Of a stretch of DNA of 43,786 nucleotides, positions 1 through 43,786 are shown piece by piece. Origin of the DNA: a virus. The DNA is taken from the IMG/VR virus record IMGVR_UViG_3300035698_020678, positions 1-43,786 of that record. One strand, given 5' to 3'. Numbering within the stretch: the first letter of the stretch is position 1; the number at the start of each line of letters is the position of its first letter. The notes under the pieces were generated by a model. That model saw only the letters and a list, made by a program, of their open reading frames with translations, was not told where the DNA came from and did no database searches. Position numbers and translations under genes: made by a program.

Positions 1-5460: not shown

Positions 5461-5670
5461 TTATCCCGCGTCTTCCAATCTCCCCAATTTTTCCCTCCAC
5501 ATTAGGAGTTCCATCCTGGGTTCCGCCAATTCGGGGTTTTTATAGTGGGTCCCACAGTCTCGTTCCGTATTCCACTTAGTCTCTTGAGCAACAAAAAGCT
5601 CCATCCAGTTTCCTGGTGGAGCTTCAAACTTCAGGTTTTTAACAACCTTACATTTGTCGCTCCGTTTCAC
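5461..5670 (-). CDS. Hypothetical protein, GTG start or frameshift partner of the upstream ORF
   Basis: The frame KVVKNLKFEAPPGNWMELFV ... WREKLGRLEDAG ends in TAA 5461 and looks coding. No ATG opens it; a GTG at 5668-5670 or 5719-5721 could. It overlaps the end of the well-started ORF 5648-5788 in another frame. A programmed or accidental shift could join the two, or it is a translationally coupled second gene. No family recognised. Confidence 0.45.
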   Translation of the reverse strand: MKRSDKCKVVKNLKFEAPPGNWMELFVAQETKWNTERDCGTHYKNPELAEPRMELLMWREKLGRLEDAG

Positions 5671-5788
5671 TAGGGTTAATATTATCCCAGCGATACATTT
5701 CAGCTGTATCAAAGAGTTCACAGCCTAATGACACTAGGGTATTATTCCCTGTGACTTTTACTTGCTGTTCTTGTTTTCGTATAAGCAT
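5648..5788 (-). CDS. Hypothetical 46-aa protein, first gene after the tRNA promoter
   Basis: It begins MLIRKQEQQVKVTGNNTLVS and ends ETERQM-TAA. A good Shine-Dalgarno (AAGGAG) lies about 11 bases before the ATG, and the sigma70 promoter lies about 60 bases further upstream. It would be the first translated gene of the tRNA operon. No family recognised. Its end overlaps the start of the next ORF, so the pair may be one frameshifted gene. Confidence 0.5.
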   Translation of the reverse strand: MLIRKQEQQVKVTGNNTLVSLGCELFDTAEMYRWDNINPSETERQM

Positions 5789-5849
5789 CGAAAACCTCTA
5801 CTCCTTAATTGGTACACAACTCCGTGTCCCTGTTTGTTTAACTAAACCT

Positions 5850-5878
5850 AGTATATAATAGGTTTCTTTCTTTGTCAA
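5850..5878 (-). promoter_or_regulatory. Near-consensus sigma70 promoter for the tRNA array
   Basis: The minus strand reads TTGACA (5873-5878), 17-bp spacer, TATACT (5850-5855). It is placed to transcribe the whole tRNA array. Nearly the same promoter is used twice for the second array at 33871-34008. Confidence 0.85.
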
Positions 5879-6044
5879 GAACTTTTTTCATTTTTTTTGA
5901 AAAAAGTTTAAATTTCTTTGTGAAGTCCTGATACCCACCCAAGCCTTTTCGCTTGACCATGTTCTTCAACTTGTTTATTTATACGTTCTTATTTATGTCG
6001 GGTCAATATTATTTTTTAATAATGTCGAAAAAAGTGACATTAGT

Positions 6045-6599
6045 CTATTCGGCGTCTATTTTTAATGGACCACCCAAAATGATTTCTCGATCTGGTTTCG
6101 GTTTGATGTTTGGGACGATGATGTTCTTACCTTCACTTTCGTTTTCTCCAAATCCTTTGAATAGTCCGACAACACGAGGCTCTACTGATTGTCTCTGTGC
6201 TTCTTTCATCGTTTTCCTCAATTTTTCTGCTTGATCTTCGTTCCAAGGAAGAGCATAACTCAATGGGATTTCGGGTCCAGACTTTTCTTCTTCGATTGGT
6301 GTAACCCAGACATATATAGCATTAGGACTATCTAGCACCACGGCATTCAAGGTGTATTCTTTATCTTGGATTTGTTCGATAAATGCTATTTCCATCGGTT
6401 TCGGAATTGACATTGCGTTAGAAATCAAGAACCACGCAAGAGGAGCAACTGTTACAAAGATGATAAACCCGGTTATTCTTACCCACAACGCTGATGCGAA
6501 ATAGTGCAGCAAGAAAGAAAAGCTACCAATGAATAGAATACAGAATAAAAAAGGAATTAAGAATTGTTGCATCAGATTACTCCTCGATTCTTTTGACAA
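6045..6599 (-). CDS. Membrane protein of the ExbB-type operon, 184 aa
   Basis: Two hydrophobic segments near the N-terminus (about residues 12-30 and 33-58) are followed by a soluble region of about 120 aa (EIAFIEQIQDKEYTLNAVVL ... REIILGGPLKIDAE). I do not recognise the family. It is the third gene of a three-gene membrane operon, and its start overlaps the end of the second gene by 23 bases, pointing to coupled translation. Ends in TAG. It probably works with the two upstream membrane proteins. Topology is predicted by eye only. Confidence 0.7.
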   Translation of the reverse strand: MSKESRSNLMQQFLIPFLFCILFIGSFSFLLHYFASALWVRITGFIIFVTVAPLAWFLISNAMSIPKPMEIAFIEQIQDKEYTLNAVVLDSPNAIYVWVTPIEEEKSGPEIPLSYALPWNEDQAEKLRKTMKEAQRQSVEPRVVGLFKGFGENESEGKNIIVPNIKPKPDREIILGGPLKIDAE

Positions 6600-7170
6600 T
6601 TGGGACGTATGCTGTCGAGAATGATTCTCGAATAATCTTTTTATCCTTAACTCGAAATCGAAGAACAGTTATTTCTTCTCTTCCTTCATAAATTTTAATG
6701 TCCGCCGCATAGAATTGAAGAACTGATGAATTCGGTTCTTCTTTGATTGATAAGACCACACGAACTATAACTGGTACCTCTCCAGCGTGCATAGCGTACA
6801 TATGCAGATTAACAAGGTACCATCCATCCGGAATGCCGCGAGAATAAGTGTTTTCGTAGTTCAATCCAGTGACATCATTACTTTTTCCCGTATCATCTCG
6901 CAGAAGATTGAAGATAGGACTCGATTTATTGTTATATCCAACTTTAATACCGTCAGGTCCAAGTACCCAAGTGTCAACATCATGAAATGTTTCTTTGTCC
7001 CAGATGGTTTCAATTATGATGTTTCCGGCGGCTTTGATTTCTTGGGCTTCGTCCTTCTTGGGTGGATTGATGAAAGGAAGAAGAAGAATGACGAGACAGA
7101 TAAAGATGGCGGCGATGGCCAGGCTGAAATCTTTTAAGAGGGTTCCGCTTGCGTCGTCGTCATCAATCAT
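6577..7170 (-). CDS. ExbD/TolR/MotB-position protein with one N-terminal TM
   Basis: Start chosen at MIDDDDASG (7170), which overlaps the stop of the MotA/TolQ-like gene. One TM segment (about residues 14-33, DFSLAIAAIFICLVILLLPF), with an Asp at its start, precedes a large extracytoplasmic domain. In Mot/Exb/Tol systems the partner of the channel protein has this one-TM layout and a TM Asp that binds the proton. The C-terminal domain (EVPVIVRVVLSIKEEP ... VLRFRVKDKKI) is not a recognisable peptidoglycan-binding OmpA domain. Partner role is inferred from gene order and topology. Confidence 0.6.
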   Translation of the reverse strand: MIDDDDASGTLLKDFSLAIAAIFICLVILLLPFINPPKKDEAQEIKAAGNIIIETIWDKETFHDVDTWVLGPDGIKVGYNNKSSPIFNLLRDDTGKSNDVTGLNYENTYSRGIPDGWYLVNLHMYAMHAGEVPVIVRVVLSIKEEPNSSVLQFYAADIKIYEGREEITVLRFRVKDKKIIRESFSTAYVPIVKRIEE

Positions 7171-7684
7171 CGTTTTGCTTCTTGTCGACGCCTCGGATAA
7201 GAATAAATCGATTGAATCCAATAAGCATCGAACCTAACCCACCAACCAACGTAGTATAAAGCGCGATCCCCATTCCTTGGGCAAGTCCAGCGACCAAAGT
7301 TCCAACCGCTTGAACGTCACCAACCGCTTCAACCTGAACTGCTTGTAAGGCGATGATAATACCAACCACTGTACCGATGAAACCAAGCATGACTGATGTA
7401 TTGCTAAGCATGATAAGATACTTTAGATTATTGAAAGTGACTACGCTTCCTCGATCAACTTGGATCGCCTGGTAACCAGACATCGAAACGGAGAAGAAAA
7501 CCAAAGTACAAATCACCGAGACAATATTCGAACTGTCACCTGCATAGACTATACCAATCAGTCCTTGGAAATAAGCAGCAACCAAAAGAAAAAATGCAAG
7601 CAGGTTTAATGTAGCCCATTTGAAAAAGATTGAAAACCTTTGATCAGTTGCACGCGACTTAGTTAGATAAGATGGCAGCTTCAT
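7163..7684 (-). CDS. MotA/TolQ/ExbB-family proton channel protein
   Basis: 173 aa with about four hydrophobic segments (roughly 27-50, 56-72, 93-113, 132-155). The sequence LGFIGTVVGIIIALQAV followed by LVAGLAQGMGIALYTTLVGGLGSML is the signature of the family core (GTVxGI, then GLxxALxTTLxGL). Such proteins form pentameric channels that turn proton flow into movement or force. First gene of a three-gene operon, with a good Shine-Dalgarno (AAAGGAGA) and a sigma70-like promoter 70-100 bases upstream. The double TGA TGA stop shows UGA terminating here. Role in phage infection unknown: lysis, exclusion or energising uptake are possible. Confidence 0.85.
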   Translation of the reverse strand: MKLPSYLTKSRATDQRFSIFFKWATLNLLAFFLLVAAYFQGLIGIVYAGDSSNIVSVICTLVFFSVSMSGYQAIQVDRGSVVTFNNLKYLIMLSNTSVMLGFIGTVVGIIIALQAVQVEAVGDVQAVGTLVAGLAQGMGIALYTTLVGGLGSMLIGFNRFILIRGVDKKQNDD

Positions 7685-7753
7685 CGTGTCTCCTTTACCT
7701 TATTTAATAAGATCGATGCTTCATTCATGTTCATATTTCCTATCTATACCGGT

Positions 7754-7782
7754 ATATTAACATCAAATAAACAGGCTGTCAA
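7754..7782 (-). promoter_or_regulatory. sigma70-like promoter for the ExbB-type operon
   Basis: On the minus strand TTGACA (7777-7782), a 17-bp spacer and TAATAT (7754-7759) precede the MotA/TolQ-like gene. Confidence 0.75.
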
Positions 7783-7810
7783 AAATGAAAACATGACCCT
7801 AGGTAAAGAA

Positions 7811-7837
7811 AAAGGGATAACGAATCGTTATCCCTTT
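7811..7837 (-). terminator. Rho-independent terminator after the nrd/grx operon
   Basis: A perfect 12-bp stem (AAAGGGATAACG / CGTTATCCCTTT) with a 3-nt loop, followed on the minus strand by TTTTTCTTT. It lies downstream of glutaredoxin. T-rich plus-strand flanks could let it act in both directions. Confidence 0.85.
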
Positions 7838-7870
7838 GAAGTTATTATTATTTTTTTTGGAAACGACCTC

Positions 7871-8122
7871 TTAAGAGGCTTCTAGTTTAGCTTTTAGTTC
7901 TTCGTTAGAAAGGTTTGATAGACCTTCGAATCCTCCCTCGACGAAAACTTCATTGTCATAATAGAACTGAGGAACCTGTTTATGGCCTTTGTTAATTAGA
8001 AATTGTCGATCATCAGGATTCTCCGTAATATCAATCATCTCAAATGGAATTCCCTTTTGTTCCAGTAATTTCTTCGCTCTAGAACAATAATGACAGTTTG
8101 GTTTTGAATAGACTTTGATCAT
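7871..8122 (-). CDS. Glutaredoxin
   Basis: 83 aa. The N-terminal beta strand MIKVYSKPNCHYCSRAKKLL carries the CxxC redox motif (CHYC, residues 10-13). The TVPQ-type cis-Pro motif appears as QVPQF, and the GG pair (EGGFEG) that contacts glutathione is present. Length fits classical monothiol-fold Grx. Its likely role is to supply electrons to the phage class Ia ribonucleotide reductase. The ATG overlaps the stop of the upstream small gene (ATGA). Last gene before the terminator. Ends in TAA. Confidence 0.93.
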   Translation of the reverse strand: MIKVYSKPNCHYCSRAKKLLEQKGIPFEMIDITENPDDRQFLINKGHKQVPQFYYDNEVFVEGGFEGLSNLSNEELKAKLEAS

Positions 8123-8349
8123 TGGTTTTCTGAAAGATTATGTTCTGCGAGAAGTTCTTGTCTAATAACCTTAACCAATTCGTTGGTTATATCAGACGAA
8201 TCAGCAAATTCTGTACTCAGTCGACATTGGAAAGTATTTCCATTATCTTCTTTTGAAAATTCATATTCTCCATCATCATTCATATTGACATCAACATCAA
8301 CTGGTAGATCTTTATTGAGTAATTCTTTAAATTCTTCTAATTTTTGCAC
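8119..8349 (-). CDS. Hypothetical acidic 76-aa protein between nrdB and grx
   Basis: An N-terminal helix (MQKLEEFKELLNKDL) leads to a beta-rich stretch VDVDVNMNDDGEYEFSKED and a C-terminal helix. No family recognised. Sandwiched between nrdB and glutaredoxin in one operon. Its TGA overlaps the grx ATG, so the two are translationally coupled, and TGA acts as a true stop here. Confidence 0.65.
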   Translation of the reverse strand: MQKLEEFKELLNKDLPVDVDVNMNDDGEYEFSKEDNGNTFQCRLSTEFADSSDITNELVKVIRQELLAEHNLSENQ

Positions 8350-8364
8350 TTCATCTCCCTTCCC

Positions 8365-9459
8365 TTATAAACTAAATCCTTTGAAAGTATCGTCGTTAAC
8401 GTCTTGATTAGTTCCACTGGTGATATAGCTAGAAATTTCTGTTTCTTGCGGAGCCACCTGAACCTCTGAACCTGAAATCCATTTCTGAGTCCACGGTAGA
8501 GGGTTTGCTTGGGGAACTTTATACGGACTTTGCAGACCAATCGCGAGCATCCTCTTGTTGGCAATCCATTCTATATAATCCACCAAAAGACGCTCATTCA
8601 GACCAATCATCGATCCATCTTTGAAAAGATAAGCCGCCCAATCTTTTTCCTGTTGAACTGCTTGCTCGAAAAGTTCTTGACATTCCTCTTTTGTTTCTTC
8701 CTTGATTTTCTGGAAGTCCTTGTCGTCGGATGGAAGTAGCTTGAGCATCTGTTGTGTCGCACCCAGATGAACGTTTTCATCGCGGCAAATCAGCTTGATT
8801 ATCTTAGCGTTTCCTTCCATCTTTTTGACTTCAGCAAAAGCCCATGAACATGCGAAACTAATATAGAAACGAATTCCTTCTAACGCATTCACACTATTAA
8901 TGGCAAGCCAGATTTTCTTTTTAAGTTCGTACGGATGAATGTCTCCGGTTGGACTTTTCCATGCATAGACACCATCTAGAAGATCATCATAATATCGACT
9001 AATATCTTCAGCACATGTAGTAATCTCTTTGATATTCAAAAGATCATCAAAAACCTTAGACGGATCCGAGTAGATATTTCGGATGATATAGGTGTAAGAT
9101 CTTGAATGAATTGTTTCATTAAATGACCATGCCTCAATAAATGCTTCTATCTCTGGCAGAGACGCTATAGGTAGAAAAGCCAAATTAGGTGATCTTCCTT
9201 GAACCGAATCCAATACTATCTGTCGCTTGAGATTCGAAGTAAAAATATGCTGTTCATATTCTGATAATTCTTTGAAATCTTTCGAGTCTTTATTGATAGC
9301 GACTTCTTCTGGTCTCCAGAAAAATCCAAGTTGTTTTTCGGTCAATTTTTCAAATTGACGATATTTTACAGTTTCAAATCGCTGTATCCCTAGATCATCA
9401 CCCAGAAACATCGGTTGTTCGATGTGTTTTTTGATGTTATTAGCATTGAATACTGTCAT
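8365..9459 (-). CDS. nrdB: Ribonucleotide reductase class Ia small subunit
   Basis: 364 aa, full length for the family. Metal and radical residues fall at E. coli numbering: Asp84 (LDSVQGRS), Glu115 and His118 (ETIH), Tyr122 (HSRSY). Later ligands lie in the EGIRFYISFACSWAF and RDENVHLGATQ helices. It builds the di-iron tyrosyl radical that starts dNTP synthesis in the large subunit. The C-terminus (DDTFKGFSL) is the usual NrdA-docking tail. The ATG overlaps the TGA of a 13-codon leader ORF that has the only good ribosome site, so translation is probably coupled. Sits between nrdA-c and the small acidic gene. Confidence 0.96.
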   Translation of the reverse strand: MTVFNANNIKKHIEQPMFLGDDLGIQRFETVKYRQFEKLTEKQLGFFWRPEEVAINKDSKDFKELSEYEQHIFTSNLKRQIVLDSVQGRSPNLAFLPIASLPEIEAFIEAWSFNETIHSRSYTYIIRNIYSDPSKVFDDLLNIKEITTCAEDISRYYDDLLDGVYAWKSPTGDIHPYELKKKIWLAINSVNALEGIRFYISFACSWAFAEVKKMEGNAKIIKLICRDENVHLGATQQMLKLLPSDDKDFQKIKEETKEECQELFEQAVQQEKDWAAYLFKDGSMIGLNERLLVDYIEWIANKRMLAIGLQSPYKVPQANPLPWTQKWISGSEVQVAPQETEISSYITSGTNQDVNDDTFKGFSL

Positions 9460-9497
9460 GTTTGATCTTGCTTAATAATTGTTTTTTTTGTCTTCAT
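9456..9497 (-). CDS. 13-aa leader ORF coupled to nrdB
   Basis: AAAGGAGAGAAG precedes ATG at 9497, and the frame MKTKKTIIKQDQT stops at a TGA overlapping the nrdB ATG. nrdB itself lacks a strong Shine-Dalgarno. A translational-coupling leader is likely. Confidence 0.45.
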   Translation of the reverse strand: MKTKKTIIKQDQT

Positions 9498-9507
9498 CTT
9501 CTCTCCT

Positions 9508-10056
9508 TTAGATCACACAACTTTCACAGGAATCATCTTCTTCATTTGTAGGTGATATAAATTCTTTCGAGTTCAACGTGTCACTTGCTTCTACTCCCAT
9601 TTCGCCTTGTCCATCATGGGTTTGAAAATAGTAGAGTGTCTTCCCTCCAAATTTATACCACATTAAGAGATGCTGAAGCATCTCGGACATTGGAATCTTC
9701 TCATCATCATAATTCATTGGATTATATGATGTGTTGGTTGATATCGCCTGATCAATGTATTTTTGAAGAACAGCCATAATTTTTAGATAACCTATTGGTG
9801 ATTTCTGATCCCAAAGTAATTCATACTTATTCTTTAATCTTGGGTAACCTGGGACGACTTGCTTTAAGACACCATCTTTCGATTGTTTGATTGAAACGAA
9901 AGCCCGAGGAGGTTCTACGCCATTCGTGCTGTTGCTGATCTGTGCAGAAGTGTTATGACTGGTGCATCCATTTGATAATGCATAGGTTTCAGTATTTGTT
10001 GATACATCCCATGTATGCTCAACAGCAATTTGTCTACTGATTCTTCTTATTTTCAT
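9508..10056 (-). CDS. nrdA: Split intein C-fragment + C-terminal part of NrdA
   Basis: 182 aa. Residues 1-35 are an intein C-terminal fragment (MKIRRISRQIAVEHTWDVST ... SNGCTSHN) ending in the diagnostic His-Asn, followed by Thr as +1 extein residue. The rest is NrdA: TSAQISNSTNGVEPPRAFVS, the radical-path pair Tyr-Tyr in KTLYYFQT, and the C-terminal redox cysteines DDSCESCVI. The partner N-fragment is on the preceding gene, overlapping by 23 bases. Trans-splicing would join MALMPAE to TSAQIS, the normal NrdA sequence. No endonuclease domain is present. Confidence 0.9.
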   Translation of the reverse strand: MKIRRISRQIAVEHTWDVSTNTETYALSNGCTSHNTSAQISNSTNGVEPPRAFVSIKQSKDGVLKQVVPGYPRLKNKYELLWDQKSPIGYLKIMAVLQKYIDQAISTNTSYNPMNYDDEKIPMSEMLQHLLMWYKFGGKTLYYFQTHDGQGEMGVEASDTLNSKEFISPTNEEDDSCESCVI

Positions 10057-10987
10057 AGTTTAACTCCTCTAAAGTAATAACGTCATCATTTTCTTCTAGA
10101 TCTTTAACTTCAATCCAAACTTCTCTATTATCTCTGTTAACCAATAATTTATGATTATCAGTGAACCGATACACTTTCCCATCTTCAAATTCAATTTCTG
10201 TCACAGATTGTGGACCATTATAGTAACATTCATATGCGATGCTATCGCTGAGTGCGACTGGTTTAGTAAATGCGAATCTTTGACCTATCATTTGTTCTTC
10301 ATGAACTCGATCGATATCTATATTTCCTAAATCCTGGATAATTTCTGCAAGAGAAATTGGCGTCCCATCTGCTAATTTCATTTCATTATTAAGGGATTGA
10401 CATTCGGCCGGCATAAGCGCCATCAACGTAGAATTTCGAATACCATATTCTTTAAGATCCTTTCTCAAGGTTTTCCAATCCATTCTTTCTTGATGCTTAA
10501 TCAATTCATCCACATCTTTCTTGTAGGTATCAATAGGTAAGATTCCGTCATGATATCTAGTATGATCACTTTTGATACAGGCTCCTTTCTCTTTCGCAAG
10601 GGTCGAGCTCGCTTTAATCAGATAATATGACCATGCTTCTGCGTATTCATCCACTAAAGTCAGGTTAGGCTCTGAATAGGTGGAGTCGTTCTTTGCCAGA
10701 AAATAAGCAAGGTTGATTATGCCTATTCCCAAAGGCCGGTATTCCATACTGTGGAGCTCTGCTGCTAGAACAGGATATTTCTGATAGTCGAGCAGTGCGT
10801 CGAGGCCACGCACTGCCAGTTCACAAGGTCTCGCGAAATCATCTGGTGAACGAACCAAGCCCCAATTAATAGCGGATAAGGTGCACAATGCTATCCTAGA
10901 ATCTGTTGGCGTTCTAACCTCATCTACCATATATGCATATTCTTCAGTGTCATCACCAATTTCATCTACAATTTCATAATCAATCAT
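10034..10987 (-). CDS. nrdA: Middle part of NrdA + split intein N-fragment
   Basis: 317 aa. Residues 1-30 are a linker (MIDYEIVDEIGDDTEEYAYM...). NrdA then resumes at RIALCTLSAINW (second active-site Cys), through PLGIGIINLAYFLAK and LRNSTL-like GIRNSTLMALMPAE. At Cys (CQSLNNEMKLADGTPISLAEI) a split-intein N-fragment of about 120 aa begins. It has an intein block-B-like YRFTDNHKLLV and ends with WIEVKDLEENDDVITLEEL. It needs the C-fragment on the next gene to splice. Its own N-terminus starts de novo, so the junction to NrdA-a is not intein-mediated as far as I can see. Confidence 0.9.
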   Translation of the reverse strand: MIDYEIVDEIGDDTEEYAYMVDEVRTPTDSRIALCTLSAINWGLVRSPDDFARPCELAVRGLDALLDYQKYPVLAAELHSMEYRPLGIGIINLAYFLAKNDSTYSEPNLTLVDEYAEAWSYYLIKASSTLAKEKGACIKSDHTRYHDGILPIDTYKKDVDELIKHQERMDWKTLRKDLKEYGIRNSTLMALMPAECQSLNNEMKLADGTPISLAEIIQDLGNIDIDRVHEEQMIGQRFAFTKPVALSDSIAYECYYNGPQSVTEIEFEDGKVYRFTDNHKLLVNRDNREVWIEVKDLEENDDVITLEELNYENKKNQ

Positions 10988-10988
10988 T

Positions 10989-11102
10989 TTAGTTTTTCCT
11001 TATATGTTTGGTATAATTTCCAAGATCCCATGCTCTCTTGCAACATATACACGAAACTTTTTTCCCCTGTAGATGCACAGTACCGCCTGCATTTTTTGAC
11101 AT
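10989..11102 (-). CDS. 37-aa zinc-finger-like ORF at the NrdA break
   Basis: Frame from ATG 11102 to TAA 10989: MSKNAGGTVHLQGKKVSCIC, then CKRAWDLGNYTKHIRKN. C-x-C-C followed by a His suggests a small metal-binding finger, as seen at the ends of some homing endonucleases. It fills the gap between nrdA-a and nrdA-b, abutting the next ATG. It may be the relic of an endonuclease that split nrdA. Family not certain. Confidence 0.5.
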   Translation of the reverse strand: MSKNAGGTVHLQGKKVSCICCKRAWDLGNYTKHIRKN

Positions 11103-11107
11103 TTAGT

Positions 11108-12568
11108 CTATTTGCTATCAAGTGGGGAATAATTGTCCTTTTTCCGTTGTTTCTTCCATTCTTCTAAATCGGTTTTCTTAATCTTAATTATACGCTTTTC
11201 GGGTTGCCCGTCAGTGATGTTTTCCATTGGTCGAGTCGGTAGGGTAATTTCGGTACAAAGATTAGACATCCGAATAGGGGCCAGTTCAGGTTTGAACGAG
11301 CCGTGTTCATTGGCATGGTCGACGTTCATCAAATAAACTCGACCGGTGTTCTTTCTCTCTTCCATGAAGGCACTGAATAGATCCAGTGCCTTGATAGTCT
11401 TCTTGCGAATACGAGTATTTCTTTCGGCAGTCTCATAAATTTCTTTGAACTTTTCTTGATCTTCGAAGAATGCTTCGTATAATCCCGGGACGTCTGCTGG
11501 ACTAAAAAGGGTGATATCACCATTTTGTATCAGCCGCTCATAAAACAATTTACTTAATTGCACACCATAATCAATATGTCGGACTCTGTTATCATCTGTT
11601 CCCTTGTTGTTCTTGAGCACCAGAAGATCCTCTACTTCATAATGCCAGATCGGATAAAATAGAGTAGCAGCACCACCACGGACACCACCTTGCGAACATG
11701 ATTTCACTGCAGATTGAAACATTTTAAAGAAAGGAATGACGCCTGTGTGATAGACGTCGCCAGACCTAATCGGACTTCCCAGTGCTCTGATACTTCCTGC
11801 TCCGATTCCAATTCCAGCTTTTTGACTAACGTATTTGACAATAGAACTTGTTGCTGCATTGATTGAATCAAGCGAATCGGCTGTTTCGATTAACACACAC
11901 GAAGAAAACTGTCTTTGTGGAGTGCGTACTCCAGCCATAACGGGAGTCGGAAGACTAATCTGGAAGGTAGAAATAGCATCGTAATAATCTTTAACCCATC
12001 GAAGTCTTTCTTCTTTTGGGTAATTGCTAAACAGGCTCATTGCTATCAAAATATAAGCCATCTGTGGTGTTTCATAAATTTCCTTTGTTACCCGGTTTTG
12101 CACCAGGTATTTGCCACGAAACTGTTCCATCCCGGCAAAAGTAATGTCTTCATCTCTAGAGTGCTTGATGTATCGATTGATAATTTCATATTCTTCATCA
12201 CTGTAATCCTCAAGGAGAGAAGGATCGTAAAAACCTAATTCGATATTTTGCTTCACTAATTCTTGAACAGTACACGGATCGAACTGTCCATAGACCTGCT
12301 TCCGAAGATGGTAGGAGATTAATCTTCCGGCGACATATTGATAATTTGGTGTTTCGTCTGTGATTAGGTCCGCGGCAGCTTTGATAAGCGTTTCTTGAAC
12401 ATCCTGTGTTTCTATGTCTTGATAAAATTGAATATGAGATTTGATTTCAATTTCTGATGGGGAAACTCCTGTGATATTTTCACAGGACCAAAAGACTACT
12501 TTATGCAATTTTGCCAAATCTAATGGTTCTTTGGTTCCCTGTCTTTTGGTTACTTGAATCTCCGTCAT
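11108..12568 (-). CDS. nrdA: Ribonucleotide reductase class Ia large subunit, N-terminal part (NrdA-a)
   Basis: 486 aa. Starts like NrdA (VTKRQGTKEPLDLAKLHKVV, ATP-cone). It contains PTPVMAGVRTPQRQFSSCVL (first redox Cys), the specificity-loop region SGDVYHTGVIPFFKMFQ, KSCSQGGVRGGAATLFYP, and the thiyl site MSNLCTEI (Cys438, Glu440). It stops about 45 residues later (PTRPMENITDG plus a basic tail KIKKTDLEEWKKQRKKDN), where intact NrdA would continue to EIALCTLS. The remaining NrdA is on two further genes. Comparable breaks are known in Aeromonas phage Aeh1 NrdA. AGGAGA precedes the ATG. The start lies inside the upstream gene. Confidence 0.95.
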   Translation of the reverse strand: MTEIQVTKRQGTKEPLDLAKLHKVVFWSCENITGVSPSEIEIKSHIQFYQDIETQDVQETLIKAAADLITDETPNYQYVAGRLISYHLRKQVYGQFDPCTVQELVKQNIELGFYDPSLLEDYSDEEYEIINRYIKHSRDEDITFAGMEQFRGKYLVQNRVTKEIYETPQMAYILIAMSLFSNYPKEERLRWVKDYYDAISTFQISLPTPVMAGVRTPQRQFSSCVLIETADSLDSINAATSSIVKYVSQKAGIGIGAGSIRALGSPIRSGDVYHTGVIPFFKMFQSAVKSCSQGGVRGGAATLFYPIWHYEVEDLLVLKNNKGTDDNRVRHIDYGVQLSKLFYERLIQNGDITLFSPADVPGLYEAFFEDQEKFKEIYETAERNTRIRKKTIKALDLFSAFMEERKNTGRVYLMNVDHANEHGSFKPELAPIRMSNLCTEITLPTRPMENITDGQPEKRIIKIKKTDLEEWKKQRKKDNYSPLDSK

Positions 12569-13010
12569 CTTTTCTCCTCAATTTTGCAAAACTTTTTCCA
12601 TCGAAATAGAATTCTTCGACTATGTCAAAATCTATATCTGTGTGTGGATTTCTATTACCATAAGAATAATTTAAAACCCATCTTTTGTCAATTATCAAAA
12701 CCAAACCTTGCAAAGATTCTTCATGAATCATAGCTAATTTGATCCTGTCTTTCCATTCGTCGTCGGCATATATCAAAGTAAAGGCCATGCATAATGCGAG
12801 TGCATCCCGGCAGATCATCCCAGAGTCAATCAACTCCCAAGCTGTAGGCCACATAGAACAATCATAAGGGTCAATAGATCTATTTATAATAGGGCATTGA
12901 CTCCAAAAATCTATTACTCGATCTAGTGTTTCTTCACTGTTATCGAGAGATTGACGAAAATCTTTCCAAGAGGCAAGAAACTTCTTGCCTGCAAAATATT
13001 CAAGTTTCAT
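12501..13010 (-). CDS. Hypothetical 169-aa phage protein
   Basis: It begins MKLEYFAGKKFLASWKDFRQ and includes PTAWELIDSGMICRDALALC and a hydrophobic beta stretch GLVLIIDKRWVLNYSYG. No domain recognised. Its last 68 bases overlap nrdA-a in another frame, ending in TAA, and the nrdA ribosome site lies within it. It follows the tail-protein gene with a 3-base gap. Function unknown. Confidence 0.7.
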   Translation of the reverse strand: MKLEYFAGKKFLASWKDFRQSLDNSEETLDRVIDFWSQCPIINRSIDPYDCSMWPTAWELIDSGMICRDALALCMAFTLIYADDEWKDRIKLAMIHEESLQGLVLIIDKRWVLNYSYGNRNPHTDIDFDIVEEFYFDGKSFAKLRRKDDGDSSNQKTGNQRTIRFGKIA

Positions 13011-13013
13011 CTA

Positions 13014-14753
13014 TTACACGCTATAATGATATGAATAGCGTAGTGTCAAGTCAGCACCAGTTGATGCATTCTGCAAACTAATCTCTGCTAAACCAACCGG
13101 ATTAGACATCGCTGCTGTAAAGACAGCAGTTGCATCGGTGTTGGAATCGTTTAATGTCAACGACGCAGATGCAATAGCTGCAGCATCATAGAAAATTGTT
13201 ACTGTTCCAGCTCTTGGATTGTTTATTGAATCAATTACATAATCAATAGACAAGATCGCATTCTGTGAAGTTCCAAGTGGAAAAGCTTCGAACATCAAAG
13301 TGTTGGTATTCGCGATTGCTGCCGTTTCTTGACGATGGTTCGAATCCGATGTTCGACTGGCGTTTATGACTTCGACTTCTGAAGAGGTAACGTTATATCT
13401 ATTGTCAGATAACAAGACCCGATCACAAAATTCTGAGATATTGATCACTATTTGTGAATTAGTAGAAACTTCATCAAAGAAATTTCTGCTGATTTCTGAC
13501 CGGACGGGCGCATCACCACTTGAACCTGCAAAATCGATGCACTCGTCATTAATATTAATGAACAAGCCATCGATGATTTTGACATTATCAATTAGACTGT
13601 CAACAAAGATTGCTTTCGATCCGGTGTCAAAAACACACGATTCGAACGTAACATTCGATTGTGTCAAGAATCCACCACTAAGTGGAATTTGGAATAAGAC
13701 ACCAGCAGTACCGGCACATTTGAATTTACAACGACGGAATGTGATGTCAGTCATTGCAGTAAGATTCACAACATCAGAATCATTCAGATTTTCGAATGCC
13801 ATATCCTCGATGATGACATTCGCCGGTTGTGTTGCAGAATTTGTACCAAAAGCTAACAAGACATCATAGAACCCGTTTCCGTCCATGGTCTTCAAAACTT
13901 CTGCATCAAGATCAGTAGACTTTTTCAAGATTGTCCTATCCATCCCCTCACCGATCAATTTGGCATTTGGTGGAAGATAGACGCTATTGTCGCCTAGGAT
14001 ATAATCACCTGCAGGAAAAAACAAGGTCTTCTTGTTTTCATTGGTTGTGCTTACAGTATAGACTCCAATCAGCGCGGCATTGATCAATTCTGCATCATCC
14101 TGTCCACCATCACCTGCAACACCATAAGCCTTCACCGAAACTCTATCATCAATAACATTCTGTAAAGAACGAGTGATGAGAGTATTGGCAGGATAATTGA
14201 CACCATCTTCACCGCTTGGTGCGATCTTTAGTTTCTGTAGAGGAGTACCGGCGACATTAATTACACTGATGTCCTGTCCATCAGTTCCAATGATACGAAG
14301 AATTCCATCGGCATTAATTGCAAAAATTCCCGATACGGCCGCCGCATTTATAGCTGAGATGGCATTATCAATCCCCGTTCCAGGAGAAGGGCCGGTGGTG
14401 AGATCGATAATATTAGTGTTCAAATCAATCGTGTCGCCTGAAGCTAATGCATCAGGAATTGCTGTCCCGGTGATAATAGTCGGGAAGATTGGAAGGATCG
14501 AAGCGTTCCCTTCATAACTGTGACTGATGATTTCTAGGTTATCACTAAGTTCAGTGAGAATCTGAATATTTTCGTATGGGTATTGGTTGTTAGTTGCTCT
14601 ATCTCGTCCATCAACCAATGGATTGTTTGGCGCACCAATTACGACGTCACCGTTATCAGAAGCGAATCCGATCTCTGCTTCTTCCAACGCGTCAGGTAAG
14701 TCGGTTGATAATCCTCTTCGATGTTGAACTAGCGCGATTTCTTTTACGGCCAT
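13014..14753 (-). CDS. Tail protein with pectate-lyase-like beta-helix
   Basis: 579 aa. The N-terminal 50 residues (VQHRRGLSTDLPDALEEAEI, IGFASDNGDVVIG) match the short virion-anchoring module also seen in the protein at 35683-36948. From about residue 200 (VSVKAYGVAGDGGQDDAELI) a right-handed beta-helix of the pectate-lyase type begins, with repeated short strands (VIIEDMAFENLN, ITFRRCKFKC, VTFESCVFD). The C-terminus is a beta domain. Likely a tail spike or fibre that binds or cleaves surface polysaccharide; catalytic residues cannot be assigned by eye. Minus strand, away from the other tail genes. Confidence 0.78.
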   Translation of the reverse strand: MAVKEIALVQHRRGLSTDLPDALEEAEIGFASDNGDVVIGAPNNPLVDGRDRATNNQYPYENIQILTELSDNLEIISHSYEGNASILPIFPTIITGTAIPDALASGDTIDLNTNIIDLTTGPSPGTGIDNAISAINAAAVSGIFAINADGILRIIGTDGQDISVINVAGTPLQKLKIAPSGEDGVNYPANTLITRSLQNVIDDRVSVKAYGVAGDGGQDDAELINAALIGVYTVSTTNENKKTLFFPAGDYILGDNSVYLPPNAKLIGEGMDRTILKKSTDLDAEVLKTMDGNGFYDVLLAFGTNSATQPANVIIEDMAFENLNDSDVVNLTAMTDITFRRCKFKCAGTAGVLFQIPLSGGFLTQSNVTFESCVFDTGSKAIFVDSLIDNVKIIDGLFININDECIDFAGSSGDAPVRSEISRNFFDEVSTNSQIVINISEFCDRVLLSDNRYNVTSSEVEVINASRTSDSNHRQETAAIANTNTLMFEAFPLGTSQNAILSIDYVIDSINNPRAGTVTIFYDAAAIASASLTLNDSNTDATAVFTAAMSNPVGLAEISLQNASTGADLTLRYSYHYSV

Positions 14754-14813
14754 TGGTGTCTCCTACAATCTGTTCTACCTATATTTATTCAACAGATTAA
14801 GTCTGCAAAATTT

Positions 14814-15362
14814 TCACATGCGCTTTATTTTAAACATCCCCTGATCATCTGAATCTTGTGTTTCAACTTCCACTGAACCACCGTACTTCTGATTTATGCT
14901 CTGTCGATAGGCCAGTTTATAATCTTCGATTGTCATGTCGGCAACCTTAATACAATTCGCAAAAAGAAAATCGAGATCGTTCTTTCCAAACCTTTTTTCG
15001 GCGTGTCGAAGATGAAATTCTTTTTTATTTTTAATTAAGATGCGATCTCCCGAATAAATAATCGACTGGAATCTTTCCCCAACAAACATGTCGACTCCGT
15101 TATACTCGAAGACTAAATATTTCGTCTGATCAGTGTCATCATACCATCTTATGCCGTCTTTGATGAGTTCTTGATATTCTTCAAGTGAATAAGCTTGATT
15201 AGACTCGATCATAAAGACCAAGGCATTTTTTAACCAAGCAGGTTCATCTAACTCTTTTGCTTTCTCAGTATCAATCTTTCCTTGTTTAACAAGCTCTATA
15301 TAATTTGCTATCTTAGGATCTTTCTCAGCCTTCTTCCGAAGGAGTTGTGCGGCATTTCTCAT
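14814..15362 (-). CDS. Hypothetical 182-aa protein
   Basis: Mostly alpha-helical and charged (MRNAAQLLRKKAEKDPKIAN ... EFHLRHAEKRFGKNDLDFL). No family recognised. Overlaps the C-terminus of the upstream nuclease gene by 38 bases and ends in TGA, so it probably belongs to the same operon. Possible nuclease accessory factor by position only. Confidence 0.65.
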   Translation of the reverse strand: MRNAAQLLRKKAEKDPKIANYIELVKQGKIDTEKAKELDEPAWLKNALVFMIESNQAYSLEEYQELIKDGIRWYDDTDQTKYLVFEYNGVDMFVGERFQSIIYSGDRILIKNKKEFHLRHAEKRFGKNDLDFLFANCIKVADMTIEDYKLAYRQSINQKYGGSVEVETQDSDDQGMFKIKRM

Positions 15363-16026
15363 AATATTCCTCTATTCTTGCAATCCATTCATCAACTGAT
15401 TCATCGAATTCTTTCCCCTCAAAAACAAAGGCTTCGAAATTCAATTCTCTATCTACCATCATGATACTGATAGTTCTGATATCAGTTCCATATAGTTCAT
15501 TATGGGCCAACGCATACGCCACTGCTTGACAACGATAATCACCTAATTGATTTCTCTTCTTCATCTTTATCGTGTTCTTCCAGTCCATTATAGCTGGCTT
15601 TCCATCGAACAACCCGACAAGGTCAGTAGTACCTGCATAAAGTCCATCTAAATAAAGAGGTTCTTCTATACCCCATATTTCTTCTACTCGAGAAAATCCT
15701 TGCTCGATAAGAATGGTCGCCATCTCGCCACCAAGTTTCCAAATGAAATTTGTTCCTTTTTCAACTGGCCGATCATGTAGGATGAAATTCTCCATATTGT
15801 CATGGACTACTGTCCCAAGAGCACTGGCTTCATCTCGGATTTGATTGGCCTTCTTTTCACCTTTCCATTTCTTCCAATTCTCTAACCAGGTTTTATCACC
15901 GGTTTGTCCAAGAATAGTGGTAACAGAAGCAACCCATCCTGATGGGGTCTTATAATGTCTTATTCCTGTTGTTGAATCTGTTTTTCTTTCTAGTTTAGCA
16001 TAAGGATATTTTGTTATATATTTCAT
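15325..16026 (-). CDS. PD-(D/E)XK nuclease (RecB/MGME1-like)
   Basis: 233 aa. Starts MKYITKYPYAKLERKTDSTT with the typical SVTTIL and a WKKWKGEKKANQIRDEASALGT helix, then GTVVHDNMENFIL. The catalytic core reads DGLYAGTTDLVGLFDGKPAI followed by MDWKN, giving the D...(D/E)xK pattern as D-WK, then the QLGDYRCQAVAYALAH helix. Members trim or process DNA ends in phage recombination or replication. TGA stop inside the next gene. Upstream AT box AATAAATAG may be its promoter. Confidence 0.8.
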   Translation of the reverse strand: MKYITKYPYAKLERKTDSTTGIRHYKTPSGWVASVTTILGQTGDKTWLENWKKWKGEKKANQIRDEASALGTVVHDNMENFILHDRPVEKGTNFIWKLGGEMATILIEQGFSRVEEIWGIEEPLYLDGLYAGTTDLVGLFDGKPAIMDWKNTIKMKKRNQLGDYRCQAVAYALAHNELYGTDIRTISIMMVDRELNFEAFVFEGKEFDESVDEWIARIEEYYEKCRTTPSEEG

Positions 16027-16103
16027 CTATTTATTGTATGGATTAGGCCTTGTTTTGTCAAATTAATTTTTGACTCAATCACATTAAAATGTTATTTTAC
16101 AAT

Positions 16104-16637
16104 ATGACAAAAATTCTCACAATAGCTGAAATCTTTTCTCTCGATAGACCGACGTATGTTCTCATCGCCGGTGGAATTGCAGTTGGCAAAAGTTATGTTA
16201 TTCGCCACCACAATAGCAACTTTGAAATTTTGGATATTGATGAATACCTTGAAATGATTGGAGGAACTCATCAATCTAAGGATGATTATGAAAGAGCATC
16301 AAACCTTATTTCTTTAGATTTCGAACGACTTATGTCAGAAAAGAAATCCATTGTAGCAATGGGAACAGCACGCGATCTGAATTTTTCAATTAAACGTCTA
16401 TTGAATGCTAAGAAGAAAGGTTATCGAACGGTTCTTCTTCATATCAAAACTGATGTCGACACTGCTATTTTTCAGAACAATGAAAGACGAGAAAAAGGTA
16501 GCAGAGCAGTGCCAATCAAAGATGAGGCCTTGATTGAACAGACTATCAATGGTTCGGCCAATTCAGTTTCTTTTCTTAAAAATTCAGATTTGATTGATTT
16601 CTTTTGTTCTTATGTGAATCAGCGGGTTACCAACTGA
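16104..16637 (+). CDS. P-loop kinase, zeta-toxin-like
   Basis: Start taken at MTKILTIAEIF; an ATG five codons earlier is possible. The Walker A motif GGIAVGKS lies at about residues 22-29, followed by EILDIDEYLEMIGG, a Walker-B-like or lid Asp, and helices with basic residues (NNERREKGSRAVP). This matches AAA/zeta-toxin/nucleotide-kinase type folds that phosphorylate small molecules or nucleotides. It is the only plus-strand gene in the first 25 kb and converges with 16627-16965, overlapping by 11 bases. Ends in TGA. Substrate unknown. Confidence 0.75.
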   Translation: MTKILTIAEIFSLDRPTYVLIAGGIAVGKSYVIRHHNSNFEILDIDEYLEMIGGTHQSKDDYERASNLISLDFERLMSEKKSIVAMGTARDLNFSIKRLLNAKKKGYRTVLLHIKTDVDTAIFQNNERREKGSRAVPIKDEALIEQTINGSANSVSFLKNSDLIDFFCSYVNQRVTN

Positions 16638-16965
16638 CTGTCCATTGTAAGACTGTAGCATCATTGCCGTTCGTTTCCCTGACAATTGAATAACCCAAAC
16701 CTTCAAAATAATTGATGATCGTCATCATTTGTGCTAGTTTCGTTCGATCAATGACGTTCTTCTGCCAAACATCGAAATAAGATTGTGAGGTGACATCAGC
16801 CGGTGTACTATTGGTCATCACAGTGTCATCGTCGACAGTCACTTCTAAAAAGGTTGCGTCAGCTGCAACAAGGATAGCCCGTTCAATCGTAGAAATTTCA
16901 TCATACACGATGACGTCGAATTTTGCGGCGGCGCGGGCTGTTGTTGCTGATACGAAATTTGTCAT
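16627..16965 (-). CDS. Hypothetical 112-aa protein, probably virion-associated
   Basis: Ala/Thr-rich N-terminus (MTNFVSATTARAAAKFDVIV), then a C-terminal half with FDVWQKNVIDRTKLAQMMTI and a short beta segment ending TVLQWTVSW. The style resembles small T4-like virion proteins such as 22819-23295. No family recognised. The first gene of a run of short, overlapping genes. Confidence 0.6.
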   Translation of the reverse strand: MTNFVSATTARAAAKFDVIVYDEISTIERAILVAADATFLEVTVDDDTVMTNSTPADVTSQSYFDVWQKNVIDRTKLAQMMTIINYFEGLGYSIVRETNGNDATVLQWTVSW

Positions 16966-17270
16966 TATTTTCTACCTAAGTCTCCGATTGACTCTGGATC
17001 ATCAGCAACTGATAAATTAGCGGGAGCTTCTTGGTGACCGTATCGTTGTTCTGCGTAATTATAACCAGCTTTGAACACCTCTTCAAACATTTCTATTAAA
17101 TCTTCTCTTGGTGGAATTGGATCATATTGATCATAATCCAAAAGCGGGGTCATCGCTGTTTCGACCGCAGATTGCATAACATAATTTTCTTCATCACTCC
17201 ATTCGTCTGGAGAATGTTCAGAAATTTCAATTGATTCCATCAATTCTCTCATATTTGATATTGTGGACAT
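16965..17270 (-). CDS. Hypothetical 101-aa acidic protein with MRELMESI N-terminus
   Basis: It begins MSTISNMRELMESIEISEHS. The helix MRELMESI recurs in the protein at 17617-17835 and, loosely, in others nearby. T4 internal head proteins carry a comparable short amphipathic capsid-targeting helix that is later cleaved, so this may be an internal virion protein (inference). The rest is acidic and helical (EDLIEMFEEVFKAGYNYAEQ). Confidence 0.6.
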   Translation of the reverse strand: MSTISNMRELMESIEISEHSPDEWSDEENYVMQSAVETAMTPLLDYDQYDPIPPREDLIEMFEEVFKAGYNYAEQRYGHQEAPANLSVADDPESIGDLGRK

Positions 17271-17281
17271 ATGATTAACTC

Positions 17282-17617
17282 CTATATTTCAGTTGCAGCT
17301 CTAGCCATGTCTTGGACTGTTTCTTCAGAATCTGGTAGATCTTTGTTTTTGATTTCACTATCTTTAATGTCTAGATAAATTTTTTCTTTATTCAAGTCTC
17401 GAACCATTGGTAATTCACCATTCGAAAACATCGTGGTTAAATCTTCCATCGTGGTTTCCACACCATAACGTTTTTGGATTTCTTTGACAGCAGCATCAGT
17501 AGAAATTTCTTCAATTTCAGAAGCCTTTAACGAGATGAAATAATCTGCAAGCATTCCAGAGATACCGGCTGTCGGATCAAAGAATTCTTTCAGACTAAGA
17601 AGTTCACACAAAAGCAT
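17282..17617 (-). CDS. Hypothetical 111-aa protein
   Basis: Start chosen at MLLCELLSLKEFFDPTAGIS because its ATG overlaps the previous stop (TAATG). Helical and acidic (ASEIEEISTDAAVKEIQKRY). The N-terminus again looks like an amphipathic targeting helix. No family recognised. Part of the same overlapping gene run. Confidence 0.6.
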   Translation of the reverse strand: MLLCELLSLKEFFDPTAGISGMLADYFISLKASEIEEISTDAAVKEIQKRYGVETTMEDLTTMFSNGELPMVRDLNKEKIYLDIKDSEIKNKDLPDSEETVQDMARAATEI

Positions 17618-17835
17618 TATACGTTTTCCCACCATTCCACAAATTGGTTGACTAGTTCTGAAATTTGATCTAACTCAGCAGGAGGAATGGAAGAATCTGA
17701 TTCGGAGGTTTCAATCATTGATTTGACTTCGCGTAACATTGACGTTATCTCTTCAATAGGAGAAATGGTCGATCTTTCATTTAGATCGATCGATTCCATT
17801 AGTTCTCTCATTTTTTTGATCTCGGAAAGCAACAT
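17617..17835 (-). CDS. Hypothetical 72-aa protein with MRELMESI motif
   Basis: It begins MLLSEIKKMRELMESIDLNE and continues with two helical segments (ITSMLREVKSMIETS, LDQISELVNQFVEWW). TAATG overlaps at both ends indicate tight translational coupling. Possible internal head protein by analogy to capsid-targeting helices; unproven. Confidence 0.6.
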   Translation of the reverse strand: MLLSEIKKMRELMESIDLNERSTISPIEEITSMLREVKSMIETSESDSSIPPAELDQISELVNQFVEWWENV

Positions 17836-18944
17836 TACTTTACCTCAAGGATACTTGCAATTTTGCCTTGATTTTCGTTTAACCAATTACGCATTTCTTT
17901 GCGAGATTCGAAGAACTTTTTACCTTTCTTTCCGGACTTAGTTTCTAGATGAACTGAGATACGTGATTCCATTACATTTTCTACGTATTCAATGTCAAAT
18001 TTGCCGGCTTCTGACTCTTTAAGCTTGCGGTCAAGAGGTTCTATTTCACCTTCATCACCGCTTAGGTCTAGTTCATCATCATCACCACTGAGATCCAGTT
18101 CGTCATCATCACCACCGAGATCCAGTTCGTCATCATCGTCAAGATCAAGGTCATCGTCCCTTCCAAAGTCTTCAACTGAATCCGGAGAGACGTCTCCTGA
18201 AATTGTTAATGATGCGGTGTCGATTGCATCTTTAACACTAGAAAGTGATTCCAGTGCTGTATCAAGCTGAGAAGAAACACTATCATTGAACTGTTCTGCT
18301 TTGTTTAGTCCAAATTCAGCCTTAATACGATCAACTAGAGGAGATAATTTTTCAACCTTTGTCTTACTTAGATTCTCAACCATGTCTTGTATTTCATCGA
18401 CAATATTGCGAGAAGCCATGACGATCTCAGAGCGCTCTAATTCTGATTCCATTAGACTAACGAAACGATGTTTGTTCATTTTCTTTCCCTCTTTTACCTG
18501 ACCGTCACGAGCAAGCCTTGCTGCTCTAAGTCTATCAGTCTTTTCATCCTGTGCGATTTGATCTTTTGATTTCTTAGGAGCCTTAAATTTCTTACCATTT
18601 CCTGAACGACCGCTCTTACGGTCTTTAAAGTCTTTATCACGATCAATTTTCTGGCTTGCTTTGCCAATCTTGTCTTCGGCTTTGGAACCTTTGTGTTCGC
18701 CTTCTTGCCCTTTTCTTTCTTGTAAAGTTAGATACTCTATAATAAGAGATAATTTCTTATACTCAGAATTTTCGTGCTGCTTAGAGAAACCTGATTTGTT
18801 CTCGATCATCTGTACTCTAGAACGAATTTTGCTTATTTCCATGTCAAGATATTTTCTTACATCGACGCCATGACCTTCTTTAAGTCTGTTTTTGACTTTT
18901 GTTAGTCTAGCTTCAATATTAGCGTCTACGTCGTTGAGTTTCAT
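17835..18944 (-). CDS. Charged 369-aa protein with acidic DELDLSG repeats
   Basis: N-terminal helical part (residues 1-80), a lysine-rich linker (about 80-150), an internal MNKHRFVSLMESELERSE (about 156) that looks like a second start or targeting helix, a coiled-coil-like stretch (VDEIQDMVENLSKTKVEKLS), then Asp-rich DDDELDLSG repeats (about 265-300) and a basic C-terminus (SGKKGKKFFESRKEMRNWLN). The composition suits a prohead core/scaffold or internal protein, but no family was recognised. An internal start at about residue 156 could give a second product. Confidence 0.6.
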   Translation of the reverse strand: MKLNDVDANIEARLTKVKNRLKEGHGVDVRKYLDMEISKIRSRVQMIENKSGFSKQHENSEYKKLSLIIEYLTLQERKGQEGEHKGSKAEDKIGKASQKIDRDKDFKDRKSGRSGNGKKFKAPKKSKDQIAQDEKTDRLRAARLARDGQVKEGKKMNKHRFVSLMESELERSEIVMASRNIVDEIQDMVENLSKTKVEKLSPLVDRIKAEFGLNKAEQFNDSVSSQLDTALESLSSVKDAIDTASLTISGDVSPDSVEDFGRDDDLDLDDDDELDLGGDDDELDLSGDDDELDLSGDEGEIEPLDRKLKESEAGKFDIEYVENVMESRISVHLETKSGKKGKKFFESRKEMRNWLNENQGKIASILEVK

Positions 18945-18972
18945 AACTTTGCTCCAGTAATCTTTTAGTTAT

Positions 18973-19671
18973 TTATTTGATTCCACGTAAACCTTCTAGA
19001 ATAAGTCTAGCTCTTTTCTTTTGAAAACAAGCTTTATCCCTAGCTTGTTCATATTTGTCCTCCGAAATAGGACCTTTCTTTCTGTTAAGATTTGTCATAT
19101 CGAAGATAGCAGATTTATATTTCATATCAACGTTTAATGCATCGAATGTTTGCGAACTATTGATTGGAAGACCTTCATTAAGTAGCTTGACAATAACCAA
19201 TGCCGATTCTCGTAGCATCAGATCCTTTGCTAAAATTTCTGCTGTTCCGGTGTGACGAATGGTAAAGTAGGTTTTCTTTTTGTCTTGTCGCTCAATTAAT
19301 TCCCATTCTCCATAGATGAATCCGGTCGGTGTAGTTCTGGTTTCGAGTGATTCTCTAAGTTTGGGATTAGAACGAATCTCGTCTGCTGCAGAAGTGGCTG
19401 CACGATGAAAGGTTTCTTGGATTTTTCCTTCTACTTCAGGCTCTTCTTCGAGGAGACCGCCAAGACTAGATAAGATGTCAGTGAAATCTGCTGTTGATCT
19501 CTTCATTTCCTGTGCTGTCATTTCAGTAATCTCTATTTTTTGATCTTCATTTACTACTTTCTCAGTGACAATCTTTTTTGAATCTACTTCATCTCCTTCA
19601 GATTTTTCATTGAGTATTTCCATTAAATTTGCCATGTCATTAATGTCTTTCGTAGTAGGTTCGATACTCAT
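18973..19671 (-). CDS. Hypothetical 232-aa protein
   Basis: Helical N-terminus (NLMEILNEKSEGDEVDSKKI), a middle with FTDILSSLGGLLEEEPEVEG, and a beta-containing domain around TPTGFIYGEWELIERQDKKK with TYFTIRHTGTAEILAKDLML. No family recognised. One base separates it from the next gene. Probably a virion or head-assembly protein by context. Confidence 0.65.
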   Translation of the reverse strand: MSIEPTTKDINDMANLMEILNEKSEGDEVDSKKIVTEKVVNEDQKIEITEMTAQEMKRSTADFTDILSSLGGLLEEEPEVEGKIQETFHRAATSAADEIRSNPKLRESLETRTTPTGFIYGEWELIERQDKKKTYFTIRHTGTAEILAKDLMLRESALVIVKLLNEGLPINSSQTFDALNVDMKYKSAIFDMTNLNRKKGPISEDKYEQARDKACFQKKRARLILEGLRGIK

Positions 19672-19672
19672 C

Positions 19673-19885
19673 TTAGTCTCCTAGATTGGGTCTATATCCT
19701 ATTTTCTCATCTTTCTCGATTCTATTCAAAAGCCCCTTACTAACCATTTTATCAGCTAAAGAACAACCATACTCATCGAGTTCGGATCTCCAGACAGTTT
19801 CTTCTTTTTCAAGAATCCGAATAATTTCCTGTTCTTCATTATTTACCGGAAGAAAATGTCCTCCTGTAATTTCCATAAATTTCAT
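19673..19885 (-). CDS. Hypothetical 70-aa protein, winged-helix-like
   Basis: MKFMEITGGHFLPVNNEEQE, then helices with ETVWRSELDEYGCSLADKMV and a short KGLLNRIEKDEKIGY turn. The helix-turn-helix-wing rhythm is suggestive only. The ATG overlaps the upstream TAA (TAATG). Confidence 0.55.
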   Translation of the reverse strand: MKFMEITGGHFLPVNNEEQEIIRILEKEETVWRSELDEYGCSLADKMVSKGLLNRIEKDEKIGYRPNLGD

Positions 19886-20019
19886 TATTTTCTTCTTTTC
19901 AATTCATGTTTCGCCATCCTACCTTGCACTGAAGAAGGAGATTTGGAACCATTATCTTGTTTAGAGAGCCAAGATAGTCGATCATTATCAGAAGATTTGA
20001 CTCTTTTTCTCATCCGCAT
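19885..20019 (-). CDS. Hypothetical 44-aa basic protein
   Basis: MRMRKRVKSSDNDRLSWLSK to AKHELKRRK-TAA. Strongly basic, likely DNA-binding or virion-internal. Its stop overlaps the next ATG and its start overlaps the end of the zinc-ribbon frame. No family recognised. Confidence 0.55.
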   Translation of the reverse strand: MRMRKRVKSSDNDRLSWLSKQDNGSKSPSSVQGRMAKHELKRRK

Positions 20020-20168
20020 TGGGTGTTCTTCCCACCGTCGAGTCCTGTCATGTCTTTATTCCATCCTTGAAAACCTCGCTTGACTTTTTTCAAAGAAACT
20101 TCGTCTACCTTTTCTTCTTCTAGATTTTCGCTTCCACAAGACAAGCATTTCAAACCTTTATTTTTCAT
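20010..20168 (-). pseudogene. Zinc-ribbon tail displaced by a 10-bp duplication
   Basis: From ATG 20168 the frame gives MKNKGLKCLSCGSENLEEEK ... GLDGGKNTQCG. Reading upstream in the same frame adds AFWECRECG, completing a two-CxxC zinc ribbon. The frame joins the 20179-21849 gene if one copy of a 10-bp repeat (gccgaaggtt/gccgaagctt) is removed. So this is probably the C-terminal domain of that protein, now out of frame, or a short protein reinitiated at 20168. Confidence 0.55.
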
Positions 20169-20178
20169 TCCACATTCT

Positions 20179-21849
20179 CTACATTCCCAAAAAGCTTCGG
20201 CAACCTTCGGCTATTCCTGAAAGCTTTAGTAGACGTCGAATCTCTTCTTGGAGGTCTTTCTGACTATTTTCTGATAGATCACTGACAAAAAGATCGAATT
20301 CCTTAGCTGCTTCTTCAGCATTTTTGTTGGTATTTTTCATCCATGCTTTAGCTTTTTTCACTACTCTACTCTTCACCTTAGAATCTTTTTTCATTGCAGT
20401 AGCAACCTCACCTTCTTTAATAGGCTTCACGGTATAGCCCATTCCATAGTATTTGCGTTCTCCGTAAGAAAGCAGTCTCCGCATTCTTTTAGCGTATTCC
20501 TGAGCTTCTTCTTTGGAGGAAAATGTCTTGACCGGTTCCGTGTTCTTAACACCAATAGATCCACCTTTGGAATAGACGCCGAATTCAGTTTTTTTATTCT
20601 CATAATCTTCTTCATCAAGTGCTACGTTCGATGGATCCACTAGCAGAGTTTCTCCTCCTTGCTTGTTCTTAACAACCGCAACCTTTTCTTGGTTATTCTT
20701 TGGATCGTCTGCAATTCCAGATAGTTCTGCATCGACTGATTTCCCGTCAACATTGAGGGTGACATTGGAGCTAGGCCTTTTTGCTGCTTGTTCAAGGTCT
20801 TTTGTTCTTTTTTGAATATCAGCCGGTGTCATCTCATTTTCAAGCATATGCTTGAAAATTGATTCCTGAAGCTCTCTCTTGCTCATGTTATCTTCTTTGG
20901 CACCTGCTGTTTTCCATCCTCGGTTCTTTGCGTGGATTTTCTTTAATGAATAGATTGATAACTCTTGGACTGCTTCCAATAGATTTCTTTGAGATTTCGG
21001 AAGATCTACCTTCATTCTGGTGATCTGTGACTCTGTAAGGTTCGATAATTTGAAATTTTCACCAACCAAACCTGGCTGTCCTGATTTTCCTTTTTTAGCT
21101 GGCATTCCTGGTCCTCCTATTCCTGTCCCCTGATCCTGTGTCCCTGGGGGATCTTTTGCTTTTTCATCTTCATGGTAAGATCCGATTAAAGTCTCATCTA
21201 TTTCTACATCAATCTTCTTATTCTGTTTACGATCTTTCTTATGCTGTCGTTTCTTATCTGGACCGTGCACGCCCATGCCTGTACCAGTGCGAAGCTTATC
21301 AGAGATACCTTTTGGCAATCTTTTCTTTTGTAATTGATTTTTATTTTCGGTAATTTGATCAATGACATCAGAAATTGGCACTGTCTGAACTTCACCGTCA
21401 AAAAATTTAAGTTCAACATAGCCATCTTCTGTCCAATCAATTATTTCGGCTTTTTCTTCGTTATACCAAACCATTTCTCTCTTTTTCGATAGAGATTCAT
21501 TAAGATATTTCCCAAAAAGCTTAGAATACGTTGGATTCCCAAATATGAATTCTCCTAAGGAATCCATTTCTATTTCTTTTCCATCGTTATCTAGAATGAT
21601 AGTCAGGGCCGTATAATCTCCAAGAGGCATTTCTGCTTTATCCATCAGTTGATTTAGTTTTTCGACTTTAATACCAAGGACATCGGCGAAGGTCCCTTCG
21701 ATGCTATGATCCAAAAGATCTTCCTCTAGCTTTGATGTCTTCCAAAAACGAAGATCGTCAAAATAAACTCTCCAAGCCATATGAAAATCTTTTTCGGATC
21801 TGAAATCTTCTCGACGAGGTGGAGTTGGTTTCCGCATTATTCTACTCAT
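20179..21849 (-). CDS. Large hypothetical protein (556 aa), probably C-terminally frameshifted
   Basis: N-terminal DFHMAWRVYFDDLRFWKTSK and GDYTALTIILDNDGKEIEMD, a Tudor/SH3-like patch (IIDWTEDGYVELKFFDGEVQ), a Gly/Lys-rich linker (about 190-260), then helical regions and a second small beta patch (KVAVVKNKQGGETLLVDPSN). The C-terminus ends abruptly as GCRSFLGM-TAG just after a 10-bp duplication, beyond which a zinc-ribbon reading frame continues. No family recognised; probably a virion or assembly protein. Confidence 0.65.
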   Translation of the reverse strand: MSRIMRKPTPPRREDFRSEKDFHMAWRVYFDDLRFWKTSKLEEDLLDHSIEGTFADVLGIKVEKLNQLMDKAEMPLGDYTALTIILDNDGKEIEMDSLGEFIFGNPTYSKLFGKYLNESLSKKREMVWYNEEKAEIIDWTEDGYVELKFFDGEVQTVPISDVIDQITENKNQLQKKRLPKGISDKLRTGTGMGVHGPDKKRQHKKDRKQNKKIDVEIDETLIGSYHEDEKAKDPPGTQDQGTGIGGPGMPAKKGKSGQPGLVGENFKLSNLTESQITRMKVDLPKSQRNLLEAVQELSIYSLKKIHAKNRGWKTAGAKEDNMSKRELQESIFKHMLENEMTPADIQKRTKDLEQAAKRPSSNVTLNVDGKSVDAELSGIADDPKNNQEKVAVVKNKQGGETLLVDPSNVALDEEDYENKKTEFGVYSKGGSIGVKNTEPVKTFSSKEEAQEYAKRMRRLLSYGERKYYGMGYTVKPIKEGEVATAMKKDSKVKSRVVKKAKAWMKNTNKNAEEAAKEFDLFVSDLSENSQKDLQEEIRRLLKLSGIAEGCRSFLGM

Positions 21850-21851
21850 TC

Positions 21852-22691
21852 TTATCTTCCTTTATTCATCTGTTGAATCCGTTTAGAAGCAGGGTTGAAA
21901 CGCTTTGTCTTTCGAGCTTTACGAACCATTCTAGCTCCCTTCGCTGCTCTGGTTTGTTTCATCTTCTGTCTTTTCTTAATATCGATCGGGGCGTTGCACT
22001 GTGATGGGCTGGAAACAGTTCGACCATTTCTTTTTCCTGACGTACAACGATATTTTCTGATAACCTTGTTTCCAGAGCGAGCCCATACCATCTTCGCACC
22101 TTCTTCTAGTTCACCTTCTTTGATATAATCGGTATTGAAGTGATCAAGGATTTTTCTAAGAGCATGAATTATCTTCTGGGTTTTTTCGTGTGGTTCTCGA
22201 GTCTTTAATCCTATCCTAGAGTAAGACGCTTCGTATCCCATTCCGCTTTTTTCGTCTGAAACTGATGATCCTGAGACATAAACTTTCATGTCTAATCCGG
22301 TCTTATTAATGAATCGATCCATTGCTGCTTTGATTTCGTCAATATTTTCTGGTAACGATCCAATACCCCAATCTGCTATGTTGTATGGAAAATAACTTCC
22401 AGAATTTTTATCCGAGGTTTCAGTGACTTCATCAAGGGAAATAACAGAAGGATCAAAGTCCTTAGGAAGTGTTACTCTAACTCCTCGCATACCTTTTGAA
22501 ATTTCTAAATCATATTTTGAAAAAACATGCATTGAAGAATTTGTATCTTCTACCCATTTTACAAATTTTTCTGCATCCTCTAATGAAGATGGGCCAAAAA
22601 TTGGCTGAGAACCTCGAATGTCATGATCATAAATCACATAATAATCTAGATCATCATCTGTTGAGATATCAAATACTTCGTTTAATTTCAT
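21852..22691 (-). CDS. Hypothetical 279-aa protein with basic C-terminal domain
   Basis: The N-terminus (MKLNEVFDISTDDDLDYYVI) resembles short head-targeting leaders. The C-terminal 80 residues are very basic with a Cys pair (VIRKYRCTSGKRNGRTVSSP, SQCNAPIDIKKRQKMK, RKARKTKRFNPASKRIQ). I recall a domain like this in marine T4-like phages, but no name can be given. DNA-binding, virion-internal is the likely role. Confidence 0.65.
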   Translation of the reverse strand: MKLNEVFDISTDDDLDYYVIYDHDIRGSQPIFGPSSLEDAEKFVKWVEDTNSSMHVFSKYDLEISKGMRGVRVTLPKDFDPSVISLDEVTETSDKNSGSYFPYNIADWGIGSLPENIDEIKAAMDRFINKTGLDMKVYVSGSSVSDEKSGMGYEASYSRIGLKTREPHEKTQKIIHALRKILDHFNTDYIKEGELEEGAKMVWARSGNKVIRKYRCTSGKRNGRTVSSPSQCNAPIDIKKRQKMKQTRAAKGARMVRKARKTKRFNPASKRIQQMNKGR

Positions 22692-22769
22692 AACAAACCT
22701 CTAATAAGAAATAGTATTAGCATTAATCTTATTTACTCAAAATAAATCGAAGTCGTAGATAAAGAAGAG

Positions 22770-22791
22770 GAGGAGGCCATTTGGCCTCCTC
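22770..22791 (-). terminator. Hairpin terminator after 22819-23295
   Basis: Perfect 9-bp stem GAGGAGGCC/GGCCTCCTC with a 4-nt loop, followed on the minus strand by a pyrimidine-rich CTCTTCTTTAT. Lies downstream of the structural gene. Confidence 0.7.
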
Positions 22792-22818
22792 AACTAATCT
22801 ATAAGTCCTTACTCTATA

Positions 22819-23295
22819 TTATAGGGTTAGGCTATTAACAACTTCTGTATTCTTTAAAGTACCGGAAGAAGTGTTAATGGTGCTGAATGCTGGTGCGGTA
22901 CCTGCATAAGCCGTCTCAACTGGAAGTGGCAAACCGTCAATTGCTTCTTCTAATGTATTGACTACCGATGCAGTATCGGTCCATGCTCCAGTATGCTCAG
23001 TAGCAAACCTCAAAGTGTAGATAGTTGTTGGATTGTTATCCATCAGTGAACCCATGTTATATGGTGCTGCAGTTGCGTCAGTGACAGTTGCATTTGATGC
23101 AACAGAAACCATGACCGCTTGTGCACGAGTACCGATGAATTGAATGAGACGGTCTAGGTTGTCAGCAGCAGTTGGTGTAGCAGAGTTTACATCTACTCCA
23201 GCCGAAACCGCAGCGACTGTGTAAACAGTCCAGAAATCCATATCAGAAGTGAGATGTTCACCGTTAACGATTTGACCATTAATTTTGTCAGTCAT
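22819..23295 (-). CDS. Probable virion protein, 158 aa
   Basis: Ala/Thr/Val-rich, low in Lys (FWTVYTVAAVSAGVDVNSAT, AVMVSVASNATVTDATAAPY), typical of phage structural proteins. No named family. It has its own terminator downstream and a ribosome site (GGAG) upstream, which suggests high expression. Confidence 0.65.
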   Translation of the reverse strand: MTDKINGQIVNGEHLTSDMDFWTVYTVAAVSAGVDVNSATPTAADNLDRLIQFIGTRAQAVMVSVASNATVTDATAAPYNMGSLMDNNPTTIYTLRFATEHTGAWTDTASVVNTLEEAIDGLPLPVETAYAGTAPAFSTINTSSGTLKNTEVVNSLTL

Positions 23296-23345
23296 TGTAT
23301 TTTCTCCTATTGATTAGTTCGGACCTTTTTGATCCTTAATATTAT

Positions 23346-24368
23346 TTAGTCTTTTTGCTCTTTTCGACGTCTTTTCTTATCTTCTTCGCCTTTTTTTATG
23401 ATAGGATCAAAAGCCACTCCCATTCCAGCGTCTTTGTTCTTATCATTTTTCCGCAATCGTCGATAATCGACAGGATCTTGTCGTCGAACATATCCCTGTG
23501 AATTTCCGTTGAATGGAACAGAAGCAATAGAGGCTGAAGATACGGATCCTGCGGTAGAGGTTTCGTTCAATTCTTCTTCCTCTAGTCTCCTGCCATAGTT
23601 TGCACGACGAGCATCGGATTTCTTCTTTGCTCTCCACATTCCATGGGCACCACCGATACCTACTGCAGCAACAGACAGTCCTGCACTGGTAGCAGCTCTT
23701 TTCATCAGACTTGCTTTTTCGTCGCTGGCAGCGGATTGTTTTTCAGGATTTACTGTATTTTTGATCTCTAGGTTGTTTGCTTTTGCTAATGCATCAAGAA
23801 CCAGAAACAGCTCTGATTTCCGTGCTCTAATTCTGAAAGCATGAAGCAATCGAGTAACAACCAATGATTTTTCACCATGTGTCAGGTTCTGCCAGTTAGG
23901 TACTAAGCGTCTAATCGATCGATAGTTGCTGTTGTCGATTTGAAGACCTCGTTCGAGGTTTAAGAGGAAGCGTTGATCACGATTGCCTCTGTCTAATCCT
24001 CTGACGGCGTCTCTTAGCCAATTTTTGGCATCTTGTTCTTTAAAGCTGATCTTTTTATAGAAATTTTTATTCTGCTCTTGGTCTCTAAGTTGTTCACGCT
24101 GATTTTTCTTCCCGAACAATGTATGAATCATCATTCCTAAATCATTGTAACTGAACCGCCAATTGTCCCAGTTTCCAGCTTGTAGCGTTGTTTTTGCATA
24201 TGCTGCAGCAATTGGTGCAGCGTTAAAGTCTTTTTTGAGGATTGTCAAAAGAAGGAAATAGAGGAAGATCAAATCAGCAATGTCTTTAGCATTATAATTG
24301 CTGAGCATTTGTTTCGAACGTATCAGTCGAGCCTCACAAAGTGTTGAGATGATGTTTTCTTCTTCCAT
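23346..24368 (-). CDS. Hypothetical 340-aa basic protein with one possible TM
   Basis: Helical N-terminal half (KDIADLIFLYFLLLTILKKD), a hydrophobic Ala/Gly segment (ATSAGLSVAAVGIGGAHG) and a basic C-terminus (KNKDAGMGVAFDPIIKKGEE, DKKRRRKEQKD). No family recognised. The ATG overlaps the upstream TAA. A CTAAATAAT box lies close to its 3' end. Confidence 0.6.
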   Translation of the reverse strand: MEEENIISTLCEARLIRSKQMLSNYNAKDIADLIFLYFLLLTILKKDFNAAPIAAAYAKTTLQAGNWDNWRFSYNDLGMMIHTLFGKKNQREQLRDQEQNKNFYKKISFKEQDAKNWLRDAVRGLDRGNRDQRFLLNLERGLQIDNSNYRSIRRLVPNWQNLTHGEKSLVVTRLLHAFRIRARKSELFLVLDALAKANNLEIKNTVNPEKQSAASDEKASLMKRAATSAGLSVAAVGIGGAHGMWRAKKKSDARRANYGRRLEEEELNETSTAGSVSSASIASVPFNGNSQGYVRRQDPVDYRRLRKNDKNKDAGMGVAFDPIIKKGEEDKKRRRKEQKD

Positions 24369-24922
24369 TATTCTGCCTTTGGGTTTGATAATAGACTAAC
24401 CAGTGTTTCTAAATCTTTTTTGTCTTTTTGTGGTAGAGCGGCAATTCTTCTAGCGATGTCACTTATTTCATTCGAATTTGAAGAAGATTGCTTAGGTTCT
24501 TCTTTTGGTTGTTCTGGCTTTATAGGTTCTTTTGGTTTATCTTCCTGGGTAGCGTTTTGACTATTTTCGAGTTCTTTGGAAATTTCGATAGCTTTTCTGA
24601 TTCTTGCTTCAATCGTCGCTTTGTCATTAATATCTGTTTCTTCGTCTCCAACTTTTTCCCATGCTTCTTTTCGCCATCCAGCTCTTTTCATGAAATTTTG
24701 CATAATGTTCTTATCGATAACATTTGAATTATTTTTCTTAGCAAATTCAATGATTTCTCGTTGCAATTTTTCTACGTTACGAGTTATCATATTCGCCATT
24801 ATAACTGCTTCAGCTTCAGTATCACCTTTAGCTTGTTTTAATTTCTCTTTATCGTATCCTTTAAGGTACGCATTCTTCATGTTGGACCAAAATCCCTCAA
24901 TTAGAATTTCATCGTGTCTCAT
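24368..24922 (-). CDS. Hypothetical 184-aa protein with Pro/Glu linker
   Basis: The N-terminus MRHDEILIEGFWSNMKNAYL is helical and amphipathic. A KPKEPIKPEQPKEEPKQSSS linker precedes a C-terminal helix with NEISDIARRIAALPQKDKKD. Overlaps both neighbours by 1-4 bases. Function unknown. Confidence 0.6.
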   Translation of the reverse strand: MRHDEILIEGFWSNMKNAYLKGYDKEKLKQAKGDTEAEAVIMANMITRNVEKLQREIIEFAKKNNSNVIDKNIMQNFMKRAGWRKEAWEKVGDEETDINDKATIEARIRKAIEISKELENSQNATQEDKPKEPIKPEQPKEEPKQSSSNSNEISDIARRIAALPQKDKKDLETLVSLLSNPKAE

Positions 24923-25164
24923 CGGCTTCCCTTGATTTTCTGAAGTCCTCGATCAAATCTTCTATAGTCTTGGTTCTTAATAGCAGAGAAGAATCTTTTC
25001 TGGAGATCAGCTGCTTCATCTTTTTCAAATGACTCATGAATCATTCGTAAAAAATTAATAGCAGAAGATATGATGTGGTCACCCTTAGATTCGACTAGTC
25101 TTGAATTATCAGATAGTAGCATCTGATCTAGTTCTTCTAAAAGGCTACCTATTTTTTTAGCCAT
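24919..25164 (-). CDS. Hypothetical 81-aa protein
   Basis: MAKKIGSLLEELDQMLLSDN and basic C-terminal FDRGLQKIKGSR. Helical throughout. First gene of a long minus-strand operon; a CATAAATATTC box 30-40 bases upstream could be its promoter. Confidence 0.6.
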   Translation of the reverse strand: MAKKIGSLLEELDQMLLSDNSRLVESKGDHIISSAINFLRMIHESFEKDEAADLQKRFFSAIKNQDYRRFDRGLQKIKGSR

Positions 25165-25245
25165 GTCCTTCTCCTTTGTGTAAAGGTCTTGTGAATATTT
25201 ATGCTGGAATAAATAAACATAACAAAGAAATTACTGGAGTATATC

Positions 25246-26286
25246 ATGAGAGACATCCTAAAAAGTATCAGAGATTTAGCAGAATCGAGCGAGATCCGAT
25301 ACAATTCTAACGAAATCATCAATGCTTTAGATCCACAGGCGATTGGTGCTGAAGACGAAGAATTTGATTTTCTGGAACATCTTAGGTCTCGTATATATCA
25401 ATCTTTTCCAGATTTTGTAACTGGAAGCGATATCCAAAATATTCTTCGTGAGCCTTCGTTTAGAGATTATGCTTCACTTGATACAACTGAATTGCTTGAT
25501 TATGTTTTCACTGCGGCAGGGTTTGACGGTATGCTTGATGAAAACAGTGCAGGCGGTGTCGCTTCAGTTGCTCTTCCGATGGTCGGAGAAGAAGAATTAG
25601 AAGAAGATTGGGGATCAAGTGATTGGACACCGGTTGTTGATTACATTGACCAAGAGATAGAAGCTAATGGATTGACGCTAGAAACAGTCGAACATGCTGC
25701 AATAGCAGCAGCTGACATGTGGTACGATGAAATGGGCTATGAATCACCAGCAAATGCAGTTAATCAGATTATTAGAATGTGGACTCTTCGTTCGGAAACT
25801 GGTAAGAAGATGTCTCAGATGTTCGCCGAGAAAATCCAAGAAAAATCTTTCAAAAGAAAATCCAATGAAGATGATTTGGGAGCTGTGGATCCACAAGCTG
25901 AAGATAAGAAGAAAATTGATTCTATTCAGAAAGAACTAGACAGCAGGATCAACGAAGAAGAAATTCCTGGTCGTATCTTTTTCACAGTTGATTCTGCTGA
26001 AGTATATGATGAAATCATGCTAACACTCGGAGATCGTATTGTTGTCGGCAATGATGGTTTATTTGCAGATGATGAAGAAACTTTTGATAGAGCTGATGAA
26101 ATCTGCTACGAATACGGCTGCTCTGCCGAAAGAGGAAATGATTCTCAGGATGAAAATTGTAGAACTTATGACGATGAAATCACTGTTCATGATGAAATGG
26201 ATGACCAACAAATTGAAGGATTGAGTGACTCAGATAATTATGAAGAAATTTCTCGCATTATGGAATGTGTGACTTTCAGATTCTAA
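25246..26286 (+). CDS. Acidic 346-aa protein, divergent from the operon at 25164
   Basis: Starts MRDILKSIRDLAESSEIRYN, close in style to the MRELMESI leaders. Long acidic helical regions (AEDEEFDFLEHLRSRIYQSF), and a C-terminal domain with IVVGNDGLFADDEETFDRAD. No family recognised. Strong ribosome site (ACTGGAG). Converges on the helicase gene and overlaps it by 4 bases. Confidence 0.65.
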   Translation: MRDILKSIRDLAESSEIRYNSNEIINALDPQAIGAEDEEFDFLEHLRSRIYQSFPDFVTGSDIQNILREPSFRDYASLDTTELLDYVFTAAGFDGMLDENSAGGVASVALPMVGEEELEEDWGSSDWTPVVDYIDQEIEANGLTLETVEHAAIAAADMWYDEMGYESPANAVNQIIRMWTLRSETGKKMSQMFAEKIQEKSFKRKSNEDDLGAVDPQAEDKKKIDSIQKELDSRINEEEIPGRIFFTVDSAEVYDEIMLTLGDRIVVGNDGLFADDEETFDRADEICYEYGCSAERGNDSQDENCRTYDDEITVHDEMDDQQIEGLSDSDNYEEISRIMECVTFRF

Positions 26287-27737
26287 GTTTTATTCTTAAG
26301 ATCAGCAAGCATCCCTATCATGCTTGATTTGTGATCGGGTCTTTCTGTTTGAATTGACTCGCCAGAATCTGATTTGTCAAACACTGGCTTATCGTCTTCG
26401 TCTATATTAACCTTCTTCCTTCTTACGGAATCAAGTACCGATTTAGATGACCTATGTTTTTGTCCTTCATCTTCATCCGGATGATCACTGATCTTCAATG
26501 TATCAATATCATACGCCATCAAAATCTTCCGGCCATTGCCACTTGAGTTTCTGGTCTTAACGAATTGAAATTGCATCTCACCGCGTTCACGCATCGGCAT
26601 GCTAGCATAAACCGCTACCATATTATCTGCCGTATACGCTTTTGAAATACCTCCAGCAACGCCTGAAATACTGAACTCCATTTCATCCATGCCGTCTCGA
26701 TTAATCTGAGAAGCACTGATTATAGTTGTCTTTTTACCTAGTTTTGTTCGATCTACAGCCATTGATCGAAGCTCTTCTGAGACTAGTTTGTCTTTCATAA
26801 AGAAATCACCAGCTCCAATAGTTTTGTCTGATGGTCTCAACAAATCTAGATAATCAACTATGATAATATTTGGTAAGATCCCTGTTCTAATTTCATACTC
26901 ATGTAAATAGGCTTCTACATCCAATGTGGTGGATTGTGGTCGCATGTACTTTAATTGAAGTCGTCCTACTCCTCTAGTCTTTCCTTTCAGTATGACAGCA
27001 GCTTCAACGTCATCGATTTTTCTGTTCAGCAAATTTAATGGGATACCGGTCAGTTGTCCATCGATACGTTTAGCAACCAATTCTTCTTTCAATTCCAATG
27101 TGATATAGACGACATTGAGACCATTCCCCAATGCACGTTCGATCATAAGACGCGAAATATTCTGCAATGCTACTGATTTACCACCACCAGTAGGAGCCAC
27201 GAATATTTCCAATTCTCCCCAACCAAAACCACCAAATAAGACTTTATCTATTGATTTCCAGCCAGTCGACAATTCGCCTTGTTCATCTTTGAGACGCTCC
27301 ATTCTTGCACGAGGATCTTCAAAATAATCCAATCCTAGATCACGTTGTAGACTAATCAAGGTGGCATCCTTGACTATTTTTTCAATTCCCGCACTGTTCC
27401 CACTGTTAATTCTCTCTGCACATTCCAGAACAGCCAATTCGACTGCTCTATGCTTGCAAAATTCTTCTATCATGTCCAGAGCAGCGATGCTGTGATTTTG
27501 ATTGAAGTCAGAAATTTTATTGAATTCTTGTTTTGTCTGTGCTTTTAATTGTTCAACCGTTGGAAGAGTACTATATTCTTTACTAAATTGATGCAAATAG
27601 GTGACCGTGTCTTGAAACTCAATGTGAAAATAGTTTGGTTCTAAGATGGGAGCTGCTCTGACAAATAATTCTGGATCAGTTAGCAATGTCTCCAAAAGGA
27701 ACTTTTGTGTTGTTTTGTCGTAATTTATCTTAGCCAT
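26283..27737 (-). CDS. Replicative DnaB-type helicase (T4 gp41-like)
   Basis: 484 aa. Helical N-terminal domain, then a RecA-type motor: STGWKSIDKVLFGGFGWGEL, Walker A APTGGGKS (about 181-188), ITLELKEELVAKRI, Walker B NIIIVDYLDLL, and the sensor region TTIISASQINRDG with FQFVKTRNSSG. It unwinds DNA at the fork as a hexamer and works with the primase, whose stop overlaps its ATG. C-terminal tail acidic and variable. Ends in TAA. Confidence 0.93.
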   Translation of the reverse strand: MAKINYDKTTQKFLLETLLTDPELFVRAAPILEPNYFHIEFQDTVTYLHQFSKEYSTLPTVEQLKAQTKQEFNKISDFNQNHSIAALDMIEEFCKHRAVELAVLECAERINSGNSAGIEKIVKDATLISLQRDLGLDYFEDPRARMERLKDEQGELSTGWKSIDKVLFGGFGWGELEIFVAPTGGGKSVALQNISRLMIERALGNGLNVVYITLELKEELVAKRIDGQLTGIPLNLLNRKIDDVEAAVILKGKTRGVGRLQLKYMRPQSTTLDVEAYLHEYEIRTGILPNIIIVDYLDLLRPSDKTIGAGDFFMKDKLVSEELRSMAVDRTKLGKKTTIISASQINRDGMDEMEFSISGVAGGISKAYTADNMVAVYASMPMRERGEMQFQFVKTRNSSGNGRKILMAYDIDTLKISDHPDEDEGQKHRSSKSVLDSVRRKKVNIDEDDKPVFDKSDSGESIQTERPDHKSSMIGMLADLKNKT

Positions 27738-28732
27738 TGACTCTTCTTAATTTTTATCATCATTTCACCATCTACTGCTGAATTTATTATACTATGAACA
27801 GTCCATGTTCGTCCATATTTTCTTGATGCCTGTTCTGCATCTTTTATTTCTTCGTGCCATGGCGGAAAGGCCACCATCCACTCTTGTTCTATAGCTTGAT
27901 CAATCATCGATCCGCCAGCCTGATCCCTATCTGCTAAAACTATTATTCTTTTTTCTGTTCCCTTCAGCCATTGTAGCTGCTTTTCTGTGATCCTATTCTT
28001 CATGATACCTATACCGTCAATGGCGGCGGCATCTAACGCCCCTTCTACTAATACCAAGTATTTACGATAAGGTTCATCTAACAGATCAGCGTTATACATG
28101 AAACCCGAAGGAATATCATTAATATATTTTGGATGATCATTCGGTGGTCCATCAAACCATCGCATACTTGTCCCAAGAATATCACCTTTGTATTTCAAAG
28201 GAATTATGATACGTCCATCTTTTCTCCCAATATGATCATCAGTCCAATGAAAATCAATTAATTCTAGAAGCTTTGCGTTTCGTTCATTGATATATTTCAA
28301 TGCTTCAATGAATTTTTTAGGTGGATCATCCATTTGGATCCACTCATTGAAACTCTTCGCTCCTTTTGGTAGTTGTCGAGGTTTTAGATCAGGATAGAAT
28401 TGAAGTTTTTCGACTTCATCCATCTGCTCAATCTTAAGAGAAGCTAGCTTTAGTTTTTGGATCTGTTCGTGTCCTGCACCCAATGCCTCAAGGTACATCG
28501 TTACTTCTTTGCTGATAGGGAAACCAGGTGACCAGCCCGAACTGAAATGACAGTTATGACAATAAAAGAAGAATCCACCTTTGTTGAACACACTCTGTCC
28601 TCGTCCCCTCGTGTCTCGGCTTGATTCTCCATTAAGATGACATATCGGACAATTGAATAACTGCCATCCAGTTGGTCCAGTCTTTCTTTTATGAGGAAGG
28701 AGAAGAGCTACTTGTTCTTGAATTTCATTCAT
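27725..28732 (-). CDS. DNA primase (T4 gp61-like)
   Basis: 335 aa. N-terminal zinc ribbon: NCPICHLNGE ... FFFYCHNCHFSSGW (two CxxC pairs). The catalytic TOPRIM core shows the Glu in LVLVEGALDAAAIDGIG and the Asp pair in RIIVLADRDQAGGSM. It makes RNA primers for lagging-strand synthesis. It directly precedes the helicase with a 13-base overlap, as expected for a primosome pair. Confidence 0.92.
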   Translation of the reverse strand: MNEIQEQVALLLPHKRKTGPTGWQLFNCPICHLNGESSRDTRGRGQSVFNKGGFFFYCHNCHFSSGWSPGFPISKEVTMYLEALGAGHEQIQKLKLASLKIEQMDEVEKLQFYPDLKPRQLPKGAKSFNEWIQMDDPPKKFIEALKYINERNAKLLELIDFHWTDDHIGRKDGRIIIPLKYKGDILGTSMRWFDGPPNDHPKYINDIPSGFMYNADLLDEPYRKYLVLVEGALDAAAIDGIGIMKNRITEKQLQWLKGTEKRIIVLADRDQAGGSMIDQAIEQEWMVAFPPWHEEIKDAEQASRKYGRTWTVHSIINSAVDGEMMIKIKKSQWLR

Positions 28733-28770
28733 CTAGTTATTATAGACTTTTTAAGGTGGTTAATCAAATA

Positions 28771-29469
28771 TTATCTCCAGAGTAGATCGAAAGTTCCCTT
28801 CATTACCTGTTTGACTGTAGCGGTCTTACCAGAATTATGATCAGTGACAATATCATCTTGGAAACGATAGGTTCTGATTTTGTCACCTCTCATCCCCGAA
28901 CCTACCTGATTTCTTCGACTTTCTGCTGTTTTATCATTGATTTCTCCAGTCGTAGCTTGATCAAGTAATTTTTCCAAAGCTATTCTAGCATCACGTTGAT
29001 TATTTTGGCGACTTCGTCCTTGTCTGGTCTCCACTAAGCCTGTGGGTAAATGATACAATCGACAACATGATTGGGATTTATTTCGTTTTTGGCCACCTTT
29101 TCCGGTACCACTAAACCATTCGACATAAAAATCATGACTATCTCTTTTTTGATAGCGCGGATCGATCTCTATATCTTGTCCCATAACCGCCACCGTGACG
29201 GTACTGGTATGAACTCGATCTCTTTTTTCGGTGGGAGGAATCCGTTGGATTCGATGTCCACCTTTTTCCTGTTCTAATTTTTGGAGTTTTTTGCCAGTAA
29301 ATTCAATGGCAATCATAAAATGTCCCGAGCCAGAAGGACGCTCTTCAGTGACTCGAGAAGTTCAACCTAAACGAATTGCTAATTTGTGGTACGCTTGTGC
29401 GAGATCAGCTACGAATAATTGACTATCAGCTCCGCCTTCTGCGGAACGAATTTCAATGGTTCTTTTCAT
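28771..29469 (-). CDS. RF1-like peptide chain release factor with in-frame TGA
   Basis: Frame from ATG 29469 (GGAGG about 9 bases upstream) to 28771, 231 sense codons plus one TGA (29362-29364, codon 36). EIRSAEGGADSQLFVADLAQ, HRIQRIPPTEKRDRVHTSTV and the catalytic GGQ in GTGKGGQKRNKSQS show a class I release factor lacking the N-terminal domain. The recognition motif is PxT (PPT), as in RF1, so UAA/UAG reading is expected. TGA sits at a position where RF1 proteins usually have Trp (AIRLG-W). Readthrough as Trp, or a second start at 29316, would be needed. It lies just downstream of the tmRNA. Confidence 0.8.
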
Positions 29470-29494
29470 TTTCTTCATCCTCCGTTTAAGTTAG

Positions 29495-29850
29495 TGACGG
29501 TTTATTCTGTTGCCAGGAAAACCGTCAAAACCCCGAATAAATTCACTTAGGATTAAGCCGCTAGGCTAAATTCCATTTCGAAATTATCATTGCTCGCCGT
29601 TAGGTTTGCATTTATATTGTTTCTTCGCGTTAACCCAGCTTAGATCGGGAATACCTACACTTCACCTTTACTACACCTGTCGATCCTATTTCGATCCCGT
29701 ATTGCCATCATTCAGTGTTTCTAAGCATTACCTTAAAGGAGTCAGTCTCCTGTCTGGCTGTTGGTGGAATCGCGGGGTACCGCCCCCCGGTCCAGTGCGT
29801 CTATTCTGTTTAGTATCAAACAGTATTAAGTTTATTTATACACTCTTTAT
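29495..29850 (-). ncRNA. ssrA: Circularly permuted (two-piece) tmRNA
   Basis: On the minus strand the acceptor piece comes first, ending T-arm CGGGG/CCCCG, CGATTCC, A, CCA (29762-29764). After a 63-nt spacer comes the 5' end GGGATCG (29692-29698), which pairs with CGATTCC. The hallmark GGATCGACAGG and GGTGAAGTGTAGG follow. The tag ORF is 29553-29609, GCA...TAA, giving ANLTASNDNFEMEFSLAA, ending LAA and containing NDNF as in alphaproteobacterial tags. A GACGGTTT/AAACCGTC hairpin closes the coding piece. tmRNA frees stalled ribosomes and tags their products. Outer ends are estimates. The T-loop (GGCGGTA) is unusual. Confidence 0.88.
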
Positions 29851-29863
29851 GCGAAAAGTCAAA

Positions 29864-30004
29864 TTAAAAATTCATTCGCTGCTCTAACAACGGTCGAAGA
29901 CGAGATTCAAGGCTATCAAAGTTTAAACCATGCAATTCATCAAATTGGACAGGAGGTTCTCGCATGAATTCTAGCGCCGACGTCGGAATGTCCATCTGTT
30001 CCAT
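29864..30004 (-). CDS. Hypothetical 46-aa protein upstream of the tmRNA
   Basis: MEQMDIPTSALEFMREPPVQ ... RPLLEQRMNF-TAA looks coding. The best ribosome site (AAGGAG) instead serves an ATG at 30032 in another frame (MFNRSMTILNGTDG...), which stops at 29940 inside this ORF. Either a short leader couples to this gene, or an indel split one gene. It ends 14 bases before the tmRNA region and is probably co-transcribed with it. Confidence 0.5.
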   Translation of the reverse strand: MEQMDIPTSALEFMREPPVQFDELHGLNFDSLESRLRPLLEQRMNF

Positions 30005-30101
30005 TTAATATAGTCATTGAGCGATTGAACATTTTATTCTCCTTACTATTTTAATATAACGAAAATTTGCACAAAAATCAATAAATAAACGAGGAGACAA
30101 A

Positions 30102-30567
30102 ATGATAGAAAAAGAAACCAGCGTAGAATTTAAAGAACCCGCAAAAAAATGGCACATACGCTTTTTTTCATTTCTGAATGACGTGAAGCTGCTAGCTGGT
30201 GCATTAATTCTTCTTCCTTTCTTTGGTTCTCAGATCAACAGCATGATCAGTTGGGGGAGACACTATCTACAACATCAATGCGCGGCTTTCTACGTACGCG
30301 ACCGCCGAAGACACCGTCGACGTCGCGTTGGACGTCTTGCTTTTTATTGAACCAGCTATCAGAGACGATATCATCTCCTTGCAATTCACCATCGATGAAA
30401 TAGTTAAATTTGATGATAATGGTCCCGAAACACTAGCGGTTCTTGAAGAGCTTCGAAGGCAATATCAAAACAAAATCTTAGAGCTTGATCGCATCCAAAA
30501 TCGGATTAGAATCTACGATCCAGAATGGTTAAGCTTAGAAGAACAAGAGAAGGAGTTTTACAGATGA
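30102..30567 (+). pseudogene. Small membrane protein split by a +1 in a G5 run
   Basis: Starts MIEKETSVEFKEPAKKWHIR with one TM (VKLLAGALILLPFFGSQI). At 30253-30257 (ggggg) the frame becomes nonsense (RRRHRRRR), while shifting by one base gives GDTIYNINARLSTYATAEDT and continues smoothly to IYDPEWLSLEEQEKEFYR. One extra G, a sequencing error or programmed slippage would explain this. Together about 155 aa: N-terminal TM and a helical C-terminal domain. Plus-strand pair with the next gene; a lysis or envelope role is possible. Confidence 0.6.
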
Positions 30568-30797
30568 CTCGATTATTTGCTGGTTTTTTGACAATGGCGT
30601 TAGGTATTTTCTTAGCGGGAGCGTCAACGGGAACTAACCATATTGATTTGATTTCCATAGAAAAAAGAGCCACTATTCAGGAGCAAGTAGCAACTGTTAT
30701 GCAAGTTTCTGCCACTGTTCAGCAACAAATTAGAGCATGTAATAGAATTCCAAATCTAGAATTAAGACAAAGATGTCTGAATCAGATCAAGCGTTAG
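30564..30797 (+). CDS. Small exported/membrane protein, 77 aa
   Basis: Start at MTRLFAGFLTMALGIFLAGA, whose ATG overlaps the previous TGA (ATGA). A signal-peptide-like or TM segment precedes a helical domain with a Cys pair (RACNRIPNLELRQRCLNQIK). Gene order (TM helical protein then small exported protein) recalls spanin pairs, but no lipobox is present, so this is only a suggestion. Confidence 0.55.
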   Translation: MTRLFAGFLTMALGIFLAGASTGTNHIDLISIEKRATIQEQVATVMQVSATVQQQIRACNRIPNLELRQRCLNQIKR

Positions 30798-31036
30798 AAA
30801 TCTCCAGGATAAGCTAAATCTCTTTCCTTTTCATTCATTGCAAAATATCCTCGCACAATTTCCTTAGCAGAATCGAGATCTGACCCTTGTCTTTCACATT
30901 CTTCGATCATAGCGGGGACGTGCTTCACGTCTGCATATATTGGTCTAGGTTCCATTGCTTGAGTAGCTTCGACTAGGTTTGCTCGTGCCTTAGATTCGTA
31001 AAGGTCTTGAAGTTGTAAAAAGCTATAAACAATCAT
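30794..31036 (-). CDS. Hypothetical 80-aa protein
   Basis: MIVYSFLQLQDLYESKARAN, with AMEPRPIYADVKHVPAMIEE and a C-terminal FAMNEKERDLAYPGDF. Helical; no family recognised. Overlaps the Sm-like gene by 4 bases (ATGA), so the two are coupled. Confidence 0.55.
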   Translation of the reverse strand: MIVYSFLQLQDLYESKARANLVEATQAMEPRPIYADVKHVPAMIEECERQGSDLDSAKEIVRGYFAMNEKERDLAYPGDF

Positions 31037-31353
31037 AAGCTTTTCCCCGTTCCTAGAACGATGCCGGATGTCTGCTGTTGAAATTCCTGGACGATTGGAT
31101 GGTTAAATGGCGGCTTCGATCTGATAGCGATCGCATTTTTCTCGATATCAATATTTTGTGTCGGTTCTGAAACCATCAAAGCAGGTGTCAATCCCAGTGC
31201 TAATCCTTGAGGAGTATTTTGAGCACTGATTGAAAATGCTTTTGATATGGTAATTGATAGACTCGATTCTGATTGAAATCGTCCAATAATTTCTTCACCT
31301 GAAACGAGTTTGATAACGATCACGTCGTTCAGCGTGTATTTCTGTGATAACAT
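31033..31353 (-). CDS. Sm-like (LSm/Hfq-fold) protein
   Basis: 106 aa. DVIVIKLVSGEEIIGRFQSE followed by SLSITISKAFSISAQ matches the Sm1 pattern of bent beta strands with G-x-x-x-x-G, as in small phage Sm-like proteins. The C-terminus is polar. Such proteins may bind RNA; with two RNA arrays and a tmRNA close by, an RNA-chaperone role is attractive but unproven. Confidence 0.6.
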   Translation of the reverse strand: MLSQKYTLNDVIVIKLVSGEEIIGRFQSESSLSITISKAFSISAQNTPQGLALGLTPALMVSEPTQNIDIEKNAIAIRSKPPFNHPIVQEFQQQTSGIVLGTGKSL

Positions 31354-31414
31354 TTGGGTCTCCGTTGTTTAGTTACTGTTTATTTATTGTTCTTTTTCGT
31401 GTCAAAATCAAGAC

Positions 31415-31448
31415 AAAAAAAGAGCTACCAGAAGGTAGCTCTTTTTTG
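31415..31448 (-). terminator. Strong terminator ending the second RNA array
   Basis: Stem AGAGCTACC/GGTAGCTCT with a 4-nt loop, flanked by runs of A and T, so it can work in both directions. On the minus strand it ends the transcript of the second tRNA-like array before the Sm-like gene. Confidence 0.88.
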
Positions 31449-31690
31449 GGAACCAAATGGAACCTCCACCACTAGCTTTTACGAAGCTAGAAACGTTCTT
31501 TAGTCTTCTTTAGTCTTCTTTAATCTGGTTTTTCGAAAACCCTACGTAAGGCTTTAGCTGGAAATTTAATCGACTCTTCGATTACGTCAATCACAAGGCA
31601 GACAATGTTTCCACGATCCGCACGGGATATTTCCGGAAGCGGTTAAACCGGAGCACACTGAGGAAGAATCCGCTTTTTGAAACTAATTTA
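31449..31690 (-). other. Structured 3' region of the array with an ORF remnant
   Basis: Several short hairpins (CTAGCTT/AAGCTAG, GGTTTTTCGAAAACC, CCGGTTTAACCGCTTCCGG) and a threefold 10-bp repeat (tagtcttctt, 31501-31522). One minus-strand frame ending TAA 31520 reads VIDVIEESIKFPAKALRRVF with no clear start, likely a gene fragment. No complete gene. Confidence 0.35.
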
Positions 31691-31691
31691 G

Positions 31692-31790
31692 TAGACTAGA
31701 CAGGAATCGAAGCCTGTATTTCTCATCTCAAACGAGTGTCTTGCCATAGGAACGTCACATAGGTAACGATGCCAATTAGACGACTAGTCT
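31692..31790 (-). tRNA. tRNA with 28-nt D-loop insertion (TGA-like anticodon)
   Basis: Acceptor AGACTAG/CTAGTCT pairs fully and ACAGG/CCTGT forms a T-arm. D-stem GTCT/AGAC encloses a loop enlarged by 28 nt (31742-31769) bounded by TGGCA direct repeats. Removing one repeat unit restores AATTGGCA. The anticodon arm is weak; CTCG-TTTGAGA-TGAG would give TGA. Interrupted tRNA or decayed gene. Confidence 0.5.
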
Positions 31791-31801
31791 ATTTGATAGA
31801 T

Positions 31802-31873
31802 TTCTTTGTCGAGAATTGCACCCGAAGTTGGCCAGATGTAGTCCAACTGCATGCCTATCCATGCTACAATTAC
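31802..31873 (-). tRNA. Degenerate tRNA-like element (TAC-like loop)
   Basis: T-arm TCGGG-TGCAATT-CTCGA, D-stem GCAT/ATGC, anticodon stem GTTGG/CTGGC with loop ACTACAT (C33, TAC). The acceptor strands pair poorly. It overlaps the permuted element next to it. Confidence 0.35.
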
Positions 31874-31875
31874 TC

Positions 31876-31960
31876 AATACCAACATTAGGCGCATTCCAC
31901 TTATGCTACCGAGATCATCTCGAGATGGATTCGAGCCATCATCTCCACTAAGTAATCGGC
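31876..31960 (-). tRNA. Second permuted tRNA-like element
   Basis: The 3' half comes first: anticodon strand TTAGTG (31946-31951), T-arm GATGG-CTCGAAT-CCATC, acceptor TCGAGAT (31917-31923). After one nucleotide comes the 5' half: acceptor ATCTCGG (31909-31915), D-stem GCAT/ATGC, anticodon strand CCTAA (31886-31890). The acceptor pairs over all 7 positions and the anticodon strands over 4. Same layout as 950-1022. The junction again lies in the anticodon loop. Confidence 0.5.
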
Positions 31961-32620
31961 TGTCAGGATCGACCCTTGGTTTTGGGGAACCACCCCCAGG
32001 ACCACGCCCTATTCAACCTATCCGTTCGCCTCCTCCTAAGATTAGCTTTGGTCCAACGAACTATAAAGCCCTCCACTAACCTGCGTTTTCTTTTTTTAAC
32101 CCCCAGCTTTCAGGACAACTGCAAAACCTCCACTGATGGGCCACTCGCCTCTCAGGCGAATTAGTATTAGAAGAAGATTTTTTCAGTAGGTGACCTGCTG
32201 GTATCTTCCCTTGGATCGCCATGCTGCTCTCCGCGTAAGGTGGCCCATACATCTAGGTCACCAAGGGTCTGTCTGCTTTCAATGCCCGGCACTATCCTTA
32301 CTAATAGGCTTTATTTGACATTTCCAGTCCCAGCTCTTCTTCTAATTTCTTTTCGATGAACTTATGGATTCGAACCATTAGTCCCTAAGACCGCGCCAAG
32401 CACCTCAAACCCTTTCGGGCCTTGCAAGATCGAGGTAGTCATCGAAATAATGTTTCGCCGGGGGTGCGCTTACCACCAAATGGATTCGAACCATCTTTAT
32501 TGACAAAGTCAATATCCAACCGTGGCCCTGTAGCTATCCAGGGTCCGACGAAATAAAAGGCCAGGAGCATCATTGCTGTAGCTCAACTGGAAGTCTAAAT
32601 AATTGGTATCTGGCGGGGGG
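31961..32620 (-). other. tRNA-fragment-rich non-coding stretch
   Basis: No coding frame stands out. Recognisable pieces: a 75-nt unit 32188-32262 with perfect acceptor GGTGACC/GGTCACC but no clear arms; an element 32354-32443 with T-loop TTCGAAT, acceptor GATGACT/GTTCATC and an enlarged D-loop; an element 32471-32544 with T-loop TTCGAAT and anticodon arm TATTG-ACTTTGT-CAATA (TTT, C33); and at 32574-32590 a plus-strand tRNA 5' piece (GCTGTAGCTCAACTGG). It reads as a decayed or rearranged tRNA array. Confidence 0.5.
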
Positions 32621-32866
32621 TTATTGCACCCTAGTGAGCGTATTGATCACCTTTCTCACTATTTTATCCTTCTCCTCCGGGTCATGACTCCCCTTGGACG
32701 CAACTATGCGAGACCAAACCTCGTGTAGTACAGGATCAAGATCCATGTCATCCCGTACCGCGTTACCCTCTCTCAGCCATTCAAGGTCAGCTATTTCAGG
32801 GCCGTTTAATCTTTGCAATCCACGGTAGTTTCCGCCACCTGATTGCACTCCCCTTGAATATTTCAT
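32621..32866 (-). CDS. Hypothetical 81-aa protein inside the second array
   Basis: ATG at 32866: MKYSRGVQSGGGNYRGLQRL, then PEIADLEWLREGNAVRDDMD, DPVLHEVWSRIVASKGSHDP and a C-terminal EEKDKIVRKVINTLTRV. Composition is convincingly coding; family unknown. No Shine-Dalgarno. A 14-bp direct repeat (32779-32792 and 32867-32880) suggests an 88-bp insertion near the N-terminus. Deleting it would fuse an upstream frame (KWRTTADLE) to WLREGN. Confidence 0.5.
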   Translation of the reverse strand: MKYSRGVQSGGGNYRGLQRLNGPEIADLEWLREGNAVRDDMDLDPVLHEVWSRIVASKGSHDPEEKDKIVRKVINTLTRVQ

Positions 32867-32880
32867 ATTCAAGGTCAGCT

Positions 32881-33535
32881 GTTGTTCGCCATTTTAGGGC
32901 CCTTTTCAGTTATTCCCTTAAGGTAGGCGTTCCCTTCCTCCTCTACAGCCACTTATCAGATGATCAATCTAACAGCCCGGCTTATCTTTGAAATTCTGCT
33001 AATAGGTGATGAGCCCTTACCGGGTTAGCACTCCGTCGGCCGCTTCCACTGCCTCACGACAGTTTCAATTTTATCCTACGACCTTTGAGGTCATCAACTA
33101 AGGTAATGTAGGAGCAACCAATTCTAAAATTCTGCACCGTTTGATTATGCTTTGAGCGCTCTCCACATAACCCGTGTTATTCCCTTCCGGGCTGCCACGG
33201 TGCCACTGCATTTTGTGTATTGGGTCGGAGTCGAACCGAAATGCCGTCGCCCATTTTTACTTCTGGAATTGAACCAGTTACCTAGCCACCTAGGCCCAAA
33301 TTCTTTTTCAAACTTCGAAGTCCGGCCCCTCACTCCGCCGACGACGCGACTTGTCTCATGCCAAACGACCTTAGTCGTTCATCGTACAAGTCTTCCATGT
33401 TCCGTAGCACCCGTCTCCGCCCCTATGTCGGAGATTCTAAAACCTGCTACTCGGTTCCTTTGGCCTTCTCCCAACCGGGTCCGATTGAGGTGATCTCCAA
33501 AGAATTTTCTCGAGCCTTTGTCTTCTAAGTTCGTT
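32881..33535 (-). other. Non-coding or decayed stretch with isolated tRNA T-arms
   Basis: Holds tRNA 3'-type T-arms without matching 5' halves (33226-33242 with TTCGACT; 33266-33281 with TTCAATT), a short frame EEEGNAYLKGITEKGPKMAN near 32896-32960, and GC-richer sequence than the flanks. No intact gene or full cloverleaf found. Confidence 0.4.
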
Positions 33536-33670
33536 TTTCAGGTGGGATTTGAACCCACGGCCTTTTTTATGGATACTTCATTCAACTAGCAAACTTTTCT
33601 CCAACCTGCGAATTTTTCGGGCCATTTACTCATCTTAGCAGGAGTTGCTCTACCGCTGAGCTACCGAATT
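33536..33670 (-). tRNA. Interrupted tRNA-like element (Ser-GCT-like)
   Basis: The 5' half GGTAGCTCAGCGGTAGAGC and anticodon segment CTGCTAA (GCT) are separated from a 3' half T-arm GTGGG-TTCAAAT-CCCAC by about 60 nt flanked by GGCC repeats (33626-33629 area and 33560-33563). The acceptor strands do not pair convincingly. Intron-like insertion or a chimera. Confidence 0.35.
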
Positions 33671-33870
33671 CATGCGTCTTATGGGCTCTTCACCCTGCGC
33701 TTGTTAAAAATTTTGTAAATCAACCAAACAATTGATTCGCAGAATCTTTAACTCTTCCGCCGTATTGTCTCCGCAGCCTTACCTGCCAACGAGTCCTCCA
33801 CGGTCCCCTTGCTGCTTTGTGGTTTTTATTGAGGTCACTGGACCAAGGTCTCCGTCCTCATTACTTTTTA
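33671..33870. other. Leader of the second array, no gene seen
   Basis: Between the first tRNA-like element and the proximal promoter I see no ORF with coding character and no complete tRNA. Pyrimidine-rich on the plus strand. Confidence 0.4.
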
Positions 33871-33899
33871 AGTATATAGTAACTTAAACCATTTGTCAA
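33871..33899 (-). promoter_or_regulatory. sigma70 promoter P1 of the second array
   Basis: Minus strand TTGACA (33894-33899), 17-bp spacer, TATACT (33871-33876). Same boxes and spacing as the first array promoter. Confidence 0.85.
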
Positions 33900-33979
33900 C
33901 ACCTTTTTTAGGTTTTTTTAAACTTTTTTCGTCTTCTCAAGGTCAACGTCTTCGTCTTGTTTCCCTTTATGTTAACCTT

Positions 33980-34008
33980 ACTATATAACAGTTCTAGGGT
34001 CTTGTCAA
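33980..34008 (-). promoter_or_regulatory. sigma70 promoter P2 of the second array
   Basis: Minus strand TTGACA (34003-34008), 17-bp spacer, TATAGT (33980-33985), about 110 bp upstream of P1. Tandem promoters imply strong transcription of the array. Confidence 0.82.
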
Positions 34009-34078
34009 CAACTCATTTGAGTTTTTTAAACTTTTTTCGTGCTGTGAAATTAACATTGCTGCGTGCGTCTTAAACAAT

Positions 34079-34348
34079 TCAAATTAAACTAGACAAAAGA
34101 CCGACGATTTGACGAATTTGAATGATAGTCTTCTGAAAGGCGATCTTATCAACTATTCTACCGGCTATCTCATTAATCTTCTCAAGATCGGTTGCATCAT
34201 CAACAAGTTCATTAAATTCTTCTCGAGAAATTTCACCGTTAGTTAGAGATGATTGATAGGTTTGAAGCTCTTTCATCTTCTCAAAGATAAATTGATCAGT
34301 CCCCAAATTCAACAATTCCGATACTTTGTTCTGATATTCTTCAATCAT
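34079..34348 (-). CDS. Hypothetical 89-aa helical protein
   Basis: MIEEYQNKVSELLNLGTDQF and further heptad-like helices (FIFEKMKELQTYQSSLTNGE) ending QIRQIVGLLSSLI. Likely coiled coil. Overlaps the lipoprotein gene by 4 bases (ATGA). Function unknown; could bind the lipoprotein. Confidence 0.6.
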   Translation of the reverse strand: MIEEYQNKVSELLNLGTDQFIFEKMKELQTYQSSLTNGEISREEFNELVDDATDLEKINEIAGRIVDKIAFQKTIIQIRQIVGLLSSLI

Positions 34349-34722
34349 CTTATCTTCTGTCCTACTGTTCTGGCTATCACAGTTGCTGCCTGGTTAATAT
34401 TTTTCATCTTCAGTTTACAATAAACCAGAGAAAATCCTTCTTCAGAAAGGGTCCTCTGATAAAACTCTTTTGTAAGACCCGTTAGCTCTATTGCTAATTC
34501 TAGCGTTTCAGTGCCAGAACTAAACTCAGAATAAAGCTCAAATTCTCTCGAAGAAAAATAAAGCTCACGAGATTGTTCCTTGGCTTTTTCTTGGTTATTA
34601 CAAACTAATGTTTCAGATAGTACTCTGACTTCAGAGAGATAACGAAGCTCATTGTTATCGTATTGATTTCCGGCGAAACATCCTACCAAAATGAGAAAAG
34701 GCGTCAGGAAGAAAATTCTCAT
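34345..34722 (-). CDS. Small lipoprotein, 125 aa
   Basis: Start at MRIFFLTPFLILVGCFAGNQ, whose ATG overlaps the upstream TGA. The signal peptide ends in lipobox LVGC (Cys15). The mature part is helical (LRYLSEVRVLSETLVCNNQE). Expected to be exported and lipid-anchored. Candidates are an o-spanin-like or superinfection-exclusion lipoprotein; sequence alone does not decide. Confidence 0.7.
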   Translation of the reverse strand: MRIFFLTPFLILVGCFAGNQYDNNELRYLSEVRVLSETLVCNNQEKAKEQSRELYFSSREFELYSEFSSGTETLELAIELTGLTKEFYQRTLSEEGFSLVYCKLKMKNINQAATVIARTVGQKIR

Positions 34723-35426
34723 TTCTTTTTCCATTTTTGATATTCTTCTTCGACAGAATCAATGGATTCTTTGATGGTCTTCTTGAGGTCTTCTTCAAGA
34801 GGTTGGTTAGATCCGAACATCTCTGGATCAACGGCTTGCATATCTTTTAAAAGAATATTGTAATATTCGTTCTCATCTTCTGCGCCAGTAATTTCTTTAA
34901 TCTTCTCACGGACTTTATCTATGTCGCCCGGGTCAATATCAAAAAACCTTCCAATATTAAAAATTTTCATCATCGCATCACTAGGATCACCGTCAGGGAA
35001 CGTCTGACTGATTTCATCAATTAACTGATTGGCTTTTTGTTCAGCTTCTTCGTCTGTGATACCGCCATATTCATATTCATCTTCATATTCATCTTCATAT
35101 TCGTCTTCGTCATATGGATCTTCGACTGGAAGATCAGAATGGGTTTCTTCTCCGCGAGAAGGGTCCAGGAGAGCACCTTCACCTTCCCAATCCCCAATGA
35201 TTTCACCAGTCTTTGAATTCACAACCTGCCACGCATCATTTGGATATGTGGTCTGTGCATAATCAAGAAGGCCATCGGGATCGTTAGAATATTCTCTAGC
35301 TTCTTCATCATCTACTGGTTCATAATCGATTTCAAGTTCATATTGTTCTGCAAGAAATTTTTGAAATAAATCTGTTGCTTTATCGGTGATATCTATCTCT
35401 TTTCGCATCGATTCTCTAATTGACAT
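34719..35426 (-). CDS. Acidic 235-aa protein with Asp/Glu/Tyr repeats
   Basis: Starts MSIRESMRKEIDITDKATDL and carries a tandem DEYEDEYEDEYEYGG stretch encoded by 12-bp repeats (35068-35108). Rest helical (EEAEQKANQLIDEISQTFPD). No family recognised. A GACTAAATAAAC box lies 30 bases upstream. The N-terminal helix is of the same style as the putative capsid-targeting leaders. Confidence 0.65.
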   Translation of the reverse strand: MSIRESMRKEIDITDKATDLFQKFLAEQYELEIDYEPVDDEEAREYSNDPDGLLDYAQTTYPNDAWQVVNSKTGEIIGDWEGEGALLDPSRGEETHSDLPVEDPYDEDEYEDEYEDEYEYGGITDEEAEQKANQLIDEISQTFPDGDPSDAMMKIFNIGRFFDIDPGDIDKVREKIKEITGAEDENEYYNILLKDMQAVDPEMFGSNQPLEEDLKKTIKESIDSVEEEYQKWKKK

Positions 35427-35481
35427 CTTGAACTCCTAATCTGAAACTTTAGTTTATTTAGTCACAAAGAAACTAAGAGGA

Positions 35482-35616
35482 TTAGGTTCGTCCAATGTAT
35501 TCTTTTGCAAATTCAATTAGTTCATCTAGGGTGTCTACTTGATCAACACCATATCTTTCACAGACTATGTCTACATTTCCTTTTCGCCAGAAGTCCTCAG
35601 GACAACAGACGATCAT
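35482..35616 (-). CDS. Hypothetical 44-aa protein
   Basis: MIVCCPEDFWRKGNVDIVCE to LDELIEFAKEYIGRT-TAA. Coding character is good. The frame stays open upstream (FYYDKN) but has no start there. No family recognised. Confidence 0.5.
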   Translation of the reverse strand: MIVCCPEDFWRKGNVDIVCERYGVDQVDTLDELIEFAKEYIGRT

Positions 35617-35682
35617 GTTCTTGTCATAATAAAAATCCTCTTCATCAATAAATAAGTGAAATTAGTTCTAGAGGAGCATTTA

Positions 35683-36948
35683 ATGTCAACTGCTATTAAG
35701 CGTAGAAGAGGAACTTCAGTTCAACATTTGACGTTTGCCGGGCTTGAAGGTGAGATTACCATCAACACTGACAAAGAAACCGCAATCGTCCACAATGGTG
35801 CTACTAATGGCGGGTTTACTCTTCTTAGAGAAGACATGGCGAACTATGATGGGACTTTGATCAATAACCTTCGCTCTCAGGCAATTGATGACAACGCAAC
35901 GAACGGAACAGCCCAATTGATCATCGCTGATGCTGGGATTTTAGTTGGAGCTGCAACTGGAGGGACTCAGGGTGTAGATAGTCTTAATGCGGCGGATCTT
36001 TACATCAACGGTTCTCAGGTTCCTGGAAAATCAAACGATGAAACCATCACTGGTGATTGGACCTTTACTGGAACAGTAACCAATGTCGACACCGTTGACT
36101 TGAACGTTGCAGACAACGTCATTCTCATTAACTCCGGTGAAGTCGGTGCAGGAGTTACACTTGGTTCTGCTGGGCTTCGAGTTGATCGCGGTTCGTCCAC
36201 CGATGCTAGCCTGATTTTTGATGAAGCAGACGACACTTGGAAAATAGGAATCCTTGGATCTGAAGTTGCCATTGCGTCGGGTGGATCATTAAGCATAGAT
36301 GACACCAGTTTGGTCATAACTGATACTGGTTCCGACGGTACGATCACCTTTACAAACGACGGTGCAGTTTCTGGTGTGATTGATAATGTAGGAGATTGGG
36401 ATTTTCAAAATGGTAACTTAACGACTACTGGCACATTAGACGCTGCTGATTTTTTTGACAACGGAACGAACATCAATACGATTTATGCTACTCTAGCGAG
36501 TCCGGCGTTGACAGGAACACCATCAGCTCCAACTGCAGCAGGTGGAACCAATACCACTCAAGTGGCGACTACAGCTTTTGTCCTAGGTGAAGTTGGATCA
36601 GCATCGAGTCTAACAGTTGGTGATACGACTATCGTGTTAAGTGATACTGGAACCGACGGTACCATTATTTTAACCACTGACGGAGCAATTGGTCTAACAA
36701 TAGACAATAATCAAAATGTTGTCATTGGTAATAGCCAATTGGCGGATGCAGCTACTGACGGATTCATTTATATTCCGAATACCACCGCAGGTCTTCCATC
36801 TGGTTCTCCAACGGCTTTCACTGGAAGATCACCATTAGTGTATGATGACACGAATGATTTTCTTTACGTGCATAATGGAGCATCTTGGTCACAGATAGGT
36901 GGTTCAGATCCGGATGCTGGACTAGCCTATGCTATTGCATTCGGTTGA
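35683..36948 (+). CDS. Tail-fibre/virion protein, 421 aa
   Basis: Start chosen at MSTAIKRRRGTSVQHLTFAG with GAGGAG just upstream. The N-terminal module (LEGEITINTDKETAIVHNGA) matches the phage tail anchoring module also present in 13014-14753. The body has repeated beta strands (IVLSDTGTDGTIILTTDGAI and SLVITDTGSDGTITFTNDGA are internal repeats) and an SPTAFTGRSPLVYDD-type end typical of tail-fibre tips. Likely baseplate or fibre component. An AATAAATAAG box lies 30 bases upstream. Ends TGA TAA. Confidence 0.75.
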   Translation: MSTAIKRRRGTSVQHLTFAGLEGEITINTDKETAIVHNGATNGGFTLLREDMANYDGTLINNLRSQAIDDNATNGTAQLIIADAGILVGAATGGTQGVDSLNAADLYINGSQVPGKSNDETITGDWTFTGTVTNVDTVDLNVADNVILINSGEVGAGVTLGSAGLRVDRGSSTDASLIFDEADDTWKIGILGSEVAIASGGSLSIDDTSLVITDTGSDGTITFTNDGAVSGVIDNVGDWDFQNGNLTTTGTLDAADFFDNGTNINTIYATLASPALTGTPSAPTAAGGTNTTQVATTAFVLGEVGSASSLTVGDTTIVLSDTGTDGTIILTTDGAIGLTIDNNQNVVIGNSQLADAATDGFIYIPNTTAGLPSGSPTAFTGRSPLVYDDTNDFLYVHNGASWSQIGGSDPDAGLAYAIAFG

Positions 36949-36988
36949 TAAGACTAAATAAGACAAAGGAGTCATTTAGGAGAAAACT

Positions 36989-37339
36989 ATGGCCAATACA
37001 TTTAAAAATTTTCGTGGAGATGTGACAGCGGCGACCGATACTGTAATTGTTCCGGAAGCTGGTGGAACCGCTTTTACTAGATCAAGGGCGGCGGCGTCTA
37101 CGTGTGTGGTTCACGCCATTTATATTTCAAATACAGATGGTGCGTCTTCAGTAGATGTTGATATCACGGTCTTTGATGGATCGAACAGCTATTTTATTGG
37201 TTTTGGGATTCCAGTGCCAGCCGGCTCAACACTAATTCTAGATAAGCCAGTCAATCTCGAAACGACCGATCGTCTGCGTGTTAAGACCACGTCAACTGAT
37301 GACGTTGACGTTGTCTGTGCTGTTCTAGAAATCACATAA
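36989..37339 (+). CDS. Small structural protein, 116 aa
   Basis: Beta-rich, Thr/Val/Asp-rich (VIVPEAGGTAFTRSRAAAST, IYISNTDGASSVDVDITVFD, LRVKTTSTDDVDVVCAVLEI). Resembles short phage virion accessory proteins next to fibres. Ribosome site AGGAGAAAACT; a CTAAATAAG box precedes it. No named family. Confidence 0.65.
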   Translation: MANTFKNFRGDVTAATDTVIVPEAGGTAFTRSRAAASTCVVHAIYISNTDGASSVDVDITVFDGSNSYFIGFGIPVPAGSTLILDKPVNLETTDRLRVKTTSTDDVDVVCAVLEIT

Positions 37340-37349
37340 GGAGCTTAGA

Positions 37350-38018
37350 ATGAGCTACGTTGGAAATATTCCGGTTTTACAATTATTCAAAAAAACTGAT
37401 TTCACTGGTGACGGTTCGACTACTAGCTTTGATTTAGTTGATCCAGTCACTTCTGTAAATGGTATTCTTGTGGTTGCCGGTGGAGTTCCACAGGAACCAA
37501 CCACAGCATATACTATCGAAACCAGCCCTTTTGCAACCACACTAGAATTTTCCGTTGCACCGGCGAACGGAGTTGACATTTATGTCGTTTGGTTAGGTTC
37601 TCCAGGTTCAGATGATATCGACCTTTCAACCTATGTACGAGTAACAGATAATAGACTCAATGAAATTCATACCTTAGTGGTTTCAGATGAGACTACTGCG
37701 TTAACTGCTACAACTGACGTCTTTACCTTCAGGATGCCTTATGCTTTTACTTTAACAGAGGTTAGAGCTTCTGTCAATACTGCACCAACTGGCGCTACAT
37801 TGATTGTTGACATAAACGAGACAGGAACCACTGTCCTTTCAACAAAGCTTTCGATCGATGTTGGCGAAACGACAAGCACGACAGCAGCGTCACCAGCAGT
37901 GATTTCAGACGCAAGCATAGCAGATGATGCAGAAATTTCAATCGACGTTGATCAGATCGGGAGTGGAACTGCTGGCGCGGGATTGAAAGTCTATTTGATC
38001 GGTTACGCAACGGCATAA
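37350..38018 (+). CDS. Structural/tail protein, 222 aa
   Basis: Two parts: an N-terminal FTGDGSTTSFDLVDPVTSVN ... DIYVVWLGSPGSDDIDLSTY domain common in phage fibres and connectors, and a C-terminal beta domain (FTFRMPYAFTLTEVRASVNT, TLIVDINETGTTVLSTKLSI) like fibre-associated proteins. Close spacing to the previous gene (10 bases) suggests one operon. Confidence 0.68.
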   Translation: MSYVGNIPVLQLFKKTDFTGDGSTTSFDLVDPVTSVNGILVVAGGVPQEPTTAYTIETSPFATTLEFSVAPANGVDIYVVWLGSPGSDDIDLSTYVRVTDNRLNEIHTLVVSDETTALTATTDVFTFRMPYAFTLTEVRASVNTAPTGATLIVDINETGTTVLSTKLSIDVGETTSTTAASPAVISDASIADDAEISIDVDQIGSGTAGAGLKVYLIGYATA

Positions 38019-38133
38019 TCTTTATTCTTTATCAAAATATCATAAAATTAGCGTGACTTCAGCTGACGCTAGTGTCAAGCAAAATAAAAAGAAACTCTAA
38101 TAAATACGAGTGTAGAATTATTGGAGAACAAGA

Positions 38134-43786: not shown

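Follow-up and report, generated by a model that had tools for sequence, protein, structure and literature searches.

An RF1-type release factor gene of phages with a conserved in-frame UGA, probably expressed by programmed readthrough

The window analysed here, an IMG/VR virus record of 43.8 kb, carries a gene for a minimal class-I release factor of RF1 type, limited to domains 2-4, whose frame is interrupted at codon 36 by a UGA shared among divergent phages; genes of this kind occur in hundreds of uncultured phages. The evidence assembled below gives a probability of roughly 0.78 that the factor is made by programmed UGA readthrough coupled to UGA termination, and the residue inserted at the UGA is probably Trp. 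In-frame UGA readthrough was once proposed for release factor self-regulation, before RF2 genes were sequenced. According to a 2016 review, it occurs in no bacterial RF2 gene and an RF1 counterpart is unknown, the sole exception being that of a giant amoeba virus (PMC5009743). No description of a UGA-interrupted release factor family was found in the open-licence literature.

The gene, its surroundings and its predicted product

The window encodes a primase, a DnaB helicase, an exonuclease, a ribonucleotide reductase, tail proteins, a permuted tmRNA and at least 16 tRNAs. The large subunit of the ribonucleotide reductase (9508-12568, minus strand) is divided into three ORFs and looks like the site of an intein-type insertion, with conserved NrdA sequence resuming past a CTSHN-like end. 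Translation of the release factor gene (Table 1) meets a single TGA, beyond which the reading frame continues unchanged. A Shine-Dalgarno-like sequence precedes the gene in 76 of 85 homologues, and each of the 34 phage records searched holds exactly one gene with an RF-1 domain.

Table 1. Features of the release factor locus and the phage tRNA-Trp in the window
Feature	Position	Strand	Remark
Minimal RF1-type release factor gene, domains 2-4 without domain 1	28771..29469	-	232 residues with the UGA decoded as sense
Segment of 35 codons ahead of the UGA, opening strand and helix of domain 2	29365..29469	-	dN/dS about 0.075 in relatives
In-frame UGA, codon 36, next base A; probably programmed	29362..29364	-	sequence conservation
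Post-UGA segment, containing the codon-recognition loop and the GGQ domain, stop TAA	28771..29361	-	
Stem-loop predicted downstream of the UGA, -17.4 kcal/mol	29323..29358	-	covarying core, 29349-29356 paired with 29325-29332
PPT codon-recognition tripeptide (PxT, RF1 type)	29230..29238	-	
GGQ catalytic tripeptide	29089..29097	-	
Shine-Dalgarno GGAGG, precedes ATG 29469	29479..29483	-	
Permuted alphaproteobacterial-type tmRNA	29493..29867	-	adjoins the release factor gene on its upstream side, same strand
tRNA-Trp(CCA) with U11-A24 and A27.C43 mismatch	4470..4541	-	candidate UGA reader

The phages nearest to the window by their primase, L002 and L003 at 62% identity, share the tmRNA-primase-helicase arrangement and lack the release factor gene at the corresponding place, so that the latter can be regarded as the occupant of a variable slot. 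In these two phages the permuted tmRNA is retained (L002:3156-3531 and L003:15-390, tag ANDNDFVMAAAA), and two small ORFs replace the release factor gene. A tmRNA near the release factor was found in the window as well as in L031, L032, L044, L052, L069, L075 and L089; this proximity fits a ribosome-rescue setting and proves nothing, and a functional tie between the two genes is something we only infer.

Domain searches matched the product to PCRF (PF03462, residues 4-93), which spans codon 36, and to RF-1 (PF00472, residues 111-211), which comes after it. The original observation of release factor homology on both sides of one TGA in a single frame is thereby borne out. Residues 4-229 align to positions 107-333 of the 347 in the prfA model, at 187.8 bits against an equivalog cut-off of 400; since the match begins at model position 107, domain 1 is missing, as it is in the relatives, and the upstream DNA where it would lie is taken by the tmRNA. 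The prfH model scores 45.9 bits against a cut-off of 166.65. Aligned RF1s of solved structure have Trp at the position of codon 36, in agreement with what had been stated for RF1 proteins, and the recognition loop reads PPT, the PxT form also noted at the outset, with a GGQ motif present as well. The SPF tripeptide of RF2 was not found in the window protein, where PPT stands in its place, while the RF2 controls carry SPF or SPY.

PPT together with Gln181, His193 and Thr194, all of which the window protein has, makes up an RF1 signature, and within the clade of UGA-interrupted genes P184 and T186 are each kept in 46 of 47 sequences and Q181 in all 47. As the loop is RF1-like, the factor is expected to act at UAA and UAG, but it should be noted that the recognition loop departs systematically from RF1 at D119, P185, R/K188-189 and V192. 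An AlphaFold2 model (mean pLDDT 88.8) resembles ribosome-bound RF1, with 9d7r as the best Foldseek match (E 3e-20). In this model, codon 36 falls between the first helix of domain 2 and the next strand; lying within domain 2, it leaves a 35-residue termination product that cannot be a release factor. Judged by predicted fold and loop, the protein is RF1-like in its working, and by the tests made it lies outside the prfA, prfB and prfH equivalogs.

Conservation, selection and RNA context of the UGA

TGA is an ordinary stop in these phages: it terminates 189 of the 574 ORFs (33%) that flank the release factor genes, accounts for 26-38% of stops among ORFs of at least 100 residues in the window and eight longer phage records, and ends 13 of 46 chosen genes in the window, where 134 TGG codons stand against the single internal TGA. 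The code is therefore standard, and phage-wide recoding of UGA (code 4) is rejected by stop usage.

A single-protein query recovered no close relatives from viral contigs; the family emerged only when the query was an alignment containing distant homologues of very large phages, and this yielded 364 relatives in viral contigs. Each scan considered the best 80 matches, and extra scans used other members as query. Every one of the best 80 of the 364, at loci 52-66% identical to the window, carries a single internal TGA, always at codon 36. Among the matches listed, TGA occupies codon 36 in 121 of 122 distinct viral homologue sequences, the sole exception (L103) having TGG there and TGA two codons further on, and this agreement goes far beyond chance. 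Many matches in a phage collection bear the labels Listeria, Staphylococcus or faecal phage; several of them resemble bacterial release factor genes and were left out. Across 105 distinct sequences, which fall into 89 clusters at 90% identity and 35 at 70% and of which six come from bacterial contigs, codon 36 is TGA without exception (105 of 105); at the two further conserved Trp columns the codon is TGG, in 104 of 104 and 102 of 102 cases. Since the UGA is shared while the other Trp codons remain TGG, decay, sequencing error and general recoding are excluded. The suggestion that the N-terminal part had been lost by TGG-to-TGA decay is thus abandoned: no relative in the clade has TGG alone, and by comparison of these sequences the UGA is not a product of decay. 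The outcome named beforehand as refuting readthrough, TGG in all relatives together with relaxed selection, is the reverse of what the comparison gave.

Distant relatives of the factor occur in phages of 635-735 kb (L004:1351-2049, L005:1318-1998, L007:1363-2037 and L009:1312-1992). These short RF1-type factors have TGA at other Trp positions, end in TAA and carry Gln in place of His193, which suggests that UGA is recoded as Trp (code 4) in those phages.

Selection was assessed in 110 close pairs, where median dN/dS is 0.075 before the UGA and 0.116 after it, values that indicate purifying rather than relaxed selection on both halves of the gene. In distant pairs, synonymous codon identity is higher at codons -1 to +5 than anywhere else in the gene (z 5.1 relative to all windows). 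Compared with synonymous-codon resampling, folding is most extreme at codons +1 to +14 (mean z -1.37, about -0.3 elsewhere), under a null that is imperfectly centred. The window hairpin has a folding z of -2.3.

Within the window's clade, the stem formed by columns 9-16 and 33-40, which begins 5 nt past the UGA, is paired in 96.3% of cells, at most 45% being paired in slid controls. Six cells are changed on both sides (1.5 expected), two pairs having been altered in this way (CG/AU/UA and GC/AU), and none of 500 shuffles scored as high on paired cells, double-changed cells or covariation. A hairpin can also be drawn in the larger clade, with 79% pairing and no excess of covariation, and RNAalifold returned no consensus structure for that clade; no Rfam family matched at the stem-loop. 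Covariation hence backs the predicted stem-loop in the window's clade only.

The base after the UGA is A in 85, G in 14, C in 6 and U in none of the 105 sequences, counts uncorrected for ancestry and coding constraint, and at genuine terminal TGAs of eight phage records U follows in 76 of 224 cases (34%). A U at position +4 is reported to lower readthrough (PMC5289835). As far as sequence comparison can speak, the conservation of the codon, the standard code, the stem-loop, the synonymous constraint and the purifying selection strongly support the original proposal that UGA readthrough may gate production of the release factor.

Bacterial relatives and known recoded release factors

A scan of bacterial genomes returned 50 related loci. 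Six have the UGA at the same codon (L170 in Thalassospira, L171, L172, L174 in Gemmobacter, L175 in Jiella, and L176). In 28 others the gene is interrupted at about the region of codon 36 by an RF2-type cassette consisting in most of SD-like CGGAGG or CGGGAG, three bases, CTT and TGA or TAG, after which the remainder lies in the +1 frame; by the tree labels, 22 of these genes have TGA and 6 have TAG. The hosts of this frameshift form are mostly Myxococcota (Nannocystis, Minicystis, Kofleriaceae), with Achromobacter and Novimethylophilus in addition, and three Myxococcales copies (L177-179) are without a stop. Bacteria that carry a gene of the family also have full-length RF1 and RF2, with only one further full-length match in the case of G043. 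At a strict cut-off, a census of the bacterial form gave no new members in 235 genomes of the Minicystis phylum or in 398 of the Novimethylophilus phylum.

A 96-row tree separates RF1 and RF2 as a distinct clade with support of 100/100 and sorts the UGA forms and frameshift forms into two large groups; one outgroup row (L264) was mis-extracted and has a very long branch, and L261, labelled RF1, groups with RF2, neither of which affects the conclusion. A CTT-TAG frameshift copy from a metagenome-assembled genome (L173) is nested in the UGA group, so the mechanism of the block has been switched and the block itself retained. The +1 frameshift cassette that bacterial members carry in the same region makes recoding a trait of the family. 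One protein family thus combines two kinds of recoding at the same block.

One close parallel is bacterial RF2 (prfB), in which an early UGA likewise blocks synthesis of a class-I factor unless termination there is slow, and the bacterial branch has the same type of cassette (SD-like, CTT, TGA, C). A survey of 12,753 genomes found prfB frameshifts and no convincing prfA frameshift (PMC12421855). The window and the phage clade differ from prfB in that the frame is kept (GGT-TGA, with no CTT slippery site), which speaks for readthrough instead of frameshifting, and in that the product resembles RF1 and has no domain 1. The class-I factor of Mimivirus and Megavirus is also a viral release factor that needs UGA readthrough, plus a frameshift (PMC3521657), but it belongs to amoeba viruses, is kin to eukaryotic and archaeal eRF1 and is not homologous to bacterial RF1. 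Bacterial RF1 itself shares the PxT loop, Gln181, GGQ and fold; the absence of domain 1, the sub-threshold prfA score and the fully supported separate RF1/RF2 clade set the window factor apart.

RF-H (PrfH) resembles it as a class-I, GGQ-bearing factor without domain 1 outside the RF1/RF2 pair, but its tripeptide is SXY and an RtcB-type gene lies upstream of it (PMC1586002, PMC9223846), whereas the window factor has PPT and is flanked by tmRNA and primase, the tmRNA being the upstream neighbour. The frameshift-type factor of Novimethylophilus is preceded by a gene (L199:714-2927, plus strand) with kinase, phosphoesterase and T4 Rnl1-type RNA ligase domains, an arrangement that recalls the RtcB-PrfH pairing; such an RNA-repair neighbour was seen at this locus only. 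Release factor genes are also known from huge phages, some of them distantly related to that of the window; that paper lists RF1/RF2 genes, in passages that mention no in-frame UGA (PMC7162821), and the phages with the UGA form differ in using the standard code.

Proposed mechanism and competing readings

We propose that ribosomes stalled at the UGA would meet one of two fates: termination by host RF2, leaving a useless 35-residue peptide, or near-cognate reading by a Trp-tRNA of host or phage, giving the full factor. A weak stop context and the stem-loop may help near-cognate reading, and leaky UGA with Trp insertion is reported from enteric bacteria (PMC7918605). The readthrough rate would be set by competition with RF2, so that output of the factor should rise when UGA termination is slow. 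The RF1-type factor could then take over UAA and free RF2 for UGA, closing a negative-feedback loop; such feedback through RF2 is what we infer. Alternatively, the product may be a fail-safe, synthesized if termination in the host is overloaded or comes under attack.

On a wider view, which we hold only tentatively and below even odds, the genes would represent a third family of class-I release factors of bacterial type, controlled by recoding and encoding fail-safe proteins whose synthesis depends on a failure of termination at UGA (or UAG), sensed by readthrough in phages and by frameshifting in cells, widespread in large phages, rare in bacteria and perhaps able to read more stops than RF1.

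Two competing explanations retain some weight, each of them unlikely. One supposes a factor of relaxed specificity that itself terminates at UGA (and UAG) and limits its own synthesis as a direct sensor, as in RF2. Simple self-limitation of the RF2 kind is not obvious, because an RF1-type loop should not read UGA, and PxT and Gln181, the signature for UAA and UAG, are kept. The systematic departures of the loop from RF1 nevertheless point in its favour, as does the mixed use of TGA and TAG by the frameshift branch, unexpected for a pure RF1 or a pure RF2; this gains some force from prfB, whose blocks are TGA in 98.6% and TAA in 1.4%, with TAG undetected (PMC12421855). The same mixture could instead reflect separate sensing of RF2 or RF1.

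The other explanation, doubtful to much the same degree, is a timing switch, in which a phage tRNA, usually tRNA-Trp(CCA), builds up during infection and decodes the UGA, so that the factor appears only late. A tRNA-Trp(CCA) is present in the window and in seven of the eight longer phage records, the remaining one being a fragment without tRNAs, but these phages carry 16-37 tRNAs and the association is thus not specific. The window tRNA-Trp combines U11-A24 with a 4-bp anticodon stem; in E. coli, a stem of this length raised readthrough at UGA about 2.5-fold (PMC13092985), and the tRNA-Trp of Mimivirus has a comparable Hirsh-like D-arm adenine (PMC3521657). Across related phages, U11-A24 occurs in 10 of 17 tRNA-Trp, and the 27-43 mismatch in 3 of 17 against 7% of other tRNAs; given this patchy distribution the features are suggestive only. 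With the mismatch not clearly enriched, a general role for a suppressor tRNA-Trp is unsupported. Strong suppression would moreover be costly, as flanking genes stop at TGA.

Another possible opal suppressor, which would suit a timing switch, is a 72-nt tRNA with a UCA anticodon about 1.6 kb from the UGA-interrupted gene of L063 (5307-5378, minus strand). Two other phages with an interrupted gene, in which TAG is still used as a stop, carry tRNAs with a CUA anticodon, called tRNA-Pyl by ARAGORN and possibly amber readers (L224:13418-13496, L224:17074-17148 and L226:14017-14091).

Much less probable is a scheme of two products, in which the UGA is a real stop and a downstream start yields a GGQ-only rescue factor. 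An ATG at 29316 opens an ORF of 181 residues in the window, but homologues show no conserved start codon downstream of the UGA, their first ATG lying mostly 117-150 codons past it, and exclusive initiation at 29316, once considered as an objection to readthrough, is accordingly unsupported. Strong purifying selection also acts on the pre-UGA segment, which supplies the opening strand and helix of domain 2.

Selenocysteine insertion is more improbable still. A conserved UGA with a 3' stem-loop resembles the bacterial SECIS arrangement, but SelA was found in none of five bacterial genomes with the UGA form, which argues against this explanation (the E. coli control was detected); the position is Trp in cellular RF1s, Cys variants were not seen, and the stem-loop is without an Rfam match. 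Pseudogene formation, sequencing error or phage-wide recoding would each place TGA at a Trp codon, and the distant 635-735 kb phages may use code 4, but the near-universal codon among the sequences listed, the TGG at other conserved Trp positions, the common use of TGA as a stop and the low dN/dS reduce these options to a negligible chance.

Returning to programmed readthrough, the family displays the in-frame design, fixed across divergent phages, beside bacterial cousins with the RF2 frameshift, and the old proposal of release factor self-regulation becomes testable. In standard-code phages, automated annotation probably splits or drops such a gene. The phage, judged from its sequence, appears to make the factor according to the host's capacity for UGA termination, which suggests that phages may monitor translation termination in the cells they infect.

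What the first reader, a model, noticed from the sequence alone, without database searches (positions are those of the whole stretch)
29495..29850. Phage-borne circularly permuted tmRNA with an 18-residue alphaproteobacterial-style tag
Seen: acceptor piece before coding piece, 7-bp acceptor pairing across a 63-nt spacer, core motifs, and a tag ORF ending LAA with NDNF inside. Known: two-piece permuted tmRNA is typical of Alphaproteobacteria and a few other lineages; one-piece tmRNA occurs in some phages. The tag is longer than usual by about five N-terminal residues (ANLTAS). Inference: it rescues ribosomes or retags host proteins during infection.
Basis: partly seen in the sequence, partly recalled or inferred. 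Interest (0 to 1): 0.7.

Follow-up and report, generated by a model that had tools for sequence, protein, structure and literature searches.

The report
Phage tmRNA beside UGA-gated release factor
The reported phage tmRNA is real but of a known kind; the gene right behind it is a phage release factor whose coding frame always contains a UGA stop codon that must be read through, a control once proposed for release factors and recorded in the literature as never found.

Summary
The tmRNA is confirmed: a permuted, alphaproteobacterial-type gene on the minus strand (Rfam alpha_tmRNA 111.9 bits, cut-off 50), with a 7-bp acceptor stem, an exact 63-nt spacer and tag ANLTASNDNFEMEFSLAA. Permuted tmRNAs are already known in phages, and the tag length is within the range of related phages, so alone it is a new member of a known kind.

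The surprise lies 24 nt downstream on the same strand: an RF1-like release factor lacking domain 1 (28771-29469), with one in-frame UGA at codon 36 (29362-29364), where RF1 has a conserved Trp. All 133 distinct phage genes parsed carry exactly one in-frame UGA in this segment: 131 at this codon, two where Trp is UGG again but a UGA sits 2 or 4 codons later. Five bacterial copies carry it too. At eleven other conserved codons the same A/G third-base change occurred 12-31 times; here never. Sequence downstream of the UGA is under purifying selection (dN/dS 0.13), and UGA is otherwise an ordinary stop.

Best reading: full-length factor is made only when UGA termination is slow. Readthrough, codon specificity and cooperation with the tmRNA are inferred, not shown.

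The parts
29493..29867 (-). circularly permuted (two-piece type) tmRNA gene, alphaproteobacterial type
   Evidence: Rfam RF01849 111.9 bits (cut-off 50), full model; ARAGORN 29462-29855
29762..29817 (-). tmRNA acceptor piece (tRNA-like 3' part, TPsiC arm, CCA)
   Evidence: alignment to RF04321; CCA end coordinate
29699..29761 (-). 63-nt intervening spacer, presumably removed by processing
   Evidence: measured; removal inferred
29553..29698 (-). tmRNA coding piece from GGGATCG to the tag stop codon; tag ANLTASNDNFEMEFSLAA
28771..29469 (-). RF1-like release factor gene without domain 1; start ATG 29469 behind GGAGG; one in-frame UGA; stop at 28771
   Evidence: translation; PCRF E 6e-23 and RF-1 E 1e-18; best NCBIfam model RF1; fold best matched by RF1, TM 0.91
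29362..29364 (-). in-frame UGA (codon 36) at the position of the conserved RF1 Trp, context GGT TGA ACT
27725..28732 (-). DNA primase (next gene, same strand)
   Evidence: phrog_47 E 5e-26
26283..27737 (-). DnaB-like replicative helicase (same strand)
   Evidence: phrog_19 E 3e-64
4470..4541 (-). phage tRNA-Trp(CCA) with an A27.C43 mismatch (4-bp anticodon stem); candidate UGA reader, not shown to be required
   Evidence: such tRNAs read UGA in E. coli (PMC13092985)

Best explanation
The locus is a phage translation cassette: a permuted tmRNA followed 24 nt later by an RF1-like release factor, then primase and helicase. The tmRNA should work as ordinary ssrA RNA: it is cut into two pieces, charged with alanine, and tags and frees stalled ribosomes. 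The release factor is gated by an in-frame UGA early in its reading frame. When UGA is terminated efficiently, only a 35-residue fragment is made. When UGA termination is slow, for example because RF2 is scarce or the ribosome is impaired, a near-cognate tRNA (most likely tRNA-Trp) reads the UGA and a full-length factor of 232 residues is made that can release peptides, by its PxT-type motif probably at UAA and UAG. Shown: the UGA, its conservation, the unchanged frame, selection on the downstream part, the RF1-type fold and motifs, the adjacency to tmRNA. Inferred: readthrough, the residue inserted, codon specificity, the sensing logic and cooperation with tmRNA.
For: In-frame UGA in 133 of 133 distinct phage genes parsed and in five bacterial copies, with no other in-frame stop and no frame change. 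On a tree of 111 sequences (25.9 substitutions per site) the A/G third base changed 12-31 times at eleven other invariant E/K/Q codons and never at the UGA. When Trp is UGG again, a stop reappears nearby: UGA 2 and 4 codons later (L442, L397), or CUU UAG C with a +1 frame change in L147, nested inside the UGA clade. dN/dS is 0.13 downstream and 0.10 upstream of the UGA. UGA is otherwise a stop: 0 in-frame TGA against 106 TGG in 8652 codons of the window, and 119 of 363 mechanical ORFs end in TGA. The base after UGA is never U in 133, which fits a weak terminator. tmRNA lies within 3 kb of the factor in 7 of 23 records with both, 1.85 expected.
Against: No protein, readthrough or peptide release was measured. 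The PxT motif and invariant Gln predict that the factor does not itself read UGA, so the loop would sense RF2 rather than its own product; that is less tidy than RF2 autoregulation. No shared RNA element or dedicated suppressor tRNA was found. Permuted tmRNA also occurs in 8 of 38 related contigs without the factor, and the nearest relative has tmRNA near the helicase without the factor, so the pair is not obligatory. The adjacency test ignores shared ancestry.
Confidence: 0.7

Rival explanations
1. True autoregulation: despite its PxT motif the phage factor itself terminates at UGA, so that its own abundance sets the level of readthrough, as RF2 does through frameshifting.
For: The stop is UGA in 133 of 133 phage genes, never UAA or UAG; a simple feedback needs the product to read the stop. 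L147 uses UAG, which an RF1-type factor should read.
Against: Invariant RF1-type residues Q77, P80, P81, T82, E83 in the first alignment (in the widest alignment Q, T and E stay invariant and the two prolines nearly so); all best matches are RF1; RF1-type PxT factors do not read UGA (established knowledge).
Confidence: 0.2
2. UGA is reassigned to Trp in the phage or its host, so that nothing is being regulated.
For: The UGA sits at a Trp position in 131 of 133.
Against: No other in-frame TGA in the window's genes; Trp at position 120 of the same protein is TGG in 111 of 111; a third of mechanical ORFs end in TGA; copies occur in Thalassospira and other standard-code genomes that also carry uninterrupted RF1 and RF2-like genes; in L397 and L442 the UGA is not at the Trp codon.
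Confidence: 0.02
3. Pseudogene, sequencing error or assembly artefact.
For: A single stop in a reading frame normally suggests this.
Against: 133 distinct contigs plus bacterial genomes agree, dN/dS 0.10-0.13 on both sides.
Confidence: 0.01
4. The UGA ends a short leader peptide and translation restarts downstream to give a truncated factor.
For: In the window an in-frame ATG at 29316 opens a 181-codon frame.
Against: The codons before the UGA encode conserved RF1 residues (EIRxAEGGxDS) under purifying selection and continue in the same frame; the truncated form would lack part of domain 2. A shared restart codon was not systematically searched for.
Confidence: 0.06
5. The UGA encodes selenocysteine.
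For: UGA is the Sec codon; one contig (L109) has a tRNA with anticodon UCA.
Against: Conserved Trp position in RF1; no conserved RNA structure around the UGA in 34 diverse sequences; no redox role known for release factors.
Confidence: 0.01

Closest known systems
Permuted two-piece tmRNA of Alphaproteobacteria (Rfam RF01849) and of marine phages such as Melnitz
   Same: gene order, acceptor stem, core motifs, tag ending LAA, phage setting
   Different: 18-residue tag; lies just upstream of a UGA-gated release factor instead of a glutamine riboswitch or transcription coactivator
Bacterial prfB (RF2) programmed +1 frameshift at CUU UGA C
   Same: early in-frame UGA in a release-factor gene; expression tied to slow UGA termination
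   Different: no frame change and no CUU/Shine-Dalgarno element in the phage family; RF1-type, not RF2-type, anticodon motif. Two outliers (L147 CUU UAG C, L150 CUU UGA C) do look like frameshift sites
RF1 (prfA)
   Same: domains 2-4, GGQ, PxT-type motif, fold (TM 0.91)
   Different: no domain 1; in-frame UGA; prfA is reported to lack programmed control (PMC12421855)
RFH (prfH), ribosome-rescue release factor
   Same: lacks domain 1, class-I release factor
   Different: scores far below the prfH cut-off (45.9 against 166.65 bits); RF1-type decoding residues
UGA readthrough proposed for RF2 before its gene was sequenced (Atkins et al. 2016, PMC5009743)
   Same: the same arrangement: early in-frame UGA with the frame continuing
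   Different: proposed for RF2, and reported there as found in no RF2 gene and unknown for RF1; here in an RF1-like factor of phages

Membership tests
Alphaproteobacterial permuted tmRNA (RF01849) | covariance model match over the curated cut-off | tested here: met
   111.9 bits, cut-off 50, positions 1-355 of 355
Alphaproteobacterial permuted tmRNA (RF01849) | acceptor piece before coding piece, acceptor stem across a spacer, CCA encoded | tested here: met
Alphaproteobacterial permuted tmRNA (RF01849) | tag frame with a degradation end (LAA) | tested here: met
   ANLTASNDNFEMEFSLAA
Alphaproteobacterial permuted tmRNA (RF01849) | mature RNA in two pieces | not testable with these tools
   needs RNA end mapping
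RF1 (prfA) equivalog | NCBIfam prfA score over cut-off | tested here: not met
   187.8 bits against 400 (NF001859); 185.9 against 423.25 (TIGR00019); matches only the part after domain 1
RF1 (prfA) equivalog | PxT anticodon motif and GGQ | tested here: met
   PPT and GGQ in all seven sequences of the first alignment; in the widest alignment the T and GGQ invariant, the prolines over 90%
RF1 (prfA) equivalog | domain 1 | tested here: not met
   protein starts at RF1 position about 107
prfB-type autoregulated RF2 | early in-frame UGA | tested here: met
   133 of 133
prfB-type autoregulated RF2 | +1 frameshift at CUU UGA with upstream Shine-Dalgarno | tested here: not met
   frame unchanged; codon before UGA at the main site is GGN, in one case AGC, never CUU
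prfB-type autoregulated RF2 | SPF anticodon motif | tested here: not met
   PPT in the window protein
RFH (prfH) | NCBIfam release_prfH score over cut-off | tested here: not met
   45.9 against 166.65 bits
RFH (prfH) | upstream rtcB partner gene | not tested
   no systematic search for rtcB was made

The most novel reading that the evidence does not exclude
A widespread family of large-phage (and sporadic proteobacterial) RF1-like release factors is controlled by obligatory readthrough of an in-frame UGA, the control once proposed for RF2 and never found, acting as a sensor of failing UGA termination and often encoded beside a permuted tmRNA.
Probability: 0.6. Interest if true: 0.88.

Novelty: new variant of a known kind. 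Interest (0 to 1): 0.78.

Why it matters
Release-factor genes with an early in-frame UGA are the textbook case of translational autoregulation, but only through +1 frameshifting in RF2. A 2016 review states that plain UGA readthrough in an RF gene was anticipated and is unknown in RF2, and that the RF1 counterpart is unknown too (PMC5009743); a 2025 survey found no sign of programmed control in prfA (PMC12421855). A family with the arrangement in every one of 133 distinct phage genes makes the idea directly testable, shows that phages may sense the state of host translation termination, and warns that gene callers will split or drop this gene. It also gives a concrete setting for phage tmRNA: it sits beside a second termination factor in several lineages.

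Tried and rejected
(1) A dedicated UGA-reading tRNA: the window's tRNA-Trp has a 4-bp anticodon stem (A27.C43), but only some tRNA-Trp of factor-bearing phages do, phage loci without the factor have it too, many records gave no tRNA-Trp hit, and the Hirsh A24 signature is not general: kept as a lead only. (2) tmRNA and factor as an obligatory pair: 22 of 30 records with the factor have permuted tmRNA, but 8 of 38 much shorter related contigs without it do as well, so co-occurrence is not specific; only adjacency exceeds expectation. (3) Conserved RNA structure or SECIS at the UGA: none. (4) Recoded phage genome: rejected. (5) INPHARED hits: six inspected look like bacterial RF1 or RF2 sequence and four or five belong to megaphages with TGA at other sites, so they say nothing about this family. 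(6) Bacterial core gene: only G032 itself among 385 genomes of its class and only G031 itself among 29 of its family, so sporadic. Literature searches found no report of the arrangement, but the library holds open-licence papers only.

Full report
What was checked. The window is a 43,786-base virus record. On the minus strand at 29493-29867 lies a complete match to the alphaproteobacterial tmRNA model (111.9 bits, cut-off 50) and to the general permuted tmRNA model (88.9 bits, cut-off 47); ARAGORN agrees and gives the tag ANLTASNDNFEMEFSLAA. The 7-bp acceptor stem includes a G.U third pair and the spacer is exactly 63 nt.

Setting. Next on the same strand are a release factor (28771-29469), a primase (27725-28732) and a DnaB-like helicase (26283-27737) of T4 and large-myovirus type; tail-fibre proteins lie at 35656-41265 and a block of at least 16 tRNA genes at 123-5104. 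The helicase's nearest isolates are phages of about 350 kb, so the window is probably a fragment of a large phage.

How special is the tmRNA. Two-piece tmRNAs are known in phages: 402 of 18,146 phage genomes carried tmRNA, and 53 of 133 distinct structures were two-piece, nearly all aquatic (PMC9004378). Of 30 phage records chosen because they carry the release factor, 22 have a permuted tmRNA, with tags of 10-26 residues; of 38 contigs related through the helicase and lacking the factor, 8 have one. These contigs are mostly much shorter, so the two rates cannot be compared directly. The tmRNA is thus a new member of a known kind.

The release factor. Its frame runs from ATG 29469 to the stop at 28771 and is open except for one TGA at 29362-29364, codon 36. 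Read through, it has PCRF and RF-1 domains, is closest to RF1, is predicted to fold like RF1 on the ribosome (mean pLDDT 91, TM 0.91 to 8akn), has the GGQ and a PxT-type motif (PPT) and lacks domain 1. The TGA lies where RF1 has Trp (GW).

The UGA is not an accident. Scans with five alignments or proteins of the family use patterns that do not include the TGA. Among 106 distinct sequences from the first three, and then 133 parsed by motif from all, every one has exactly one in-frame TGA in this segment and no TAA or TAG there; three more that the parser missed also have it. In 131 it is at the Trp codon. In L397 and L442 Trp is TGG again and a TGA stands four and two codons later in the same frame. 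So a UGA is kept although its place can move. Copies in Thalassospira xianhensis, Rhodovibrio sodomensis and three alphaproteobacterial MAGs also have it; four of the five genomes were held and searched, and each also has uninterrupted RF1 and RF2-like genes.

Strength of the constraint. UGA to UGG would be a single transition. On a tree of 111 sequences of 25.9 substitutions per site, eleven other invariant Glu, Lys and Gln codons changed between A and G at the third base 12-31 times; the UGA never did, and the invariant Trp at position 120 is TGG in all. In 48 pairs, dN/dS is 0.10 before and 0.13 after the UGA, so the part behind it is made and used. The window has no other in-frame TGA in 8652 codons of its larger genes against 106 TGG, and in 15 regions of factor-bearing phages plus the window TGA ends 119 of 363 mechanically called ORFs. 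The base after UGA is A in 102, G in 19, C in 12 and never U; U there gives the strongest termination in E. coli (my recollection), so the context looks weak.

Related recoding. In a tree the UGA family is a clade (98/99 support) apart from RF1. Inside it, with 97/92 support, sits L147 (a Hahella MAG), where the Trp is TGG and the frame changes by +1 at CTT TAG C; L150, outside the clade, changes frame at CTT TGA C, the RF2 frameshift site. Each is a single MAG contig and could be an error, but both fit replacement of one stop-dependent control by another.

Mechanism. In the best reading, efficient UGA termination yields a 35-residue fragment, and slow UGA termination lets a near-cognate tRNA, most likely tRNA-Trp, read the codon so that full-length factor is made. 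By its RF1-type residues the factor should act at UAA and UAG, so the gate senses RF2 activity or general termination failure rather than the factor itself; autoregulation through UGA remains possible if the motif misleads. The tmRNA beside it would clear ribosomes without a stop codon. In 7 of 23 records with both, the two lie within 3 kb against 1.85 expected (P about 7e-4, ignoring ancestry), in both orders, 24-35 nt apart in four cases, which argues for related functions. None of these functional steps has been measured.

Known or new. Atkins et al. 2016 state that a release-factor gene with an in-frame UGA and the frame continuing was considered before sequencing, that no RF2 gene has it and that an RF1 counterpart is unknown (PMC5009743). 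Prince et al. 2025 find no programmed control in prfA (PMC12421855). Huge phages are reported to encode RF1, RF2 and tmRNA, but the passages found there do not mention an in-frame stop (PMC7162821). Only open-licence papers could be searched, so an earlier report elsewhere cannot be excluded.

Verdict. tmRNA: confirmed, known kind. Neighbouring factor: a strongly conserved in-frame UGA in a release-factor family, a new variant of stop-codon-controlled release-factor expression, with the mechanism inferred.

Noticed in passing
window 4470-4541 (-): Phage tRNA-Trp(CCA) has an A27.C43 mismatch, i.e. a 4-bp anticodon stem, the kind shown in E. coli (C27A) to read UGA (PMC13092985). Not general among factor-bearing phages.
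   Followed up: partly
L147 5118-5130: Hahella MAG relative: Trp codon is TGG and the frame changes by +1 at CTT TAG C, which would be an RF1-type counterpart of the RF2 frameshift.
   Followed up: partly
L150 5091-5103: Proteobacterial MAG release factor with PPT motif and a +1 frame change at CTT TGA C, the canonical RF2 frameshift site.
   Followed up: partly
L144 5001-5699: UGA-containing factor in an apparently chromosomal setting of a Rhodospirillales MAG, near S9 peptidase, phosphoglycerate mutase, greA-like and carB-like genes (read from translations, not searched).
   Followed up: partly
L109 5307-5378 (-): tRNA called SeC with anticodon UCA in a factor-bearing phage; possible UGA suppressor.
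   Followed up: no
L251 / record G037: Contig with the closest helicase (73% identity) has a permuted tmRNA near the helicase but no match to the release factor, so the factor was gained or lost there.
   Followed up: partly
L038 4846-5393 and L047 4020-4391: Permuted tmRNAs also lie near a different, shorter phage RF-1-domain protein without the UGA segment.
   Followed up: no
window 9508-12568 (-): Ribonucleotide reductase alpha appears split over several ORFs with intein-like junction sequences (e.g. ...CTSHN-TSAQ); judged by eye only.
   Followed up: no
window 29900-34000: Gene-poor stretch of about 4 kb with only short ORFs between the tmRNA and the tail-fibre genes.
   Followed up: no
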